64,000 nucleotides of DNA from Microbacterium foliorum (lineage in GTDB: Bacteria; Actinomycetota; Actinomycetes; Actinomycetales; Microbacteriaceae), in NCBI RefSeq assembly GCF_006385575.1, contig NZ_CP041040.1, positions 372,001 to 436,000 on the forward strand, in the 5' to 3' direction. Position numbers and translations under genes: made by a program. Shown here one piece after another: positions 1 through 64,000 of this stretch. Under the pieces are notes generated by a model. That model was not told the origin of the DNA, made no database searches, and saw nothing but the letters and a program-made list of their open reading frames with translations. Position 1 is the first letter of the stretch. Every line of letters begins with the position of its first letter.

Positions 1-1
1 C

Positions 2-100
2 GCCGCACGCCGACGCGCACGCACCGCCGCGGCCGCGGCTGCGACGGCCGCCGCTGCCGGCACGACGATCGCCACCACGACAGAGGAGAACGCGCGATGA
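2..100 (+). CDS. C-terminal end of an upstream gene (partial), probably the first ABC sugar permease
   Basis: An open frame enters from the left edge and stops at the TGA at 98-100, overlapping the ATG of the next gene by an ATGA. The 32 visible residues are an Ala/Thr-rich tail ending TEENAR. The overlap and the order usual in sugar ABC operons suggest the C-terminus of a MalF-type permease, but nothing diagnostic is visible, and the low-complexity composition would also suit an unused reading frame. Confidence 0.4.
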   Translation, partial: AARRRARTAAAAAATAAAAGTTIATTTEENAR

Positions 101-987
101 CCGCCACCCAGGCGCTGAGCGTCCCCGAGAAGATCCGCAGGCGGCGAGGCGCCGTCGGCGGAAACGCCGGAATCGGCAGCCGCCCCGGCTTCCTCACCTA
201 CGGCCTGCTCGCCGCATTCATCATCGGCAGCGTCTACCCGCTGTGGTGGTCGGTCGTCGTGGCGAGCGGCACCAACTCGACGCGCGGCGAGACCCTGCCG
301 CTGATCCCCGGTGGCAACTTCTTCGCGAACGCCGCCAAGGTGTTCGATGCGATCCCGTTCTGGCTGGCGCTGGGAAACTCGTTCCTCATCTCGGGCATCA
401 TCACGATCTCGGTCGTGACGTTCTCGACACTGGCCGGATACGCGTTCGCCAAGCTGCGCTTCAAGGGTCGCGACGGGCTGATGATCTTCGTGATCGCGAC
501 CATGGCGATCCCGACGCAGCTCGGCATCATCCCGCTCTTCATGCTGATGCGCGAGCTCGGCTGGACCGGGTCGATCGGTGCGGTCATCGTGCCGACCCTG
601 GTCACGGCCTTCGGTGTCTTCTTCATGCGTCAGTATCTGGTCGACGTGATCCCCGACGAGCTGATCGAGGCGGCGCGCATGGACGGCGCGAACCAGTTCC
701 GCACCTTCCTCACCGTCGGCCTCCCGGCGGCTCGGCCCGCCATGGCGATCCTCGGCCTGTTCACCTTCATGACCGCGTGGACCGACTACCTGTGGCCGTT
801 GATCGTGCTCTCCCCGCAGAACCCGACTCTGCAGACGGCGCTCAGCCAGCTGCAGTCCGGCTACTACATCGACTACTCGATCGTGCTCGCCGGCGCGGTG
901 CTCGCGACCCTTCCGCTGCTCATCCTGTTCGTCATCGCAGGGCGTCAGCTGGTCAGTGGCATCATGGCGGGCGCGGTGAAAGGATGA
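97..987 (+). CDS. Carbohydrate ABC transporter permease, MalG type
   Basis: Inner-membrane permease of a CUT1-type sugar importer, 296 residues. The N-terminus is basic, followed by about six membrane segments. The cytoplasmic coupling loop is clear (EAARMDGAN followed by the G and P positions), as is the MalG-type signature FFMRQYL. A GAGGAG ribosome-binding site lies 8 bases before the ATG. The stop overlaps the start region of the beta-glucosidase gene downstream, so the operon imports a beta-glucoside or similar sugar that is then hydrolysed. The ATPase is not in the window; such systems often share an MsiK-type ATPase encoded elsewhere. Confidence 0.93.
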   Translation: MTATQALSVPEKIRRRRGAVGGNAGIGSRPGFLTYGLLAAFIIGSVYPLWWSVVVASGTNSTRGETLPLIPGGNFFANAAKVFDAIPFWLALGNSFLISGIITISVVTFSTLAGYAFAKLRFKGRDGLMIFVIATMAIPTQLGIIPLFMLMRELGWTGSIGAVIVPTLVTAFGVFFMRQYLVDVIPDELIEAARMDGANQFRTFLTVGLPAARPAMAILGLFTFMTAWTDYLWPLIVLSPQNPTLQTALSQLQSGYYIDYSIVLAGAVLATLPLLILFVIAGRQLVSGIMAGAVKG

Positions 988-992
988 CCCCT

Positions 993-2423
993 ATGACCCG
1001 TGCTTTCCCCGAGAACTTCCTGTTCGGCGCCGCGACAGCGGCGTACCAGATCGAGGGGGCCGCTTTCGAAGACGGGCGCACCGCGTCGATCTGGGACGCC
1101 TTCAGCCGCGAACCGGGTGCGGTGATCGGCGGCGACAACGGCGACGTGGCGTGCGACCACTATCACCGCTACCCGCAGGACGTCGCGCTCATGAAGGAGC
1201 TCGGTCTGCAGACCTACCGCTTCTCGACCTCGTGGTCGCGGGTGCGTCCTGACGGCGGCGCGGTCAACGCGAAGGGCGTCGACTTCTACGAGCGCCTCGT
1301 CGACGAGCTGCTCGCGAACGACATCCTGCCGTGGCTGACCCTGTATCACTGGGACATGCCGCAGGCACTGCAGGAGACCGGCGGCTGGACCAACCGCGAC
1401 ACGGTCGGCCGCTTCCTCGAGTACGCGGGCACGATGCACGACGCGCTGGGCGACCGCGTGAACGTCTGGACCACTCTGAACGAGCCGTGGTGCTCGTCGT
1501 TCCTCTCGTACACCGGCGGCGAGCACGCCCCCGGGCACACGAGCGTCGCCGAGGGGCTGCTCTCGGCCCACCACCTGCTGCTCGCCCACGGTGAGACGGT
1601 GCGTGAGCTGCGCGGTCGGGATGCGAGCCTCAACCTCGGCATCACCCTGAACCACACCGTCGCCGACCCCGCCGACCCGACGAACCCCGCGGATGTGGAT
1701 GCCGCTCGTCGCGTCGACGGTCAGTTCAACCGCTGGTTCCTCGACCCGATCTACCGCGGCGTGTACCCGGACGACATCATCAGGGACATCAGGGCGGTGG
1801 ATGCCGACGCCGTGGCGCGATTCGCGGATGCCGTGCACGACGGCGACCTCGAGACGATCTCACAGCGCATCGACACGCAGGGCGTGAACTACTACCACGG
1901 CGATTTCGTGTCCGGCACGGCGCCGGCGGAGATGCCCGTCAGCGGAGGGCCGGCGACCGGGCGGGCCGCCCGCAGTCCCTACCCGTCGAGCGAGGGCATC
2001 TACGCCGTCGAGCGCGGTCTGCCGCGCACCGCCCAGAACTGGGAGGTGCAGCCCGAGGGGCTGACCCGCCTGCTGCAGCGCGTGTGGACCGAGTACGCCC
2101 AGCCCGCGGGAACCGTGCTCTACATGACCGAGAACGGCGCCGCTTACGACGACGTCGCGGTCGTCGAAGACGGCGAGACGCGCGTGCATGATGAGGATCG
2201 CACCGAGTTCCTGCGTCTGCATCTCGCAGCCGTGCTCGACGCGGCGGATGCCGGAGTCGATGTGCGCGGCTTCTTCTACTGGTCGATGCTCGACAACTTC
2301 GAATGGGCGTGGGGCTACGACAAGCGCTTCGGCATCGTGCGCGTCGACTACGACACTCAGGAGCGGAGTCTGAAGGACTCCGGTCGGGAGTACGCTCGCA
2401 TCATCGCCGCTCGCGCTCTCTGA
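993..2423 (+). CDS. GH1 family beta-glucosidase
   Basis: Intracellular retaining glycosidase, 476 residues, the usual length for GH1. The N-terminal signature FLFGAATAAYQIEG is present. The acid/base glutamate is E164 in TLNEP and the nucleophile is E380 in YMTENGAAY; W..DNFEW near the C-terminus lines the sugar site. I chose the ATG at 993 because AAAGGA at 979-984 is spaced 8 bases from it; the in-frame ATG at 984 overlaps the permease stop (ATGA) but has no spaced ribosome-binding site. It should cleave disaccharides brought in by the adjacent ABC transporter. The exact substrate (cellobiose, gentiobiose or another beta-glucoside or beta-galactoside) cannot be read from sequence alone. Confidence 0.95.
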   Translation: MTRAFPENFLFGAATAAYQIEGAAFEDGRTASIWDAFSREPGAVIGGDNGDVACDHYHRYPQDVALMKELGLQTYRFSTSWSRVRPDGGAVNAKGVDFYERLVDELLANDILPWLTLYHWDMPQALQETGGWTNRDTVGRFLEYAGTMHDALGDRVNVWTTLNEPWCSSFLSYTGGEHAPGHTSVAEGLLSAHHLLLAHGETVRELRGRDASLNLGITLNHTVADPADPTNPADVDAARRVDGQFNRWFLDPIYRGVYPDDIIRDIRAVDADAVARFADAVHDGDLETISQRIDTQGVNYYHGDFVSGTAPAEMPVSGGPATGRAARSPYPSSEGIYAVERGLPRTAQNWEVQPEGLTRLLQRVWTEYAQPAGTVLYMTENGAAYDDVAVVEDGETRVHDEDRTEFLRLHLAAVLDAADAGVDVRGFFYWSMLDNFEWAWGYDKRFGIVRVDYDTQERSLKDSGREYARIIAARAL

Positions 2424-2479
2424 CGCCGGGCGGCGGCAACTGGGAGCATCCGGCCTCGCCGCCGGACGGAGGGAGAGTC

Positions 2480-3475
2480 GTGTCATCACGAGCGACCATC
2501 GAAGAGGTGGCATCGGCCGCAGGAGTCTCACGGTCGACGGTGTCGCGCGTCGTCAACGGCTCGACGGCGGTGAGTCCTGAAGCCCTCGAGTCGGTGAAGC
2601 GCGCCATCGAGCAGCTGAGCTACGTGCCCAACCGAGCGGCTCGCTCGCTGGCGTCGAGGCAGACGCACGCGATCGCGCTGATCGTGCCCGAAGACACCAC
2701 GCGCTTCTTCGGCGACCCGTTCTTCGCAGCGATCGTCGCGGGCATCACGGGTGCGCTCCGAGGCTCGGACTACCTGCTCAACCTGCTCATCGCCAGCGAC
2801 GACCCCGGCGACAAGATGACGAGCTTCGTGCGCAACGGCGGTGTCGACGGTGCGCTCATCGTGTCTCACCACACCAGCGATGCGTTCATCGACCGGGTCG
2901 CCGACGCGGTGCCCGTGGTATGGGGCGGGCGACCGGTGCGGATCCGCGAGGGCGACTACGTCGTCGACGTCGACAACGTCGCCGGGGCCCGCACGGCCAC
3001 CCAGCACCTGATCGATACCGGGCGCACGCGCATCGCGACGATCTCGGGGCCCGTGACGATGGTCTCGTCGGTCGACCGTGTGCAGGGGTTCCGCAGCGCA
3101 CTGGCTGACGCGGGTCTCTCGCCGTTCGCCGAAGAGGCGGGTGACTACAGCGAGGTCAGCGGAGCGGATGCCGCCCGCCGCATCCTCGCCGAGGGCCGCC
3201 CCGACGCGATCTTCGTCGCCAGCGACCTCATGGCCCGCGGTGCGCTCACCGCGCTCCGCTCGGCCGGCATCCGTGTTCCCGAAGACGTCGCGCTCGTCGG
3301 GTTCGACGACTCGTCCGTCGCGCTGAGCACAGACCCGCCGCTCACCACGATGCGGCAGCCCATGTACGCGCAGGGCGAGGCGATGGCCGGAGTGCTGCTC
3401 TCACGCCTCGCCGGTCGTGACCCCGCGCACACGACGATCCTGCCGACCGAGCTGGTGGTGCGCGCCTCGTCGTAG
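2480..3475 (+). CDS. LacI family transcriptional regulator
   Basis: 331 residues. The N-terminal helix-turn-helix (ATIEEVASAAGVSRSTVSRVVNG) is followed by the LacI hinge (PNRAARSLASRQT) and a periplasmic-binding-protein-like sugar domain ending with the usual GFDD...TTMRQP. The GTG at 2480 is preceded by a GGAGGGAGAG ribosome-binding site; upstream in-frame sequence is not protein-like. It is the last gene of the permease/GH1 operon and is expected to repress it until the cognate sugar binds. Its operator would be upstream of the window. Confidence 0.93.
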   Translation: MSSRATIEEVASAAGVSRSTVSRVVNGSTAVSPEALESVKRAIEQLSYVPNRAARSLASRQTHAIALIVPEDTTRFFGDPFFAAIVAGITGALRGSDYLLNLLIASDDPGDKMTSFVRNGGVDGALIVSHHTSDAFIDRVADAVPVVWGGRPVRIREGDYVVDVDNVAGARTATQHLIDTGRTRIATISGPVTMVSSVDRVQGFRSALADAGLSPFAEEAGDYSEVSGADAARRILAEGRPDAIFVASDLMARGALTALRSAGIRVPEDVALVGFDDSSVALSTDPPLTTMRQPMYAQGEAMAGVLLSRLAGRDPAHTTILPTELVVRASS

Positions 3476-3512
3476 CAGCCGTGCAGCGGTTCGGCCCGGC
3501 GCGCCAGGGGAA

Positions 3513-3557
3513 CACGGATGCGGACCATACGCCCCTCCAGGTCGGTCCGCATCCGTG
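3513..3557. terminator. Bidirectional terminator hairpin between convergent genes
   Basis: Perfect 14-bp inverted repeat (CACGGATGCGGACC at 3513-3526 and its complement at 3544-3557) with a 17-base loop, between the 3' ends of the LacI gene and the DUF1266 gene. Confidence 0.75.
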
Positions 3558-3570
3558 AGTCTTCGGACGA

Positions 3571-4125
3571 TCAGCTGATCCGGTACTGGTGCCGGCGCCG
3601 AGATAGCTGATCGATGTTCGCAGGCCACGGCAGCGTCGCCCACGGACCGTGGCGCTTCGCCGTCACTGCTGCCGCGAAGTCGGCCCAGACATCGCCGTAC
3701 TTCTCGAACGATTCCTCGTCGAGGTTGCCGTCGCTCCAGTGCATGACGCGTCCGGCGATGTAGCTCAGGCCGAAGTCGGTCCACGACACGAACGACGGCC
3801 GAGTGTCGACGCTGATCCGGTGGATGATGCGACGCGCCTCGGCGACGTCGGCGTACCCGAGCGCCACACCCCAGGTCGCCATCGCCACGGCCTGGCCGAG
3901 TGCATATGCGTCGAGGGTGCGGACGTAGAGGTCAGGCGTCACGACCTCCTTACCGACGCGCTTTCGCACCTCCTGCTCGATGTGCGCGATGCCGCGGGAG
4001 AACGGTCGCGCGTCGCGCTCGTCTCCGCCCTCGGCGGCGATCGCGGCGAGCCTCGGTGTCGGTGGTGGAGAACAGCTCGGAGGCCGCAAGCCTCGGGGCC
4101 GCGCGAACCATCCTGTGGTGCTCAT
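3571..4125 (-). CDS. DUF1266 domain protein, N-terminus possibly frameshifted
   Basis: The C-terminal 140 residues match DUF1266 as I know it: ALGQAVAMATWGVALGYAD, a SWTDFGLSYIAGR block and the closing GPWATLPWP. The function of this family is unknown. The start at 4125 has AGGAG four bases upstream on the minus strand. The first 30 residues in this frame (GWFARPRGLRPPSCSPPP) are unlike a folded protein, while the overlapping frame from an ATG at 4111 reads MVRAAPRLAASELFSTTDTEA, which would join the conserved part at about 4045 by a one-base shift. Either the gene has a real frameshift, the read has an error, or the N-terminus is simply unusual. No partner gene is evident; it converges on the LacI gene. 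Confidence 0.7.
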   Translation of the reverse strand: MSTTGWFARPRGLRPPSCSPPPTPRLAAIAAEGGDERDARPFSRGIAHIEQEVRKRVGKEVVTPDLYVRTLDAYALGQAVAMATWGVALGYADVAEARRIIHRISVDTRPSFVSWTDFGLSYIAGRVMHWSDGNLDEESFEKYGDVWADFAAAVTAKRHGPWATLPWPANIDQLSRRRHQYRIS

Positions 4126-4161
4126 CACACTCCTGAGGGTGAGGCCGGGGTCACTCATAGC

Positions 4162-4190
4162 TTGAACAACTATTCAGTCGCTAATATATA
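4162..4190 (+). promoter_or_regulatory. Promoter of the TetR gene with overlapping dyad
   Basis: TTGAAC (4162-4167) and TATATA (4185-4190) are spaced 17 bp. A dyad TGAACAACTATTCA at 4163-4176 (10 of 14 positions symmetric) covers the -35 box. It is the likely self-operator of the TetR regulator that starts at 4241. The local A/T richness stands out from its surroundings. Confidence 0.55.
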
Positions 4191-4240
4191 GCGTCCGGGG
4201 GAGAAATCGAAGTCGTCCGATGCTGGGGAGCGGGACACGA

Positions 4241-4906
4241 ATGGCACGTTCAGACGAACACAACCGGGCATCGCGAGAACGGTCTCGCGAAGCCATCCTG
4301 CGGGCAGCGATCGAGATGTTCGCCGAGCGCGGGGTCTCGGGTGCGAGCATCGCCGAGATCACACGGCATGCCGGGGTGGCCCAGGGGCTCGTCAGCTATC
4401 ATTTCGGCGGCAAGGAGCAGCTCGTCGCGGCTGTGATCGATCGTTGGTACGAGGCGCTCTTCGAGATCCCTCAGGTCGAGGGTTCTGCCGATGTCCGTCT
4501 CGCGGGGATCATCGACGGTGCGCTCGCAGCCGCTGGCTTCGCACTGCCGCTGCAGCGAGCGGTCTTCGCGATGCAGCAGCAACCCGGCACGCACCGCATG
4601 TTCGCCGAGGCGGAGACGCGGTTCATCGAGCAGGCGATCGCGTCGGAGAACGCGGTGCGCGCGATCTTCCGCGAGAGGGGGGCTGCGGATCCTCCGCTCG
4701 AGGAGATCATGCTGCGCACCACCCTCGAGGGCGTCTTCATGAAGTACGCCGTCTATGGCGACACCTATCCGCTCGAAGACGCGCGACGCTGGGTGCGCCG
4801 CCTCTACGGCCTGCCCGAGCCCGAGGCGCCGCTTCCGCTGACACTCGCCCCGCGCGATCCTGACGCGAGGACGAGGGCCTCCGGGGCCCTGCGCGACGAG
4901 GAGTGA
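4241..4906 (+). CDS. TetR family transcriptional regulator
   Basis: 221 residues. The N-terminal TetR helix-turn-helix is clear: AILRAAIEMFAERGVSGASIAEITRHAGVAQGLVSYHFGGKEQLVAAV, quoted here only as a landmark in residues about 15-62 and split as AILRAAIEMF...LVSYHFGGK. The C-terminal ligand domain is not family-specific. I chose the ATG at 4241 because GGGGAG at 4225-4230 is well placed; an in-frame ATG at 4220 is too far from any ribosome-binding site. It converges on the GntR gene and diverges from the DUF1266 gene, so neither neighbour is an obvious target apart from the DUF1266 gene sharing its promoter region. Confidence 0.9.
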   Translation: MARSDEHNRASRERSREAILRAAIEMFAERGVSGASIAEITRHAGVAQGLVSYHFGGKEQLVAAVIDRWYEALFEIPQVEGSADVRLAGIIDGALAAAGFALPLQRAVFAMQQQPGTHRMFAEAETRFIEQAIASENAVRAIFRERGAADPPLEEIMLRTTLEGVFMKYAVYGDTYPLEDARRWVRRLYGLPEPEAPLPLTLAPRDPDARTRASGALRDEE

Positions 4907-4940
4907 CCGCGCCGCGGTCGGCCGTCGACCGCTGGCCGTG

Positions 4941-5597
4941 TCAGCCCAGCTGCATCCGAGCGAACGCACCGAGCACGACGCGCTCCGACTGCACGAGGTA
5001 GCGCTCGAGCTCGGCCGCGCCCTCCTGCGCACCGCGCGTGAGGAAGGTGTCGAGCACGGCGCGGTTCTTGCGCACGAACGGCTCGTGGAGCGATCTAGGG
5101 TCATCGATCTTCAGGAACGCCAGTCTCAGCTCGGCCGCGAGGTCGCGATAGGTGCGGGCGAGGCGCGGGCTGTCGGCGAGATCGACCAGGGCGACGTGGA
5201 ACGCCATGTTCGCGCTGCCCACCGCGCGCCAGGTCTCGCTGTCGTCGAGGAGCGCATCGTGGGCGGCCGCCTCTGCGGCGAGCACCGCCTGCTGCATCCG
5301 CTGCACCGAGGGGTGCTCGGGCTCGGAGTGCAGAAGCGCCGTGCACTCGATCACCCGGCGTGCGCGGTAGATGTCGATGACGTCGGCGATCGACGGCGAG
5401 GCGACGGAGACGCCGCGGTGCGGCACGTGCTCGAGAAGGCCCTGCTCGGAGAGCGCGCGGAACGCCTCGCGCAGCGTGTTGCGCGCGACACCGAAGTGCT
5501 CGGCGATGGCCGACTCCGACAGCCGTGAACCGGGGGCGAAGGCTCCGTCGATGATCTGCTGACGGAGCGCATCGGCGAGCATGCCCTGCTGGTTCAT
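4941..5597 (-). CDS. GntR family regulator with FCD domain, probable regulator of the 5-oxoproline operon
   Basis: 218 residues. An N-terminal winged helix-turn-helix (LADALRQQIIDGAF, SAIAEHFGVARNTLREAFRALSEQGLL) precedes a helical FCD effector domain with the metal-ligand pattern typical of FadR-type proteins. The start at 5597 leaves off an upstream cysteine-rich extension that does not look like protein. It is divergent from the transporter-pxpA operon. The 11-bp dyad TTGTTGAACAA between them fits the TNGTNNNACNA operator of this subfamily, so it is the likely repressor of that operon, with a small carboxylate such as 5-oxoproline as a reasonable guess for the effector. Confidence 0.9.
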   Translation of the reverse strand: MNQQGMLADALRQQIIDGAFAPGSRLSESAIAEHFGVARNTLREAFRALSEQGLLEHVPHRGVSVASPSIADVIDIYRARRVIECTALLHSEPEHPSVQRMQQAVLAAEAAAHDALLDDSETWRAVGSANMAFHVALVDLADSPRLARTYRDLAAELRLAFLKIDDPRSLHEPFVRKNRAVLDTFLTRGAQEGAAELERYLVQSERVVLGAFARMQLG

Positions 5598-5692
5598 GCC
5601 TTCATCGTAGGCGGCTGGCCCGGCCGATTGTTCGAGGAGGGAGCACTGACAACATGCGAATGCAACCCGGTCGTAGCACAGCCGAAACAAAG

Positions 5693-5726
5693 TTGTTGAA
5701 CAATAATGCTCGATCCGTTCTACACT
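5693..5726 (+). promoter_or_regulatory. FadR/FCD-type operator and promoter of the 5-oxoproline operon
   Basis: TTGTTGAACAA at 5693-5703 is a perfect 5+1+5 dyad matching the TNGTNNNACNA consensus of FadR-subfamily GntR regulators. It overlaps the -35 region (TGAACA 5697-5702) of a promoter with -10 TACACT at 5721-5726 and an 18-bp spacer. Binding there would block transcription of the operon starting at 5772. Confidence 0.7.
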
Positions 5727-5771
5727 GGGTGTCACTCGACACCCACCAACGACGATGGGAAATCCCCCGCA

Positions 5772-7049
5772 ATGTCAGAGAACACCGCACCCCCGCTGTC
5801 CGCAGAAGACGAAGTCCGCCTCGCCGGAGCGAAGAGACGCGCAGGGCGCAGCGCCGTGATCGGCGCGATCTTCCTGATGGCCACCAGCGCCATCGGCCCC
5901 GGATTCATCACCCAGACGGCCACGTTCACCGCGACGATGGGGGCCGCCTTCGCGTTCGCGATCCTCGTCTCGATCCTCGTCGACATCGCGGTGCAGCTGA
6001 ACGTGTGGCGCATGATCACCTCCTCGGGCAAGCGCGCCGGAGAGCTCGCCAACAGCGCCATCCCCTTCTCGGGTCACCTGATCGCCGTGCTCGTCGTGAT
6101 CGGCGGTCTGGCCTTCAACATCGGCAACATCGCGGGCGGCGGACTGGGCCTGAACGCCCTGCTCGGCATCGATCCCAAGCTCGGCGGTGCACTCACCGCG
6201 GCACTCGCGATCATCATCTTCCTCATCAAGAAGGCGGGCCCGGTGATGGACATCGTGCTCGTGGTCCTCGGCGTCGGCATGATCGTGATGACCGTGATCG
6301 TCGCCGTGATCGCCCAGCCGCCGATCGGCGAGGCCCTGCGGCAGACGTTCGTGCCCGACGAGCTGAACTTCGCCACCATCACGACGATCGTCGGCGGAAC
6401 CGTGGGCGGATACATCACCTACTCGGGCGCCCACCGCTACCTCGACTCCGGTCACACCGGCCCGGAGCACGCCGGCCCCGTGATGCGCGCCGCAGCGAAC
6501 GGCATCCTCGTCACCGGCATCATGCGCTACGTGCTGTTCCTCGCGATCCTCGGTGTGGTCGCCTCGGGCGTCTCGCTCGACCTGTCGAGCCAGGCGGCGA
6601 ACCCCGCAGGGCAAGCCTTCGGCGCCGTGCTCGGCGACGCGGGACTGCGCATCTTCGGGGCGATCTTCTGGGCCGCTGCGATCAGCTCGGTGATCGGCGC
6701 GGCGTACACGTCGGCGACCTTCCTCTCGACCTTCACGAAGAAGCTCAGGGGCGGCTGGCCGCTGCAGCTGGCCACTGTCGCCTTCATCGTCGTGTCGCTG
6801 ATCGTCTACCTGTCGATCGGAACGGCGCCCGCTGCGATCCTCGTCTTCGTCGGCGGTTTCAACGGACTCATCCTGCCCATCGGCCTCTCGGTGTTCATGT
6901 ACATCGGCTGGTTCCGTCGTGATCTGCTGGGCTCGAAGAAGTACCCGATGTGGCTGCTGATCGCCGGCACGGTCGTCACGCTGCTCACCTGGTACATGGG
7001 CATCGTCTCGGTCGGCCCCATCTTCGCCTTCCTCGGAACCGGAGCGTGA
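5772..7049 (+). CDS. NRAMP-family transporter, YcsG type
   Basis: 425 residues with about eleven hydrophobic segments. The NRAMP-like first helix ([25 protein letters not shown]) and the [15 protein letters not shown] loop resemble Bacillus subtilis YcsG rather than a classical MntH: the DPGN metal motif is replaced by GPGF. In B. subtilis ycsG lies in the ycsF-ycsG-ycsI-kipIAR cluster, and the same gene set follows here in another order. That context suggests uptake of 5-oxoproline or a related compound, or of a cofactor for its use, rather than Mn import. Transport substrate is an inference. The ATG at 5772 has a GGGAA stretch about 10 bases upstream. Confidence 0.85.
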
Positions 7050-7053
7050 CCCC

Positions 7054-7818
7054 ATGACATCGATCGACCTGAACTCCGACCTCGGCGAGAACGTCCCCGA
7101 CCGCATCGTCAGCGATGACGAGAGCATGCTCGGTCTCGTGACGAGCGCGAACGTGGCGTGCGGCTTCCACGCGGGCAGCCCCGAGGGCATCCGCGAGACT
7201 CTCGCCAACGCGGTGGCCGGAGGCGTCGTGATCGGCGCGCACCCCGGCTACCGCGACTACGAGAACTTCGGTCGCACGAAGGTCGAGATCGACTCGGCCA
7301 CGCTGCAGGCCCACGTCGAGTACCAGCTCGGAGCACTGATCGGTCTCGCCACCGCCGTCGGCGGAAAGGTCGCCTACGTCAAGCCCCACGGAGCGCTGTA
7401 CAACACGATCGCGCGCGACGAGAGGCAGTCGAAGGATGTGGTGGCGGCCATCCGCGCGATCGATCCGAGCCTCGTGCTGCTGGGGCTGGCCGGCGGCGTC
7501 GTGCTCGACGTCGCCGAGCGCGCAGGGCTTCAGACTGCGGCAGAGGCGTTCGCCGATCGGGCGTACCAGCCCGACGGTCAACTCGTCTCGCGCACCGAGA
7601 CGGGCTCAGTGCTCCACGATCCCGTCGCCGTCGCCGAGCGCATGGTGCGCCTCGCCGGCGAGGGAGTGATCCGCGCGGTCGACGGCACCGACGTGCCGGT
7701 CAGTGCGCAGTCGATCTGCGTGCACGGGGACAGCCCCGGTTCGGTGGCCATGGCGGCCGAGACCAAGCGGATGCTGCAGGACGCGGGCATCACGATCGCG
7801 CCGTTCGCGGGCGTCTGA
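7054..7818 (+). CDS. pxpA: 5-oxoprolinase subunit A (LamB/YcsF family)
   Basis: 254 residues, the usual length. The signature starts at the N-terminus (IDLNSDLGE), followed by [28 protein letters not shown] and VKPHGALYN. PxpA is one of three subunits of the prokaryotic ATP-dependent 5-oxoprolinase, which opens 5-oxoproline to glutamate in the cytoplasm. The gene starts 5 bases after the transporter stop and ends 2 bases before the DUF1445 gene, so it is tightly inside the operon. Confidence 0.95.
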
Positions 7819-7819
7819 C

Positions 7820-8620
7820 ATGACCGTTCTCGCGACCGCCGGCCAGCTCGCCGATGCGCGTGCGGCGCGTGCCGCCATCCGCGCAGGGCTCTCCGAGCCG
7901 ACCAGCGGGGTCGCGGTCGGACTCACGCAGGCGAATCTCATCTCCGTGCCCGCGGACTGGGCCTTCGAGACACTGCTCTTCGCACAGCGCAACCCGAAGC
8001 CGTGCCCGGTGCTCGAGGTCATCGAGCAGGGAGAGGTCGAGTCACGGCTCGCGCCGGGCAGCGACATCCGCACCGACATCGGTCGGTATCGCATCTGGCG
8101 CGACGGCGAACTGGCCGAAGAGGTCACAGACGCGACGGCAGCCTGGGCGGAGCATCCGGATCTCGTCTCGTTCCTCATCGGATGCAGCTTCACGTTCGAA
8201 TCCGGACTCCTCGAGGCGGGCATTCCGATCCGTCATCAGGAGCTCGGCCGCAATGTGCCGATGTACCGCACCACCGTGCCCTGCGTTCCGGCGGGCCGTC
8301 TGAGCGGTGAGATGGTCGTGTCGATGCGCCCGATCGCGGCCGACCGAGTGGCGGATGCCGTGCAGATCTCGGGCCGGACCCCCGCGGTGCACGGTGCTCC
8401 GGTGCACATCGGGGATCCGGCATCCCTCGGAGTCCTCGACCTGGCCCGGCCCGACTTCGGAGACGCCCCCGAGATGCGCGACGGAGAAGTGCCGGTGTTC
8501 TGGGCGTGCGGCGTCACCCCACAGGCCGCGATCATGGCCTCGAAGCCGCCGTTCGCCATCACGCACGCACCGGGCTACATGTTCATCACCGATGTGCCGG
8601 ATGCGGAGTACATCGTCTGA
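7820..8620 (+). CDS. DUF1445 (YcsI-like) putative hydro-lyase
   Basis: 266 residues, full length for the family. Recognised by [25 protein letters not shown] near the N-terminus (landmark ends ARAAIRAG and TQANL), [10 protein letters not shown], and the C-terminal [29 protein letters not shown] block (landmarks CGVTPQAA and APGYMFI). Homologues are called D-glutamate cyclase-like or putative hydro-lyases and commonly sit with oxoprolinase genes. Mitochondrial D-glutamate cyclase, which makes 5-oxo-D-proline, carries a related domain, so a role in D-glutamate/5-oxoproline interconversion is plausible but not shown. Start ATG follows the pxpA stop by one base. Confidence 0.88.
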
Positions 8621-10221
8621 TGCGCATCCTCACCGCATCCGATCATGCGCTTCTCATCGAGGCGACCGACCTCGACGAGGCGATGCGTCTGAACCTCGCC
8701 TGGGACGAGGTGCGCGGTGTCGTCGAGCGCATCCCCGGCGCTCGCACCGTGCTCGTGCGCTTCGATCCGCTCGTCGTCTCGGCCGCCGACCTCGCAGACG
8801 TGCTCGCGGCGACCGAGATCGACACCGCCCACCTGCCGACCACCGGTGAGGTCACGGTGCCGGTGCGATACGACGGCGAGGATCTCGACGAGGCGGCGTC
8901 CCTGCTGGGAGTGTCGGCGTCAGAGCTCGTGAACCGCCACCTCGCTGCCGATTGGAAGGTCGCCTTCTCGGGCTTCGCCCCCGGGTTCGGCTACGTGGTG
9001 AGCAGCGATCCGCTGTTCGACGTGCCCCGGCGCTCGTCACCCCGCACCCGCGTGCCTGCGGGATCGGTGGCGCTCGCCGGAGCGTTCACCGGCGTGTACC
9101 CGCGAGAGAGTCCGGGCGGATGGCAGCTCATCGGTCGCACGGACGCCCTGATGTGGGACATCGACCGCGACCCGCCTGCCCTGCTGTCGCCCGGCACGAC
9201 CGTGCGGTTCGAGAGCGTGCGCGAGCAGGTCGTGATGCCGGCACTGGTGTCGGAGAACGCAGATGAAGCAGCCGACACCCGGCGCGGCGCCGATCGACAC
9301 GCCGCCGCGGCAGCGCCGACTCCGGGTTCTCCAGCACCCGCCGCGGTCGAGATCGTGCGTCCGTCACTGCAGCTCCTGGTGCAGGATGCCGGTCGCCCCG
9401 GCTTCGCGGCGCTCGGCGTCTCGGCGTCAGGGGTCGCCGATCGTCGCGCGATGCGCGACGCGAACCGTGCAGTGGGCAATGCGTCCGACGCCGCCGTGCT
9501 CGAGAGCGTCGGGGGTGCGGTGCTGCGCTTCCGTGGTGCCGGGGTCGCCGCTGTCGCGGGTGCCGTCGGCTCTCTCGCACTCATCGATGCCGGCGGCGTG
9601 ACGCGTCAGATCGACCACGGCGTGCCCTTCGCCACGGTCGACGGCGACGAGCTCACCCTCGGACACCCCGCCAGTGGACTGCGCTACGTCATCGCCGTCC
9701 GTGGCGGTGTGGCCGCAGAATCGGCGCTGCACAGCCGCGCGAGCGACACCCTCGCCGGTCTCGGGCCAGCGCCGCTCGCCGCGGGCGACGTGCTCGGTGT
9801 GGGCGACTCGGCACCGCATCCCGTCGAGCCCGAGACCACACCGCGGACGCTCCCTGCTCCCGGCGACCTCGTCGACCTCGAGATCACTCTCGGTCCGCGT
9901 GACGACTGGTTCACGACCGCAGCGCTCGCGGGCCTCACCGGCCAGGAGTGGACGGTGACGCCGCGCTCGGATCGGGTCGGCATCAGGCTCGAGGGCGCCG
10001 TGCCCCTGGAGCGGTCGGTCGGTGGCGAGCTGCCCAGCGAGGGAGCAGTCACCGGCGCGATCCAGGTGCCTCCGGACGGTCAGCCCGTGCTGTTCCTGCC
10101 CGATCATCCGCTCACCGGCGGATATCCGATCATCGGTGCTCTCACCGATCGCAGCCTCGACCTCGCCGGCCAGCTGCCGCCCGGCGCGCGAGTTCGTTTC
10201 ATCGTCAAGGAGACCTCATGA
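8620..10221 (+). CDS. pxpBC: Fused 5-oxoprolinase subunits B and C (KipI-KipA fusion)
   Basis: 533 residues. Residues 1 to about 210 are the PxpB/KipI cyclophilin-like half, with the hallmark FSGFAPGFGYV, RVPAGSVALAG, YPRESPGGWQLIGRT. A linker of about 35 residues rich in Ala, Pro and charged residues follows. Residues from about 245 are the PxpC/KipA half (LLVQDAGRPGFAALGVSASG, then LGPRDDWF and LPSEGAVTGAIQVPP). With PxpA it should form the ATP-dependent 5-oxoprolinase. The two subunits are separate genes in B. subtilis and E. coli; fusion is known in other bacteria. The start overlaps the DUF1445 stop (TGATG). Confidence 0.93.
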   Translation: MRILTASDHALLIEATDLDEAMRLNLAWDEVRGVVERIPGARTVLVRFDPLVVSAADLADVLAATEIDTAHLPTTGEVTVPVRYDGEDLDEAASLLGVSASELVNRHLAADWKVAFSGFAPGFGYVVSSDPLFDVPRRSSPRTRVPAGSVALAGAFTGVYPRESPGGWQLIGRTDALMWDIDRDPPALLSPGTTVRFESVREQVVMPALVSENADEAADTRRGADRHAAAAAPTPGSPAPAAVEIVRPSLQLLVQDAGRPGFAALGVSASGVADRRAMRDANRAVGNASDAAVLESVGGAVLRFRGAGVAAVAGAVGSLALIDAGGVTRQIDHGVPFATVDGDELTLGHPASGLRYVIAVRGGVAAESALHSRASDTLAGLGPAPLAAGDVLGVGDSAPHPVEPETTPRTLPAPGDLVDLEITLGPRDDWFTTAALAGLTGQEWTVTPRSDRVGIRLEGAVPLERSVGGELPSEGAVTGAIQVPPDGQPVLFLPDHPLTGGYPIIGALTDRSLDLAGQLPPGARVRFIVKETS

Positions 10222-11930
10222 CCAAGGTGCTGATCGCGAACCGCGGAGAGATCGCCGTGCGCGTCATCCGCGCCTGCGCCGAAGCCGGATACACGTCGAT
10301 CGCGGTCTATGCCGACCAGGATGCCGACGCGCTGCACGTACGACTCGCCGACGAGGCCCTGGGCCTCGGGGGAGACACGGCTGCGACGACCTACCTCTCC
10401 ATCGATGCGCTGCTCGCTGCGGCGCGGAAGAGCGGCGCGGATGCCGTGCACCCCGGCTACGGATTCCTGTCGGAGAGCGCGGAGTTCGCGCGAGCGGTCG
10501 AGGGCGCCGGTCTCATCTGGATCGGACCCTCGCCCGACAGCATCGACGCGCTCGGCGACAAGATGACCGCGCGCCGGATCGCGCAGCGCGTCGGAGCACC
10601 GTTGGCGGCCGGCACCGACCAACCGCTGGCCGGCCCGGCAGAGGCCGTGGCGTTCGCCGAGCAGCACGGGCTTCCGATCGCCATCAAGGCTGCATTCGGC
10701 GGTGGTGGGCGAGGTCTCAAGGTGGTGCGGGAGCTCTCCGAGGTTGCCGAGGCCTTCGACGCCGCGACCCGTGAGGCGATCGCCGCGTTCGGCCGCGGCG
10801 AATGCTTCGTCGAGCGGTTCCTCGAGAGCCCACGCCACATCGAGGTGCAGGTGCTCGGCGACGGGCTCGGCGGCATCGTGGTGGTCGGCGACCGCGACTG
10901 CTCGATGCAGCGACGCAACCAGAAGCTCATCGAGGAGGCGCCGGCTCCGGGGCTGTCGAAAGATCAGCGCGCGCGGTTCCATGACGCGGCCAGGGCGATC
11001 TGCGCCGAGGTGCAGTACCGCGGTGCGGGAACCGTGGAGTTCCTCCTCGCCGCTGACGGCACGATCTCGTTCCTCGAGGTGAACACCCGGCTCCAGGTGG
11101 AGCACCCGGTCACGGAGGAGGTCACCGGCACTGATCTGGTGCGCGAGCAGTTCCGCATCGCCTTCGGCGAGGGGATCTCCTTCACCGAGACCCCGACACC
11201 GACGGGGCACGCGATCGAGTTCCGCATCAACGCGGAAGACCCCGGTCGCGGCTTCCTGCCGAGCCCCGGCCGCGTCGCGTCACTGCGCATCCCCGGTGGC
11301 CCCGGGGTGCGGTGGGACAGCGGGATCGAGGCGGGCGATGTCGTGCAGCCTGCCTTCGACTCGATGATCGCGAAGCTCGTCGTGCACGCCGACAGCCGTG
11401 ATGCGGCACTCGTGCGGGCGAGACGGGCGCTGCGCGAACTCGAGGTCGGGGGCCCGGCGACCGTCATCCCGTTCGATCTGCTCGCGCTCGACGACGAGGC
11501 CTTCGCCACCGAGACCTTCGCGGTGCACACGCAGTGGATCGAGAGCACGTTGCTGCCGCGCTTGGAGCCACAGCTGCGGCCGGCCCCGGCTCCGGATGCC
11601 GCTCTCCAGCGCTTCCCCGTCGAGATCGACGGACGCCGCGTCGTGCTCGGGCTGCCGGTCGGTCTGCTCGCCGGACTCGGCGGGCTGGCGGATGCGGGAG
11701 CAGAGCCGTCGACATCCGATCCGACCGAGCTGCGCTCGCCGGCGCCCGGCACGCTCGTGCGCTGGCTCGCCGACGACGGTGCGAGCGTTGCGGAGGGTGA
11801 CCCGGTGGCCGTACTCGACGCGATGAAGATGGAGACCACGGTCGCAGCTCACCGCACCGGCGTCCTGTCGCACCGGGTCGAGCTCTCCGCGATGGTCGCT
11901 CCCGACGCGGTCCTCGCGATCATCGCCTGA
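10218..11930 (+). CDS. Biotin carboxylase fused to a biotin carrier domain, oxoprolinase-associated
   Basis: 570 residues. Residues 1 to about 445 are a biotin carboxylase: KVLIANRGEIAVRVIRA, HPGYGFLSE, the glycine-rich ATP loop AAFGGGGRGLKVV, and EVNTRLQVEHPVTE. The C-terminus (from about 500) is a biotinyl domain with the acceptor lysine in DAMKMETT. It has no carboxyltransferase partner in the operon. Such accBC-like genes recur beside pxpABC and may supply a carboxylated or bicarbonate-dependent step for oxoproline breakdown, but that is not established. AAGGAG at 10207-10212 is its ribosome-binding site and its ATG overlaps the pxpBC stop (ATGA). Confidence 0.92.
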   Translation: MTKVLIANRGEIAVRVIRACAEAGYTSIAVYADQDADALHVRLADEALGLGGDTAATTYLSIDALLAAARKSGADAVHPGYGFLSESAEFARAVEGAGLIWIGPSPDSIDALGDKMTARRIAQRVGAPLAAGTDQPLAGPAEAVAFAEQHGLPIAIKAAFGGGGRGLKVVRELSEVAEAFDAATREAIAAFGRGECFVERFLESPRHIEVQVLGDGLGGIVVVGDRDCSMQRRNQKLIEEAPAPGLSKDQRARFHDAARAICAEVQYRGAGTVEFLLAADGTISFLEVNTRLQVEHPVTEEVTGTDLVREQFRIAFGEGISFTETPTPTGHAIEFRINAEDPGRGFLPSPGRVASLRIPGGPGVRWDSGIEAGDVVQPAFDSMIAKLVVHADSRDAALVRARRALRELEVGGPATVIPFDLLALDDEAFATETFAVHTQWIESTLLPRLEPQLRPAPAPDAALQRFPVEIDGRRVVLGLPVGLLAGLGGLADAGAEPSTSDPTELRSPAPGTLVRWLADDGASVAEGDPVAVLDAMKMETTVAAHRTGVLSHRVELSAMVAPDAVLAIIA

Positions 11931-11951
11931 GCGCGACTCGCCGCCGCACGC

Positions 11952-11991
11952 GAAGATCCCGGATGCCGCAGCTGCAGCATCCGGGATCTTC
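11952..11991. terminator. Terminator hairpin shared by convergent operons
   Basis: Perfect 15-bp inverted repeat (GAAGATCCCGGATGC at 11952-11966, complement at 11977-11991) with a 10-base loop. It lies between the end of the oxoproline operon and the end of the minus-strand permease. Confidence 0.85.
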
Positions 11992-12012
11992 AGGTTCGCG
12001 GGTCGAGCGTGA

Positions 12013-13368
12013 TCAGGCGGGGTCGCCGCCCAGCGGGCCCACGGCCTCGAGGGGCCTCGGGTCGTCGGCGCCGGTCTTGCGCGCGCGGGCGATCGCGTTG
12101 CCCACGTGGTAGATCAGCAGCGCGGCGACCGTGCCGAGCACGATGCCGCCGAAGGCGAAGTCGCCGAGCTGCATCGAGAATCCGGCGACGCCGATCACGA
12201 GCGACACGGCGGCCGTGTACTGGTTCACCGGACGCGAGAAGTCGACCCTGCTGTCGACCCAGATCTTGATGCCGATGATGCCGATCAGGCCGTAGAGAGC
12301 AGTGGTCGCACCGCCGAGCACGCCGGCGGGGATCGAGTTGAAGACCTCGCCGACCTTGGGCGAGAACGCCAGCAGGATCGCGAAGAGCCCGGCGACCCAG
12401 TACACGGCGGTCGAGTAGACGCGGGTCGCGGCCATGACGCCGATGTTCTCGCCGTAGGTCGTCGTGCCGGATCCGCCGAAGCCGCCGGCGATGGTCGTGG
12501 CGACACCGTCGGCGATCAGCGCGCGACCCGTGTGCTTGTTGATGGCGGGGTCTTCGGTCATGGTTGCGACGCCGCGCACGTGGCCGACGTTCTCGGCGAC
12601 GAGCACCAGGACGACGGGGAGGAACATCGCGATGGTCGACCAGGTGCCAGGGGCGATGAAGTCGGGGAGCTGGAACTCGGGCAGGCCGACCCAGGGTGCG
12701 TCGGCGATGAGCTCGGCGGGCGTCTTGCCGCCGCGCAGGGCGTTGGGTACGTCGAAGGACCCGGTGAAGGCGGCGTAGATGAAGCCGACCGCGACGCCGA
12801 GGAAGATCGAGATGCGTCCGAGGAACCCGCGGAACAGCACCGCGAACAGGATGATCGCGACGAGCGTGATGGTCGCGGTCACGGGGTCGAGCTGGAAGTT
12901 GTTCCACGCGGTCGGGGCGAGGTTGAAGCCGATCAGAGCGACGATCGCACCGGCGACGACCGGAGGCATCAGCGCGTCGACCCAGCGCAGGCCGGCGAAC
13001 TGCACGACCAGACCCACGGCGGTGAGCAGGATGCCGACCGCGACGACTCCCGCCAGGGCTGAGCCGGTGCCACCCGCAGCGACCGCGGCGGTGATCGGCG
13101 CGATGAACGCGAACGACGAGCCGAGGTAGCTGGGCAGCTGGTTCTTCGTGATCAGCAGGAAGATCAGCGTGCCGAGGCCGCTGAACAGCAGCGTGGTCGA
13201 GACCGGGAAGCCGGTCAGGGTCGGCACGAGGAACGTGGCACCGAACATCGCGACGACGTGCTGGGCGCCGATCGCGATCGTGGCCGGCCAGTTCAGGCGC
13301 TCTTCGGGCTTGACGACGGCGCCGGGCTCGACAGTGCGGCCGTTTCCGTGGGTCTTCCACAGGGGCAT
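12013..13368 (-). CDS. Uracil/xanthine permease, NCS2 family
   Basis: 451 residues with about twelve to fourteen hydrophobic segments. NCS2 landmarks: AIGAQHVVAMFGATFLVP at residues about 32-49, SSFAFIAP, the substrate-site VLVAENVGHV and GGFGGSGTTTYGENIGVMAATRV (landmarks GGFGGSGTTTYGEN and IGVMA). UraA-like rather than UapA-like motifs suggest a pyrimidine such as uracil, but NCS2 substrates are hard to call. It lies downstream of purC on the same strand, separated by a large hairpin, and has a GAGGAG ribosome-binding site. Confidence 0.9.
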   Translation of the reverse strand: MPLWKTHGNGRTVEPGAVVKPEERLNWPATIAIGAQHVVAMFGATFLVPTLTGFPVSTTLLFSGLGTLIFLLITKNQLPSYLGSSFAFIAPITAAVAAGGTGSALAGVVAVGILLTAVGLVVQFAGLRWVDALMPPVVAGAIVALIGFNLAPTAWNNFQLDPVTATITLVAIILFAVLFRGFLGRISIFLGVAVGFIYAAFTGSFDVPNALRGGKTPAELIADAPWVGLPEFQLPDFIAPGTWSTIAMFLPVVLVLVAENVGHVRGVATMTEDPAINKHTGRALIADGVATTIAGGFGGSGTTTYGENIGVMAATRVYSTAVYWVAGLFAILLAFSPKVGEVFNSIPAGVLGGATTALYGLIGIIGIKIWVDSRVDFSRPVNQYTAAVSLVIGVAGFSMQLGDFAFGGIVLGTVAALLIYHVGNAIARARKTGADDPRPLEAVGPLGGDPA

Positions 13369-13466
13369 GCGGGCTCCTCAGGATCGGGGGAGGGGGAGTG
13401 CTGGAGCAACACTACCGATTCCTGAGTGTTCCCTGGGTGCGCGTGGACGCTCCCTCGGGCGGACTT

Positions 13467-13530
13467 CTGCGCCTCGGGAGGAGAATTCTCGAGGATCTCT
13501 CCTCCCGAGACGCAGTTCTCCTCCCGGGAG
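13467..13530. repeat. Intergenic palindromic element, family 1 copy 1
   Basis: Hairpin with 18-bp arms, 13467-13484 and 13498-13515 (one mismatch), reading CTGCGCCTCGGGAGGAGA on the left, followed by a further TTCTCCTCCCGGGAGG. The same arm sequence recurs in the larger hairpin at 51349-51417. It may also end purC transcription. Confidence 0.75.
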
Positions 13531-13539
13531 GGTGTGGCG

Positions 13540-14418
13540 TCAGGCTCCGAGGCGCTCGATCAGCTCGCGGTAGCGGGCGGCGGTGCGCTCGACGATGTCC
13601 TCGGGAAGCACGGGCGGCTCGCCCTGCTTGTCCCAGTTCGAGGCCAGCCAGTCGCGCACGATCTGCTTGTCGAAGCTCGCCATGCGCTCGCTCGGGGTCG
13701 AACCGATGCGCCAGGCCTCGGCATCCCAGTAGCGCGACGAGTCGCTCGTGAGCACCTCGTCGGCCAGGCGCAGCGTGCCGTCGCCATCCGTGCCGAATTC
13801 GAACTTGGTGTCGGCGAGGATCAGGCCCTTCTCCTCCGCGATCGCAGCGGCCCTCGTGTAGAGCGCGAGCGAGACGTCGCGCAGCTCGGCTGCCCGCTCG
13901 GCGCCGACGAGCTCGACGACCCGCTCGAAGGTGATGTTCTCGTCGTGCTCGCCCATCGGCGCCTTGTATGCCGGGGTGAACAGCGGCTCGGGAAGGCGGT
14001 CGCCGTTCTGCAGGCCCGCAGGCAGCGGGATGCCGCACACGGTGCCGCTCTCGGTGTATTCGGCCCAGCCGGTGCCGGTGATGTAGCCGCGCACGACGCA
14101 TTCGACCGGCAGCATCTCGAGCGACTGTGCGAGCATGGCGCGGTCGGCGACGCTCGCGGGGATGTCGCCCTCGACGAGGTGGTTCGGAACATCGCTGAGC
14201 CGGCTGAACCACCAGCGGCTGAGACGCGTGAGCAGCGCGCCCTTCTCGGGGATGCCCGGCGACAGCACGAAGTCGAACGCACTCACGCGGTCGGAGGCGA
14301 CTACGAGGATGCGGGTGTCGGCGGCGTCATCCGAGGCGTACAGGTCGCGGACCTTGCCCGAATAGATGTGGCGCCAGCCGGGGATGGTCTGCGCGTTGCT
14401 GTCCGAAGGTGTGCTCAC
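13540..14418 (-). CDS. purC: Phosphoribosylaminoimidazole-succinocarboxamide synthase (SAICAR synthetase)
   Basis: 292 residues, usual length. Joins CAIR with aspartate using ATP in purine synthesis. Landmarks: YSGKVRDLY at the N-terminus, DRVSAFDFVL, GYITGTGWAEY, and LADTKFEFG with DEVLTSDSSRYW, which form the ATP and substrate sites. It is separated from purD, purM and purF by 4-10 kb of other genes. Confidence 0.97.
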   Translation of the reverse strand: MSTPSDSNAQTIPGWRHIYSGKVRDLYASDDAADTRILVVASDRVSAFDFVLSPGIPEKGALLTRLSRWWFSRLSDVPNHLVEGDIPASVADRAMLAQSLEMLPVECVVRGYITGTGWAEYTESGTVCGIPLPAGLQNGDRLPEPLFTPAYKAPMGEHDENITFERVVELVGAERAAELRDVSLALYTRAAAIAEEKGLILADTKFEFGTDGDGTLRLADEVLTSDSSRYWDAEAWRIGSTPSERMASFDKQIVRDWLASNWDKQGEPPVLPEDIVERTAARYRELIERLGA

Positions 14419-14515
14419 CCGCCCATTATCCCGGTAGACGTCGCCGGTGTCGTGTCAAGGGCTGGTGCGACCGCTGCGGCATCGGCGACGCTCGAACCGA
14501 GGAAGCGGAGGAACC

Positions 14516-14731
14516 ATGACGAAGGACCTATCGACGGGTGATCGGGTGAGCTGGAACACGCCCCAGGGACGAACGCACGGCACGGTGGTGGAGAAGCGGA
14601 CGAAGGACTTCCGGTTCGCCGGGCAGAGCTTCACCGCCTCGGACGACGAACCGGCTTACATCGTGAAGTCGGAGAAGAGCGGCGACGAGGCCGCGCACAA
14701 AGGTTCGGCGCTCCGGAAGCTGAGCAGCTGA
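14516..14731 (+). CDS. DUF2945 (HVA1-type) small protein
   Basis: 71 residues. The whole protein fits the DUF2945/hypervirulence-associated TUDOR-like family: GDRVSWNTPQGRTHGTVVEK, DDEPAYIVKSEKSGDEAAHK (each quoted as a landmark), ending SALRKLS. Function is unknown. GGAGGAA just before the ATG at 14516 fixes the start. Confidence 0.85.
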   Translation: MTKDLSTGDRVSWNTPQGRTHGTVVEKRTKDFRFAGQSFTASDDEPAYIVKSEKSGDEAAHKGSALRKLSS

Positions 14732-14833
14732 GCTGAACCCCGCCGCGGTACGGCTCGTGTACGCGGATCGGCCGCTCACGCCGGAGCAGCTCGCCGCCAC
14801 GCTGAGGTAGAGCGGGCGAACTCGGCGTCCGTC

Positions 14834-14873
14834 TTGTCGACCGGTATGAAGGAGCGTACAGTCCACGTGGACT
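14834..14873 (+). promoter_or_regulatory. Promoter and palindromic operator of the PadR/efflux operon
   Basis: TTGTCG (14834-14839), a 17-bp spacer and TACAGT (14857-14862). A perfect 14-bp palindrome AGTCCACGTGGACT at 14860-14873 overlaps the -10 box and start point. It is the expected binding site of the PadR regulator encoded next, which is broken here. Confidence 0.65.
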
Positions 14874-14889
14874 ATTTGAGGTGGAGCAC

Positions 14890-15334
14890 GTGTCGAACGA
14901 ACCTGCGGAGCGACTGACCCCGATGGGGGTGATGATCCTGGCGCTGCTGCGCGAGGGCGACATGCATCCCTACGAGATGGTGCGCCTGATGCGCGCTCGC
15001 CGCGATGAGCGACCGGCCCGCCGAGTTCCGCATCGCGCTCGCTGAGGCGCACAACCTCGAGCGACCCGACGTCATCGAGTGTCTCCACTCCCGACGTGAG
15101 GCCCTCGACGAGGGGCACGTGATGCACCGCGACGGACTGATCGGTGCTCGACGAAAGGGCGCACCCGAGCAGGTGCTCGTCGAGTTCGAGCGCCAGGAGG
15201 TGCTGCTCGAGGCCGAGCTGCGCTGGCTCGACTCGCTCCTCGACCGGCTCGAGGCCGAAACGTTCCCCTGGGGGCCCACGGCTTTCGAGAACACCGACCG
15301 CTACCTCGCACAGCGAAAGGCTGCACAGCAATGA
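14890..15334 (+). pseudogene. PadR family regulator, internally deleted and frameshifted
   Basis: The GTG at 14890 opens a typical PadR N-terminus (TPMGVMILALLREGDMHPYEMVRLM) that runs out of frame after RARRDERP and stops at 15043. The PadR C-terminal effector domain (RPAEFRIALAEAHNLERPDVIE, then HRDGLIGARRKGAPEQ) continues in another frame, openable from an ATG at 15005, to 15334. Roughly 60 residues that should hold the recognition helix and wing are missing between the two parts. The C-terminal part ends with an ATGA overlap on the efflux gene, as expected for an original regulator-pump operon. Confidence 0.8.
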
Positions 15335-16911
15335 CCGAGTCTCCCTCGACCGGACGTCCACCCGCGGCATCCTCGTCCTCCGGTCCGTCGACCGGCACGT
15401 TCGCCGCCGGTCAACGCCCGGCCAGCCCGTGGCCCGCACTGTGGGCGCTGGTCATCGGCTTCTTCATGATCCTCGTCGACACCACGATCGTCTCGGTCGC
15501 GAACCCGGCCATCAAGGCGGCGCTCGACCCCACCACCAACAACCTCGACAACGTGGTGTGGGTCACCAGCGCCTACCTGCTCGCCTACGCGGTGCCGCTG
15601 CTGATCACCGGACGCCTCGGCGACCGCTTCGGCCCGAAGAACATCTACCTCATCGGCCTCGCGATCTTCACGCTCGCATCGCTCTGGTGCGGACTGTCGG
15701 GCTCGCTCGAGATGCTCATCGCGGCGCGCGCAGTGCAGGGGCTGGGTGCCGCCTTCATGACGCCGCAGACGATGGCCGTCATCACGCGCACGTTCCCGCC
15801 CGACCGTCGCGGCGCGGCCATGGGCTTGTGGGGCGCGACCGCCGGTGTCGCGACTCTCGTCGGACCCCTGGTGGGCGGGCTGCTCGTCGACGGCTTCGGC
15901 TGGGAGTGGATCTTCTTCGTGAACATCCCCGTCGGCATCGTCGCGTTCGTGCTCGCCTGGCGTCTCGTGCCGAAGCTGCAGACCAGTCCGCATCGCTTCG
16001 ACATCCTCGGCGTCATCCTGAGCGCCGTGGCGCTGTTCCTCATCGTCTTCGGACTGCAGGAGGGCGAGAAGTTCGACTGGGGCGTCATCTGGGGGCCGAT
16101 CTCGGTGTGGAGCCTCATCATCACCGGCCTCGTCGTGCTCGCCCTGTTCATCGTGCAGCAGGCGCGCACGCGCAGTGAGGCGCTGGTGCCGCTCGCGCTC
16201 TTCCGCGACCGCAACTTCTCCGGCGCGAACGTCGCCATCGCCGCCGTCGGGTTCACGGTGACGAGCATGTCGCTGCCGATGATGTTCTTCCTGCAGACCG
16301 CGCGAGGGCTCACTCCGACCGAAGCCGCGCTGCTGCTCATCCCGATGGCCGTGCTGTCCGGGGTGCTCGCGCCGTTCGCCGGCAAGCTGCTCGATCGCGT
16401 CGACCCGCGCATCATCCTCATCCCCGGTCTGCTCTGCGTGGTCGTCGCCCTCATCTGGTACTCCGCGCTGATCAACATGGGCACCGAGATCTGGATGTTC
16501 CTGCTTCCCTCCGCCCTGATGGGCATCGGCAACGCGGGAATGTGGGGGCCGCTCGCGACCACCGCGACCCGCAAGTTGCCGCCGCGCCAGGCGGGTGCCG
16601 GTGCGGGCATCTACAACACGACCCGTACCATCGGATCGGTCATCGGCTCGGCATCCATCGCCGCATTCATGCAGTCGCGCCTCGAGGCGAACCTGCCGGG
16701 TCTCGCCGATGCCCCCTCGGGCATCAGCGGCGGCGGTTCGCTCCCGCCCGAGGTCGCCGAGGGGTTCGCCTCAGGAATGTCGCAGGCGATCCTGCTTCCC
16801 GCGTGCGTGATGGTCGTGGCTCTCGTCGCATCGCTGTTCCTCGGACGCTACGACAAGACGGATGCAGCGGCCCCGTCCGCACCCGCGGAGGCGCCCGCTC
16901 CCGCGGCGTGA
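15331..16911 (+). CDS. DHA2 family (EmrB/QacA-type) drug:proton antiporter
   Basis: 526 residues with about fourteen membrane segments, the DHA2 layout. Landmarks: MILVDTTIVSVANPAI in helix 1, VTSAYLLAYAVPLLITGRLGDRFG (motif A), ARAVQGLGAAFM, and LVGPLVGGLLVDGFGWEWIFFVNIPVG (motif C and the following FFVN). The N- and C-termini are Pro/Ala-rich and disordered. It is translationally coupled to the broken PadR gene, so its expression may be constitutive in this strain. Substrates are not predictable. Confidence 0.93.
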   Translation: MTESPSTGRPPAASSSSGPSTGTFAAGQRPASPWPALWALVIGFFMILVDTTIVSVANPAIKAALDPTTNNLDNVVWVTSAYLLAYAVPLLITGRLGDRFGPKNIYLIGLAIFTLASLWCGLSGSLEMLIAARAVQGLGAAFMTPQTMAVITRTFPPDRRGAAMGLWGATAGVATLVGPLVGGLLVDGFGWEWIFFVNIPVGIVAFVLAWRLVPKLQTSPHRFDILGVILSAVALFLIVFGLQEGEKFDWGVIWGPISVWSLIITGLVVLALFIVQQARTRSEALVPLALFRDRNFSGANVAIAAVGFTVTSMSLPMMFFLQTARGLTPTEAALLLIPMAVLSGVLAPFAGKLLDRVDPRIILIPGLLCVVVALIWYSALINMGTEIWMFLLPSALMGIGNAGMWGPLATTATRKLPPRQAGAGAGIYNTTRTIGSVIGSASIAAFMQSRLEANLPGLADAPSGISGGGSLPPEVAEGFASGMSQAILLPACVMVVALVASLFLGRYDKTDAAAPSAPAEAPAPAA

Positions 16912-16926
16912 CCCGCCATTGACGAT

Positions 16927-16966
16927 GAGCCGGGTCTTCTGCACCATCGTGCGGAAGACCCGGCTC
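16927..16966 (+). terminator. Terminator hairpin after the efflux gene
   Basis: Stem of 18 bp (16927-16944 with 16949-16966, one G-T pair) closed by the tetraloop CATC; the outer 13 bp, GAGCCGGGTCTTC and its complement, are perfect. Confidence 0.85.
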
Positions 16967-17034
16967 TCCACAGTCGCCGGGTCGCCGCGGCGAACCCGAT
17001 TCGCTCGGGTGGCGACGCTGGCTACCGTCGGTCC

Positions 17035-17271
17035 GTGCCGACGGTCATGCGGGTTCGCGGATACCGATTCTTCTTCTACAGCAACGAGGGATCGGAGCCG
17101 CCCCACGTACACGTGGAGCATTCCGGAATGACTGCCAAGTTCTGGCTTGCGCCCGTAAGCTCTGCATCAAGATCGAGGTTCAGCGACGATGAGCTGCGCT
17201 CACTGCAGCGTCTCGTGAACCGGCATCGGCATCGTTTCGAGGAGGCGTGGCATGAGCATTTCGGTGGATGA
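17035..17271 (+). CDS. DUF4160 domain protein
   Basis: 78 residues matching DUF4160: PTVMRVRGYRFFFYSNEG, then PPHVHVEHSG with the HxH-type pattern, and a C-terminal RHRHRFEEAWHEHF. The start is a GTG seven bases after a TACCGT box, so the transcript may be leaderless. It overlaps the next gene (DUF2442) by 20 bases. DUF4160/DUF2442 pairs are common in bacteria and have been proposed as toxin-antitoxin-like modules; the actual activity is unknown. Confidence 0.85.
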   Translation: MPTVMRVRGYRFFFYSNEGSEPPHVHVEHSGMTAKFWLAPVSSASRSRFSDDELRSLQRLVNRHRHRFEEAWHEHFGG

Positions 17272-17488
17272 CGCGGTCGCCGTCGGCGTCTCTTTCGACG
17301 ATCGAGAGATGCATGTGCGCATCAGGGACGGACGGACGATCAGTGCACCTCTCGCGTGGTTCCCGCGTCTTGCCACCGCGACGGCCGCGGAGCGCAGGGA
17401 TTGGCGACTGATCGGCTCAGGGGAGGGCATTCAGTGGAGTCGGCTCGATGAAGACGTGTCGATCGCGGGGTTGCTGCATCACCCCTGA
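17252..17488 (+). CDS. DUF2442 domain protein
   Basis: 78 residues of the DUF2442 family: VSFDDREMHVRIRDGRTISAPLAWFPRL (landmarks DREMHV and APLAWFPRL) then a WSRLDEDVSIAGLL end. The reading frame starts inside the DUF4160 gene, showing tight coupling. Function unknown; see the DUF4160 entry for the pair. Confidence 0.87.
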   Translation: MSISVDDAVAVGVSFDDREMHVRIRDGRTISAPLAWFPRLATATAAERRDWRLIGSGEGIQWSRLDEDVSIAGLLHHP

Positions 17489-17577
17489 CCGGTCGTCGAG
17501 CGAGGCCGGCGAGCCGCCCGAGCTGACACGCGCTGACCGGTTTGCGCCCGGGAATGCCGATGTGATGTCATCGGGCG

Positions 17578-18108
17578 ATGACGATCGAGCTCACGAGGCC
17601 CACCACTGACCTGTTCGACTCCTGGGCGGCGGCCGTCGCCGAATTCGGCGACGGGCACGTCGACGGATCAGGTCTCCAGACACCTGTCACCCCGGACCGC
17701 GCGACGCTCGATGCCCTCATCGAGAAGTCGACGCTGCTGGCCGACACCACGGCCGACCTCCCCGAGGATGCCGTGCACAACGACCTGTATTGGATCGTCG
17801 ACGACGGCGAGGTCGTCGGGTTCCTGTCGTTCCGGCACGAGCTCAACGAGTGGCTCCGTGAGGCGGGCGGCCACATCGGGTACTCGGTGCGCGAGTCGCG
17901 ACGGCGTCAGGGCTACGCTTCAGCGGCGCTGCGTCTCGGGTTCGAGCGGGCACGCGAGATCGGACTCGACCGCGTGCTCGTCACGTGCGACGACGACAAC
18001 GTCGGCTCGTACCGCACGATCGAGGGTGCCGGAGGCGTGCTGCAGGACGTCAGCGACCAGTCGGCGCGGGGCCACGCGATGCTCCGCCGATACTGGATCA
18101 CCCTCTAG
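17578..18108 (+). CDS. GNAT family N-acetyltransferase
   Basis: 176 residues. The acetyl-CoA pyrophosphate loop is visible as ESRRRQGYASAALRLGFE (Q/RxxGxG/A type), followed by VLVTCDDDNVGSYRTIEGAGG, a common GNAT ending. It resembles the YjcK/YedL-like acetyltransferases of actinobacteria, some of which act on small amines, but no substrate can be assigned. Confidence 0.9.
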   Translation: MTIELTRPTTDLFDSWAAAVAEFGDGHVDGSGLQTPVTPDRATLDALIEKSTLLADTTADLPEDAVHNDLYWIVDDGEVVGFLSFRHELNEWLREAGGHIGYSVRESRRRQGYASAALRLGFERAREIGLDRVLVTCDDDNVGSYRTIEGAGGVLQDVSDQSARGHAMLRRYWITL

Positions 18109-18124
18109 CCGCGAGCGCCGGGGC

Positions 18125-18211
18125 GGGCACGACGTCGGACGTCAGGCCGGGCTCGCCGCGGTGACGGGCGGATGCTGCGGCGGGGCGCGCGCGGCATCCG
18201 AAGCTGTGCCC
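18125..18211. repeat. Dispersed 87-bp imperfect palindrome, copy C
   Basis: Left end GGGCACGACGTCGGAC, right end TCCGAAGCTGTGCCC; the ends are imperfect inverted complements and match those of copies A (56686-56772) and B (57483-57568). All three are 86-87 bp long. A second right-end-like sequence, ATCCGAACTCGTGCCTG, follows at about 18228. The element fills the gap between the convergent acetyltransferase and purD genes. Confidence 0.7.
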
Positions 18212-18264
18212 GTCTGAAGCGGTGCCGATCCGAACTCGTGCCTGCCAGAGGCCGGGCACTCGGG

Positions 18265-19542
18265 CTACTCCGCGACGCGGGCGGCGATGTCGGTGCGGAA
18301 GTGCGAACCGTCGAGCGTGATGCGGCCGATCGCCTCGTAGGCACGGTCGCGCGCGGTGCGGAAGTCGGATGCCACGGCGACGACGTTCAGCACCCGACCA
18401 CCGGTCGCGATCAGCGAGCCGCCGGGTGCATCGGGGCTGGCTGTCGCGGCGTGCACGAGGCGCACACCCTCGACGGCCGCCGCATCGGCGAGGCCCTCGA
18501 TCGGCCGGCCGGTCTGCGGCGCCTCGGGGTAGCCCTCGCTGGCGAGGACGACCGTGATGGCGACGTCGTCGCTGAAGACCGGCTCCGGCTGGTCTTCGAG
18601 AGTGCCGGATGCTGCGGCGAGCAGCAGCTCCGACAGTGGAGTCACGAGGCGAGGCAGCACGATCTGCGTCTCGGGGTCGCCGAAGCGGGCGTTGAACTCG
18701 ATCACGCGCACACCGGCGGGAGTCAGGATGAGACCCGCGTAGAGGAGGCCGATGAACGGGGTGCCTTCTTCGTCGAGCTGACGGATCACGGGCAGGGCGA
18801 CATCACGCGTGACCTCTTCGACGAAGGCCTGCTCGCTGCCGAACTGGTCGGCGAGCCACGGCAGCGGAGAGTAGGCGCCCATGCCGCCCGTGTTGGGGCC
18901 TTCGTCGCCGTCGAGCGCGCGCTTGAAGTCCTGCGCCGGGCTGAGCGCGCGCACGGTGTCGCCGTCGCTCAGGAAGAACAGCGAGACCTCGGGGCCCGAG
19001 AGGAACTCTTCGATGAGCACGGGGCCGGAGGGCAGATAGTGCTCGGCGTGCGCGAGGGCCTCGGCGCGATCCGAGGTCACGATGACACCCTTGCCTGCGG
19101 CGAGCCCGTCGGCCTTGACCACGTGGGGGGCACCGAGGTCGTCGAATGCGGCCTCGACCTCGGCGGTGGTGGTGGCGCGCACCGCTCGTCCGGTGGGCAC
19201 GCCGGCGGCATCCATGATCCGCTTGGCGAAGGACTTCGACCCCTCGAGCTGAGCCGCGGCCTTGCCGGGGCCGAAGACAGGGATGCCGTGCGCGCGCAGC
19301 ACGTCGGCGACACCCGCGACCAGCGGCGCCTCGGGTCCGACGACCACGAGGTCGACGCCGTGCTCGTTGGCGAACGAGGTCACGGCCGCCCCATCGAGCA
19401 TGTCGAGGGTGACCGGCGTCGCGTCCTGCGCGATTCCGGCGTTGCCGGGGGCGACGAAGATCTCGTGCTCCGCGGTCTCTGCTCGCAGAGCGAGGATGAT
19501 CGCGTGCTCACGGGCACCGGAACCGAGGACGAGAATCTTCAC
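18265..19542 (-). CDS. purD: Phosphoribosylamine-glycine ligase (GAR synthetase)
   Basis: 425 residues, typical length. Joins phosphoribosylamine and glycine with ATP. Landmarks: KILVLGSGAREHA at the N-terminus, VVVGPEAPLVAGVAD, the ATP-grasp loop VVKADGLAAGKGV, DGDEGPNTGGMGAY and IEFNARFGDPETQ. Transcribed opposite to purM-purF. Confidence 0.97.
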   Translation of the reverse strand: MKILVLGSGAREHAIILALRAETAEHEIFVAPGNAGIAQDATPVTLDMLDGAAVTSFANEHGVDLVVVGPEAPLVAGVADVLRAHGIPVFGPGKAAAQLEGSKSFAKRIMDAAGVPTGRAVRATTTAEVEAAFDDLGAPHVVKADGLAAGKGVIVTSDRAEALAHAEHYLPSGPVLIEEFLSGPEVSLFFLSDGDTVRALSPAQDFKRALDGDEGPNTGGMGAYSPLPWLADQFGSEQAFVEEVTRDVALPVIRQLDEEGTPFIGLLYAGLILTPAGVRVIEFNARFGDPETQIVLPRLVTPLSELLLAAASGTLEDQPEPVFSDDVAITVVLASEGYPEAPQTGRPIEGLADAAAVEGVRLVHAATASPDAPGGSLIATGGRVLNVVAVASDFRTARDRAYEAIGRITLDGSHFRTDIAARVAE

Positions 19543-19589
19543 CCGTCCAGACTACCGAGGCGGGCGCGCGCGTTTCGGCTGGTTGCGCC

Positions 19590-20270
19590 TCAGAGTTCGA
19601 CCGGGCGCTCCGCCGAGGCGTCCCATGGCACGGTCCAGCCGGCGGCGTCGAACAGCGCATCGAGCACCATCGCCGTGAAGCCCCACACGATCGTGCCGTC
19701 GACATCGAACGCCGGCCCCTTCCAGGTGCGACCCATGCGGTGGATCGTCGACGTGAAGCGGGTCGCCGGGTCGAGCAGCTGCGCCACGGGCACTCGGAAC
19801 ACATCGACCGTCTCGGCATGATCCACGGCCGCGACGCGCGACGGCGAACGCCACCAGCCGAGTACGGGGGTGACCATGTGGTTGCTCGCGGCGAGCGGGA
19901 TCTCGGTAAGAGTGGCGAGGATCTCGACGCCGGCCGGGTCGAGACCCGTCTCCTCCTCGGCCTCGCGCAGGGCGGTGGCGACGGCATCCGCATCCGACTC
20001 CTCGGCCCGGCCACCCGGGAACGACACCTGCCCGGGGTGCGACGACAGCGTGGCCGCTCGGCGCTGCAGCAGCACGTCGAGGTCTGCGGCCATGGTCGCG
20101 GAGTCGGTCTGCGCCGGGATGCTGTCGAGCTTGCCGAACAGCACGAGCACGGATGCCGCATGAGCGTTGCCGTCGACCGGAGGCAGGGGCCTCGTCCAGC
20201 CCTCACTGCGCTGCGCCGCGGCGAGCAGCTGGGCTCTCGCGCCGTGCAGGGTATCGGGACTGTGGCTCAT
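19590..20270 (-). CDS. NUDIX hydrolase, CoA pyrophosphatase-like
   Basis: 226 residues. The UPF0035/NudL pattern LSSHPGQVSFPGGRAEESD leads into the Nudix box (GGRAEESDADAVATALREAEEETGL, residue landmarks GG..E and REAEEETG). This combination is typical of CoA pyrophosphatases that clear CoA or acyl-CoA derivatives. The start at 20270 is the first Met in a normal N-terminus; the upstream in-frame part coincides with a palindromic element and is basic, non-protein-like. Confidence 0.88.
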   Translation of the reverse strand: MSHSPDTLHGARAQLLAAAQRSEGWTRPLPPVDGNAHAASVLVLFGKLDSIPAQTDSATMAADLDVLLQRRAATLSSHPGQVSFPGGRAEESDADAVATALREAEEETGLDPAGVEILATLTEIPLAASNHMVTPVLGWWRSPSRVAAVDHAETVDVFRVPVAQLLDPATRFTSTIHRMGRTWKGPAFDVDGTIVWGFTAMVLDALFDAAGWTVPWDASAERPVEL

Positions 20271-20332
20271 CGCCTCGAGCCTATTCCTGCGCCGGGCGGT
20301 GGGGGCGGATTCCTGTGTACGCCAGCGGAGTC

Positions 20333-20387
20333 GATTCGCGCGTGCGAAGGCCGAATCGTCGCGGCGCGGCCTTCGCACGCGTGAATC
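20333..20387. repeat. Large palindrome in a divergent promoter region
   Basis: 21-bp arms (20333-20353 and 20367-20387) with a single G-T position and a 13-base loop; the arms contain GCGTGCGAAGGCCG. It lies between the divergent Nudix and sterol-carrier-family genes, where a terminator would not be expected. It could be a mobile palindromic repeat or a bidirectional regulatory structure. Confidence 0.7.
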
Positions 20388-20443
20388 GCCTCGCGAAGCG
20401 CACACGCCCGCAGCAACGAACCGGCTCGGCGTACCCTGTTCCC

Positions 20444-20815
20444 ATGCCCTCCAGGAAGATCGACATCATCGACGGCCGCGCGGCGCTCGATGAAGTCGGG
20501 AGAGCGGATGCCGCAGGCGAGAAGCCGCAGCGCACCGATCTCGCGACGGCCGTCCGCTACCTGCTGCAACTGCTCGACGAGAAGGCTCCGGGCAACAGCG
20601 TCGAGGTTCGAGTGCCGCCGTTCGGCGCGGTGCAGGTGATCCAGGGCCCGCGGCATACGCGCGGCACTCCGCCGAACGTCGTCGAGATGGACCCCGCGAC
20701 CTGGATCGCCGTCGCCACGGGCAAGGAGCACTGGTCGGATGCCGCGGGTGCGGGCCGGGTCAGTGCCTCAGGCACCCGCGCGGATCTGTCTGACGTCCTG
20801 CCGCTGCGTCCCTGA
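20444..20815 (+). CDS. Actinobacterial sterol carrier family protein
   Basis: 123 residues. Strongly conserved block VEVRVPPFGAVQVIQGPRHTRGTPPNVVEMDP (landmarks VEVRVPPFGAVQ and GPRHTRGTPPNVVE) and the ending SGTRADLSDVLPL identify the SCP2-like family usually found next to purine genes in actinobacteria. The ligand is unknown. The ATG follows a TACCCT box by 6 bases, suggesting a leaderless mRNA. Confidence 0.88.
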   Translation: MPSRKIDIIDGRAALDEVGRADAAGEKPQRTDLATAVRYLLQLLDEKAPGNSVEVRVPPFGAVQVIQGPRHTRGTPPNVVEMDPATWIAVATGKEHWSDAAGAGRVSASGTRADLSDVLPLRP

Positions 20816-20925
20816 CCGAAGACGTCTGACCTGTCCAGACGCCAGCCCGAGGCCGCATCACGGCGACGCCGAGATGCTCGGCAGACCGGCACCCCACCCA
20901 CAGGCAACGGTGGGAGAATGGATGC

Positions 20926-21240
20926 ATGTCCTCCCACGATTCCTCCCAGACGGTCGAGGCGACCGTCCGCCGCGTGCCGCGCTTCGGTGTGTTCATGGGC
21001 ATCGGCGTCGTGCTCGGAATCATCGCCGCCGGCATCCTGACGATGATGGGCAGCTTCGAACCCTCTGAAGCGGCAGGCGTCGTCTACCCGCCCGGACAGG
21101 TGTTCGGATTCCTGCTGCTGTGGACCGTGCCGATCGGCTTCGCCCTCGCGAGCGTCGTCGCGCTGATCCTCGAGCGCCTCGCCCGCCGCCACGATCACGT
21201 CGTGACGGTCGAGCACGAGACGATCATCGAGAACGACTGA
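20926..21240 (+). CDS. Small two-helix membrane protein, unknown function
   Basis: 104 residues. Two hydrophobic helices (about residues 22-42, FGVFMGIGVVLGIIAAGIL, and 60-80, FGFLLLWTVPIGFALASVV), a short loop YPPGQ between them, and an acidic C-terminal tail. GGTGGGAG upstream of the ATG supports the start. I do not recognise a named family; position beside the sterol-carrier and purM genes hints at a conserved actinobacterial neighbourhood. Confidence 0.75.
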   Translation: MSSHDSSQTVEATVRRVPRFGVFMGIGVVLGIIAAGILTMMGSFEPSEAAGVVYPPGQVFGFLLLWTVPIGFALASVVALILERLARRHDHVVTVEHETIIEND

Positions 21241-21264
21241 CCCGGTCGCGCGCAGCAGGCCCGG

Positions 21265-21897
21265 TCAGGCCAGCTCTGCGATGATCGGCCGGATCGCCGC
21301 GTCGAACGACACCACGTCGCGCCGCAGTCCGTCGGTCACCGCGACCGTGAGAGCGCCGATCCACCAGATCCCCCGCTGCGAGAACGGCAGCACCTGCACG
21401 TTGAGCTCGAACGAATGCGCACGCCGCCCGATCTCGCGCTCGAACTCGGCGATCGCACTCGCATAGGCACGGTACGCCTCGCCGCCGATGTTGCCGTTGC
21501 CCGACCTGCTCGCCATCGAGCTGCGGATCGACGCGACGTAGCGATCGTGCGCGACGCGGGCGAAGTGCATCGCCGACTCCGCATGCGGCGCGATCGCCGC
21601 GGCGAGCTGCTCGGCTCCGGTCGCGGGCAGCGCCACGAGCGTGTCGAAGCCCTCGACGAGTTCGAGCGGCACGCCGGAGGGGTGCGCTCGGGGTTCGACC
21701 GTCATGTCCCAGTAGTCGCGCCACTGCTTCTCGAGCTCGGGCGTCACCTCGACGGCATCCGGTGCTCTGACGGGCAGATCGCGCAGGCTCGGAAGGTCTT
21801 CCGGAGCCCGGATGCCGAGCGATTGGCGCAATGCGAGCGCGACGAGCACCGGAACGCTCGCGTCTTCGCGGATCAACCACTGCGGCTTGTCGGCCAT
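21265..21897 (-). CDS. Conserved hypothetical protein
   Basis: 210 residues, soluble, no signal peptide or membrane helix. Contains YWDMTVEPRAHP, a helical middle (SAMHFARVAHDRYVASI) and a C-terminal GIWWIGALTVAVTDGLR strand-like segment. I do not recognise the family. Codon usage matches its neighbours, so it is very probably a real gene. It is divergent from purM. Confidence 0.75.
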   Translation of the reverse strand: MADKPQWLIREDASVPVLVALALRQSLGIRAPEDLPSLRDLPVRAPDAVEVTPELEKQWRDYWDMTVEPRAHPSGVPLELVEGFDTLVALPATGAEQLAAAIAPHAESAMHFARVAHDRYVASIRSSMASRSGNGNIGGEAYRAYASAIAEFEREIGRRAHSFELNVQVLPFSQRGIWWIGALTVAVTDGLRRDVVSFDAAIRPIIAELA

Positions 21898-21959
21898 GGC
21901 CCCATCGTAGGAGATCGAGGGCGGGGAGAGGAGGGCCCCGCGGGCGGTAGGCTGGAGGG

Positions 21960-23075
21960 GTGGCTGCCTCCCCCACCAATCCCTATTCCGAAGCCGGCGT
22001 CGATACCGCTGCAGGCGATCTCGCCGTCGAGCTGATGAAATCTTCCGTGCGCGCTACGCACGGCCCTGAAGTGCTCGGCGGTGTCGGCGGATTCGCCGGA
22101 CTGTTCGACGCGAGCGCGCTGCGCGACTTCCGTCGCCCGCTGCTCGCGACCAGCACAGACGGCGTCGGCACGAAGGTCGCCATCGCGCAGGCCATCGACA
22201 AGCACGACACGATCGGCCAAGACCTCGTCGGCATGGTCGTCGACGACATCGTCGTGGTGGGCGCCAAGCCGCTCTTCATGACCGACTACATCGCCTGCGG
22301 CAAGGTCTTCCCGCAGCGCATCGCCGACATCGTGCGCGGCATCGCCGAGGCGTGCACCGCCACCGGCACCGCACTCATCGGCGGCGAGACCGCAGAGCAC
22401 CCCGGTCTCCTCGGCCCGCGCGACTACGACGTGGCAGGAGCCGCGACCGGAGTCGTCGAGGCCGACGGCATCCTCGGGGCCGATCGCGTGCAGGACGGCG
22501 ACGTCGTGCTCGCCGTCGAGTCCAGCGGACTGCACTCCAACGGCTACTCGCTCGTGCGCCACATCGTCACGAACGCCGGCATCGGCTATGGCGACAACGC
22601 CGCCGACTTCGGCAAGACCTGGGGCGAGGCTCTTCTCGAGCCGACGCGCCTCTACACGCTTCCGCTGCTGCGTCTGATCGAGCAGCTCGGCGGGGGAGTG
22701 CACTCGCTCAGCCACGTCACCGGCGGCGGCATCGCGGCGAACCTCGCCCGTGTGCTCCCGCAGGGCAGCTGGGCCGAGGTCGACCGCAGCACGTGGTCGC
22801 CGAGCCCGGTCTTCCGCGTGCTCAGTGACATCGCGGGATCGACGCTGGAATCGGCCGAGGGCACCTGGAACCTCGGCATCGGATTCCTCGCGATCGTCGC
22901 GGCCGACAAGAAGGATGCCGCCATCGCGGCGCTCGCGGCAGACGGCATGCCCGCGTGGCAGGTCGGAACCGTGGGCTTCGGCGCGCGTCCGGCAGGAGAG
23001 TTCGAACAGGGCGCCAAGGGCGTCGACGGTGGAGCTGTGCGCCTGGTCGGCGCCTATGCGGACGGAGCGAAGTAA
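21960..23075 (+). CDS. purM: Phosphoribosylformylglycinamidine cyclo-ligase (AIR synthetase)
   Basis: 371 residues. Closes FGAM to AIR with ATP. Landmarks: the N-terminal YSEAGVD, STDGVGTKVAIA, DLVGMVVDDIVVVGAKPLFMTDY (landmarks DDIVVVGAKPLF), LIGGETAEHPG, SSGLHSNGYSL and HVTGGGIAANLAR. The GTG at 21960 lies five bases after a TAGGCT box, which suggests a leaderless transcript. The stop is 6 bases before purF, so the two form an operon. Confidence 0.97.
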   Translation: MAASPTNPYSEAGVDTAAGDLAVELMKSSVRATHGPEVLGGVGGFAGLFDASALRDFRRPLLATSTDGVGTKVAIAQAIDKHDTIGQDLVGMVVDDIVVVGAKPLFMTDYIACGKVFPQRIADIVRGIAEACTATGTALIGGETAEHPGLLGPRDYDVAGAATGVVEADGILGADRVQDGDVVLAVESSGLHSNGYSLVRHIVTNAGIGYGDNAADFGKTWGEALLEPTRLYTLPLLRLIEQLGGGVHSLSHVTGGGIAANLARVLPQGSWAEVDRSTWSPSPVFRVLSDIAGSTLESAEGTWNLGIGFLAIVAADKKDAAIAALAADGMPAWQVGTVGFGARPAGEFEQGAKGVDGGAVRLVGAYADGAK

Positions 23076-23081
23076 GAGTCC

Positions 23082-24554
23082 ATGTGCGGCATCGTCGGAA
23101 TGGTGGGCTCTGCCCCGGTCAATCAGGACATCTACGACGCACTCCTGCTGCTGCAGCACCGCGGCCAGGATGCGACGGGCATCGCGACCGCTGAGGCGAA
23201 CGGCGTGATGCACAACGCCAAGGCACAGGGCATGGTGCGCGAGGCGTTCCGCACCCGTGACATGCGCGGGCTCCTCGGCAACGTCGGGCTCGGTCACGTG
23301 CGCTACGCGACCAAGGGCACCGCATCGAACGAAGAGGAGATGCAGCCGTTCTACGTGAACGCGCCGTACGGCATCATCCTCATCCACAACGGCAACCTGA
23401 CGAACACGCGTGAGCTCACGGCCGACATGGCCCAGCGCGACCGCCGTCACCTCAACTCCTCGAGCGACACCGAGCTGCTGCTCAACGTGCTCGCCGGCGA
23501 GCTGCAGAACACCACCTCGACGGTCGACCTCGATGCAGACCGGGTCTTCGAGGCGGTCGAGCGCACTCATGAGCGCATCGAGGGCGCCTACGCCGTCATC
23601 GCGGTCATCGCCGGCTACGGCCTGCTCGCGTTCCGCGACCCGTTCGGCATCCGCCCCCTCATCCTCGGCCGTCGTCCGTCGACCGTCCCCGGCGCAGAGG
23701 GCCGGGACGAATGGGTCGTCACGAGCGAGTCGCTGGTGCTCGAGAACGCCGACTACGAAGTGGTCCGCGAGGTCGAACCCGGCGAGGCGATCTTCATCAC
23801 GAACGAGGGTGAACTGCACAGCAGGCAGTGCGCGAAGGATGCGACGCTCGCGCCGTGTGCGTTCGAGTACGTCTACCTCGCTCGACCCGACTCGGTCATG
23901 AACGGCGTCTCGGTCTACGAGTCCCGCCTGCGCATGGGCGACAAGCTGGCCGACACGATCGCCAAGCACGTGCCGATGGACAAGATCGACGTCGTCATGC
24001 CGATCCCCGACTCGTCTCGGCCCGCGGCCATGGAGGTCGCCCGCAAGCTGGGCATCGAGTACCGCGAGGGCTTCTACAAGAACCGCTACGTCGGCCGCAC
24101 CTTCATCATGCCCGGCCAGGCCGTGCGCAAGAAGAGCGTGCGTCAGAAGCTGAACGCGATGTCGACCGAGTTCCAGGGCAAGAACGTGCTGCTGATCGAC
24201 GACTCGATCGTGCGGGGCACGACGTCGAAGGAGATCATCCAGATGGCGCGGGATGCCGGTGCCACCTCGGTGACGTTCGCGTCCGCAGCGCCGCCCGTGC
24301 GGTACCCGCACGTCTACGGCATCAACATGCCGTCGCGTCACGAGCTCATCGCCCACGGGCGCACGATCCCCGAGATCGCCGCCGTGCTGGGCTGCGACCA
24401 CCTGGTCTACCAGGAGGTCGAAGACCTCAAGTCCGCGATCACCGAGGGCTCCGTGCTGAGCGACCTCGACATGAGCTGCTTCGACGGCCGGTACGTCACC
24501 GGCACGGTCTCCGACGAGTACCTCGCGTGGGTGGAGGGGTCGCAGACCTCGTGA
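23082..24554 (+). CDS. purF: Amidophosphoribosyltransferase
   Basis: 490 residues. First committed step of purine synthesis: PRPP plus glutamine to phosphoribosylamine. The nucleophile is Cys2 after Met removal (MCGIVGMVG). The glutaminase half shows LLQHRGQDATGIA and HNGNLTN; the phosphoribosyltransferase half shows the PRPP loop VLLIDDSIVRGTTSKEI. No N-terminal propeptide, as in the E. coli type. The CynX-type transporter gene overlaps its stop. Confidence 0.98.
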   Translation: MCGIVGMVGSAPVNQDIYDALLLLQHRGQDATGIATAEANGVMHNAKAQGMVREAFRTRDMRGLLGNVGLGHVRYATKGTASNEEEMQPFYVNAPYGIILIHNGNLTNTRELTADMAQRDRRHLNSSSDTELLLNVLAGELQNTTSTVDLDADRVFEAVERTHERIEGAYAVIAVIAGYGLLAFRDPFGIRPLILGRRPSTVPGAEGRDEWVVTSESLVLENADYEVVREVEPGEAIFITNEGELHSRQCAKDATLAPCAFEYVYLARPDSVMNGVSVYESRLRMGDKLADTIAKHVPMDKIDVVMPIPDSSRPAAMEVARKLGIEYREGFYKNRYVGRTFIMPGQAVRKKSVRQKLNAMSTEFQGKNVLLIDDSIVRGTTSKEIIQMARDAGATSVTFASAAPPVRYPHVYGINMPSRHELIAHGRTIPEIAAVLGCDHLVYQEVEDLKSAITEGSVLSDLDMSCFDGRYVTGTVSDEYLAWVEGSQTS

Positions 24555-25858
24555 CCTCGGGTGCGCAGCCGCTCTGGCGGGGTCGCGCCCTCGCACTGAT
24601 CGGCATCGTGCTGGTCGCCTTCTCGTTGCGCTCGGCCGTGGCATCCCTGTCGCCCGTGCTCGACCACGTCGCCGACGACTTCGCGGTGTCGTCGGTCGTC
24701 GTGGGTCTGATCGGCGCAGCGCCGCCGGTGTGCTTCGCCGTGTTCGGCCTGCTCACCCCGCTGTTCGAGCGCCGTTTCGGACTCGAACGCGTGGCGGTGG
24801 TCGCGATCGCGCTGATTGCGACCGGACTTGTGCTGCGCAGCCTCGCCGTCGACTCGACATCGCTGCTCGCCGCGACGGCCGTGGTCTTCGCCGGAGTCGG
24901 CTCGGGCAACGTGCTGCTGCCGCCGCTGGTCAAGAAGTACTTCCCCGATCGGCTCGGTCTGATGATGACCGTGTACTCGACGACCATGGCCGTGTCGACG
25001 TTCGTGCCGCCGCTGGTCGCGGTGCCGCTCGCCGACTCGGCGGGGTGGCGGGTCTCGCTGGGCCTGTGGGGCGTGTTCGCCGCGATCGCGCTGGTGCCGT
25101 GGGTGGCGATGCTGGTCACGAGTCGAGCGGATGCCGTCGCTGCCGCACCTGTCCGAGTCGACCCGGCCTCGGCAGAGGCCGAACGCGACGGGCACGACGC
25201 AGCGTCCATGGCGACCGGCCCGATCGCGACGAGGCCAGCGAACCCCCGGGTCTTCGGTCGGCTGTGGCGCCTGCCGATGGCCTGGTCCATCGCGCTGGTG
25301 TTCGCGGCATCGTCGACGCTGGCCTACGTCTCGTTCGCATGGCTGCCATCGATCATGATCGACGTGGGTGGCGTGACACCGGCGAACGCGGGGCTGCTGC
25401 TCTCGCTGTTCGGTCTGATGGGTCTGCCGTGCTCTCTGCTCGTGCCGATCCTCATCGTCCGGTTCCAGGCCACGCGCCCCGTGTTCTTCATCTCGATCGC
25501 ATCCGGCCTCATCGGACTCCTCGGATTCATCTTCCTCCCGACAGTGGGACTGCCGATCTGGGTCGTGTTCTTCGGTCTCGCACCAGGGCTCTTCCCCCTC
25601 GCACTCGTGCTGCTCAGCATCCGCGCACGCACGCCCGAGAGCGCCGTGGCGCTCAGCGGGTTCGTGCAGAGCATCGGATATGCGGTCGCCGCGGTGTTCC
25701 CGCTGCTGATCGGTCTGCTGCACGACGCGACCGACAGCTGGCTGGTCCCGCTGTGGGTCCTGGTCGGCGTGCTGGTCGCCGTGATCCCCGCAGGATGGGT
25801 CGCGGGTCGCCGCCGCACGATCGAAGAGGACTGGGAGCGCCGGCACGGTCGCTGGTGA
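24551..25858 (+). CDS. MFS transporter, CynX/NimT type
   Basis: 435 residues with about twelve membrane helices split by a hydrophilic central loop of about 55 residues. Typical landmarks: FSLRSAVASLSPVLDHVADDF in helix 1, GAAPPVCFAVFGLLTPLFERRFG, GVGSGNVLLPPLVKKYFPDR, and TMAVSTFVPPLVAVPLA. Related proteins move cyanate, nitroimidazoles or small anions; the substrate here is unknown. The GTG start overlaps the purF stop by 4 bases (GTGA), so it is co-transcribed with purine genes. Confidence 0.9.
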   Translation: MTSGAQPLWRGRALALIGIVLVAFSLRSAVASLSPVLDHVADDFAVSSVVVGLIGAAPPVCFAVFGLLTPLFERRFGLERVAVVAIALIATGLVLRSLAVDSTSLLAATAVVFAGVGSGNVLLPPLVKKYFPDRLGLMMTVYSTTMAVSTFVPPLVAVPLADSAGWRVSLGLWGVFAAIALVPWVAMLVTSRADAVAAAPVRVDPASAEAERDGHDAASMATGPIATRPANPRVFGRLWRLPMAWSIALVFAASSTLAYVSFAWLPSIMIDVGGVTPANAGLLLSLFGLMGLPCSLLVPILIVRFQATRPVFFISIASGLIGLLGFIFLPTVGLPIWVVFFGLAPGLFPLALVLLSIRARTPESAVALSGFVQSIGYAVAAVFPLLIGLLHDATDSWLVPLWVLVGVLVAVIPAGWVAGRRRTIEEDWERRHGRW

Positions 25859-25907
25859 CTGCGCCTGCGTCGAACGGGGCGGCGTGAGGCTCAGCGCCCG
25901 GGGGAGC

Positions 25908-26729
25908 TCAGCGCGCCCGTACCTCGTCGCCGACGCTGATGGTGCCGCCGAGCCACTCCGCTGATCCGTCGGCCTCGTCCTGCGGCGGAAGCAGCAGTCG
26001 GCCGAGCGTCGGCTCGTCCTGGTCGAACGACTGGGTGAGGGTCTTGAGCACCTTCGCGTCGCGAGCGCCGGTGTCGGGATTGGCGTGTGTCGCCAGGCAT
26101 CGCACGATCGGGCCCGCGGTGCGGAACGACACCTGACCGATGCTCAGTTCACCCGTCCAGTCGAGTTCTGACCACGGGGCGACATCGTCGATGACGACGT
26201 TCGAGCGGAATCGGCGGTCATCGATGCTGAAGCCGAGGGCGTCGCTCAGCGCGTCGACGCTGCCGCGACTGTGCACCGAGACGTAGCCGCGAGCGCGGTC
26301 CTGGAATCTCGACGTCACTCCATCGCCCACCAGCACGAGTGGCAGTCGCCCCGGGCGTCCGAGCCGCCGGCCCTCCGCACTCGCGAGCACGAACTCGGTC
26401 ACGGCATCCGCGAGCTCCACACGACCGGCGTCGTCGAGTCCCGCCTCGACGAGCAGTGCTCCGGCGTGCTCGATGCGCACGCGCTGCCGAGCATCGTCGT
26501 AGTCGGTGCGCAGCGCCGCGAGCCCGGGGAAGTCCTGCAGCGAGAGGCCCTTCGCCTTCGGCCAGTGGTCGAGCCCGTCGCGGTGCTCCGGATCGGTCGC
26601 ATCGGCGAAGCGGAAAGCCAGCACGCGATCGCCCGCGATCCGGCCGTCGGGTTGCACGGTCAGCGAATCGACGGATTCGGGAGTGAAGCCCTTGATCGGG
26701 TGACGGAAGAGCGAGACGACACGAGCCAT
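25908..26729 (-). CDS. MOSC domain protein
   Basis: 273 residues. An N-terminal MOSC beta-barrel (LFRHPIKGFTPESVDSL, DRVLAFRF) precedes the MOSC core, with the conserved cysteine in IVRCLATHANPDTG and a final RLLLPPQ and VGDEV. MOSC proteins bind sulfur or molybdenum cofactor; the family includes YiiM/YcbX-type proteins that reduce N-hydroxylated bases. A GTACCCG dyad (26758-26774) lies in the upstream region. Confidence 0.9.
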   Translation of the reverse strand: MARVVSLFRHPIKGFTPESVDSLTVQPDGRIAGDRVLAFRFADATDPEHRDGLDHWPKAKGLSLQDFPGLAALRTDYDDARQRVRIEHAGALLVEAGLDDAGRVELADAVTEFVLASAEGRRLGRPGRLPLVLVGDGVTSRFQDRARGYVSVHSRGSVDALSDALGFSIDDRRFRSNVVIDDVAPWSELDWTGELSIGQVSFRTAGPIVRCLATHANPDTGARDAKVLKTLTQSFDQDEPTLGRLLLPPQDEADGSAEWLGGTISVGDEVRAR

Positions 26730-26781
26730 GAGGAGATCCTCTCAGGTCGATCGATCGGTACCCGTTCCGGGTACGACGAAA

Positions 26782-26802
26782 CCCCCGTGCATCGCACGGG
26801 GG
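26782..26802 (-). terminator. Terminator of the DUF3073 gene
   Basis: Perfect 9-bp stem CCCCCGTGC/GCACGGGGG with an ATC loop, followed on the minus strand by TTTCGTCGT. Confidence 0.85.
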
Positions 26803-26826
26803 ATTCGACGACGAACGAATCGGCTG

Positions 26827-27015
26827 TCAGGCCTTTTCGAGTTCGTCCTCGTCTTCGTCCGCATACTCGTCGGCCCACTTATCGACGTATGCGTCTTCAG
26901 CGTCGCTCGGGTGCGCGAGTTCGCGCTCGAGCGCCGAGTAGTTCACCGACGGACTGAACGACTTCAGTTCGCGGGCGATCTTGGTGTGTTTCGCCTTTTG
27001 ACGGCCACGGCCCAT
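26827..27015 (-). CDS. DUF3073 family protein
   Basis: 62 residues, very conserved in actinobacteria: starts MGRGRQKAKHTKIARELK, then NYSALERELA, ending in a strongly acidic tail (ADEYADEDEDELEKA). Function unknown. The start at 27015 is set by GAGGGGG nine bases upstream. The order purM/purF then DUF3073 in the same area resembles the arrangement I recall in mycobacteria. Confidence 0.93.
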   Translation of the reverse strand: MGRGRQKAKHTKIARELKSFSPSVNYSALERELAHPSDAEDAYVDKWADEYADEDEDELEKA

Positions 27016-27164
27016 GCCTGAGACCCCCTCACGAGTTAAGCTGCGGACAATCATCTGCCCGAGTCATTCACGACACCGGCTGAGGGCCGGTAAGAGTAGC
27101 ATTCAGAATAGCACGCGGCCAGACCGCACTGGCCCGTTGGCAGCTGGTGAAGGGAGCGATCGTC

Positions 27165-27707
27165 ATGACCGACAACACCTCGACGCCCAACGACGAGGCC
27201 GCACAGAACGCGACACTGCAGAAGGCCGTGATCGTCGGGATGCAGCCGGGGCAACCCGAGCGCGTGATCGAAGAAGCGGCGCGGTTCGCACGCCTCCTCC
27301 GGGTTCCGCTCGTGGTCGCACACGTCGACGTCACGCGCTTCGTCACCTACGAAGATCCCGATGGCTATGTGCACTCGGCCCCCATCGACATCAACCTCAA
27401 CGCCGGAGCAGCCGAGTTCGAAGCCGTGCAGGCCGAGGCCGCTGCCGCCCTCGACGGAACGGGCCTGACCTGGACGGCGCGTCAGCTCGTGGGCGACCCG
27501 GCTCTCGCCATCAAGCAGCTCGCCAACAAGCTCGATGCTCAGCTGATCGTCGTCGGCACTCGCAAGCGCGGCATCGGAGAGTCGATCCGGGAGTTCTTCA
27601 CCGGATCGGTCGCCGCCCGGCTCGCGCATCGTCAGCAGCGGCCCGTGATGGTCGTGCCCCTGCAGGAGTCGGTTCCCGACTCGCAGCCCGAGATCTGGAC
27701 CGAATAG
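27165..27707 (+). CDS. Universal stress protein (UspA family)
   Basis: 180 residues, a single USP domain. The nucleotide-binding pattern GTRKRGIGESIREFFTGSVA (Gx2Gx9G[ST] type) near residue 135 suggests an ATP-binding USP. The start ATG at 27165 has GAAGGGAG 8 bases upstream; the GTG at 27147 is part of that site. Role in stress or persistence is typical of the family; nothing more specific can be read. Confidence 0.92.
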   Translation: MTDNTSTPNDEAAQNATLQKAVIVGMQPGQPERVIEEAARFARLLRVPLVVAHVDVTRFVTYEDPDGYVHSAPIDINLNAGAAEFEAVQAEAAAALDGTGLTWTARQLVGDPALAIKQLANKLDAQLIVVGTRKRGIGESIREFFTGSVAARLAHRQQRPVMVVPLQESVPDSQPEIWTE

Positions 27708-27727
27708 GGTTCGTCCGTCCTTTCCCG

Positions 27728-27848
27728 GTACGGATGGCTGGTCGATGCCCGCCCGGCTGGTCAGATCGACCGGATGGCCCATCCGACCGGGAGAGCGTCA
27801 GCCATCCGTACGAGCAAAGCCCCTCTCGTCGAGCGACGGGAGGGGCTT
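27728..27848. terminator. Inverted repeat plus terminator between convergent genes
   Basis: A 13-bp perfect inverted repeat, GTACGGATGGCTG at 27728-27740 and its complement at 27799-27811, encloses further short dyads. It is followed by a 14-bp hairpin (27817-27830 with 27835-27848, one G-T pair, loop GAGC) typical of a terminator shared by the universal stress gene and the PadR gene. Confidence 0.75.
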
Positions 27849-27870
27849 CGGACCGTATGGCGAGGCGAGG

Positions 27871-28497
27871 TCAGCGCCCGAGTGACGCCAGCGCCGTCGT
27901 GATTCCACGCGCGGCAGCGTCCAGGCCGTCCTCCAGCTGCGTGACGACGGATGCCGGCAGCGTGCCGCCCTTAGCCACATGGGTGCGGAGGTCGGTGCGC
28001 ACTCGGGCGCGGAAGGCGTTGATGACGGCATCCGCCCGATGCATCTCCTCGCGGCTGATGATGCGCTCGTCGTCACCTGCGGTGCGCGGGCGCGACTTGG
28101 ATGCTGCGCGGTCGTCCTTCTCAGCCGTGGCCAGGTCGGCGCGAAGGCTCTTCATGGCCTCCTTGACGCTCTGACGCACCTCATTGGCGATCAGTCGCAC
28201 CGAGTCGGTGAGGCCCGCCTCGATGCCAGCGAGGTCGCCTTCCCGCGAGGTGAGCTCGGCGCGTCCGGCACCCGTGATCGAGTAGATCGTGGTGCGGCCG
28301 TCGACGGTCTTGCTGACCAGGCCCTCTTCTTCGAGCTTCGCGAGCCGCGGGTAGATGGTGCCGGCGCTCGGCGTGTAGGTGCCACCCGTGCGATCGGTCA
28401 GCGCCTGGATGATGCCGTAGCCGTGCTGAGGCGCCTCGGCGAGCAGCGAGAGCAGGTAGAGCCTGAGGTCGCCGTGGGAGAAGACTGCGGGACTCAT
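27871..28497 (-). CDS. PadR family transcriptional regulator
   Basis: 208 residues. The PadR winged helix is complete: LRLYLLSLLAEAPQHGYGII, TYTPSAGTIYPRLAKLEEEGLV (landmark AGTIYPRL). The C-terminal half is a charged helical region of the type II PadR kind. Its ATG overlaps the stop of the DUF4097 gene (ATGA, with GGAGGA upstream), so the two are co-expressed. The two palindromes upstream of the DUF4097 gene are the likely self-operators. Confidence 0.93.
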   Translation of the reverse strand: MSPAVFSHGDLRLYLLSLLAEAPQHGYGIIQALTDRTGGTYTPSAGTIYPRLAKLEEEGLVSKTVDGRTTIYSITGAGRAELTSREGDLAGIEAGLTDSVRLIANEVRQSVKEAMKSLRADLATAEKDDRAASKSRPRTAGDDERIISREEMHRADAVINAFRARVRTDLRTHVAKGGTLPASVVTQLEDGLDAAARGITTALASLGR

Positions 28498-29336
28498 GCT
28501 TCCTCCCATTCGGGGTCGTTCTCGATCGAGCTGGGCGTGCGGCGAAGAACGGTGACGCCGCCCGAGACGGAGTTCGCGCGCAGGTCGACGAAGCGACCGG
28601 CGAGCTCGCCGGAGGAGCCGGTGTAGTTGTTGATCCCTGAGGATCCGCGTTCGACGCCGTCGATCAGCAGACGTCCGCTCAGCGAGCGCACGACGTAGTT
28701 CGCGGCGAGCGACTCGTCGAGGCGCACAGTGGTGCCGCCCGAGACCGAGTTGATGTTGATCGCGTTGACGTCGCCGGCGGCGTCGACCAGGGTCGACCCC
28801 GAGACGATGTCGACGGTGGCGCGACGGATGGTGCCGGTCACTGCCACGTCTCCCGAGACGCTGTTCGCACTGATCGAGCCCGTGAGGCCGCGCACCTGCA
28901 CGTCGCCCGACACCGAATTGACCGTGAGGTCTCCGATGAGGGTGTCGACGATGAGGTCGCCCGAGACGGTGTTGAGGCGGGCGTCGTTGCGGATGCCCGA
29001 GACGAGTGCGCCGGCGCTCACGACGCCGAGATTGAGGGCGATCGAGCGGGGCACGGCGACGCTGACCTCGGCCTTGGGGCCGCCCGAGCCGAAGTTGCGG
29101 AACACCTCGAGGAAGTTGTCCCAGCCGAGCTGCGGGTGGTCGATCTCGACCTCGCCGTCATTCGCCTCGATGCGAAGGTCTTTGGTGGTGACACCGTGCA
29201 CCTCGATGCGGATGCCGGGTTCGTCGTGCGCGATGACGTCGACCTGACCGCCGACCAGACCGATCTTCAGTCGGATGACGTTCTCGATGTCGATGACGCG
29301 TTCTTCGCCGGGGGCGATGAGCCACTTCTCGGTCAT
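28494..29336 (-). CDS. DUF4097 beta-strand repeat protein
   Basis: 280 residues. From about residue 110 it consists of repeated NSVSGDV/VSGGTTV strands (NTVSGDLIVDT, NSVSGDVQV, NSVSGDVAV, NSVSGGTTV), a right-handed beta-helix-like array typical of DUF4097/DUF4098 adhesin-like proteins. There is no signal peptide, so it is probably cytoplasmic. Such genes are often paired with PadR regulators, here directly downstream in the same operon. Exact function unknown. AGGAGAAG precedes the ATG at 29336. Confidence 0.9.
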   Translation of the reverse strand: MTEKWLIAPGEERVIDIENVIRLKIGLVGGQVDVIAHDEPGIRIEVHGVTTKDLRIEANDGEVEIDHPQLGWDNFLEVFRNFGSGGPKAEVSVAVPRSIALNLGVVSAGALVSGIRNDARLNTVSGDLIVDTLIGDLTVNSVSGDVQVRGLTGSISANSVSGDVAVTGTIRRATVDIVSGSTLVDAAGDVNAININSVSGGTTVRLDESLAANYVVRSLSGRLLIDGVERGSSGINNYTGSSGELAGRFVDLRANSVSGGVTVLRRTPSSIENDPEWEEA

Positions 29337-29360
29337 GTCTGCTTCTCCTGGTTCGAGGGA

Positions 29361-29413
29361 ACACGATATATCGTGTGTCGCAAGAATAACACGATATATC
29401 TCGATCTTGTCAA
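29361..29413 (-). promoter_or_regulatory. PadR-type operator pair and promoter
   Basis: ACACGATATATCGTGT at 29361-29376 is a perfect 16-bp palindrome. A second, partial copy (ACACGATATATC then TCGA) lies at 29389-29404, 28 bp away. On the minus strand, TTGACA (29408-29413) and TATTCT (29383-29388) form a promoter; one operator fills the spacer and the other covers the start point. The arrangement points to autorepression by the PadR protein. Confidence 0.8.
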
Positions 29414-29435
29414 GAGGGGGATGCGTGGGTGTGCG

Positions 29436-29510
29436 GTTTGCAGGATCCCGGCACGTCCGCAGGACGATTCGGCCCGGATTCTCATGCAGACGGGCTTCGG
29501 TCCTGCAAAC
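29436..29510. repeat. Inverted repeat downstream of glycogen phosphorylase
   Basis: GTTTGCAGGA at 29436-29445 and its exact complement at 29501-29510, 55 bases apart, in the gap between the DUF4097 promoter and the end of glgP. The right arm with its flank (GGTCCTGCAAACGGG) resembles GGTCCTGCAGACGGG at about 60836 in the ATPase linker. Function unknown. Confidence 0.45.
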
Positions 29511-29523
29511 GGGCCAGGGGTCC

Positions 29524-32010
29524 TCAGATGAGCGGCGGGGTGTGCCAGATGCGGTCGATGTAGTCGCGGATCGAGCGGTCGGACGAGAAGAACCCGGTGC
29601 GGGCGACGTTGAGAATGGCTGAGCGGGTCCAGGAATCCTGGTCGGCGTAAGCGGCATCCACTCGTTCTTGTGCCTCGATGTATGACGCATAGTCGGCGAG
29701 CACCATGAAGCGGTCTTCGTAGAGCAGGTTCGAGACCACGGGCTCGAACACCGAACGGTCGCCGCGAGAGAATGCACCGGATGCGATCAGGTCGATCGCC
29801 CGGCGCAGCCCCTCGTCAGCCTGGTAGAACTCCTGGGGCCGGTAGCCGCGGGCCGACAGGTCGGAGACCTCGGGCTCGCTCTTGCCGAACAGGTAGAAGT
29901 TGTCGTCGCCCACGAGCTCGCGGATCTCGACGTTCGCCCCGTCATCCGTGCCGATCGTGAGGGCGCCGTTCAGCGCGAACTTCATGTTGCCGGTTCCCGA
30001 TGCCTCCTTGCCGGCGAGCGAGATCTGCTCCGACAGGTCGGCTGCGGGGATCACCCGCTCGGCGAGGGTCACGTTGTAGTTCGGCGGGAAGACGACCTTC
30101 AGCCGGCCCTCCAGTCGCGAGTCGGTGTTCACGACCTCGCCCACGGCGTTGATCAGGTGGATGATGCGCTTCGCCATCGCGTATCCGGGAGCGGCCTTCG
30201 CGCCGAAGATCGCGGTGCGCGGCACGACATCCGACACGGCGATCCGCCCCGAGATCACGCCCTCGTAGGTCGTGACGATGTGCAGCACCTTGAGCAGCTG
30301 CCGCTTGTACTCGTGCAGACGCTTGACCATGACGTCGAGCATGTGGCCGTCGCTGATCTCGACGCCGCCGCGCTCGCGCAGCACGTCGCTCAGGCGGCGC
30401 TTGTTCGCGGCCTTCACCGAGGCGAAGGCGGTGCGGAACTCGGCATCCTCAGCGAAGGGTTCGAGTTCGCGCAGGCGTTCGAGGTCGGTGGCCCAGCCCT
30501 CGCCGATCGCGGCGGTGATGAGCGACGAGAGCTCGGGGTTGGCGAGACGCAGGAACCGTCGAGGTGTGACGCCGTTCGTGACGTTCGTGAACTTCTCGGG
30601 GAAGAACGCGTCGAAGTCGTGGAGCACCTTGTCGCGCAGCAACTGGGAGTGCAGCTCGGCGACGCCGTTGACCTTCGCTCCGGCAACCGTCGCGAGGTAG
30701 GCCATGCGTACGGAGCGCACCGGATGCTCGGCGATGATCGACATGTTGCGCACGAGCATCTCGTCATCGCCGAAGCGCTTGCGCACCGCCACGAGGAAGT
30801 CGTCGTTGATGCGATAGATGATCTCGAGGTGGCGGGGCAGCAGTCGGCCCAGCAGTTCGACCGGCCAGACCTCGAGGGCTTCGGGAAGCAGCGTGTGGCA
30901 CGTGTAGGCGAAGCACTGCTGCGTGATCGCCCACGCGGCATCCCAGTCGAGGTGCTTCTCGTCGATGAGCACGCGCATGAACTCGGGCACCGCGATCACC
31001 GGGTGCGTGTCGTTGAGCTGGAAGATCACGCGCTCGGGCAGGTTCGCGAGGTCGAAGCCGTCGGCGAGCATGTTGTCGAGGAAGTCGTGGATCGATGCCG
31101 CGACGAAGAAGTACTGCTGCTGCAGGCGCAGCTCCTTGCCCTGCGGAGTCGAGTCTTCGGGGTAGAGCACCTTCGAGATGTTCTCGGCGTAGGTCTGGGC
31201 CCGCACGGCCTCTTCGTAGTCGCCCGAGTTGAAGATGCGCAGGTCGAAAGCGCTCGTGGCGACAGCGCTCCAGAGTCGGAGAGTGTTGACTCGGCCGTTC
31301 TGGAACCCCGGCACCATGTAGTTGTACGGCACGGCCTGCACGTTCCACGCGGGGATCCAGCGGCTGCGCGTGACACCCTCGTCGTCGTACTTCTCGGTGT
31401 GGCCGCCGAACGCGATGGTCTGCGCATCTTCGGGCCGGGCGAACTCCCACGGCGAGCCGAGGGTGAGCCAGGAATCGGGCTGCTCGACCTGCTGGCCGTC
31501 GACGAAGGTCTGGCGGAAGATCCCGTACTCGTAGCGGATGCCGTAGCCGATGCTCGGCACGCCCATCGTGGCGAGCGAGTCGATGAAGCAGGCGGCGAGT
31601 CGACCGAGCCCGCCGTTGCCGAGGCCGGGCTCGACCTCGTGGGCTCGGAGCTCGTCGAGGTCGATGCCACACGATGCCAGGGCCTCGGCCGCCACGTCGG
31701 TGAGGTCGGCGGCGAGCAGGTTGTTGTCGAGCTGGCGGCCGAGCAGATACTCCGCCGAGAGATAGCAGACACCCTTCGCCTGGGTCTCCTTCTGACGACG
31801 CAGATCTTCGAGCCAGCGCGCCATCAGGTAGTCGCGCACGGTGTGCGCGAGGGCGAGGTAGCGATCATTGGCGCTGGATGCCGACAGCGCGACGCCCCGA
31901 TCGAGATTGAGGTTCTGCAGGAAGCGCTTCGTGAACTCATCCGCGGTGCTCGGCGGAGCGATCACGGGAGCGAGGGCGAGCGGATGCGTGGCGGAGTGTG
32001 ATTCGGGCAC
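29524..32010 (-). CDS. glgP: Glycogen/maltodextrin phosphorylase
   Basis: 828 residues, typical for GT35. Cleaves alpha-1,4-glucan with phosphate to glucose 1-phosphate. Landmarks: YLSAEYLLGRQLDNNLL, GLGNGGLGRLAACF, IFQLNDTHPVIAVPE, the active-site NVTNGVTPRRF, FGAKAAPGYAMAK, and the PLP lysine region KEASGTGNMKFALNG. I chose the GTG at 32010 since the upstream in-frame part is low in protein character; a TACGGT box lies six bases before it (probably leaderless). Confidence 0.96.
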   Translation of the reverse strand: MPESHSATHPLALAPVIAPPSTADEFTKRFLQNLNLDRGVALSASSANDRYLALAHTVRDYLMARWLEDLRRQKETQAKGVCYLSAEYLLGRQLDNNLLAADLTDVAAEALASCGIDLDELRAHEVEPGLGNGGLGRLAACFIDSLATMGVPSIGYGIRYEYGIFRQTFVDGQQVEQPDSWLTLGSPWEFARPEDAQTIAFGGHTEKYDDEGVTRSRWIPAWNVQAVPYNYMVPGFQNGRVNTLRLWSAVATSAFDLRIFNSGDYEEAVRAQTYAENISKVLYPEDSTPQGKELRLQQQYFFVAASIHDFLDNMLADGFDLANLPERVIFQLNDTHPVIAVPEFMRVLIDEKHLDWDAAWAITQQCFAYTCHTLLPEALEVWPVELLGRLLPRHLEIIYRINDDFLVAVRKRFGDDEMLVRNMSIIAEHPVRSVRMAYLATVAGAKVNGVAELHSQLLRDKVLHDFDAFFPEKFTNVTNGVTPRRFLRLANPELSSLITAAIGEGWATDLERLRELEPFAEDAEFRTAFASVKAANKRRLSDVLRERGGVEISDGHMLDVMVKRLHEYKRQLLKVLHIVTTYEGVISGRIAVSDVVPRTAIFGAKAAPGYAMAKRIIHLINAVGEVVNTDSRLEGRLKVVFPPNYNVTLAERVIPAADLSEQISLAGKEASGTGNMKFALNGALTIGTDDGANVEIRELVGDDNFYLFGKSEPEVSDLSARGYRPQEFYQADEGLRRAIDLIASGAFSRGDRSVFEPVVSNLLYEDRFMVLADYASYIEAQERVDAAYADQDSWTRSAILNVARTGFFSSDRSIRDYIDRIWHTPPLI

Positions 32011-32081
32011 GTGTCGACCGTAGCGAGCGCCGGGTCGATTCGTGTGACGAGCGGATGAAGAATATCGGTCGGGCACAGCGC

Positions 32082-32112
32082 TTGACCTTGACGCTGCGTC
32101 AACTTCTACCGT
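32082..32112 (+). promoter_or_regulatory. MerR-type promoter with 19-bp spacer and central dyad
   Basis: TTGACC (32082-32087) and TACCGT (32107-32112) are separated by 19 bp, the stretched spacer typical of MerR-activated promoters. A perfect dyad TTGACG-CTG-CGTCAA at 32088-32102 occupies the spacer. It precedes the MerR gene at 32151 and is its likely autoregulatory site. Confidence 0.75.
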
Positions 32113-32150
32113 GGAGTTATCGAAGAACGGAACCACGGAAGGAGGAGGCG

Positions 32151-32939
32151 ATGAGCGGTCGCGACTGGTCGATCCAGGAGATCGCCCGACTCGCGGGCAC
32201 CACCAGCAGAACGCTGCGTCACTACGACGACGTCGGCCTACTGCCACCCTCGCGCATCGCGCACAACGGCTATCGCCACTACGACGAGGCCGCGCTCGTG
32301 CGCCTGCAGCGCATCCTGCTGCTGCGCGAGCTCGGACTCGGACTGCCGCAGATCGCCGAGGTGCTGAGCCCGGTGAATGCGCGGCAGAGCGAGGAGTCCG
32401 CTCTCGAAACCCACCTCGCGCTGCTGCGCGAGGAGCAGAACCGGCTGGCGCGTCAGATCGCGTCGGTCGAGAACACCATCAACGCACTGAAAGGAGGTGA
32501 AGAACTCATGGCAGAGAACATGTTCGACGGTTTCGACCACGCCCAGTACAGGGAGGAGGTCGAAGAGCGTTGGGGTCGCAAGGCCTACGCCGACAGCGAC
32601 CGCTGGTGGCGAGGGATGACCGACACCGAACGAGCCGACTGGCAGCAGCGCGTCTCCGACCTCGGTCGCGACTGGATCGCCGCCGCAGAGAGCGGCATCG
32701 ACCCGGCATCCGCCGAGGCTCAGGACGTCGCCCGCCGCCACGTCGAGTGGCTCACCGGCATCCCGGGAACCCCCGCGGCCGTGCCGGGCGGTGACGTGAA
32801 GGGATACGTCATCGGGCTCGGCGAGATGTACGTCGCAGATCCGCGCTTCGGCGCGAACTACGCGACGTCGGGCGGTGGCACGCAGGGCGCGGCGTTCGTC
32901 CGCGACGCGCTCCGCATCTACGCGGAGGGCAACCTGTAG
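32151..32939 (+). CDS. MerR family regulator with TipAS effector domain
   Basis: 262 residues. Residues 5-75 are a MerR helix-turn-helix ([30 protein letters not shown], landmarks [10 protein letters not shown] and [11 protein letters not shown]). A coiled linker with [18 protein letters not shown] is followed by the TipAS-type antibiotic-binding helical domain ([37 protein letters not shown]). TipAL proteins sense thiopeptide-like or other bulky drugs and activate their own promoter. GGAGGAGG lies before the ATG. No dedicated drug pump is adjacent. Confidence 0.93.
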
Positions 32940-32987
32940 GACGCCGCGCGGCATCCGCATCCGCCTCCGCGCCCGTCAGCCTCCGCT

Positions 32988-33101
32988 GCGGGGTCAATTT
33001 CGCATCGGAACCGCGTGGTTCAGGTGCGTTTTTGACCCCGCACGGCGTCGGGCGTGCGTTTGTGACCCCGCACGGCGTGGGAGGTGCGCAATTGACCGCA
33101 C
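32988..33101. repeat. Hairpin plus 30-bp tandem repeat, family 2 copy 1
   Basis: A 17-base arm (32988-33004) is the imperfect complement of 33025-33041 (three mismatches), with the right arm TGCGTTTTTGACCCCGC. From 33024 the sequence repeats with an exact 30-bp period (33024, 33054, 33084), core GTGCGTTTNTGACCCCGC. The same architecture, including the 19-base distance between left arm and first unit, is found at 58152-58247. It follows the MerR gene and may also terminate it. Confidence 0.75.
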
Positions 33102-33197
33102 GAGCGAAGCGACGAGACGAGACGCTCCGCTTTGCACAGATCGAGACACCACGGCAAGGCCGAGATCGGATGCCGGGAGTGGGCGTAGGGTCGGGTC

Positions 33198-33572
33198 ATG
33201 GGCCACCGCCGCAGACGCACCGATGCCGCGCCGCTCTTCGCCGCCGCAGCTGTCGCCTACACCGCGAACGTCGCCCTCGGTTCGGCCGTCGCCGCCAAGG
33301 TCATCGACACCAGCAACTTCCGCTGGCTGCATCATGCGATCTACATCGCCACGTGCGTGGCCGCCGCCACTGCCGTCTCGTCCGCGATCTGGGGCAGGCC
33401 GAAGCACTCGAGCCGCCGCGCCGCACTCGCGCTCGCGCCGGTTGCCGCGCCGCTCGCCGCCATCCCGTACCTCGGCACGCACAGCCGCCGGCATCCGCTC
33501 GTCGCGCTCGCCGCAGCACCGTTCATCGTCGCGGGCCTCATCTGCTCGCGCATCACCACCGACCGGAAGTGA
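33198..33572 (+). CDS. Small membrane protein, unknown function
   Basis: 124 residues with four likely hydrophobic helices (from [50 protein letters not shown] and [13 protein letters not shown]) and basic connectors. I do not recognise the family. The ATG lies 5 bases after a TAGGGT box, suggesting a leaderless mRNA. The next gene starts 4 bases after its stop. Confidence 0.75.
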
Positions 33573-33576
33573 ACGC

Positions 33577-34398
33577 ATGGAACTGCTCGACGCCATCCGC
33601 CGCCGCAAGACCACGAACGGGCCGTTCCTGCCCGACCCGGTGTCGGAGGAGCATCAGCGCATCCTGCTCGAGGCTGCGGGCCGCGCACCCTCGCAGCTGA
33701 ACAGCCAGCCGTGGCGGTTCGTGGTCATCGAGAACCGCGACACGATCGATCAGATCGCGCGCATCTCGGGCGAGAGCATGACCGAGGCCATGTCGAACGG
33801 CACGTTCTTCGAGCGCTACAAGCCGTACTTCCGCTTCAGTCAGGCCGAGATGGAGGAGAAGCGCAGCGGGATGCTGTTCGACAAGCTCCCCGCGGCCCTC
33901 CGCCCGTTCACGAGCCAGGTGTTCACGAAGCGCGGTCAGAAGCTGATGAACACGTTCGGCGTGCCCAAGACCCTGGGCGAGGAGAACCACAAGCTGGTCG
34001 GCGGCTCTCCGCTGCTGCTCGGCGTGATGCTCGATCGCAGCGAGTACCGGCCCGGCCAGCTCTCGTCGTTCTACTCGGTGTTCAGCATGGGCGCCGCGAT
34101 GGAGAACGTCTGGCTCACCACGGTCGAGCTCGGCATGGGCATCCAGTTCATCTCCTTCCCGATGGAGGTTCCGGGTCGCTGGGACGAGATCGTGAAGCTG
34201 CTGCGCGTGCCCGACGATCTCGAGCTCATGGCCGTGTATCGCCTCGGCTACCTGCCGCCCGAGCAGCGCCGCCCCGCGATCGACTGGTCGAGCCACCAAC
34301 GTAAGCTCGCCTCGCAGTACGTGTTCCGCGAGAACTGCGACGAGCCTCAGCAGGGCTGGGACGCTCCGCCCCCGGGTGCTGACGCGCCGCGGGCCTGA
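33577..34398 (+). CDS. Nitroreductase family protein
   Basis: 273 residues. FMN-binding landmarks: an N-terminal [35 protein letters not shown], then [28 protein letters not shown] (landmarks [11 protein letters not shown] and GMGIQF). It is longer than a minimal nitroreductase because of an inserted helical region around residues 85-130. Expected to be an NAD(P)H-dependent flavin oxidoreductase; substrate unknown. Confidence 0.88.
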
Positions 34399-34440
34399 CG
34401 CTCAGCCGTGGATCACCGCGCGGTCACGCACCAAGTGCTG

Positions 34441-35670
34441 TCACTCTTTGGCCCGTCCTGATGACTTCCGGGGCTTCAGCGGAGGCACGTGGAGTTTCGG
34501 GATGGCCCGGATGAGGAACTTGTCGAAATGGGGAACTGTGAACGCCGCGAACCCGTGCTCGGGGGTGTACAGAAGTCCCATGTTGATCAGTTCCGCGCGC
34601 GTGGGACCGAGATTCTGAGACGTTCTGCCCATGACGTCTGCCACGTCCGAGGCCTTCTGTGGCTCTGAACCGAGCTGTGCCATCGCCCGGAGATAGGCGC
34701 GCTGCAGCTCCGTCGCGCGATCGAGACGCACCCGGAAGAATGATTCATCGAGCTTGGACTCGTAGGCGGGGACGGCAGCCTCGACGTCCTCGCGAGAGAT
34801 GACTGGGCCGTCCGCGACGGTCCACACGGCATAGCCGAGCTCCTGGAGGAAGTACGGATACCCCCCTGTGAGGGCTAACGCTTCGTCGAGCGCGTCGTCG
34901 TCGTACGCGGCACCCTCGTCCGCTGCGGGTTGGGTCAGAGCCAATCGCGCATCGTCCTCGATGAGATTGCCGATCGACGGAAACTTGAAGAGTCTCTCTG
35001 CGTACGATTTCGCATCGCCAGCGAGCTCAGCGATCTGCGGAAGTCCTGCCCCGACCAGAGTCACGGGCAGCTTGCGCTGAACCATTTTGTGGAGTGCTTC
35101 GATCGTCGCACCCAACTGGATCTTGCTGAGGAACTGGACCTCGTCGAACAACAGAACGACACCGCGGCCTCTCTCTTTCGCGGCCTCGCCGAGCGCGACG
35201 AACACGTCTGTGAGATCGAGAGCCAGGTTCGCGTGATCAGCGAATCCTTCGGCTGCGTCGACGTCCAGGCCGGCGGTCCATGCGCCTGTGGCATCGACGG
35301 TGAGAGTGAATGATCGCAATACTGCTGCAGCATGGGTGAAGCGATCGGTCCACTTCGCCTTCGGAGACAACTCGAACAACGCTGTGCGCAGTTTCGAGGC
35401 CAGCGCAGTGCGGAAATGAGCTTCGTCGTTCTTGCTCACCTCGAGCTCGAGCACCACCCAATCCTTCGCGAGCGCCTTCGTGCGGAACTGCCCGAGGAGA
35501 ACCGTTTTGCCGACCCCACGCAGGCCGGTGATGATCATCGATTGCTCGGTTCGGCCATGCTCGATCCGCGCGAGCAGTAGATCGAACGATCCGAGCTGGT
35601 CATCTCGTCCGACGACGGCTTGAGGCTCGGCGCCAGCGTTCGGAGTGTATGGATTGGTGAGTGCCTGCAC
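34441..35670 (-). CDS. P-loop ATPase, AAA_16/archaeal-ATPase type
   Basis: 409 residues. Starts with NPYTPNAGAEPQAVVGRDDQL (landmark VVGRDDQL), Walker A GLRGVGKTVLL, Walker B VVLLFDEVQFL, sensor-like VTLVGAGLPQI, and a C-terminal winged-helix-like part (RAYLRAMAQLGSEPQKASDVAD..., ending with a basic KPRKSSGRAKE). It resembles Orc1/Cdc6- or STAND-like ATPases annotated simply as ATP-binding proteins. Base composition looks lower in G+C than the neighbours, suggesting acquisition. The GTG start at 35670 follows a TAAAAT box (leaderless). No partner gene is evident. Confidence 0.85.
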   Translation of the reverse strand: MQALTNPYTPNAGAEPQAVVGRDDQLGSFDLLLARIEHGRTEQSMIITGLRGVGKTVLLGQFRTKALAKDWVVLELEVSKNDEAHFRTALASKLRTALFELSPKAKWTDRFTHAAAVLRSFTLTVDATGAWTAGLDVDAAEGFADHANLALDLTDVFVALGEAAKERGRGVVLLFDEVQFLSKIQLGATIEALHKMVQRKLPVTLVGAGLPQIAELAGDAKSYAERLFKFPSIGNLIEDDARLALTQPAADEGAAYDDDALDEALALTGGYPYFLQELGYAVWTVADGPVISREDVEAAVPAYESKLDESFFRVRLDRATELQRAYLRAMAQLGSEPQKASDVADVMGRTSQNLGPTRAELINMGLLYTPEHGFAAFTVPHFDKFLIRAIPKLHVPPLKPRKSSGRAKE

Positions 35671-35692
35671 AGAACGATTTTACGTCTTTTAG

Positions 35693-35721
35693 GGTGGTTT
35701 ATTGGAATACAATAAACCACC
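35693..35721. promoter_or_regulatory. Perfect 11-bp dyad in the ATPase promoter
   Basis: GGTGGTTTATT at 35693-35703 and AATAAACCACC at 35711-35721 with 7 bases between. It lies over the expected -35 region of the minus-strand promoter, whose -10 is TAAAAT (35677-35682). An operator for the ATPase gene, or a terminator-like structure for none of the neighbours, since both flanking genes are on the minus strand and it is downstream of the oxidoreductase start. Confidence 0.6.
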
Positions 35722-35744
35722 GAAAGCTAGATAAACAACGAGCC

Positions 35745-37274
35745 TCAGCCCCCGCTCTTGCGGGGCAGGGGCTTCAGATCCTGCAGCGCCGGGCCCTCGA
35801 TGCGCGTGCCGTCCGCCTCGAATCGCGACGCGTGCAGGGGGCAGTCCCAGGTGCACTCCTCGTCGTTCCAGGCGAGCACTCCGCCGAGGTGCGGGCAGAC
35901 GGCCGAGACCGCACGGGTGACTCCGCCGACCGTCGAGATGGCCACGGGGCGTCCGCTGCGGTTGGCGACCACGCCTTCACCCTCCGACGGCTTCGGAACC
36001 GGCACCGGGTTGCGCTCGGCCTCGACCCATCCGCTCGTGGCGGCCGCAGCGACCTTCGCTCCTTCGGCGGCTCCTCTGGCGAGATCGGCCGGCACCGTCA
36101 GCCTCGTGCCGAGCTTGACCATCCATGACGGTCGGTCATGCCAGCTGGCCCCGAGGATCTCGGCGGTCAGGCGAAGAGCCGCGGCCGGCGCGTTCGACAG
36201 GCCCCACTTGGCGTATCCGCTCGCGAAGCGGATGCTGCCGAGCCCCCGCGGCATCGCACCCACGAACGGGATCTGATTGTGCGACTCGTAGTCCTGCGCC
36301 GACCAGCGGTGCGTCTCTTCGGCATCCGGAAAGTACTGCCTCGTCCAGTCGATCAGATCGTCGACCGCGGCGGCCTCGCTGTCGGAGCGCCCGACCGGAT
36401 GCCCGTTGCCGCCGACGATGAGCTGCGCCGTGCCGCCCGGGCCGTCGGCGGAAGAGACCGGACGGATCGACCGGCTGGGGGAGTCGAGCGAGATGAAGGT
36501 CGACTCGGGCACCTCGCCTGATACGCGGAACGAGACGCAGTACGAGCGGAAGGCGCGCATCTTGGTGAAGTACAGCCCGCGGTCGAGGATCGGATAGCCG
36601 GTCGCGATCACGATGTGCTCGGCGAACATGGGCCCGACCGGGGTCTCGACGCGCGGTTCGGGAAGCACGTGAGTGGCGGTCACCCTGACTCCCGTGTGCA
36701 GTGTGCCGCCGGTCGCGAGCAGCTCCTCCGCGAGCGCCTGAGCCACGAGCGCAGGGTCGATGGTCACCTGATCGTCGAGGGCTGTGGCGCCGACGACGGG
36801 GAACGCCGCCTCACCGAGCTCTGCCCGTGTGAGCATCCTCGTCTGAAGGCCTGCTTCGCTCGCCGCCTCGTGCACCGCGCGCACCGAGTCGAGACTGCTC
36901 GGATCCTGCGCATACGAGTGGTCGATCCGACGCTCGTAGCTGACCCCCGCGTGGTCCGCGAAGCCGACCAGCCAGTCCATGCCCTCACGGTTTGCCTCGA
37001 CGTACGCCTGCAGAAGGGAGGCGGAGTGGTGCCTGCGGATCTCGGCGAGGCGCTTGCCCTGCAGCAGGGTGAGCTTGCCGGTGTTGCCGCCGGTCGCCAG
37101 CTCGGCGACCTCGCCAGCCTCGATCACAGCCACATCGAGCCCCGCGCGCGTCAGCATGACCGCGGTGGTGAGGCCGGTGAGGCCCGCGCCGACGATGATC
37201 ACGTCGTGCCGTGCGCCGGGGTCGAACGGTGTGCCGATGGGCGGAGTCCGGTCGAGCTTCCACAGTGGCTTCAT
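35745..37274 (-). CDS. FAD-dependent oxidoreductase with C-terminal Rieske domain
   Basis: 509 residues. The N-terminus carries the dinucleotide motif VIIVGAGLTGLTTAVMLTRAG of a DAO-type flavoprotein. From about residue 420 a Rieske [2Fe-2S] domain has both ligand pairs: CPHLGG and CPLHASRF. The fusion occurs in several bacterial lineages; it is thought to oxidise an amine or amino-acid-like substrate with electrons passing to the cluster, but no specific substrate is known. Divergent from the fluoride channel genes. Confidence 0.92.
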   Translation of the reverse strand: MKPLWKLDRTPPIGTPFDPGARHDVIIVGAGLTGLTTAVMLTRAGLDVAVIEAGEVAELATGGNTGKLTLLQGKRLAEIRRHHSASLLQAYVEANREGMDWLVGFADHAGVSYERRIDHSYAQDPSSLDSVRAVHEAASEAGLQTRMLTRAELGEAAFPVVGATALDDQVTIDPALVAQALAEELLATGGTLHTGVRVTATHVLPEPRVETPVGPMFAEHIVIATGYPILDRGLYFTKMRAFRSYCVSFRVSGEVPESTFISLDSPSRSIRPVSSADGPGGTAQLIVGGNGHPVGRSDSEAAAVDDLIDWTRQYFPDAEETHRWSAQDYESHNQIPFVGAMPRGLGSIRFASGYAKWGLSNAPAAALRLTAEILGASWHDRPSWMVKLGTRLTVPADLARGAAEGAKVAAAATSGWVEAERNPVPVPKPSEGEGVVANRSGRPVAISTVGGVTRAVSAVCPHLGGVLAWNDEECTWDCPLHASRFEADGTRIEGPALQDLKPLPRKSGG

Positions 37275-37360
37275 GGCATCAGTCTTCGCCTCGGCGTCGC
37301 TCCGTCACACCCGGTTGACAATCAGCGGATGCGTTGCAACCGCGCGGCTAGAGTTGTCGC

Positions 37361-37762
37361 GTGACTCTCCGCAGCCTCCTCCTCGTCTTCGCAGGAGGCA
37401 GCATCGGCACGGCGGCGCGGCTCGGGGTCGCACTCTGGATCCCGGATGCCGGGGGCTTACCGGTCGCCACCCTCCTGGTCAACGTGATCGGGGCGCTGCT
37501 GATCGGCATCCTCGCCGCGCGACTGCCGCAGGCCACGGGGCAGACCACGGGGCTGCGGGTGTTCCTCGGCACCGGTGTGCTCGGCGGCTTCACGACCTAC
37601 AGCGCCTTCATGACGGGCACGGATGCGCTCTGGGCGGATGCTCCGCTGCTCGCGTTCTCGTATGCGGGCGGCAGTCTCGTGCTCGGCCTTGCCGCTGCTG
37701 CTCTCGGGCTGCGTCTCGGCCGCCCTCGCCCGAGGGCTCATGTCGAGGGAGCCCGCTCGTGA
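37361..37762 (+). CDS. crcB: Fluoride channel FluC/CrcB, subunit 1
   Basis: 133 residues with four membrane helices. FluC landmarks: GGSIGTAARLGV, LLVNVIGALLIGIL, and the pore motif GVLGGFTTYSAFM. FluC works as an antiparallel dual-topology dimer; tandem genes such as this usually give a heterodimer. The GTG start follows a TAGAGT box by six bases. No fluoride riboswitch is recognisable upstream. Confidence 0.92.
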   Translation: MTLRSLLLVFAGGSIGTAARLGVALWIPDAGGLPVATLLVNVIGALLIGILAARLPQATGQTTGLRVFLGTGVLGGFTTYSAFMTGTDALWADAPLLAFSYAGGSLVLGLAAAALGLRLGRPRPRAHVEGARS

Positions 37763-38118
37763 CCCCGTTGCTGTTCATCGGAGCCGCGCTCGCCGGAGGT
37801 GTGGGAGCCGCGCTGAGGTACCTCGTCGATGTCGGCATCGCGAGGGTCGCCGGGCGGCGCTTCCCCTGGGGCATCTTCGCCGTGAATCTCACCGGATCGT
37901 TCGCCCTGGGTGTCGTGACCGCGGCGCTGCCCGACCAGGCATTCCTCCTCGGTGCCGGTCTGCTGGGCGGCTACACGACCTTCAGCACCGCGATGCTCGA
38001 CACGGTCGCGCTCTGGCGTGACGGCGAGCGCAGGGCATCCGCGTTCAACGCCGTCGGGATGCTGCTGCTCGGTCTGCTCGCGGCCGGCCTCGGTCTGGCC
38101 TTCGGCTCGCTGCTCTGA
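37759..38118 (+). CDS. crcB: Fluoride channel FluC/CrcB, subunit 2
   Basis: 119 residues with four membrane helices: GGVGAALRYLVD, FAVNLTGSFALGVV, GLLGGYTTFSTAMLDT. Starts at a GTG overlapping the stop of subunit 1 (GTGA), which supports joint assembly. Its last codons and stop are the first unit of a 14-bp tandem repeat. Confidence 0.93.
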   Translation: MTPLLFIGAALAGGVGAALRYLVDVGIARVAGRRFPWGIFAVNLTGSFALGVVTAALPDQAFLLGAGLLGGYTTFSTAMLDTVALWRDGERRASAFNAVGMLLLGLLAAGLGLAFGSLL

Positions 38119-38160
38119 GCTCGCTGCTCTGAGCTCGCTGCTCTGACCACGCTGCTCTGA
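38105..38160. repeat. 14-bp tandem repeat across the fluoride channel stop codon
   Basis: Four contiguous 14-bp units: GCTCGCTGCTCTGA at 38105, 38119 and 38133, then CCACGCTGCTCTGA at 38147. Each unit ends in TGA, and the first TGA is the crcB stop, so copy-number change would leave the protein end unchanged. Confidence 0.9.
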
Positions 38161-38188
38161 CCACGCCACAGCGGGCGCAGATCTGTGC

Positions 38189-38251
38189 TTGCGCGCCTCG
38201 CCTCGATCAGGCTATTCTCCTTGCTAATCGTTTAACTGCTAACCGTTTAAC
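38189..38251 (+). promoter_or_regulatory. Promoter of the sugar ABC operon with two LacI-type half-palindromic sites
   Basis: TTGCGC (38189-38194), 18-bp spacer, TATTCT (38213-38218). Just downstream, two direct copies of GCTAAYCGTTTAAC (38223-38236 and 38238-38251), each centred on a CG as in LacI-family operators, cover the start point. The LacI gene at 41431 is the probable ligand. Confidence 0.7.
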
Positions 38252-38303
38252 AGACACGATCCCGACGCAGCGACGATTCCCTGCACCGTCAAAGGAGACA
38301 TCG

Positions 38304-39575
38304 ATGCCCCGCACCTCCCACCGCGCCCTCGGCGCCCTCGCCGCGTCCGCGGCAGCCGTCCTCGCTCTCAGTGCCTGCTCACCCGCCGCCGGAGGCGAGA
38401 GCTCGTCGGGCGGCGATGTGACCCTCAGCTATGCCATCTGGGACGAGAACCAGAAGCCGGCGATGGAGGACATCGCGGCGGCGTTCGAGAAGGAGAACCC
38501 GAATGTCACGATCGACATCCAGGTGACTCCCTACAAGGAGTACTTCACCAAGCTGCAGACCGCCGCCACGGGCGGGTCCGCCGCCGACGTGTTCTGGATG
38601 AACGGTCCGAACTTCCAGCTCTACGCCTCGAACGGCCAGCTCGCCCCGCTCGACGACGCGGGCGTGGATGCCGCCGACTACCCCCAGGGCCTGATCGACC
38701 TCTACACGTTCGACGGGGCGCTCTACGGGGCACCGAAGGACTTCGACACTGTGGCGCTCTGGTACAACAAGGCGCTCTTCGACGCCGCCGGCGTCGAGTA
38801 CCCGAGCGCAGGCTGGACCTGGGACGACTTCACCGCGGCCGCCGCCGCGCTGACCGACCCGGGGAAGGGCCAGTTCGGCGTCGCCGCGAGCCAGTACGGG
38901 CAGGAGAACTTCTACAACTCGATCGCCCAGGCGGGCGGCGAGGTCATCTCGGCCGACGGCACCGAGAGCGGCTACGGCTCGCCCGAGGCGCTCGCCGGCA
39001 TCGAGCTGTGGACCGACCTGATCGAGGCGGGGTCGTCGCCGACCGCGCAGCAGATGACCGACACGAACCCCGAGGACTTCTTCCTGTCGGGCAAGGTCGC
39101 GATGTTCCAGAACGGCTCGTGGGCAGCGATCGCCTACGGCGACAACGCCGACATCGCCGACACGGTCGACGTCGCTCCGCTCCCCGAGGGGCCGGAGGGC
39201 AACCAGAGCGTGATCCATGGCGTGGGCAACGTCGCCAACGCGAAGAGCCCCCACGTGGCCGAGGCCAAGGCGTTCGCCGCCTTCGCGAGCGGCGAGCAGG
39301 CGGCCGAGATCCAGGCCGAGACCGGCACCGTGATCCCCGCGTTCAACGGCACCCAGCAGGGCTGGGTCGACGCGCTGCCGCAGTACGACCTGCAGGTCTA
39401 CATCGACGCTCTCGACACCGCGGTGCCCTACCCGGTCTCGAAGAACACGTCGGCGTGGACGAGCATCGAGAGCGAGGTGCTGTCGCAGGTCTGGTCGGGC
39501 GCGGTCGCCCCCGAGGCAGGCCTGAAAGACCTCGCCGGGCAGATGCAGGCGGCGCTGGATGCCGAGCAGGAGTAG
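38304..39575 (+). CDS. Sugar ABC transporter substrate-binding lipoprotein
   Basis: 423 residues. Signal peptide with lipobox LSAC (lipid-modified Cys25), then a SBP_bac_1 fold: VTLSYAIWDENQKPAMEDIAAAFEKENP (landmark AFEKENPNV), ADVFWMN, GAPKDFDTVALWYNK. CUT1-type solute receptor anchored outside the membrane. First gene of a five-gene operon with two permeases, LacI and a Gfo/Idh/MocA dehydrogenase. The ligand is probably an oligosaccharide or sugar derivative. A GGAGA ribosome-binding site precedes the ATG. Confidence 0.95.
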   Translation: MPRTSHRALGALAASAAAVLALSACSPAAGGESSSGGDVTLSYAIWDENQKPAMEDIAAAFEKENPNVTIDIQVTPYKEYFTKLQTAATGGSAADVFWMNGPNFQLYASNGQLAPLDDAGVDAADYPQGLIDLYTFDGALYGAPKDFDTVALWYNKALFDAAGVEYPSAGWTWDDFTAAAAALTDPGKGQFGVAASQYGQENFYNSIAQAGGEVISADGTESGYGSPEALAGIELWTDLIEAGSSPTAQQMTDTNPEDFFLSGKVAMFQNGSWAAIAYGDNADIADTVDVAPLPEGPEGNQSVIHGVGNVANAKSPHVAEAKAFAAFASGEQAAEIQAETGTVIPAFNGTQQGWVDALPQYDLQVYIDALDTAVPYPVSKNTSAWTSIESEVLSQVWSGAVAPEAGLKDLAGQMQAALDAEQE

Positions 39576-39581
39576 TCGCTC

Positions 39582-40541
39582 ATGACCGTCACCGCGTCGC
39601 CCCCGCGCGCGAAGGCAGAGCGGATGCCGGAGGCCACGAGCCCCGGCATCCGCCGCCGGCGGCGCAACCCGGGCGCCTCCCCGTGGTGGGCTCTGGTGTT
39701 CATCGGACCCACCGCCCTCGGCATCGCCGTGTTCTACCTGTGGCCGACGGTGCGCACGCTCATCATCTCGTTTACCAAGTCGGGGCCGTTCGGCGGCGCC
39801 GAGTGGGTCGGGATCGAGAACTACGCCCGCCTGTTCCAGGACCCCGAGCTGATCGGCGCGCTGCGCAACACCGCGCTCTACACGGTCATCGCCCTGATCG
39901 GCATCCCTCTGGCCGTCGGCATCGCCGCGCTGCTGAACACCTCGGGCCTCAAGGGACGCAGCGCCTACCGCACGCTGTACTTCATCCCGGTCGTCACGAT
40001 GCCCGCCGCGATCGCACTGGTGTGGCGCATGATCTACAACGGCGATTACGGAGTGCTCAACGCCGCGCTCGGCTCGGTCGGCATCGAGGGGCGCAGCTGG
40101 CTCACCGATCCGAACACCGCCCTCGTGGCCATCGCGGTCGTGGGCATCTGGGCAGGCCTCGGAACCAACATCGTCATCTTCCTCGCCGGTCTCCAGGGCA
40201 TCCCCGACACGATCATGGAGGCCGCCGACCTCGACGGCGCCGGCCCGGTGCGCAAGTTCTTCTCGATCACGATCCCCCTGCTGTCGCCGTCGATCTTCTT
40301 CGTCAGCGTCATCAGCGTGATCGGCGCCCTGCAGGTGTTCGACCTCATCTACATGATGCTGGGGCGCAGCAACCCGGCCATGCCCAACACCCGCACGGTC
40401 GTGTACCTGTTCTACGAAGCGGGTTTCCTCGACAACGACCGGGGCTATGCCGCCGCCGTCGCCTTCCTGCTGCTCGTGATCATCCTCGTGCTCACGGTCG
40501 TGCAGTTCCGTCTGCAGAAGAAGTGGGTGCACTATGAGTGA
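39582..40541 (+). CDS. Sugar ABC transporter permease, MalF type
   Basis: 319 residues, six predicted membrane helices after a basic, disordered 30-residue N-terminus. Landmarks: ALVFIGPTALGIAVFYLWPT, ALRNTALYTV, and the coupling loop EAADLDGAGPVRKFFSITIPL. Begins 6 bases after the binding-protein gene and overlaps the next permease by 8 bases. Confidence 0.95.
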   Translation: MTVTASPPRAKAERMPEATSPGIRRRRRNPGASPWWALVFIGPTALGIAVFYLWPTVRTLIISFTKSGPFGGAEWVGIENYARLFQDPELIGALRNTALYTVIALIGIPLAVGIAALLNTSGLKGRSAYRTLYFIPVVTMPAAIALVWRMIYNGDYGVLNAALGSVGIEGRSWLTDPNTALVAIAVVGIWAGLGTNIVIFLAGLQGIPDTIMEAADLDGAGPVRKFFSITIPLLSPSIFFVSVISVIGALQVFDLIYMMLGRSNPAMPNTRTVVYLFYEAGFLDNDRGYAAAVAFLLLVIILVLTVVQFRLQKKWVHYE

Positions 40542-41427
40542 CGTCTCGCTCGACACGCGCGCCGTCGTCAGCGCCTCGCCCGACCGCTCGGCAGGGCGAG
40601 CGGGCAAGCCCCGCAACCGCGCGATCTGGATCGTGCACGTGGTGCTCCTGGTGGGCGCGATCCTGATGGTCTTCCCGTTCATCTGGCAGCTGCTGACCTC
40701 GTTCAAGACGCTGTCGGACTCCGTGCAGGTGCCGCCGAGTCTCCTCCCGCGCGAGTGGGTGTTCACGAACTTCGCCGAGGTCTTCGACTCGATGCCCTTC
40801 GCGCAGATGTTCGCCAACTCGGTGCTTCTGACCATCGGGCGCACGATCGGTCAGGTCGTGCTGTGCACGATGGCCGGCTACGCCTTCGCCCGCATCCCGT
40901 TCCCCGGACGCAACGCGCTGTTCGTGGTCTTCCTCTCGGTGCTCATGGTGCCGTCGCAGCTGTACCTGCTGCCGCAGTACGAGATCATCCAGGCGCTCGG
41001 GTGGCTGAACACCCTGCAGGCGCTGATCGTGCCCGGGATCTTCAGCGCGTTCGGCACGTTCCTGATGCGACAGTTCTTCATGTCGATGCCCGCCGAACTC
41101 GAGGAGGCGGCGCGCATCGACGGGGCGAATCCGTGGCAGACCTTCTGGCGGATCATGGTTCCGCTCGCGAAGCCTGGCATCATCGCTCTCGTGGTGTTCA
41201 CTGTGCTGTGGTCCTGGAACGATCTGCTCTGGCCGTTGATCGTGACGACCGACCCCGCCAAGATGCCGCTGTCGGTCGGGCTCTCACAGCTCGTCGGCAT
41301 CCATGGCACCGACTACCCGGTGCTGATGGCAGGAGCGCTGCTCGCGACTCTGCCGATGCTGGTGACCTTCATGATCCTGCAGCGGCAGTTCATCCAGGGC
41401 ATCGCCTTCAGCGGATCGAAGGGCTGA
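40534..41427 (+). CDS. Sugar ABC transporter permease, MalG type
   Basis: 297 residues. MalG-type landmarks: FPFIWQLLTSFKTL, GRTIGQVVLCTMAGYAFARI, FLMRQFFMSMPAELEEAARIDGANPWQTFW (landmark EEAARIDGANPWQTF, the ATPase-contact loop). Partner of the MalF-type permease. No ATPase gene is in the operon, so a shared one elsewhere is likely. Confidence 0.95.
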   Translation: MSDVSLDTRAVVSASPDRSAGRAGKPRNRAIWIVHVVLLVGAILMVFPFIWQLLTSFKTLSDSVQVPPSLLPREWVFTNFAEVFDSMPFAQMFANSVLLTIGRTIGQVVLCTMAGYAFARIPFPGRNALFVVFLSVLMVPSQLYLLPQYEIIQALGWLNTLQALIVPGIFSAFGTFLMRQFFMSMPAELEEAARIDGANPWQTFWRIMVPLAKPGIIALVVFTVLWSWNDLLWPLIVTTDPAKMPLSVGLSQLVGIHGTDYPVLMAGALLATLPMLVTFMILQRQFIQGIAFSGSKG

Positions 41428-41430
41428 CCC

Positions 41431-42495
41431 ATGGCAGAGCGCAGGCAGCAGTCGACGACCTCGCGGCGTCCGACCCTTCGGATGGTCGCCGAACGCGCGG
41501 GGGTCTCGACGGCCACCGTGTCGTATGTGTTCTCCGGGCGATCGGGTGCGGCCTCCGGGTCCGGCGTCGCCGAAGCCACAGCCGCCAGGGTGCTCGCGGC
41601 GGCCGACGAGCTCAACTACCGTCCGAACATCGCGGCGCGCACGATCCGCACCGGTCGCAGCGGCATGGTGCAGCTGTCGCTGCACATGCTCAGCGACCCC
41701 TGGTCGCTCGCGGTGGCGGATGCCGTGAACACCGAGGCGAACAAGCACGGACTCACGACGCTGATCCTCGCCGACGGCGACTGGCACGCGGCACTCGACA
41801 GGGTCGAGAGCGACGTCGCCTACCTCGACGGCGTGGGGATCGACGAGGATGCCGAGCGCAAGCTCGCCGATCTCGTGCAGCGCGGTCAGCGGCTCGTGGT
41901 GTTCTCGGAGCACCTCGAGCCCGCCGGCTTCGACGTGGTGCGCTCCGACGCGATCCCCGGTTGCGAGCTCGCGATGGACCACCTGCTCGAGCGGCGCACG
42001 GCGATCGGATGTCTCGCCGCCGAGGGCGCCGTGCGTCTCGCGCCGACCCAGGTCACCCGGTACACGCCGTACCTCGAGAGGATGGCCGCCGCGGGTCTCG
42101 ATGTCGATCCCGACTGGACCGTCACATACACCGAGGGGCAGGCCAGTGCCTTCGCCGCGGCGGTGCGGCTGCTGTCACGCGCAGACCGGCCCGACGCGAT
42201 CTACGCGACCACCGACTTCGCGGCCATCGCGGCCATCAATGCGGCGCACATGCTCGGACTCCGGGTGCCGCACGACGTGGCCGTGATCGGCGTCGGCAAC
42301 ACTCCCGACGCGCAGCTCATCGCCCCCACCCTGACCACGGTCGGCCCGACCGACTTCTACGACCGGCAGGCGCGCATCATCATCGACCGCGCGCTCGCCG
42401 CCGACGATTCAGCCGGGCAGCTGCACGAGTTCGCCTGGTCGCTGTTCCCCGGCGCGTCGACCGACGTCGACGCGCCCACCGCTCATTCGCGCTGA
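41431..42495 (+). CDS. LacI family transcriptional regulator
   Basis: 354 residues. The N-terminal helix-turn-helix reads TLRMVAERAGVSTATVSYVFSG, then the hinge PNIAARTIRTGR. The sugar-binding domain keeps the LacI layout but the usual GFDD is replaced by GVGN (IGVGNTPDAQL). Starts 4 bases after the permease stop and is likely to control the operon through the two sites at 38223-38251. Confidence 0.93.
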   Translation: MAERRQQSTTSRRPTLRMVAERAGVSTATVSYVFSGRSGAASGSGVAEATAARVLAAADELNYRPNIAARTIRTGRSGMVQLSLHMLSDPWSLAVADAVNTEANKHGLTTLILADGDWHAALDRVESDVAYLDGVGIDEDAERKLADLVQRGQRLVVFSEHLEPAGFDVVRSDAIPGCELAMDHLLERRTAIGCLAAEGAVRLAPTQVTRYTPYLERMAAAGLDVDPDWTVTYTEGQASAFAAAVRLLSRADRPDAIYATTDFAAIAAINAAHMLGLRVPHDVAVIGVGNTPDAQLIAPTLTTVGPTDFYDRQARIIIDRALAADDSAGQLHEFAWSLFPGASTDVDAPTAHSR

Positions 42496-42538
42496 CGCTG
42501 CCGTCTGCGCGCACATCTCTACTCTCAGAAGGGCCACC

Positions 42539-43708
42539 GTGGATCTCACCATCGGACTCATCGGCTTCGGCGCGCGCGCCACACTGCGCGAGGAGGTGCA
42601 CCGCCCCGGTCGGGGGTCGCGCATCACCGCGGTCTGCGACCCCTCGGAGCGGGCTCGTGACGACGCCCGGCGCCTGCTTCCGGATGCTCTCGTCACCGAC
42701 TCGCTCGACGAGCTGCTCGCCTCAGGCATCGACGCCGTCATGGTGCTCACGCCCGACGACACGCATGCGGCGCTCAGCATCCGCGCCCTCGAAGCCGGTG
42801 TCGCGGTGTTCTGTGAGAAGCCTCTCGCGATCGACCTCGCCGACGCCGACGCCATGCTCGAGACGGCCCGACGCACCGGAAGCCGCCTCTACATCGGCCA
42901 CAACATGCGCCACATGCCGGTGATCACGCTGATGCGCGGGCTCATTCAGGACGGCCGGATCGGCGACGTCAAGGCCGTGTGGGTGCGCCACTTCGTGGGG
43001 CACGGCGGCGACTACTACTTCAAGGACTGGCACGCCGACCGCCGCCGCACGACGGGACTGCTCCTGCAGAAGGGGGCGCACGACATCGACATCATCCACT
43101 GGCTCGCGGGCGCCTACACCGAGCAGGTCGCGGCCATGGGCGAGCTCAGCGTCTACGGCGACATCACCGACCGCCGCGACCGCACCGGAGAGCGGATGCC
43201 CGACTGGTTCAGCGTCGACAACTGGCCGCCGACGTCACTCACAGGGCTCAACCCGGTGATCGACGTCGAGGACATCTCGATGGTCAACATGCGCCTCTCC
43301 GGCGGCATCCTCGCCTCGTACCAGCAGTGCCACTTCACGCCCGACTACTGGCGCAACTACACGGTGATCGGCACCGAGGGGCGCATCGAGAACGTCGGCG
43401 ACACGGCCGGCAGCGAGGTCAGGCTGTGGAACCGCCGCCACCGCGGAGCCGCCGACGCCGATGAGACGTTCATCGTCCCCGAGGCGGAGGGCGCAGGTCA
43501 CGACGGAGCGGACGCGCTGCTGGTGGCGGAGTTCCTGCGATTCGTGCGCGACGGGGGAATCACGGAGACCTCGCCGGTGGCGGCTCGCGAAGCCGTGGCC
43601 GCCGGCATCCTCGCCACCGAGTCGCTGCGCGGCGACGGCTCGGCCATCGAGATCCCCGCGCTGGATGCCGATCTCGTCGCCTACTTCGAGCGCGGTCAGG
43701 TCGAATAG
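42539..43708 (+). CDS. Gfo/Idh/MocA family oxidoreductase
   Basis: 389 residues. N-terminal Rossmann domain (TIGLIGFGARATLREEVHRPG, VCDPSERARDDA), then AVFCEKPLAIDLADADAM with the EKP motif near residue 100, and the Gfo/Idh C-terminal domain (KGAHDIDIIHWLAG). NAD(P)-dependent dehydrogenase or glycosidase of a sugar derivative; its place at the end of the transporter operon implies it acts on the imported sugar. GTG start with AGAAGGG upstream. Confidence 0.92.
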   Translation: MDLTIGLIGFGARATLREEVHRPGRGSRITAVCDPSERARDDARRLLPDALVTDSLDELLASGIDAVMVLTPDDTHAALSIRALEAGVAVFCEKPLAIDLADADAMLETARRTGSRLYIGHNMRHMPVITLMRGLIQDGRIGDVKAVWVRHFVGHGGDYYFKDWHADRRRTTGLLLQKGAHDIDIIHWLAGAYTEQVAAMGELSVYGDITDRRDRTGERMPDWFSVDNWPPTSLTGLNPVIDVEDISMVNMRLSGGILASYQQCHFTPDYWRNYTVIGTEGRIENVGDTAGSEVRLWNRRHRGAADADETFIVPEAEGAGHDGADALLVAEFLRFVRDGGITETSPVAAREAVAAGILATESLRGDGSAIEIPALDADLVAYFERGQVE

Positions 43709-43717
43709 GCGGCGCGC

Positions 43718-43745
43718 CGGGCGCCTGTCGTACTGGCGGCGCCCG
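43718..43745 (+). terminator. Terminator-like hairpin after the sugar operon
   Basis: CGGGCGCC at 43718-43725 and its complement at 43738-43745 with a 12-base loop, ten bases after the stop of the dehydrogenase gene. Confidence 0.6.
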
Positions 43746-43792
43746 TCGTCGCCGCAGCGCCCCGAGCGAACCCTCAGGTTCGGGCTGCAGAA

Positions 43793-43820
43793 TGTACAAA
43801 CGTACATGTACGCCCGTACA
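43793..43820. promoter_or_regulatory. 28-bp dyad operator upstream of tetR-RND operon
   Basis: Symmetric pattern TGTACnnnCGTACA-TGTACGnnnGTACA: 22 of 28 positions are perfectly complementary, the six others form two 3-base windows. Located 23 bases before the TetR gene, it is a strong candidate for its operator. Confidence 0.8.
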
Positions 43821-43843
43821 GGGGTGATCGCTGGGGGTCCGGA

Positions 43844-44434
43844 ATGAGCGATGGCACGCGCCGCCGCCGTGACCCTGAAGCGCGCCGTCTCGAGATCGTC
43901 ACCGCCGCCGCAGAGCTGATCGTCGAGATCGGTGTCGACGCATTGACGCACCGCAAGGTCGCAGCGCGAGCCGGGGTGCCCCTCGGCTCGACGACCCAGT
44001 ACTTCGCCACCCTCGACGACCTGCGCGAAGCGGCGATCGGGGCGCTGGCCGCCGAGATCGAAGCGCGCATCGACGCGACCCGGCGAGCCGTGGTCATCGA
44101 GGGAGTGACGCCGGAAGGACTCGCTCGCCTGGTGCGCCGAGGGCTCGACGACGCCCGCGCTGTGCAGGCCGACCGAGCCGTCGTCACCGCCGCCGTGCAC
44201 GACCCGCGTGTCCGTCAGTTCGCCCGACTGTGGTCGGACGAGATCGTCGGCTTCATCGCCCCCGTTCACGGAGTCGACAGAGCCAGGGCCGCAGCCGTCT
44301 TCATCGACGGCGTACTCTGGCACTCTCAGATCCACGACGAGCCGCTCGACGAAGAGCTCATCCGCGACGCCCTCGCCGGGATCCTCACTCCTCAGGCGTC
44401 GAACCCCGCACCCGCCGCCGCAGCATCCGCCTGA
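43844..44434 (+). CDS. TetR family regulator of the RND exporter
   Basis: 196 residues. N-terminal HTH: EIVTAAAELIVEIGVDALTHRKVAARAGVPLGSTTQYF (landmark AARAGVPLGSTTQYF). C-terminus resembles TetR_C regulators of efflux. Ends 21 bases before the TTG start of the RND gene; the dyad at 43793-43820 is its likely self-operator. Confidence 0.93.
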   Translation: MSDGTRRRRDPEARRLEIVTAAAELIVEIGVDALTHRKVAARAGVPLGSTTQYFATLDDLREAAIGALAAEIEARIDATRRAVVIEGVTPEGLARLVRRGLDDARAVQADRAVVTAAVHDPRVRQFARLWSDEIVGFIAPVHGVDRARAAAVFIDGVLWHSQIHDEPLDEELIRDALAGILTPQASNPAPAAAASA

Positions 44435-44455
44435 TCAGCAGAGAGAGAATCCGCC

Positions 44456-47400
44456 TTGTCGAACCTCGCCGTCCTGAGTCTCAAGAACCGCGCACTGATC
44501 GCGTTGATCACGATCGTCGCCGCCGTGTTCGGTGGACTCGCTCTGACGAACCTCAAGCAGGAGCTCATCCCGTCGCTCGAGCTGCCCAACCTGATGGTCA
44601 TGACGACCTACCCCGGCGCCTCGCCCGAGGTCGTCGAGAACGACGTCTCGACGCCGATCGAGTCGGCGATCCAGGGTGTTCCCGGCCTCGAGGGCACGAC
44701 GGCCACGAGCACCACGAACGCCTCGATCGTGCAGGCGACCTTCGCCTACGGCACGAATCTCGCGACCGCGGAGCAGAAGATCCAGCAGGCGATCAACCGC
44801 ATCTCGGGTGAGCTTCCCGAAGACATCAGCCCCCAGGTGCTGGCGGTGTCGATCGACGACTTCCCGGTGATCCAGGTCGCCGTCACGGGGTTCGATGACG
44901 CCGAGAACGCGCAGGCGGAACTCACGAGCGTCGCGATCCCGGAGCTCGAGGACGTCGACGGCGTCAACGCCGCGCAGCTCATCGGTGGCGTCGGCCAGCG
45001 CATCACGATCACGCCCGACGTCGCGAAGCTCGCGGCAGCCGGTCAGAGCACGCAGGCCATCACCACGGCCCTGCAGCAGAACGGCACGCTGTTCCCCGGC
45101 GGCGACATCACCGAGAACGGTCAGACGCTCACGGTGCAGACCGGTGCGAAGATCACCTCGGTCGAAGAGCTCGCCGCGCTGCCGCTCGTCGGCACGAACG
45201 AGACGATCGGCGACGTCGCCACCGTCGTGCAGAAGACCGATCCGATCTCGTCGATCTCGCGCGTCGACGGCGAAGACGCCCTCTCGATCTCGATCACCAA
45301 GCTGCCGGCCGCCAACACCGTCGAGGTCTCGCAGGGGGTCATCGCGGCGCTCGACACCATCGGCGAGGCGTTCCCCGACGCCGAGTTCACCATCATCTTC
45401 GACCAGGCGCCGTTCATCCAGCAGTCGATCGAGACCCTGGCGACCGAGGGAATGCTCGGGCTCGTCTTCGCGGTGATCGTCATCCTGGTCTTCCTGCTGT
45501 CGATCCGTTCGACGCTGGTGACGGCGATCTCGATCCCGACCAGCGTGCTCATCACCTTCATCGGCCTGCAGGCGTTCGGCTACTCGCTCAACATCCTCAC
45601 CCTCGGTGCGCTCACGATCGCGATCGGCCGCGTGGTCGACGACTCGATCGTCGTGATCGAGAACATCAAGAGGCACTACGTCGGCGATGCCGACAAGGGC
45701 GATGCGATCCGCCTCGCCGTGCGCGAGGTGGCGATGGCGGTGACATCGTCGACCATCACCACGGTCGCGGTGTTCCTGCCGATCGTCTTCGTCGGCGACA
45801 TGGTCGGCGAGCTGTTCCGCCCGTTCGCCGTGACCGTGTCGATCGCCATGGTCGCCTCGCTGCTCGTGTCGCTGACCATCGTGCCGGTGCTCGCCTACTG
45901 GTTCCTGCGCCCAGGCAAGCCGCTGCTCGACGAGAACGGTGTGCAGATCGACCCGGAGCACCCGGATGCACCGCTGACGCCGCTGCAGCGCGCCTACCGT
46001 CCGATCCTCGGCTGGACGCTGAAGCACTCGGGCGTGACCGTGATCCTCGCGGTCGTCGTGCTGGGTGCCACGCTGGCGGCGGCGCCGCTGATGAAGATCA
46101 ACTTCCTCAGCGACTCCGGTCAGAACACGATGACCGTCACTCAGGACCTCGGACCCACCGCGAGCCTGGAGACCAAGTCGGAGGCGGCGATCGCCGTCGA
46201 GGATGCGCTGCTCGACATCGACGGCGTCACCCACGTGCAGGCCTCGATCGGCTCGAGCGGCTCCGCGCTGCGCGATGCGTTCTCGGGCGGCGCCGGAGTC
46301 ACGTACTCGGTGCTCACCGACGGCGACGCCGACCAGGAGAAGCTGCGCGCCGCCGTGCAGGACGCGATCGAAGACCTCACGGACGTCGGCGAGGTGACCG
46401 TCGCATCGTCGGCCGGATTCGGATCGAGCGACATCGAGATCACGGTGTCGGCGTCGAACTCCGACGACCTGCAGGCCGCGACGACTTCCGTGGTCGACGA
46501 GCTCGACGGACGAGAGGGCATCGGACAGGTCACCGACAACCTCGCGGCCGCTCTGCCGTACCTCGCCGTGGTCGTCGACCGCGACGCCGCGGCGCAGCGC
46601 GGGCTGTCGGAGGTGGCCGTCGGGTCCATCGTCTCGAACACGATGCGCCCGCAGCAGGTCGGGACGGTCGAGATCGACGACACCGCGCTGACCATCTACC
46701 TCGCGTCGTCCGAGCCGCCCACGACCGCGCAGGCCCTGCGCGAGCTGGCCATTCCGAGCGCGCTCGGTGTCGTGCAGCTGCAGGACATCGCCACGGTCGA
46801 GGAGCGCAACGGCCCGACCTCGATCACCACCGAGCAGGGACGCCGCACCGCGACGATCACCGTGCCCCCGGCATCCGACAACCTCGCTGTGGCGACCCAA
46901 TCGGTCACCGAGGCGCTCGCCGCGGTCGACCTGCCCGACGGCGCATCGGCCGAGGTCGGCGGTGTCGCCTCGCAGCAGGCCGACTCGTTCTCGCAGCTCG
47001 GTCTCGCGATGCTCGCGGCGATCCTGATCGTCTACGTCGTGATGGTCGCGACCTTCAAGTCGCTGCGGCAGCCGCTGCTGCTGCTCGTCTCGGTGCCGTT
47101 CGCGGCGACCGGCGCGATCCTGCTGCAGATCATCACGGGCGTGCCGCTCGGCGTCGCATCGCTCATCGGTGTGCTGATGCTCATCGGCATCGTGGTGACC
47201 AACGCGATCGTGCTGATCGACCTCGTGAATCAGTATCGCGAGAAGGGTCTGTCGACGATCGATGCCGTGCGGGCCGGCGGCGAGAAGCGTCTGCGGCCGA
47301 TCCTGATGACGGCTCTCGCGACGATCCTCGCCCTGACGCCGATGGCGCTCGGCATCACCGGACACGGCGGGTTCATCTCGCAGCCGCTCGCGATCGTCGT

Positions 47401-47677
47401 GATCGGTGGGCTGCTGTCGTCGACCGTGCTGACGCTGATCGTGCTGCCGACGCTGTACAACCTCGTCGAGGGTGCGAAGGAGCGGCGCCATGCCCGCAGG
47501 GCGGGTTCGGGCGATGACGGGTCTGCGCCGGCGGGCGAGGGCGAGCCTTCCGACGGGCCCGCGCCAGCGGACGGGCTGGCCCTCGCGAGTGTCTCGTCCG
47601 GCGGCACAGCTGGCGCTTCCGAGCTGCCGCACGCGAACCAGCTGACGCGACGGGAGCTTCGCGAGCGCGGCGAGTAG
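44456..47677 (+). CDS. RND superfamily exporter (HAE/SwrC type)
   Basis: 1073 residues, full RND length, twelve helices in the 1+6... and 1+5 layout with two large extracytoplasmic loops. Landmarks: LIPSLELPNLMVMTTYPGASPEVVENDV in loop 1, the helix-4 proton-relay stretch GRVVDDSIVVIENIKRH (paired acidic residues DD), and a C-terminal ITNAIVLIDLVNQ-like VVTNAIVLIDLVNQYRE. Gram-positive members such as SwrC export lipopeptides or drugs without an outer-membrane partner. TTG start with GAGAGAG before it. The C-terminal tail after residue about 1020 is disordered. Confidence 0.93.
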   Translation: MSNLAVLSLKNRALIALITIVAAVFGGLALTNLKQELIPSLELPNLMVMTTYPGASPEVVENDVSTPIESAIQGVPGLEGTTATSTTNASIVQATFAYGTNLATAEQKIQQAINRISGELPEDISPQVLAVSIDDFPVIQVAVTGFDDAENAQAELTSVAIPELEDVDGVNAAQLIGGVGQRITITPDVAKLAAAGQSTQAITTALQQNGTLFPGGDITENGQTLTVQTGAKITSVEELAALPLVGTNETIGDVATVVQKTDPISSISRVDGEDALSISITKLPAANTVEVSQGVIAALDTIGEAFPDAEFTIIFDQAPFIQQSIETLATEGMLGLVFAVIVILVFLLSIRSTLVTAISIPTSVLITFIGLQAFGYSLNILTLGALTIAIGRVVDDSIVVIENIKRHYVGDADKGDAIRLAVREVAMAVTSSTITTVAVFLPIVFVGDMVGELFRPFAVTVSIAMVASLLVSLTIVPVLAYWFLRPGKPLLDENGVQIDPEHPDAPLTPLQRAYRPILGWTLKHSGVTVILAVVVLGATLAAAPLMKINFLSDSGQNTMTVTQDLGPTASLETKSEAAIAVEDALLDIDGVTHVQASIGSSGSALRDAFSGGAGVTYSVLTDGDADQEKLRAAVQDAIEDLTDVGEVTVASSAGFGSSDIEITVSASNSDDLQAATTSVVDELDGREGIGQVTDNLAAALPYLAVVVDRDAAAQRGLSEVAVGSIVSNTMRPQQVGTVEIDDTALTIYLASSEPPTTAQALRELAIPSALGVVQLQDIATVEERNGPTSITTEQGRRTATITVPPASDNLAVATQSVTEALAAVDLPDGASAEVGGVASQQADSFSQLGLAMLAAILIVYVVMVATFKSLRQPLLLLVSVPFAATGAILLQIITGVPLGVASLIGVLMLIGIVVTNAIVLIDLVNQYREKGLSTIDAVRAGGEKRLRPILMTALATILALTPMALGITGHGGFISQPLAIVVIGGLLSSTVLTLIVLPTLYNLVEGAKERRHARRAGSGDDGSAPAGEGEPSDGPAPADGLALASVSSGGTAGASELPHANQLTRRELRERGE

Positions 47678-47713
47678 CCGCATCCCTCGTTCACAATTCA
47701 GCAGGACTGAGCT

Positions 47714-47750
47714 CGATGCCCGTCCGGGAGCGTTTCCCGGGCGGGCATCG
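47714..47750. terminator. Bidirectional terminator
   Basis: 16-bp stem (47714-47729 with 47735-47750, one G-T pair) and a 5-base loop, between the convergent RND and epimerase genes. Confidence 0.85.
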
Positions 47751-47789
47751 GCGCGTTGATGCTGAGTCGTGACGCGGGGGCGAGCGAGA

Positions 47790-48686
47790 TCAGTCGAGCG
47801 TGATGCCCCATTCGAGGGTCCAGGTCTCTCCGGGATTCAGGCGGCGCAGGCCGATCCCGCTGTTCAGGGCATCGGCGGGCGCGGTCATGGGCTCGATCGC
47901 GACGGCGAGGGACTGCCCCGGATACTTGTCGGTCGTGTAGACCTGCACGAAGTCGAATCCCGCACCCTGCCAGAGGGTGAGCCGGCGCCCGTCCGGTGCG
48001 GTGAGCGAGTGCCGCACGAGTCCGTCGGCGTCGCGTTCGAGGCCGGTGAATCCCGTGTCGAGGGTGAGGTCTCCGAGGCGCACGCCGTCGCGCAGCGCAG
48101 CATCCGCCGGGTGGGTGCCCGTCGGCAGCATCCGCTCGTCGGTGGTGACGGCGGTCTGTGCCGGCACGCGCAGCACCAGTTCGTGCGGATCGACATCGCC
48201 GATCGTGACGAACGGATGCGTCCCGAGTGCAACCGGTGCGGCCGTGGCGGAGCGGTTGGTCAGCGCGTGCGTCACGTCGATCCCGTCGGCGCGCAGAACG
48301 TAGGTGACGCTCGTCTCGACCAGATACGGGTAGCCCGTCTGGGGGAAGATCGTCGCACTCAGCGTCGTCCCTGAGGCGGTCTCGGAGAAGTCGTAGGCCG
48401 TGAACCGCAGCAGTCCGTGGCTCGCATTCGTGAACTTCGGCTCCGTGATGGCGAGCTGCCGCTCGGTGCCATCGTCGTTCCAGAGTCCGTCCCTGACTCG
48501 ATTCGGCCAGGGTACGAGCACCACGCCCGAGCACGAGGGCGTCGGCGAGTCGAGCGGATACGGAGCGATCAGGTCGACGGAGCCGATGCGAAGGGAGCGG
48601 AGCGAGGCGCCGACCTGCGCGATCTGAGCGCTGACGTCGCCGAGCTGGAGGTGCACCTGTGTGCCGGTGAGGGATGCGGAGTTCAC
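47790..48686 (-). CDS. Aldose 1-epimerase family protein
   Basis: 298 residues of the galactose-mutarotase fold: VVLVPWPNRVRDGLW at residues about 55-70, FTNASHGLLRF with the active-site His, LGTHPFVTIG with a second conserved His, and the late catalytic Glu in VAIEPMTAPADALN. Converts alpha and beta anomers of a hexose. Starts with GTG at 48686. Sugar specificity cannot be told. It is next to the leader of the DEAD-box gene. Confidence 0.9.
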   Translation of the reverse strand: MNSASLTGTQVHLQLGDVSAQIAQVGASLRSLRIGSVDLIAPYPLDSPTPSCSGVVLVPWPNRVRDGLWNDDGTERQLAITEPKFTNASHGLLRFTAYDFSETASGTTLSATIFPQTGYPYLVETSVTYVLRADGIDVTHALTNRSATAAPVALGTHPFVTIGDVDPHELVLRVPAQTAVTTDERMLPTGTHPADAALRDGVRLGDLTLDTGFTGLERDADGLVRHSLTAPDGRRLTLWQGAGFDFVQVYTTDKYPGQSLAVAIEPMTAPADALNSGIGLRRLNPGETWTLEWGITLD

Positions 48687-48748
48687 TCCGCAATCGTATG
48701 GCGACCCGCGTCGGCCATGGGACTGGGGACTCTTTCAGGTGCGACCGC

Positions 48749-48978
48749 TACACTTGATGCGTCGGCTTCGGACACCCGCGCAGTGCGCGGACGTTTTTGT
48801 GTAAGAAGTGTGAGTCCAGGGGCCGATGGTGAGCGTCGCTCGACGCTAATCAACCATCACATGAATGGCCCCGGCCGCTGACAGTCCGGAAACCCCGCGT
48901 GGTCGTATCCGATCGCGCGCAGGGTACCGCGCGTGTGCGCGACGCCGTTCTCGTGGCGAGAACTCAGAAGGACACCCC
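48749..48978 (+). promoter_or_regulatory. Promoter and long structured 5' leader of the DEAD-box helicase gene
   Basis: A TACACT box at 48749-48754 would start a leader of about 220 bases. It holds, in order: a terminator-like hairpin with T-tract (48776-48798); three nested perfect 6-bp helices (48819-48824 with 48867-48872, 48825-48830 with 48853-48858, 48832-48837 with 48842-48847, GCTC apical loop); and a 7-bp hairpin GTTCTCG-tgg-CGAGAAC (48947-48963) directly before the AAGGA ribosome-binding site. Looks like a cis-regulatory RNA for cold or RNA-structure response. I cannot match it to a named Rfam family. Confidence 0.65.
48776..48798 (+). terminator. Attenuator-like intrinsic terminator in the DEAD-box leader
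   Basis: CCGCGCA-G-TGCGCGG (48776-48790) followed three bases later by TTTTT (48794-48798). A U-tract terminator is unusual in this window, where other terminators are long GC hairpins, so its place inside a leader is striking. Confidence 0.6.
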
Positions 48979-51264
48979 ATGCCCAAGAACAAGAAGCCCC
49001 GCGGCGGACGCCCCGCCGCCAACTTCGAGCCGCGTTACGGCGCGAACAAGACGTCGTTCCACGACCGCCACAACGGTGGCCGTGACGGCGCGCGCGACAC
49101 CCGCGATTCCCGTGATGCTCGCGGCGGACGCGCGGATGCCGGTGAGCGGCGCACCCCGGCGGCCGGATTCGACCGTCGCCCCGGCAGCCGCAGCGTCGGC
49201 CACCGCGGCTACCGCCCGGCCGAAGAGGGTGGCGCGCCCAAGCAGCGCTGGTCGTCGCAGGAGCGCGCGGGTCGCGACGAGTCGCGCGGCATCCGCAACC
49301 GTGCCGAGTCGGGTCGCCGCGAGGCGCCGCACAACCGCGACGACCGTCCTCGCTACAACGACCGCTCCTCCACGGGCTTCGACCGCCCGCGCCGCGATGA
49401 CCGTGGCGGCCAGCGTCCGACCGGTCCCGGCACGTACCGCGATGAGCGCACCGGCCAGCGTGACGACCGTTCTCGCCGTGACGACCGCGGTGCCGGCACG
49501 CAGCGCCAGGGCTTCCGCGACAACGATCACCGCGATGGCGGACGCCCGGGTCGTGACGACCGCCGTGACCAGCGTTCCGGTGGCTTCCGCGACGACCGCG
49601 GTGGTCAGCGCTTCACCCGCGACGACCGTCCTGCGCGTTCGGGTGACCGCACCGAGCGTCCGCGCTTCGACCGCGCAGCATCCGAGCGTCCGCGCTTCGA
49701 CCGTGATGACCGTCCTCGTCGTGACGACCGTGGCGCGGGCCCGCGTCGTGATGACCGTGGCGGCGCCGAGCGCTCCGAGCGCTCGTACGACGCCGACCGT
49801 GCGCGTCGTGCCTTCGACCGTGACCGCACTCAGCGGTCGATCGAGGGTGGCCGCGACGAGCGTTCGCGTCCCTCGACCGGTGGCGCGTACCGCACCGATC
49901 GTCCCCGCCCGCTGACGTCGGACACCCGCGGGCGGCCGTCGCGCAACGAGCGACCCAGCCGCAACGACTGGAACGCCACATCGAGCGCGGCACCCGGCAA
50001 GAAGTTCGAGCCGACCGACGACGTCGTACACGAGCGCCTCGAGGCGAAGTCCGTGGCGGCCGTCGAGGTCGACGGTGTGACCTTCGGCGACCTCGGTCTC
50101 GGTTCCAACATCGTCGAGACACTCGTCGGCATGGGAGCGGCGACGCCGTTCCCGATCCAGGCCGCCAGCATCCCGGCAGTGCTCAAGGGTCGCGACGTCC
50201 TCGCCCGAGGCCGCACCGGCTCGGGCAAGACCATCGCCTTCGGTGCTCCGCTCGTCGAGCGCGTGCTGCAGTCGCAGGCAGGCAAGCGTCGTGAATTCGG
50301 CCGCAAGCCCCGCGCGATCATCCTCGCTCCGACGCGCGAGCTCGCGCTGCAGATCGACGGCACGATCCAGCCGATCGCCCGCAGCGTCGGCCTCTTCACC
50401 ACGCAGATCTACGGTGGTGTGCCGCAGGGTCGCCAGGTGGGTGCGCTCAAGAAGGGCGTCGACATCGTCATCGGAACGCCCGGTCGTATCGAGGACCTCA
50501 TCAACCAGGGCAAGCTCGACCTCTCGGACTGCCGCATCGCGGTGCTCGACGAGGCCGACCACATGTGCGAGCTCGGATTCGTCGAGCCCGTTCAGCGCAT
50601 CCTGCGTCACACTGCCGACGGCAGTCAGAAGCTCCTCTTCTCGGCCACGCTCGACCGTGAGGTCGCAGCTCTCGTCGACGAGTTCCTCGTCGACCCGGCC
50701 GTCTACGAGGTCGCCGGTGAAGACCAGGAATCGAGCACCATCGAGCACCGCGTGCTCGTGATCGAGCACCGCGACAAGGCCGACATCCTCACGTCGCTCG
50801 TCGACCGCGACGGCAAGACCCTCGTCTTCGCCCGCACCCGCGCCTACGCCGACATGCTCGCCGAGCAGTTCGACGACGCCGGCATCCCCGCGGTCTCGCT
50901 GCACGGTGACCTCAACCAGGCCAAGCGCACGCGCAACCTCGAGCGTCTGACGTCGGGTCGAGTGAACGTGCTCGTCGCCACCGACGTCGCCGCCCGCGGC
51001 ATCCACGTCGATGACATCGATCTGGTCGTCCAGGCCGATGCGCCCGACGAGTACAAGACGTACCTGCACCGCTCGGGTCGCACCGGCCGCGCGGGTCGTT
51101 CGGGTCGCGTCGTCACGCTGATCACGCGTCAGCGCCAGCGTCGCATGACCGAGCTGCTGCAGCGCGCCGAGATCGACGCGCCGTTCGAGAACGCTCGTCT
51201 GAACGACGACCTGATCGAGGAGATCGCCGGTCGCATGCCGACCGCGTCAGACCTCACGGCCTGA
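48979..51264 (+). CDS. DEAD-box RNA helicase with long RD/RG-rich N-terminal region
   Basis: 761 residues. Residues 1 to about 340 are low-complexity, built of RDDRG, RPRFDR and RRDDR-type repeats; the helicase core follows. Core motifs: PFPIQAASIP (Q), GRTGSGKT (I), APTRELALQ (Ia), GTPGRIEDL, DEAD in AVLDEADHM, SAT in LLFSATL, VATDVAARGIHVDD, and HRSGRTGRAGRSG (VI). RhlE-like enzymes of this size usually carry the basic RG tail at the C-terminus; here it is N-terminal. Probably acts in RNA remodelling or cold adaptation. The ATG at 48979 has AAGGA 6-7 bases upstream. Confidence 0.95.
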   Translation: MPKNKKPRGGRPAANFEPRYGANKTSFHDRHNGGRDGARDTRDSRDARGGRADAGERRTPAAGFDRRPGSRSVGHRGYRPAEEGGAPKQRWSSQERAGRDESRGIRNRAESGRREAPHNRDDRPRYNDRSSTGFDRPRRDDRGGQRPTGPGTYRDERTGQRDDRSRRDDRGAGTQRQGFRDNDHRDGGRPGRDDRRDQRSGGFRDDRGGQRFTRDDRPARSGDRTERPRFDRAASERPRFDRDDRPRRDDRGAGPRRDDRGGAERSERSYDADRARRAFDRDRTQRSIEGGRDERSRPSTGGAYRTDRPRPLTSDTRGRPSRNERPSRNDWNATSSAAPGKKFEPTDDVVHERLEAKSVAAVEVDGVTFGDLGLGSNIVETLVGMGAATPFPIQAASIPAVLKGRDVLARGRTGSGKTIAFGAPLVERVLQSQAGKRREFGRKPRAIILAPTRELALQIDGTIQPIARSVGLFTTQIYGGVPQGRQVGALKKGVDIVIGTPGRIEDLINQGKLDLSDCRIAVLDEADHMCELGFVEPVQRILRHTADGSQKLLFSATLDREVAALVDEFLVDPAVYEVAGEDQESSTIEHRVLVIEHRDKADILTSLVDRDGKTLVFARTRAYADMLAEQFDDAGIPAVSLHGDLNQAKRTRNLERLTSGRVNVLVATDVAARGIHVDDIDLVVQADAPDEYKTYLHRSGRTGRAGRSGRVVTLITRQRQRRMTELLQRAEIDAPFENARLNDDLIEEIAGRMPTASDLTA

Positions 51265-51275
51265 TCCGTCACTTT

Positions 51276-51318
51276 CGAAGGCCCCGACCCTCCTGCATCC
51301 GCGGGGGCGGGGCCTTCG
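51276..51318 (+). terminator. Terminator after the helicase gene
   Basis: Perfect 11-bp stem CGAAGGCCCCG (51276-51286) and complement (51308-51318), 21-base loop, starting 12 bases after the stop codon. Confidence 0.75.
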
Positions 51319-51348
51319 CCATGTGAAGGGTGCGAGGCGCTGCGCCTG

Positions 51349-51417
51349 GGGAGGAAAACTGCGCCTCAGGAGGAGCATTTCGGGCTTTTGGTCCTCCCGA
51401 GGCGCAGTTCTCCTCCC
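51349..51417. repeat. Intergenic palindromic element, family 1 copy 2
   Basis: Arms of 26 bases (51349-51374 and 51392-51417) with two mismatches and a 17-base loop; the right arm contains CCTCCCGAGGCGCAGTTCTC. The arm sequence repeats that of the hairpin at 13467-13515. Confidence 0.8.
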
Positions 51418-51420
51418 GAG

Positions 51421-51520
51421 AGGCGCTGAAGAGTCCTGGGAGGCGCTGAAGAGTCCTGGGAGGCGCTGAAGAGCGCCGAGAGCACGTCAAGAGTCCCTTG
51501 AGGTGCTCGAGAGTGCGCGA
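51421..51520. repeat. 20-bp tandem repeat array
   Basis: Five contiguous 20-bp units start at 51421. Units 1 and 2 are identical (AGGCGCTGAAGAGTCCTGGG); units 3-5 diverge progressively (unit 3 keeps AGGCGCTGAAGAG). There is no spacer, so it is not a CRISPR. It directly follows the palindrome at 51349-51417. Confidence 0.85.
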
Positions 51521-51555
51521 AGGCGGCAGTCGGATGCCGCGCGGCGGCGCTCCCG

Positions 51556-52095
51556 TCAGGTCAGCGCGTGCTCGTGGATCGCCGTCGTCAGCGTCGTGCC
51601 GTTGAGGTCGAGGTAGAGCACCTGCTCGGTGATGGTGAGGGTCATGGTGTTGCGCCGCTCGATGAGCGGTGCGGCGGAGTCGATGAAGCCCGGGTCGAAG
51701 CTGAAGACCCGGATGGCCTCTGAGCGGTGGATGCGCTTGTCTGCCCAGGGAGCCATGACCTTCGCCGGGTCGCGGTGCGTGTAGACGACGGTGCGCTCGG
51801 CCAGTCGGCTGCCGTAGTGCAGGCGTTCGGCGTCGGGTGCTCCGATCTCGATCCAGGCCGTGATCTGGCCCGTGAGGTCGCGCACGAGGACGGCCGGCTC
51901 GTCGGTCTGCGAGATGCCGCCACCGAACGTGATGCCCTCGGCGAACTCGAGGCCGTACGCGAGCACGCGGGTGAGCATGTACTCATCGGTCTCCGAGGGA
52001 TGCCGCGCCGCACGCAGCGAGAAGTCGTCGTACACACCGCGATCCATGTCGGCGAGTTGGACTTCGAACGTGTGCATGGTGGAGCCGATAGCCAT
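51556..52095 (-). CDS. yaeQ: YaeQ family protein
   Basis: 179 residues. Landmarks of YaeQ: MAIGSTMHTFEVQLADMDRGVYDD (landmark DMDRGVY), LRAARHPSETDEYMLTRVLAY, FGGGISQTDEPAVLVRDLTG and WIEIGAPDAERLHYGS. The family has a PD-(D/E)XK-like fold and is of unclear function. The product is soluble. Confidence 0.9.
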   Translation of the reverse strand: MAIGSTMHTFEVQLADMDRGVYDDFSLRAARHPSETDEYMLTRVLAYGLEFAEGITFGGGISQTDEPAVLVRDLTGQITAWIEIGAPDAERLHYGSRLAERTVVYTHRDPAKVMAPWADKRIHRSEAIRVFSFDPGFIDSAAPLIERRNTMTLTITEQVLYLDLNGTTLTTAIHEHALT

Positions 52096-52158
52096 AACGA
52101 CCGAGCCTACGCGCCCTGGTCGCCGCGCTCGACCGCTGCGCCCCCAGAAGCGCTGACC

Positions 52159-54252
52159 TCAGAACAGCATCGGCTGCGCGGGGGCGGGGGTCGGCGTGAA
52201 TGCGGGTGCCGGGCGGCCGTGCGGTGCGGACGCCCGGATGCCGCGCACCGGGTAGTCGTCTTCGTGCTGGCCGTCGAGGCCGTGCAGTCTGATCAGCGGT
52301 CGTGCCCGCTTGGCGAGCCATTGCCGATAGCCCTTGGGCGCCTCGGCTGAGACGCCCGGATACAGACCCCGATATGACGAGACGAGGTCGGGACGGAACT
52401 CGCCGAGCCACTGCATGAACCAGGGCTTCACGCCAGCACGCAGGTGGAGAGCGCCGTAGATGACGCGATTCGCACCCGCCTCCTTGATGCGACGCAGGGC
52501 CGTGTCGATCGCCTCGACCGAGTCGGTCATGTGCGGCATGATCGGCATCAGGAACACGGTCACCCGGAATCCCGCATCCCGCAGTGCGCGCACCGTGTCG
52601 AGTCGTGCCTGGGTCGTCGGCGTGCCCGGTTCGATCGCCTTCTGCAGCTCGTCGTCGTACATCGCGATCGACATCTGGATGTCGACGGGCACGCGCTGCG
52701 CCGCCTTCACCAGCAGGGGGATGTCGCGTCTGATCAGCGTGCCCTTGGTGAGGATCGACATCGGGGTGCCCGACGCGGCCAGGGCCTCGATGATCCCCGG
52801 CATGAGCTTGTAGCGGCCCTCGGCGCGCTGATACGGATCGGTGTTCGTCCCCAGAGCGACGGTCTCGTGCTCCCAACTGCCTTTGCGCAGCTCTCGCTCC
52901 AGCACTTCGACGACGTTGACCTTCACGACGATCTGCGAGTCGAAGTCCGAGCCCCCGTCGAGATCGAGGTACTCGTGCGTACCCCGAGCGAAGCAGTTGT
53001 GGCTGATGACGCCGTTGGCGACGAAGTCTCCTGTGCCGGTCGTGATGTCGAGGAGGTCCTGCTTGCCCGGGAGTTGGGCGATGCCGACGACCTTCAGGTC
53101 GGCGACGCTCTTCACCGCAGTCCCCTCGATGGAGAGCTTGCGAGTGATCGCCGGCGAACAGATCGCGAAGAATCGTTGGCGGCTAGGAAGCCCGCCGACG
53201 ACCCTGACCGTTCGCACCCCGTTCGGGCGTGCCCCTTCGACGAGGTGGGGTATATGGAACTCGCGCATGCCACGCTCGATCAGCGTGATGATGTCCGCGT
53301 CCTTGTTCGAAATCCGCAGGACGCCACGGGAGCAGCTGCCCTCCGCATCGAAGATCCCGGCAAGGAATCCCGCGAACCAGTCAGGTTCCGGTGCTTCGGG
53401 AGTCTTCACCAGGGATTCGATCGTCTCGACGTGACGCCTGGCGGCCGTGTGAATCGCGTCCGCAGCACTGCGCGTGTCGCTGGCGACCGCGAAGGGGCGA
53501 GTTCTCGTCGGCACCCCCTCCTCCTCGAGGAACCGACGAGTCCTGTCGAGAGCCTCCCGGTCGATGAGCGCGAGACGGAAACTGTGGATCTCGCGTGTTC
53601 TGGTCTCGCTCGCGTACGTGCCGTGGAAGATCATGCCGTCGCCGCGAATCATGCCCGAGAGATAGCCGCGGCGATACCCGGTCGAGAGCACATCGACTGA
53701 CGCCCCGGCGGTTCCGACCCCGAATCCCATGAGCCGATTGTTGGTCGTGAGATGCGGACGTTGCCCGGAATCGGCATCCGACACATGCTTCCAGCCGCGC
53801 TCCGTCAAGAAGCGGTGATCTCCACTCGCGACGAGTTCCGTCCCGTCGGCGAGCGTGACTCTGTGTGCACGCTTCCGCGTCGACCATTTCGCCTTGATGG
53901 TCGTGCGAACGTAGCGTCGATAGCTGCCCTGTCGCTCGGTTCCGATGATCTCATCGCCGATCTCGAGTGAACTCAGAGGGCGCTGACGCCCGTCCGCGCA
54001 GAGGATCAGAGTGTCCGGCGATAGGCAGTACACACACGCATGACTGCAACCGCGGTAGGGGTTGATGGTCCACGCGAACGGCATGCGCGATGCGCCGGGA
54101 ACATGGTTGAGCGCGGACTTCGACAGCACCTCATGGAAGGTCATGCCCGCGAAGTCGGGAGTGGTCACCGTGCGGAGCACACCGGTGCGCTCTTCGAGGC
54201 CGGGCAGCGCTGCGGCATCGACGTCGCCGAGTTTCTGTCCTTGCCACCGCAT
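52159..54252 (-). CDS. Rv2578c-family radical SAM protein containing an intein
   Basis: 697 residues as translated; 353 after removal of a 344-residue intein. The extein is a radical SAM enzyme of the Rv2578c/SplB-like type: NPYRGCSHACVY-C gives the CX3CX2C [4Fe-4S] motif, followed after the intein by FARGTHEYLDLD, ALGTNTDPYQRAE, SILTKGTLIRRD and VFLMPIMPHMTDS. The intein starts at Cys76, the third cluster cysteine, and ends at Asn419; Cys420 restores that cysteine after splicing. Starts at the ATG at 54252; upstream in-frame sequence is not conserved-looking. Divergent from the VanY-type gene. The enzyme's substrate is unknown. Confidence 0.92.
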   Translation of the reverse strand: MRWQGQKLGDVDAAALPGLEERTGVLRTVTTPDFAGMTFHEVLSKSALNHVPGASRMPFAWTINPYRGCSHACVYCLSPDTLILCADGRQRPLSSLEIGDEIIGTERQGSYRRYVRTTIKAKWSTRKRAHRVTLADGTELVASGDHRFLTERGWKHVSDADSGQRPHLTTNNRLMGFGVGTAGASVDVLSTGYRRGYLSGMIRGDGMIFHGTYASETRTREIHSFRLALIDREALDRTRRFLEEEGVPTRTRPFAVASDTRSAADAIHTAARRHVETIESLVKTPEAPEPDWFAGFLAGIFDAEGSCSRGVLRISNKDADIITLIERGMREFHIPHLVEGARPNGVRTVRVVGGLPSRQRFFAICSPAITRKLSIEGTAVKSVADLKVVGIAQLPGKQDLLDITTGTGDFVANGVISHNCFARGTHEYLDLDGGSDFDSQIVVKVNVVEVLERELRKGSWEHETVALGTNTDPYQRAEGRYKLMPGIIEALAASGTPMSILTKGTLIRRDIPLLVKAAQRVPVDIQMSIAMYDDELQKAIEPGTPTTQARLDTVRALRDAGFRVTVFLMPIMPHMTDSVEAIDTALRRIKEAGANRVIYGALHLRAGVKPWFMQWLGEFRPDLVSSYRGLYPGVSAEAPKGYRQWLAKRARPLIRLHGLDGQHEDDYPVRGIRASAPHGRPAPAFTPTPAPAQPMLF
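52996..54027 (-). other. LAGLIDADG-bearing intein inside the radical SAM gene
   Basis: 344 residues. Splicing block A begins CLSPDTLILCADG; block B has ELVASGDHRFL with the conserved His; blocks F/G end DFVANGVISHN with penultimate His and terminal Asn, followed by the +1 Cys. The homing endonuclease has two LAGLIDADG-like helices, LSGMIRGDGMI (intein residues about 123-133) and FLAGIFDAEGS (about 221-231), with the acidic catalytic residues D130 and E229 in place. All residues needed for splicing are visible, so it is probably active. Confidence 0.93.
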
Positions 54253-54335
54253 ATCGACCATTCGAACATAGATACGATACAAGGTCAACCCGGAGTGGGA
54301 CTTCTGTTCGATCGGACTTAAGGGACAATGGGAGC

Positions 54336-55271
54336 ATGTCCTTCCCGCCGCAGCCTCAGCATGCGGCACAGCGCTCCCCGATCCGCGGACCCGCATTGCC
54401 CATCGGTCTCGCGGTCACCACGATCGGCATCCTGCTGTCGATCGCGGGCGCGCCCATCGCCACTTCGGTGCCCGCCGAGATGGCGATGCCGGAGCCGCTG
54501 GCGGTGCAGGAGGTGCCGGCGGTCGAGGTCGGCGCGACCACGGCGGCCGACCCGTGCTCAGAGCCGAGCGTGCTCGAGGCGATCGCGGTCGCCGACGATT
54601 CGGCGATCATCGCCGGCTTCGGCGGCGGCGAGAGCTTCCGTGCCGCCGTCGTCGCGGGCAATGCGCCCTGCATCGCGCTCGATGACCCCGCCCATGTCTG
54701 GGTGGTCGTGAACAAGGCGCGTCCGCTCGTGCCGGTCTCTTTCGCTCCGTCTTCGCTCGCCGACCTCCCGGTGCAGATGACGACTCGCTCCGGGCAGGCC
54801 CGGACAGATGTCGCTGCGGCGGTCGGAGAGATGGCCGACGCTGCGGCCGCCGAGGGGGCGGGGCGCATCGGCGCGAACAACGGCTACCGGTCGTACGACC
54901 TTCAGGTCGCGACTCACGCCGCGCATGTGCGCAACAGCGGCCAGGCGGGGGCGGATGCCTCGTCGGCGCGCGCCGGACACAGCGAGCACCAGACCGGGCT
55001 CGCCCTCGATCTCGTGGCCTGCGACTCGTCGTGCGGAGCCATCGAGGCGTTCGGCGCGACCGTGCAGGGCGAGTGGATCGCGGCGAACGCCTGGGAGTAC
55101 GGCTTCATCGTCCGCTACGAGCAGGTCGGTTCGGGCATCACCGGGTACAAGCCCGAGCCGTGGCATCTGCGCTACCTCGGCCGTGAGCTCGCGGCCGCGT
55201 ACCACCAGGGCGGATACCACACGCTGGAGGAGTTCTTCGGGCTCCCCGCTGCTCCCGATTACGCGCACTGA
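54336..55271 (+). CDS. VanY-type D-alanyl-D-alanine carboxypeptidase
   Basis: 311 residues. An N-terminal membrane anchor or signal (residues about 20-42, ALPIGLAVTTIGILLSIAG) and an Ala/Glu-rich linker precede the peptidase M15/VanY domain: NGYRSYDLQ, AGHSEHQTGLALDL with the zinc-binding His and Asp, and TGYKPEPWHLRYLG with the catalytic Glu and third zinc His. It trims peptidoglycan stem peptides outside the membrane. GGGAG before the ATG. Confidence 0.93.
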   Translation: MSFPPQPQHAAQRSPIRGPALPIGLAVTTIGILLSIAGAPIATSVPAEMAMPEPLAVQEVPAVEVGATTAADPCSEPSVLEAIAVADDSAIIAGFGGGESFRAAVVAGNAPCIALDDPAHVWVVVNKARPLVPVSFAPSSLADLPVQMTTRSGQARTDVAAAVGEMADAAAAEGAGRIGANNGYRSYDLQVATHAAHVRNSGQAGADASSARAGHSEHQTGLALDLVACDSSCGAIEAFGATVQGEWIAANAWEYGFIVRYEQVGSGITGYKPEPWHLRYLGRELAAAYHQGGYHTLEEFFGLPAAPDYAH

Positions 55272-55433
55272 CCGCAGAGCGACGGTCTCGAAACGGCCGG
55301 ATTGCGGCATCCGACAATGGCGGTACCCAGTCCCACGGTTTGTGGGATGCATTCTCACAACGGGCTGTCGTGGTGTCGGCGACCCGGCATAGAATCGCCG
55401 GAGCAATGACGCACGAACGTTCGGGAGGACGCC

Positions 55434-56597
55434 ATGGAACGCGACATCTACGAAGAGGATCACGAGGCATTCCGCGACCTCGTCAAGGACTTCGTCAAGC
55501 GCCACGTGAACAACGAGGCCATCGAACGCTGGGACGCCGCGGGTGAGATCGACCGGGCGACCATGCTGGCGGCCGGCGAGGCGGGCCTGATCGGTCTGTC
55601 CGTGCCCGAGGAGTTCGGCGGCGCCGGCATGCTGCAGGACTACCGATTCCGCACCATCGTGATGGAGGAGGTCATCGCGTCGGGCGCAGGTTCGCTGGCG
55701 GGTGCCTTCGGCATCCAGGACGATCTGGCGGTGCCGTACCTCGTGCACATGGGCACGCAGGAGCAGAAGGAGAAGTGGCTGCCCCGCATGGCCACCGGTG
55801 AGGTTCTGGGCGCGCTCGCCATGACCGACCCCGGCGCCGGCTCGGACCTGCGCGGCATCAAGACCAACGCCAAGAAGGTCGAGGGCGGCTACATCCTCAA
55901 CGGCGCCAAGACGTTCATCTCCTCCGGCTCGACGGCCGACGTCGTCGTGACCTTCGTCAAGACCGGCGAGGGCAATCGCCCCGACGCGTTTAGCCTGCTG
56001 CTCGTGGAGAAGGGCATGGAGGGCTTCGACCAGGGCAAGAAGCTCAGCAAGATGGGCTTTCACGGCTGGGACACGGCAGAGCTCAGCTTCACCGACGTGT
56101 TCATCCCCGACGAGAACCTGATCAGCGGCAAGGAGGGTCAGGGCTTCATCCAGCTGATGCTGAATCTGCCGCTCGAGCGTCTGTCGATCGGTGTGGCCGC
56201 GGCCGCAGCCGCCCAGGCGGCGCTCGACTGGACCGTCGCGTACACGAAGGACCGTGAGGCATTCGGCGAGCGCATCGCCGACTTCCAGAACACCCGCTTC
56301 CGTCTCGCCGACATGGCGGCGACCACCGATGCGATGTGGGCCTACATCGACCGCGCGCTGCTCGCCTACAAGAACAGCACGCTCACCGCCGAGGACGCCG
56401 CGAAGGTCAAGTTCTGGGCGACCGAGCGCGAGTGGGAGGTGCTCGACATCGGCGTGCAGCTGCACGGCGGCTACGGCTACATCATGGAGTACCCGATCGC
56501 GCGGGCCTTCACCGATGCCCGTGTGCACCGCATCTACGGCGGCACGAACGAGATCATGCGCGACCTCGTCGGTCGTCAGATCGTCGGCAAGCGCTGA
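55434..56597 (+). CDS. Acyl-CoA dehydrogenase
   Basis: 387 residues, usual length. FAD-dependent alpha,beta-oxidation of acyl-CoA. Landmarks: LIGLSVPEEFGGAGM, ALAMTDPGAGSDLRGIKT, KMGFHGWDTAEL, ERLSIGVAAA, QLHGGYGYIMEYPIARAFTDARVHRIYGGTNEIMRDL (landmarks HGGYGYIMEYP and YGGTNEIM, with the catalytic glutamate in NEI). TAGAAT at 55390-55395 is a good -10 box, and GGGAGGA precedes the ATG. Chain-length specificity unknown. Confidence 0.95.
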   Translation: MERDIYEEDHEAFRDLVKDFVKRHVNNEAIERWDAAGEIDRATMLAAGEAGLIGLSVPEEFGGAGMLQDYRFRTIVMEEVIASGAGSLAGAFGIQDDLAVPYLVHMGTQEQKEKWLPRMATGEVLGALAMTDPGAGSDLRGIKTNAKKVEGGYILNGAKTFISSGSTADVVVTFVKTGEGNRPDAFSLLLVEKGMEGFDQGKKLSKMGFHGWDTAELSFTDVFIPDENLISGKEGQGFIQLMLNLPLERLSIGVAAAAAAQAALDWTVAYTKDREAFGERIADFQNTRFRLADMAATTDAMWAYIDRALLAYKNSTLTAEDAAKVKFWATEREWEVLDIGVQLHGGYGYIMEYPIARAFTDARVHRIYGGTNEIMRDLVGRQIVGKR

Positions 56598-56615
56598 CGC
56601 ATCGCAGGTTCGAAG

Positions 56616-56641
56616 GGCCCCGGATGCCGGCATCCGGGGCC
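56616..56641 (+). terminator. Terminator of the acyl-CoA dehydrogenase gene
   Basis: 12-bp perfect stem GGCCCCGGATGC and complement with a 2-base centre, followed by TTTC. Confidence 0.88.
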
Positions 56642-56685
56642 TTTCGCGTGCGCGGCGGGTCTGTGCCTAGTGGATCGTCCTCACC

Positions 56686-56772
56686 GGGCACGGATTCGGA
56701 CGGCAGGCGCGACGCGCCGGAGCCGGATGTCGGATCACGGCAGGCCGAACGCCGGGATCCGAATCTGTGCTC
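56686..56772. repeat. Dispersed 87-bp imperfect palindrome, copy A
   Basis: Left end GGGCACGGATTCGGA (56686-56700), right end TCCGAATCTGTGCTC (56758-56772): 13 of 15 positions pair. Copy B follows the toxin gene at 57483-57568 and copy C is at 18125-18211. After the left end, copies A and B both continue GCAG and then CGACGCGCCG. Confidence 0.8.
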
Positions 56773-56820
56773 GGTAGACATCCGGCCGGAGCTGGCGGGC
56801 GGTCGAAGAGTGGTAAGAAG

Positions 56821-56840
56821 GATGCTACTCGAGTAGCATC
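56821..56840. promoter_or_regulatory. 20-bp palindromic operator of the toxin-antitoxin pair
   Basis: GATGCTACTCGAGTAGCATC is a perfect 20-bp palindrome ending 5 bases before the antitoxin ATG. Ribbon-helix-helix antitoxins commonly bind such sites and repress their own operon. Confidence 0.85.
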
Positions 56841-56845
56841 TCACC

Positions 56846-57067
56846 ATGACGAACGCCAAAGTGAGTCTGAGTCTGAGCGAAGGAGATATCGCGTTCCTCG
56901 ACCTGGAGACACTGAGCGGTAGGTACGCCTCTCGCTCGGCCGCGGTCCAGGATGCTGTTCGGCTCCTGCGCGAGAGTCGACTCGCCGATGCTTATGCAGA
57001 AGCCTTCGCCGACGGGTACGACGACGAGTGGGACGCCGCTGACACCGATGGGCTCGCGTCCGCATGA
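56846..57067 (+). CDS. Ribbon-helix-helix antitoxin (MazE-like partner)
   Basis: 73 residues. The N-terminal strand KVSLSLSEGDIAFLDLE and helices SRSAAVQDAVRLLRES form an RHH DNA-binding domain; the acidic C-terminus (EAFADGYDDEWDAADTDG) is the expected toxin-neutralising tail. Overlaps the toxin gene by 4 bases. No clear ribosome-binding site: translation may be leaderless. Confidence 0.9.
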   Translation: MTNAKVSLSLSEGDIAFLDLETLSGRYASRSAAVQDAVRLLRESRLADAYAEAFADGYDDEWDAADTDGLASA

Positions 57068-57435
57068 CGGATCCATCCATCCCCCTCTTGCGACGGGGGC
57101 AGATCGTCCTCGTGTCCTTCGATCCGGTGATCGGATCCGAAACGAGCAAGACCAGACCGGCGGTGCTCGTGAGCAACAACGCCGCGAACGCTGTGGCCAT
57201 GCGGTCACCGCGCGCAACCGTGACCGTCGTGCCCGTCACGTCCAACATCGTCCGGCTATGGCCGTTCCAGGTGCTTCTACCCGCCGATGCGACCGGTCTC
57301 GCGCAGGATTCGAAGGCGCAGGCGGAGCAGGTGCGCACCGTCGCCGTCACCAGGATCGTGCGCCCGATCGGCTGGGTGCCGGCCGATCTCGTCGCCGCGA
57401 TCGATGATGCCCTTCGACTGCATCTCTCGCTCTGA
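57064..57435 (+). CDS. MazF/PemK family mRNA interferase toxin
   Basis: 123 residues. Landmarks: GQIVLVSFDPVIGSETSKTRPAVLVSNN (the RG..V..FDP..G.E..K.RPA.V pattern; landmarks KTRPAVLVSNN), TVVPVTSNI, and DSKAQAEQVRTVAVTRI. MazF toxins cut mRNA at short sequences. ATGA overlap with the antitoxin gene; the pair is bracketed by palindromic elements A and B. Confidence 0.93.
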   Translation: MTDPSIPLLRRGQIVLVSFDPVIGSETSKTRPAVLVSNNAANAVAMRSPRATVTVVPVTSNIVRLWPFQVLLPADATGLAQDSKAQAEQVRTVAVTRIVRPIGWVPADLVAAIDDALRLHLSL

Positions 57436-57482
57436 GGCTCGAGCGCGTTCAGCTCGAGGTGTAGAGAGCGGAACCCGGGCGC

Positions 57483-57568
57483 GGGCACAGCTTCGGAGCG
57501 CAGCCGGCGACGCGCCGTCGCAGGGGCGATCGCTCAGCGTGGCATCGCCCGACTCCGAAGTTGTGCGC
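57483..57568. repeat. Dispersed 86-bp imperfect palindrome, copy B
   Basis: Left end GGGCACAGCTTCGGAG (57483-57498) and right end CTCCGAAGTTGTGCGC (57553-57568), 13 of the inner 14 bases paired; an internal GGCGAT/ATCGCC stem is also present. Same length and ends as copies A and C. Confidence 0.8.
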
Positions 57569-57596
57569 GGGAGCGGGGAGGTAGGCGGTCGCGACG

Positions 57597-58289
57597 TCAG
57601 CGCGGCAGGCGTGCTCCGACGCCGGCCCTCCGCAGCCGGTCGGCGATCAGGATGCCGAGGGCGGTGGCTCCGAGGCAGCTGGCGAGGGTGACGGCGAAGA
57701 ACGTGATCTGCAAGGGGAGCTCGAAGCTGCCGAGGTTGAACGACGCCCACGCGAGCACCGGGTAGACGACGCCGACGATCGCGGCGCCGAGGTAGTGCAG
57801 CCAGGTTCCCCAGTAGCGCCACAGCACGAAGAGGAACGGCAGTTCGGTGAACGCCGCCCACCACAGGTTGGTGGCCACGCTGCTGAAGCCGTATCCCGAG
57901 AACGGCACGATGACGAGCCCTGTCAGCAGGCCCACCAGCAGACCCACGAGGGGGCGGCGCAGCAGGCGCAGGGCGATGACCGAGGGAAGCAGCCACAGAC
58001 CGGCCAACCCGACGCTGACGAAGGGGAGACCCGGGAAGAGGACCGTCGAGATCCAGTTCGCCGGGGCCAGCAGCGCCGCACCGGCGACGCCCAGCGCGGC
58101 ACACGTCAGGAGGATCGCCGTCGGGACGCGGAAGCGCGAGCGTCGGCCGGTGCGGGGTCGATTCTGCATCTCAGGCGGCGACTTCCGGTGTGTTTCTGAT
58201 CCCGCCTCGGGCGTCCGGTGCGTTTCTGACCCCGCCTCGGTCCCCTGACCCGTGTTCGGCTTCGGCTCCGCAGCATCCGTCCCGCTCAT
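57597..58289 (-). CDS. ECF transporter S-like component
   Basis: 230 residues. Residues 1 to about 50 are hydrophilic, with a duplicated EAGSETHR peptide that is encoded by a 30-bp tandem repeat. Six hydrophobic helices follow (LLTCAALGVAGAALLAPANW, FVSVGLAGLWLLPSVIALRLL, PLVGLLVGLLTGLVIVPFSGYG and others). It fits the YkoE-like ECF S-component/permease type. ATGA overlap with the reductase gene upstream. A second start at 58169, after the repeat, is possible but lacks coupling. Last gene of the iron-box operon. Confidence 0.8.
   Translation of the reverse strand: MSGTDAAEPKPNTGQGTEAGSETHRTPEAGSETHRKSPPEMQNRPRTGRRSRFRVPTAILLTCAALGVAGAALLAPANWISTVLFPGLPFVSVGLAGLWLLPSVIALRLLRRPLVGLLVGLLTGLVIVPFSGYGFSSVATNLWWAAFTELPFLFVLWRYWGTWLHYLGAAIVGVVYPVLAWASFNLGSFELPLQITFFAVTLASCLGATALGILIADRLRRAGVGARLPR
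58152..58247. repeat. Hairpin plus 30-bp repeat, family 2 copy 2, inside a coding region
   Basis: Left arm GCGGGGTCGATTCTGCA (58152-58168), 19-base gap, then units GTGTGTTTCTGATCCCGC (58188) and GTGCGTTTCTGACCCCGC (58218), period 30. Identical layout to 32988-33101. It lies within the first 46 codons of the S component gene, on the opposite sense. Confidence 0.75.
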
Positions 58290-59161
58290 GAGAGGGGCTC
58301 CGCTGCCGCGTCGCGGGCTGCCTTCGACGTGGGCGACGCCGCGCCGATCTTCCAGTATCCGCAGAAGCTGACCGCGTTCTTGTCGACACCGCGCTCGCCG
58401 ACGAGATGCTTGCGGGCGCCGGAGGCCAGGGACTGCTCGCCGGCCGCATAGGCGTGGAACGGCGCCTCGGGCAGTGTCAGTTCGCGCAATCGGGCGAGGG
58501 CGAAAGACCCCGGGTCGAACTCGTGCGGGCGCACGAGCCAGACGATGTCCACACCCGACGGATGCGAGAAGTCCAGCGCATCCTCCTGGGACGGCACCTC
58601 GATGATCGCCGTGCCTGCGGCGTGCGCGGGGAGCGAGGCGCAGATCGAGGCGATCGCGGGCAGCGCCGTCTCATCGCCGACCAGCACGACGCGATCCGTT
58701 CCGCGCTGCGGGTTGAACGTCAGCCCCTCGTCGATGATCAGCACGTGCTCGCCGGGCGTGCAGGTCTCCGCCCATCGCGACGCGGGGCCGGCAGTGCCGT
58801 CGGCCGCCGACCCGTGCAGCACGAAGTCGACGTCGATCTCGGCACCCGACTCGTCGGTCGCCGGGCGATACTCGCGCACGCTGTAGTTGCGCATGACGGG
58901 TCGCTCGCCGTCGGGGATGCGCAGGAACTTGAGATACCCGAACATCTTGTTCGCCTTCGCGGGAACACGGTCGAGGCCGGCGTCGCCGCCGATCGGCAGG
59001 AACAGGCGGAACCACTGATCGAAGCCCATCGGACGGAACTCCTCGACCTCGCCTCCCCCGAGAGTGACCCTCATCCAGTGCTCGGAGAGGCGCTCGGTGC
59101 GCAGCACGCTGAGATGGATGAGCTCGGCAGACTCGGGCTTGACCAGTTTGCTGTATGCCAT
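58286..59161 (-). CDS. Siderophore-interacting protein (SIP) family flavin reductase
   Basis: 291 residues. The FAD-binding half has MRVTLGGGEVEEFRPMG and the R-N-Y-S motif PVMRNYSVREYRP; the NAD(P)H half has VLVGDETALPAIASI and the SIP C-terminal YAAGEQSLASGARKHLVGE...SFCGYW. SIP proteins such as ViuB and FscN release iron from ferric siderophores by reduction. Between the transmembrane coupling gene (11 bases upstream) and the S component (ATGA overlap) in an operon with an iron box. Confidence 0.93.
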   Translation of the reverse strand: MAYSKLVKPESAELIHLSVLRTERLSEHWMRVTLGGGEVEEFRPMGFDQWFRLFLPIGGDAGLDRVPAKANKMFGYLKFLRIPDGERPVMRNYSVREYRPATDESGAEIDVDFVLHGSAADGTAGPASRWAETCTPGEHVLIIDEGLTFNPQRGTDRVVLVGDETALPAIASICASLPAHAAGTAIIEVPSQEDALDFSHPSGVDIVWLVRPHEFDPGSFALARLRELTLPEAPFHAYAAGEQSLASGARKHLVGERGVDKNAVSFCGYWKIGAASPTSKAARDAAAEPLS

Positions 59162-59172
59162 GCGGGCGCCTT

Positions 59173-59991
59173 TCAGGGCAGCTGCCAGGGGAAGAAGAGC
59201 ACGAAGATCGCGGCGGATGCGGCGATCGAGACGACGATGAAGACGGTGTCGCGCGTGCGGAACGGTACGAGGTGGCGTTCGGTGCGCGTCGTGTGGGCGC
59301 CGAAGGCGCGGGAGTCCATCGCGAGAGCGACGCGTTCGGCGTGACGGATCGCTCCGGCGAGCAGCGGCACGATGTAGCCCCAGCCTCGGGCGATGCGCGC
59401 GAACGGACCGCTGCCGCCGTGATGGCCACGCACCCGATGCGCGGCGCGGATCACTGAGAGCTCGTGGCCGAAGCGCGGCACGAACCGGAAGGCGGCGAGG
59501 GCCGTGTAGCCGATCCGGTAGGGCACCCGCAGCTGCTGCACGCTGGCGCGCACGAGGTCGGGGCCGGTGGTGGTCAGGCCGCCGATGAGCGCCAGGGCGA
59601 CGATCGAGCCGAGGCGCAGAGCCGTGGCGAAGCCGATCTCGAGAGCGCCCTGATACAGCGTCCAGGAGCCGATCTGCAGCGCGGCACGGGTGTCATCGAC
59701 GAGCGATGCATCGACCCACAGCGAGAACCCGACTCCGATCGCGAGCATGCCGACCGGCAGCGCGACGAACAGCAGCGCGGCGGTTCGCCACGTCACGCGG
59801 GAGCCTGCGACGATCAGCGCGAGAGACAGCACAAGAAAGACGGCGGGTGTGGCGAGGTCGCGCACGAAGATCAGCAGCACCATGGCCGGGGCGACTCCGA
59901 CGACCTTCGCCAGCGGGTTGAGCGCGTACAGGAACTGACGAGGAGAGGATGCCGAGACGGCGGCGTACGGGTCGAAGGCGCGCGCGCTCAT
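59173..59991 (-). CDS. ecfT: ECF transporter transmembrane component (EcfT)
   Basis: 272 residues: about five membrane helices (VVGVAPAMVLLIFVRDLATPAVFLVLSLALIV, TAALLFVALPVGMLAIGVGFSLWV) and a long cytoplasmic part with the coupling motif AMDSRAFGA and a preceding VIRAAHRVRG. T-component of an energy-coupling-factor importer; it links the ATPase to the S component. ATGA overlap with the ATPase gene. Confidence 0.92.
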   Translation of the reverse strand: MSARAFDPYAAVSASSPRQFLYALNPLAKVVGVAPAMVLLIFVRDLATPAVFLVLSLALIVAGSRVTWRTAALLFVALPVGMLAIGVGFSLWVDASLVDDTRAALQIGSWTLYQGALEIGFATALRLGSIVALALIGGLTTTGPDLVRASVQQLRVPYRIGYTALAAFRFVPRFGHELSVIRAAHRVRGHHGGSGPFARIARGWGYIVPLLAGAIRHAERVALAMDSRAFGAHTTRTERHLVPFRTRDTVFIVVSIAASAAIFVLFFPWQLP

Positions 59992-61748
59992 GCGATCGCC
60001 TGCCCCGCGTCGGCCAGCACGCGCTGCAGTGTCGGGAGTCGGAGTCCGGCCTCGACGAACGGAGACTCATCGCGGAAGAGCACGTCGGTGCGATCGGCGG
60101 CGTGCACTCGACCGTCCCTGAGGATCACGGTGTGCGAAGTGTGCTCGGCGACGAGCTGGAGGTCATGGGTCACGATGACGATCGTCGTTCCCTCAGCGCG
60201 CAGGTCACGCAGCAGGGCGAGGAGCTCGGAGGCCCGCGCGCGATCCTGACCGAAGGTCGGCTCGTCGAGCGCGAGCACCTTCGGGCGGGTGATCAGGGCC
60301 GTGCCGACCGAAAGGCGGCGCTTCTCTCCGCCCGACAGCAGGAACGGGTGCACATCGGCTTTGGCTTCGAGTCCGAAGCGGGAGAGCATGGCATCGACGC
60401 GCTCGCGCGTCTCGGCATCCGGCGTGTGCCGCAGCCGAAGCCCGTGTGCCAGCTCGTCGAACACCGTGTGCGCGATGAACTGGTGCTCGGGGTTCTGGAA
60501 CACGAACCCGATGCGGCTCGCGAGCTCGCGGGGCGACGCCGAGCCGGGGTCGATGCCGTCGACCGTCACCTGCCGCTTCGGCGGCGGCACGACTCCGGCG
60601 AGTGACTGCAGCAGGGTGGTCTTGCCGGCACCGTTCGTGCCGATGATCGCCGTGAGGGTTCCCGGCTCGATGTCGAGATCGATGCCGTGCAGGATCTCGG
60701 TGCGGTGGCGGCGCACGGTGAGGCCGCGCGCGCTGATGATCGGGGCGGTCGTCGGTCGCGAGGGTGCATCCGCCTGCAGGACGGACGCACGGATGCCGGA
60801 TGAGACAGCGGTTTCTGATCCTGCATCCGTGCCCTGGTCCTGCAGACGGGACACGGCGGGAGTCGTGGACGCCGTGAGCGTGGCAGGGGTAGCGGCCCCA
60901 GCGAGTGCCGTGGCGAGCTCTGCGGGCGTGAGCGGCAGCTCGTCGAAGTGCGTCCCGGCATCCTGCATCCGCAGTGCCGCCAGAGTCGCCCCGGGGAGCC
61001 AGACCCCCATGGCCATGAGTTCGGCGGCGTGCGTGCGGATGATCTCTGCCGCCGGGCCGTCGAACGCCACGCGACCCGCGCGGTCGAGCACGATCGTGCG
61101 GGTGACGAAGCCCATCGCCGCGTCGAGGTTGTGCTCGACGAGCAGGATGGCTCGATCGCCGGCCGCGATCACATCGGTCAGTGCGGCGTAGACATCGTCG
61201 ATGCCCTGCGGGTCGAGGTTCGCCGTCGGCTCGTCGAGCACGATCAGGGGCGACCCCATGGCCAGAGCGCACGCGATCGCGAGGCGCTGCCGCCCGCCGC
61301 CCGACAGTCGGTCGGGATTCTCGTCTCGGCGCTCCCAGAGACCGACGCGACCGAGCGCATCCGCAGTCCTGGCGCGCACCTCGTCGAGCGGGAGCAGCAG
61401 GTTCTCGGGGCCGAATGCGACCTCGTCGTAGACGGTGCCGGTGACGATCTGCGCATCCGGGTCCTGGAAGACCATTGCGACATGGGTGCTCAACGATGCG
61501 GTGTCGGCGTCGGCCGTGCTGACGCCGCCGGCGTGGACCGACCCCGTCATGGTCGCCGGCACGGCATGCGGGATGAGCCCGTTGAGCGCGAGAGTGAGCG
61601 TCGACTTGCCCGAACCCGAGGGGCCGAGGAGCAGCACGACCTCGCCGGGTTCGATGTCGAAGGTGACGCGCTCGGGAGAGGGGCGCACAGCATCGGCGTG
61701 GGTGATCGAGAGGTCACGCACGCTGAGAAGGGGCGCGGATGAGCGCAC
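59988..61748 (-). CDS. ecfA: ECF transporter ATPase, two ATPase domains fused
   Basis: 586 residues. Domain 1: GPSGSGKSTL, VFQDPDAQIVTGTVYDEVAFG, LSGGGRQRLAIA, LIVLDEPTANLD, VEHN. Domain 2: GTNGAGKTTL, VFQNPEHQFIAHTVFDELAHG, LSGGEKRRLSVG, VLALDEPTFGQD, THD. Both sets are complete, so the protein is a fused EcfA-EcfA'. The linker around residues 300-330 (DQGTDAGSETAVSSG) contains a fragment resembling repeat family 2. GTG start at 61748; the iron box lies 39-57 bases upstream. Confidence 0.94.
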   Translation of the reverse strand: MRSSAPLLSVRDLSITHADAVRPSPERVTFDIEPGEVVLLLGPSGSGKSTLTLALNGLIPHAVPATMTGSVHAGGVSTADADTASLSTHVAMVFQDPDAQIVTGTVYDEVAFGPENLLLPLDEVRARTADALGRVGLWERRDENPDRLSGGGRQRLAIACALAMGSPLIVLDEPTANLDPQGIDDVYAALTDVIAAGDRAILLVEHNLDAAMGFVTRTIVLDRAGRVAFDGPAAEIIRTHAAELMAMGVWLPGATLAALRMQDAGTHFDELPLTPAELATALAGAATPATLTASTTPAVSRLQDQGTDAGSETAVSSGIRASVLQADAPSRPTTAPIISARGLTVRRHRTEILHGIDLDIEPGTLTAIIGTNGAGKTTLLQSLAGVVPPPKRQVTVDGIDPGSASPRELASRIGFVFQNPEHQFIAHTVFDELAHGLRLRHTPDAETRERVDAMLSRFGLEAKADVHPFLLSGGEKRRLSVGTALITRPKVLALDEPTFGQDRARASELLALLRDLRAEGTTIVIVTHDLQLVAEHTSHTVILRDGRVHAADRTDVLFRDESPFVEAGLRLPTLQRVLADAGQAIA

Positions 61749-61786
61749 GGCATAACCCCGGTTTCGGCGATCGGTACCGTTCTAAC

Positions 61787-61805
61787 TTAGCTGAGCCTTA
61801 CCTGA
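61787..61805 (-). promoter_or_regulatory. DtxR/IdeR-type iron box
   Basis: TTAGCTGAGCCTTACCTGA agrees at 15 of 19 positions with the iron-box consensus TTAGGTTAGCCTAACCTAA. It lies just upstream of the ATPase gene, where the promoter of the four-gene minus-strand operon should be. Confidence 0.75.
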
Positions 61806-61830
61806 ATCACCACGCGTCGGATGCGGTGGA

Positions 61831-62373
61831 TCAGCGCCGTGCGACGCCCGCGCGACTCAGCGACGAACCGATCGCGAGCCCGGCTGCCGTCCACGCGATC
61901 GGACCGAGCACAGCGATCACCAGGTAGGCGATCTGCAGCCACGGAGCGAAGGCTCCGAGGTCGACCGCGAAGAACACCACGACTGCGACGATCACCCCAA
62001 TCACGCCGGCCGAGATGAAGAAGCGCCAGGGCCCCCACGAGCGGTAGCGGGTGAGCGCGGCGATGCCCTCCTGGATCGCGCCGAACAGCAGCGCGGTGCC
62101 GATGAAGCGCAGCGTCCAGGCCGGGTTGAACGCGCTCGAGATGAAGGCGGCGATGACGTGCGTGATGAGGGCCACGAACGGTCGGCGCAGCACCTCCTGG
62201 GCGATGATGCCCGGCAGGACGTGCGAGCCGAGGACGAGGCCGTAGAGGTACGGAGTGACCACGATGACGACCGGCGTGATGAGGCCGGCGATCCCTCCGA
62301 GAATGCCTGTGGCGACGCCGATCGCCGCGCAGACCAGCAGCACGCGGGTCGTCAGGACGGGGGAGGGGGCCAC
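61831..62373 (-). CDS. ECF transporter S-like component, second copy
   Basis: 180 residues, about six hydrophobic helices: LLVCAAIGVATGILGGIAGLI, YLYGLVLGSHVLPGIIAQEVL, VALITHVIAAFISSAF, IGTALLFGAIQEGIAAL. Same YkoE-like type as the S component at 57597 but without the hydrophilic N-terminus. It is upstream of the ATPase gene, on the same strand, with its own TAGGCT box before the GTG start, and the iron box separates the two. It may feed the same module with another ligand or be its main S component. Confidence 0.82.
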   Translation of the reverse strand: MAPSPVLTTRVLLVCAAIGVATGILGGIAGLITPVVIVVTPYLYGLVLGSHVLPGIIAQEVLRRPFVALITHVIAAFISSAFNPAWTLRFIGTALLFGAIQEGIAALTRYRSWGPWRFFISAGVIGVIVAVVVFFAVDLGAFAPWLQIAYLVIAVLGPIAWTAAGLAIGSSLSRAGVARR

Positions 62374-62406
62374 TCCTCCAGCCTACTGTCGACCATTGGC
62401 GACTCG

Positions 62407-62424
62407 ACTGGCCGTTCGGCCAGT
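62407..62424. promoter_or_regulatory. Palindrome upstream of the secreted protease
   Basis: ACTGGCCG-TT-CGGCCAGT (8-bp perfect arms) followed directly by TAATAAT. It sits between the divergent S component and protease genes and may be an operator; no matching regulator is recognisable here. Confidence 0.55.
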
Positions 62425-62518
62425 AATAATCCCCGACTCTGGTGTGTGGACGGAAGCCGGGCGTAGCTTGAACGGCGGTGCGGTAACGCAGTCGCACCGT
62501 GATCATCGGGAGAAGCGC

Positions 62519-64000
62519 ATGGGTCGAACACCCCTCCGGATGGCAGCGGCCACAACCCTGGCAACGCTGTTCATCGCATCGACGGCAACCGCCGGCTACG
62601 CGAGCACGGAGGAGGTGAATCACCCCACCCCGGTCGAAGGCACGCCCGGTCACTACATCGTCGTGCTGAAGTCCGATCCACTCGCGAGCTACACCGGCGA
62701 CGTCGACGGCCTCGAGGCGACGAAGCCCGCCGAGGGCGAGCAGCTCGAGCGGCAGTCGCAGGACTCGCAGCGCTATGTCGAGCATCTCGAGTCCGAGCAG
62801 CAGACGATCGCGCAAGAGGTCGGCATCACCCCTGAGAACACCTACCAGGTGGTGCTCAACGGCTTCAGCGCCGACCTGTCGGGAGAGCAGGTCGACAAGC
62901 TCCGGGCATCGAAGGACGTCTACGGCGTCTACCCGGACTTCATCCGGCACCCCGACGCGCAGACCGCGACGGACTTCCTCGGTCTCGGCGATGACAAGAA
63001 GGGCCGCGGCGGCGTCTGGCAGCAGACCGGCGGCGTCGACAAGGCGGGCGAGGGCGTGGTCGTGGGTGTCATCGACACCGGCATCGCCCCCGAGCACCCG
63101 TCGTTCGACGGCAAGAAGCTCAAGAAGCAGCCCAAGAACGACAAGCGTCACAAGGGAAGCCAGCCGTACACCGACGGCACTTTCGTCTACTTCGACAAGT
63201 CGGACGGCGGTCAGTTCCAGGGCACGATGGTCGAGGCCCAGGAGTGGGACAAGGGCGACTACTCGTCGAAGCTCATCGGAGCCCAGTACTTCTACACCGG
63301 CGCCGAGGCGGCCGGATTCGACTTCCAGTACGACTACCTGTCGCCGCGTGACGGCGACGGCCACGGGTCGCACACCGCGAGCACGGCGGCCGGCAACTTC
63401 GGCGTGAAGGCCTCGATCGAGGACGTCGACTTCGGCAAGGTCTCGGGTGTCGCACCAGGTGCCAAGGTCGCGGCCTACAAGGCCTGCTACGTCGGACCCG
63501 ACGAGGCGGTCACGACCGACGACATCTGCGCGGGCAGCGACCTGATCGCAGCGATCGACCAGGCCGTCGCCGACGGGGTCGACGTGATCAACTACTCGAT
63601 CGGCGGCGGCGCGGCATCCACCGTCCTCGCCCCCGAGGACATCGCGTTCTTCAACGCGGCAGCAGCGGGCGTCTTCGTGGCGACCAGCGCCGGCAACGAC
63701 GGCCCCGACTCCGTCACGGCCGATCACGCGTCGCCGTGGTACACCACGGTCGCCGCCTCGACGATCCCCACGTGGGAGGGTACCGTGCAGTTCGACGGCT
63801 TCGCCCAGGCGGGCGCGTCGGTGAGCGTGCCGTTCGGCACGACGGTCACCGGGCCGTCGATCTACGCGGGCGACGCGCCGGCCGCAGGTCAGGCTGCCGC
63901 CGATGCGGCTCTGTGCCTTCCCGGCACGCTCGATGCGGCGAAGGTCACGGGGCACATCGTGGTCTGTGACCGAGGCGGCAACGCTCGCGCCGAGAAGTCG
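62519..64000 (+). CDS. Secreted subtilisin-like serine protease (S8), C-terminus beyond the window
   Basis: At least 494 residues and open at the right edge. A signal peptide (residues 1 to about 29, basic GRTPLR then AAATTLATLFIASTATA) and an I9-type propeptide (GHYIVVLKSDPLASY, VVLNGFSADLSGEQ) precede the S8 domain: catalytic Asp186 in VIDTGIAPEHPSFDG and His282 in GDGHGSHTAS. ATSAGNDGP is the oxyanion-hole region. A PA-domain insertion begins near residue 430. The catalytic serine lies beyond the window. GGGAGAA precedes the ATG. Confidence 0.94.
   Translation, partial: MGRTPLRMAAATTLATLFIASTATAGYASTEEVNHPTPVEGTPGHYIVVLKSDPLASYTGDVDGLEATKPAEGEQLERQSQDSQRYVEHLESEQQTIAQEVGITPENTYQVVLNGFSADLSGEQVDKLRASKDVYGVYPDFIRHPDAQTATDFLGLGDDKKGRGGVWQQTGGVDKAGEGVVVGVIDTGIAPEHPSFDGKKLKKQPKNDKRHKGSQPYTDGTFVYFDKSDGGQFQGTMVEAQEWDKGDYSSKLIGAQYFYTGAEAAGFDFQYDYLSPRDGDGHGSHTASTAAGNFGVKASIEDVDFGKVSGVAPGAKVAAYKACYVGPDEAVTTDDICAGSDLIAAIDQAVADGVDVINYSIGGGAASTVLAPEDIAFFNAAAAGVFVATSAGNDGPDSVTADHASPWYTTVAASTIPTWEGTVQFDGFAQAGASVSVPFGTTVTGPSIYAGDAPAAGQAAADAALCLPGTLDAAKVTGHIVVCDRGGNARAEKS

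Follow-up and report, generated by a model that had tools for sequence, protein, structure and literature searches.

MoaA is a radical SAM enzyme. Callahan et al. reportedly described in 2011 a Pyrococcus abyssi MoaA intein with a disulfide linking host Cys-3 to intein Cys1. The same disulfide is given in passages of two reviews (PMC10663303, PMC3922620). In a second system, a mycobacterial DnaB intein was halted by H2O2; that intein belongs to class 3 and its disulfide is internal. According to a 2014 review (PMC4031507), no role of physiological relevance had yet come to light for conditional splicing. Intein-containing radical SAM proteins of the Rv2578c family are already collected as NCBIfam family NF038136, whose members have the same host family, the same intein and the same junction as the gene analysed here. 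We found no substantive difference between this gene and that family, of which it is another member.

Results

The window, a 64,000-nucleotide stretch of the Microbacterium foliorum genome, contains on its minus strand a gene for an Rv2578c-family radical SAM precursor (52162..54252, stop codon 52159-52161). The precursor is 697 residues long when read from Met 54252, which is one choice among the in-frame starts (54261 and 54396 are others). Its N-extein (54028..54252, minus) comprises 75 residues, as delimited against 69 intein-free congeners, and ends in GCSHACVY, so that the radical SAM motif C-SHA-C-VY, with Cys-7 encoded at 54046-54048 and Cys-3 at 54034-54036 (minus), runs directly into Cys1 of the intein. 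The intein (52996..54027, minus) spans 344 residues, CLSPDT...GVISHN, from the Cys1 codon at 54027-54025 to the Asn344 codon at 52998-52996. Block A, CLSPDTLILCADG (53989..54027, minus), supplies the Cys1 nucleophile, block B, ASGDHRFL (53806..53829, minus), a histidine, and blocks F and G, LLDITTGTGDFVANGVISHN (52996..53055, minus), the penultimate His and terminal Asn; each of these residues is present in 42 of 42 Microbacterium carriers. Between them lie two LAGLIDADG helices, GYLSGMIRGDG (53635..53667, minus) and FLAGIFDAEG (53338..53367, minus). The catalytic Asp of the first is found in 35 of 35 full-length copies, a count that includes the frame-broken copy L056, whose letter at that residue is meaningless, and the catalytic Glu of the second in 34 of 35, the exception being Lys in L060. 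The C-extein (52162..52995, minus) has 278 residues and starts CFARGTHEY; its first residue, Cys+1 (52993-52995, minus), is the third iron-sulfur cysteine of the mature enzyme, which after ligation would measure 353 residues. The sequence-only reading had placed a 344-residue intein at the third CX3CX2C cysteine in an Rv2578c-type host, flanked by Cys1 and Cys+1, with complete splicing blocks, two LAGLIDADG helices and a 353-residue product. This was exact to the base, and the comparison that it proposed with intein-free homologues confirmed the junctions (69 congeners and one more). Neighbouring genes encode a YaeQ protein, a VanY-type carboxypeptidase and an acyl-CoA dehydrogenase.

Profile searches assigned the gene to a family already known. 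The precursor matched NF038136 with 766 bits (cut-off 700) over profile positions 1-574 of 574, and the plain host model NF038135 with 485 bits against a cut-off of 430. Among the 120 matches listed of 7660, NCBI uses the NF038136 name for Microbacterium copies with 60-88% intein identity; the intein is thus of a kind already known and named by NCBI. General intein models scored the precursor protein slightly below their cut-offs (N-terminal 21.4 bits, cut-off 24.5; C-terminal 13.2, cut-off 15.6), as did the Pfam intein splicing domain (23.8 versus 35.8 bits); in the genome search the N-terminal model rose above its cut-off, with 25.5 bits. Radical_SAM and LAGLIDADG_3 (25.5 bits, cut-off 22.5) were over threshold in Pfam. 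At the sequence level, a profile built from 50 inteins matched I-DmoI, the endonuclease 1dq3, DnaB inteins and gp41-1 inteins in the PDB. The likeness to mycobacterial DnaB inteins is weak and was seen for the N-terminal splicing region, with a helicase model and with the PDB DnaB inteins. Cys or Ser at position 1, a block B His, a C-terminal His-Asn and Cys, Ser or Thr at +1 place the window copy and 42 of 42 carriers in class 1, and the two helices with acidic catalytic residues identify a LAGLIDADG homing endonuclease. A second intein in this genome was considered and rejected: the N-terminal intein model matched once genome-wide, at the radical SAM gene. A weak tblastn match (16.6 bits, G000:C1:2086797) was taken as chance, the opposite strand there looking by eye like an ordinary gene.

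One alternative is that the 344 residues form an ordinary domain, which remains part of the enzyme. This would fit the open and continuous reading frame, but it is already contradicted by close homologues that have the gene without them. In the intein-free congeners C-x3-C-x2 runs directly into C[FY]AR (69 loci and one more read), leaving a seamless junction. The splicing residues are conserved, and shortened versions have lost the endonuclease but retain the splicing parts. We regard this alternative as almost certainly wrong.

To place the insertion in the genus, 149 Microbacterium genomes were scanned, the window genome included, of which 144 matched the host model. Both junctions were found in 42 carriers (L056 counted); one further copy was truncated, one (G124) starts at a contig edge past the insertion site, and 100 were empty, 70 of these read at the locus and 30 inferred from a match span of about 945 bases. 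Carrier inteins are 343-348 residues long in 35 genomes, 154-160 in five, and 197 and 228 in two; in the seven short ones the splicing residues remain, and the endonuclease is wholly or partly lost. The truncated copy, L225 (G134), consists of the N-terminal part of a short intein with no recognisable C-extein, and L056 (G019) is a decayed allele with a stop and a shifted frame inside the endonuclease. The decay of both may be assembly error.

The position of the intein raises the question of how it affects the iron-sulfur site. The sequence-only reading held that the motif is interrupted and that no [4Fe-4S] cluster could be bound before splicing. The linear spacing CX3CX2C is in fact present in the precursor, through Cys-7, Cys-3 and Cys1, and is complete again after splicing, with Cys+1 in place of Cys1. 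A working cluster in the precursor is nonetheless unlikely, because its third cysteine is the splicing nucleophile and presumably lies in the Hint active site. One consequence might be a metal trap, in which iron or a nascent cluster on Cys-7, Cys-3 and Cys1 delays splicing and couples it to iron supply. The motif is whole in the precursor, all 42 carriers have Cys at intein position 1, and inhibition of some inteins by divalent metals is mentioned in an excerpt of a review (PMC4031507); against this, Cys1 is the usual class-1 nucleophile anyway and the fold near it is expected to be unlike that of the enzyme. We consider such a trap highly improbable.

A redox-gated intein is a second alternative. 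Under oxidation a Cys-3/Cys1 disulfide would block the first splicing step, and an oxygen-sensitive enzyme would be released when the cell is reducing. The pair described for P. abyssi MoaA in passages of two reviews (PMC10663303, PMC3922620) is present in 42 of 42 carriers, and an oxidation-sensitive intein has been shown experimentally in a mycobacterial DnaB. The MoaA protein belongs to another host family; what it has in common with the window gene is this geometry, known here from sequence. Cys-3 is, however, Cys in 111 of 111 genes, 69 of 69 empty ones as well as the carriers; it is a cluster ligand, so its invariance gives no evidence of a selected switch, and no sign was found that it is kept specifically for a trap as in the MoaA type. 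Moreover, host position -3 is not Cys beside three related inteins, L221, P0227 and P0239, so the pair does not belong to the intein as such, and 100 of the 144 congeners with the gene, the two nearest included, do without an intein. A conserved internal disulfide was rejected on the grounds that Cys10 occurs in only 20 of 42 carriers and intein cysteines number 1 to 5; the window family therefore shows no conserved internal partner, in contrast to the class 3 DnaB intein. The sequence-only reading proposed that splicing here could respond to oxidation or metal. The geometry makes redox regulation possible without indicating selection for it, and redox gating appears unlikely to us.

Base composition had been read as a sign of recent homing. 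The G+C content of the intein (64.05%) is indeed lower than that of the N-extein (64.89%), the C-extein (67.03%) and the window (68.27%), and a value this low occurs in 3.5% of 630 windows of 1032 bp. The difference from the exteins is small, and it is shared across the genus: the intein lies below its host in 40 of 42 carriers, by a mean of 2.9 points, so composition is no mark of recent arrival. Synonymous divergence agrees. The nearest inteins to the window copy, L057 and L058, are 85% identical, and against L057 the intein dS of 0.782 equals, in effect, the extein dS of 0.825, as under shared descent. Recent arrival of the window copy is not supported on these grounds. The nearest host genes, L110 (96%) and L072 (94%), are both without the intein, which would mean loss in their lineages or regain in that of the window.

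For the family as a whole, movement left clearer traces. A quick host-protein tree with SH-aLRT support only was built from 110 rows, namely 68 empty, 35 full and 7 short genes, with the partial gene L071 left out. On it, presence of the intein changes 27 times, at least 15 of these changes being forced by well supported branches, and short versus full changes seven times, at least six of them so forced. The label is somewhat clustered, as shuffling gave a mean of 33.8 changes and 5 of 500 shuffles were as low as 27. Host clades are largely mirrored by the intein tree, from which, as from the divergence pairs, L056 was left out for the stop in its intein. L002 and L045 are a candidate transfer, with 74.5% identity of the intein and 66.7% of the host.

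Across 708 pairs whose exteins differ by a dS of at most 0.9, the median intein/extein dS ratio was 1.7, although values near or above 1 call for caution since codon bias differs between intein and host, the intein's GC3 lying on average 8.8 points lower. Two pairs stand out in the other direction: L057/L058, with an intein dS of 0.063 against 0.43 for the extein (ratio 0.15), and L047/L055, with a ratio of 0.32. The L057/L058 inteins are 96.7-99.2% identical and the C-extein falls to 80.7%; some windows flanking the gene are 98-100% identical, as alike as the intein, so this case depends on the contrast with the extein. A third pair, L061/L064, is a mosaic in which the first 450 intein bases are 85-87% identical and the remainder about 99%. 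Together, these sequence comparisons point to movement and recombination between species. Patchiness and the two low-divergence pairs among 708 would likewise imply movement into empty alleles for the family. A search for a phage or plasmid with this very intein, which could explain its spread, found none that was close.

The endonuclease is constrained (dN/dS below 1), less so than the other parts. In full-length pairs with an endonuclease dS between 0.05 and 1, median dN/dS was 0.37 for the endonuclease and 0.21 for the splicing part (30 pairs); the extein median, from 28 pairs, was 0.16. Constraint on some endonucleases may be relaxing.

Beyond Microbacterium, the host model was matched in 85 of 120 genomes of a family sample, and an insert, judged from long match spans only, was present in 8 of the 83 matches outside the genus, in six genera. 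A phylum sample gave matches in 115 of 246 genomes, and all 20 loci with long spans, besides the window's own, carried an intein at the third cysteine. With the Rv2578c model, sixteen of the 20 scored 375-491 bits and three of these exceeded its cut-off, and the C-exteins of L113 and L123, tested with both models, fit Rv2578c better than PA0069. The remaining four, L129-L132, differ: their C-exteins score higher with the PA0069 model (296-311 bits, the cut-off of 360 applying to the whole protein) than with Rv2578c (174-184 bits), which indicates that a second family has a related intein at its homologous cysteine. They form one group (support 93) beside the Rv2578c inteins of the phylum.

Named genomes contributed at least 597 pattern matches, at least 563 of them relatives. 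Of the best 80 loci, from Microbacterium, Leucobacter, Cryobacterium, Agromyces, Promicromonospora, Isoptericola, Micromonospora, Geodermatophilus and other genera, 77 were parsed and showed a clean junction; the N-extein frame of L207 is broken, and a contig edge leaves 17 bases of L189 ahead of the intein. In Cryobacterium algoritolerans (L177) the intein begins with Ser, and the reading frame breaks further downstream, in the C-extein. A record titled Stenotrophomonas maltophilia P13 (L152), from another phylum, holds an intein 62% identical to the Microbacterium one and is likely a contaminant contig.

Related inteins were also found at the corresponding cysteine of more distant proteins. 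A viral contig (IMGVR_UViG_3300028805_000420, L216 1887-3788) encodes a radical SAM protein with a full-length relative inserted at its third cysteine, and this gene is flanked by those for a major head protein and a head maturation protease; a homologue without intein in the phage record MT835521, which is marked unverified (L223), reads CAYCYAKS. On a Streptomyces plasmid (NZ_CP129127.1, L222 1339-3171), the last cysteine of the CX6CX2C motif in a DUF5131 protein is the site of an intein. The plasmid table, which is incomplete, gives no gene at this locus. Identity to the window intein is 47-50% for L129-L132, 36% for L216 and 31% for L222, and the last two are long, unplaceable branches in the tree with L129-L132.

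A search with the L222 intein returned 177 proteins, and the figures that follow are from the 120 listed, with hosts labelled by precomputed Pfam domains (four proteins rechecked). The intein starts at the last motif cysteine in 66 of 73 DUF5131 proteins, 38 of 40 Radical_SAM proteins, 2 of 2 DUF1848 proteins and 1 of 5 others; the rest (7, 2 and 4) were unparsed, and a stricter first pattern had parsed fewer. We take DUF5131 and DUF1848 to be radical-SAM-like. For eight DUF5131 proteins and one Rv2578c protein the C-terminal end was implausible and only their start at the motif cysteine was used. Among the matches listed, relatives of the L222 intein occur in many DUF5131 and PA0069-like metagenome proteins.

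The inteins of PA0069, DUF5131, DUF1848 and the phage radical SAM protein thus resemble the window copy in having C-x-x before Cys1 and a Cys+1 that is the last motif cysteine, and differ from it in host family and, for L222, in the CX6CX2C spacing. In the five loci compared (L113, L129, L131, L216 and L222) the DNA from +1 reads TGY TWC GCN, which L221 does not share. L221 (292-3561), a 'radical SAM protein-like protein' of Virus Rctr197k with 25.9% identity to the intein, was rejected as a radical SAM host; Pfam gave only Hint and SNF2-type matches, both under cut-off, and no radical SAM match, and its name probably derives from its intein. P0227 and P0239 belong to the five other proteins of the L222 search; P0239 gave a weak PD-(D/E)XK match. 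In the open-licence literature, at title and abstract level, we found no papers on this insertion or on an insertion point shared across families.

These observations allow a broader reading, in which one LAGLIDADG clan covering Rv2578c, PA0069, DUF5131, DUF1848 and the phage radical SAM protein is specialised on the last cysteine of CXnCX2C motifs and spreads through TGY TWC GCN, the decoy motif formed by Cys1 gating splicing by iron or disulfide. The hot spot itself is supported; the reading as a whole strikes us as quite improbable.

Discussion

The locus is very probably an ordinary class-1 LAGLIDADG homing intein that is spliced scarlessly and whose site is set by invariance of DNA and protein and by the need for Cys+1, not by redox sensitivity. 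The precursor would be translated as one chain; Cys1 would attack first, the N-extein would be passed to Cys+1, and Asn344 would then cyclise, joining the radical SAM halves without a scar, with Cys+1 as the third of the [4Fe-4S] cluster ligands. The endonuclease would cut intein-free alleles at the DNA for the invariant third cysteine, and repair would copy the intein in. Such a site would be used because neither its DNA nor its protein sequence is free to drift and because it supplies Cys at +1. We infer from sequence that the window precursor splices and that the endonuclease cuts DNA, and, more broadly, that splicing here is unregulated and that the site was chosen for these reasons. Since the site is shared across families together with TGY TWC GCN, and some hosts lack Cys-3, endonuclease recognition and the requirement for Cys+1 in our view explain the position better than redox chemistry.

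The element would cycle in the genus from gain through endonuclease loss and decay to the empty state; the patchy host tree, six or seven endonuclease losses and the two species pairs of low divergence point, at the level of sequence, to such a homing cycle. Full-length, endonuclease-deleted, decayed and empty alleles are all held by one genus at one site, which provides a natural series for this cycle. The use of the same cysteine position in several families is the part that specialists would follow up, and the setting allows DNA-level reasons to be tested against redox or metal control for inteins at iron-sulfur cysteines.
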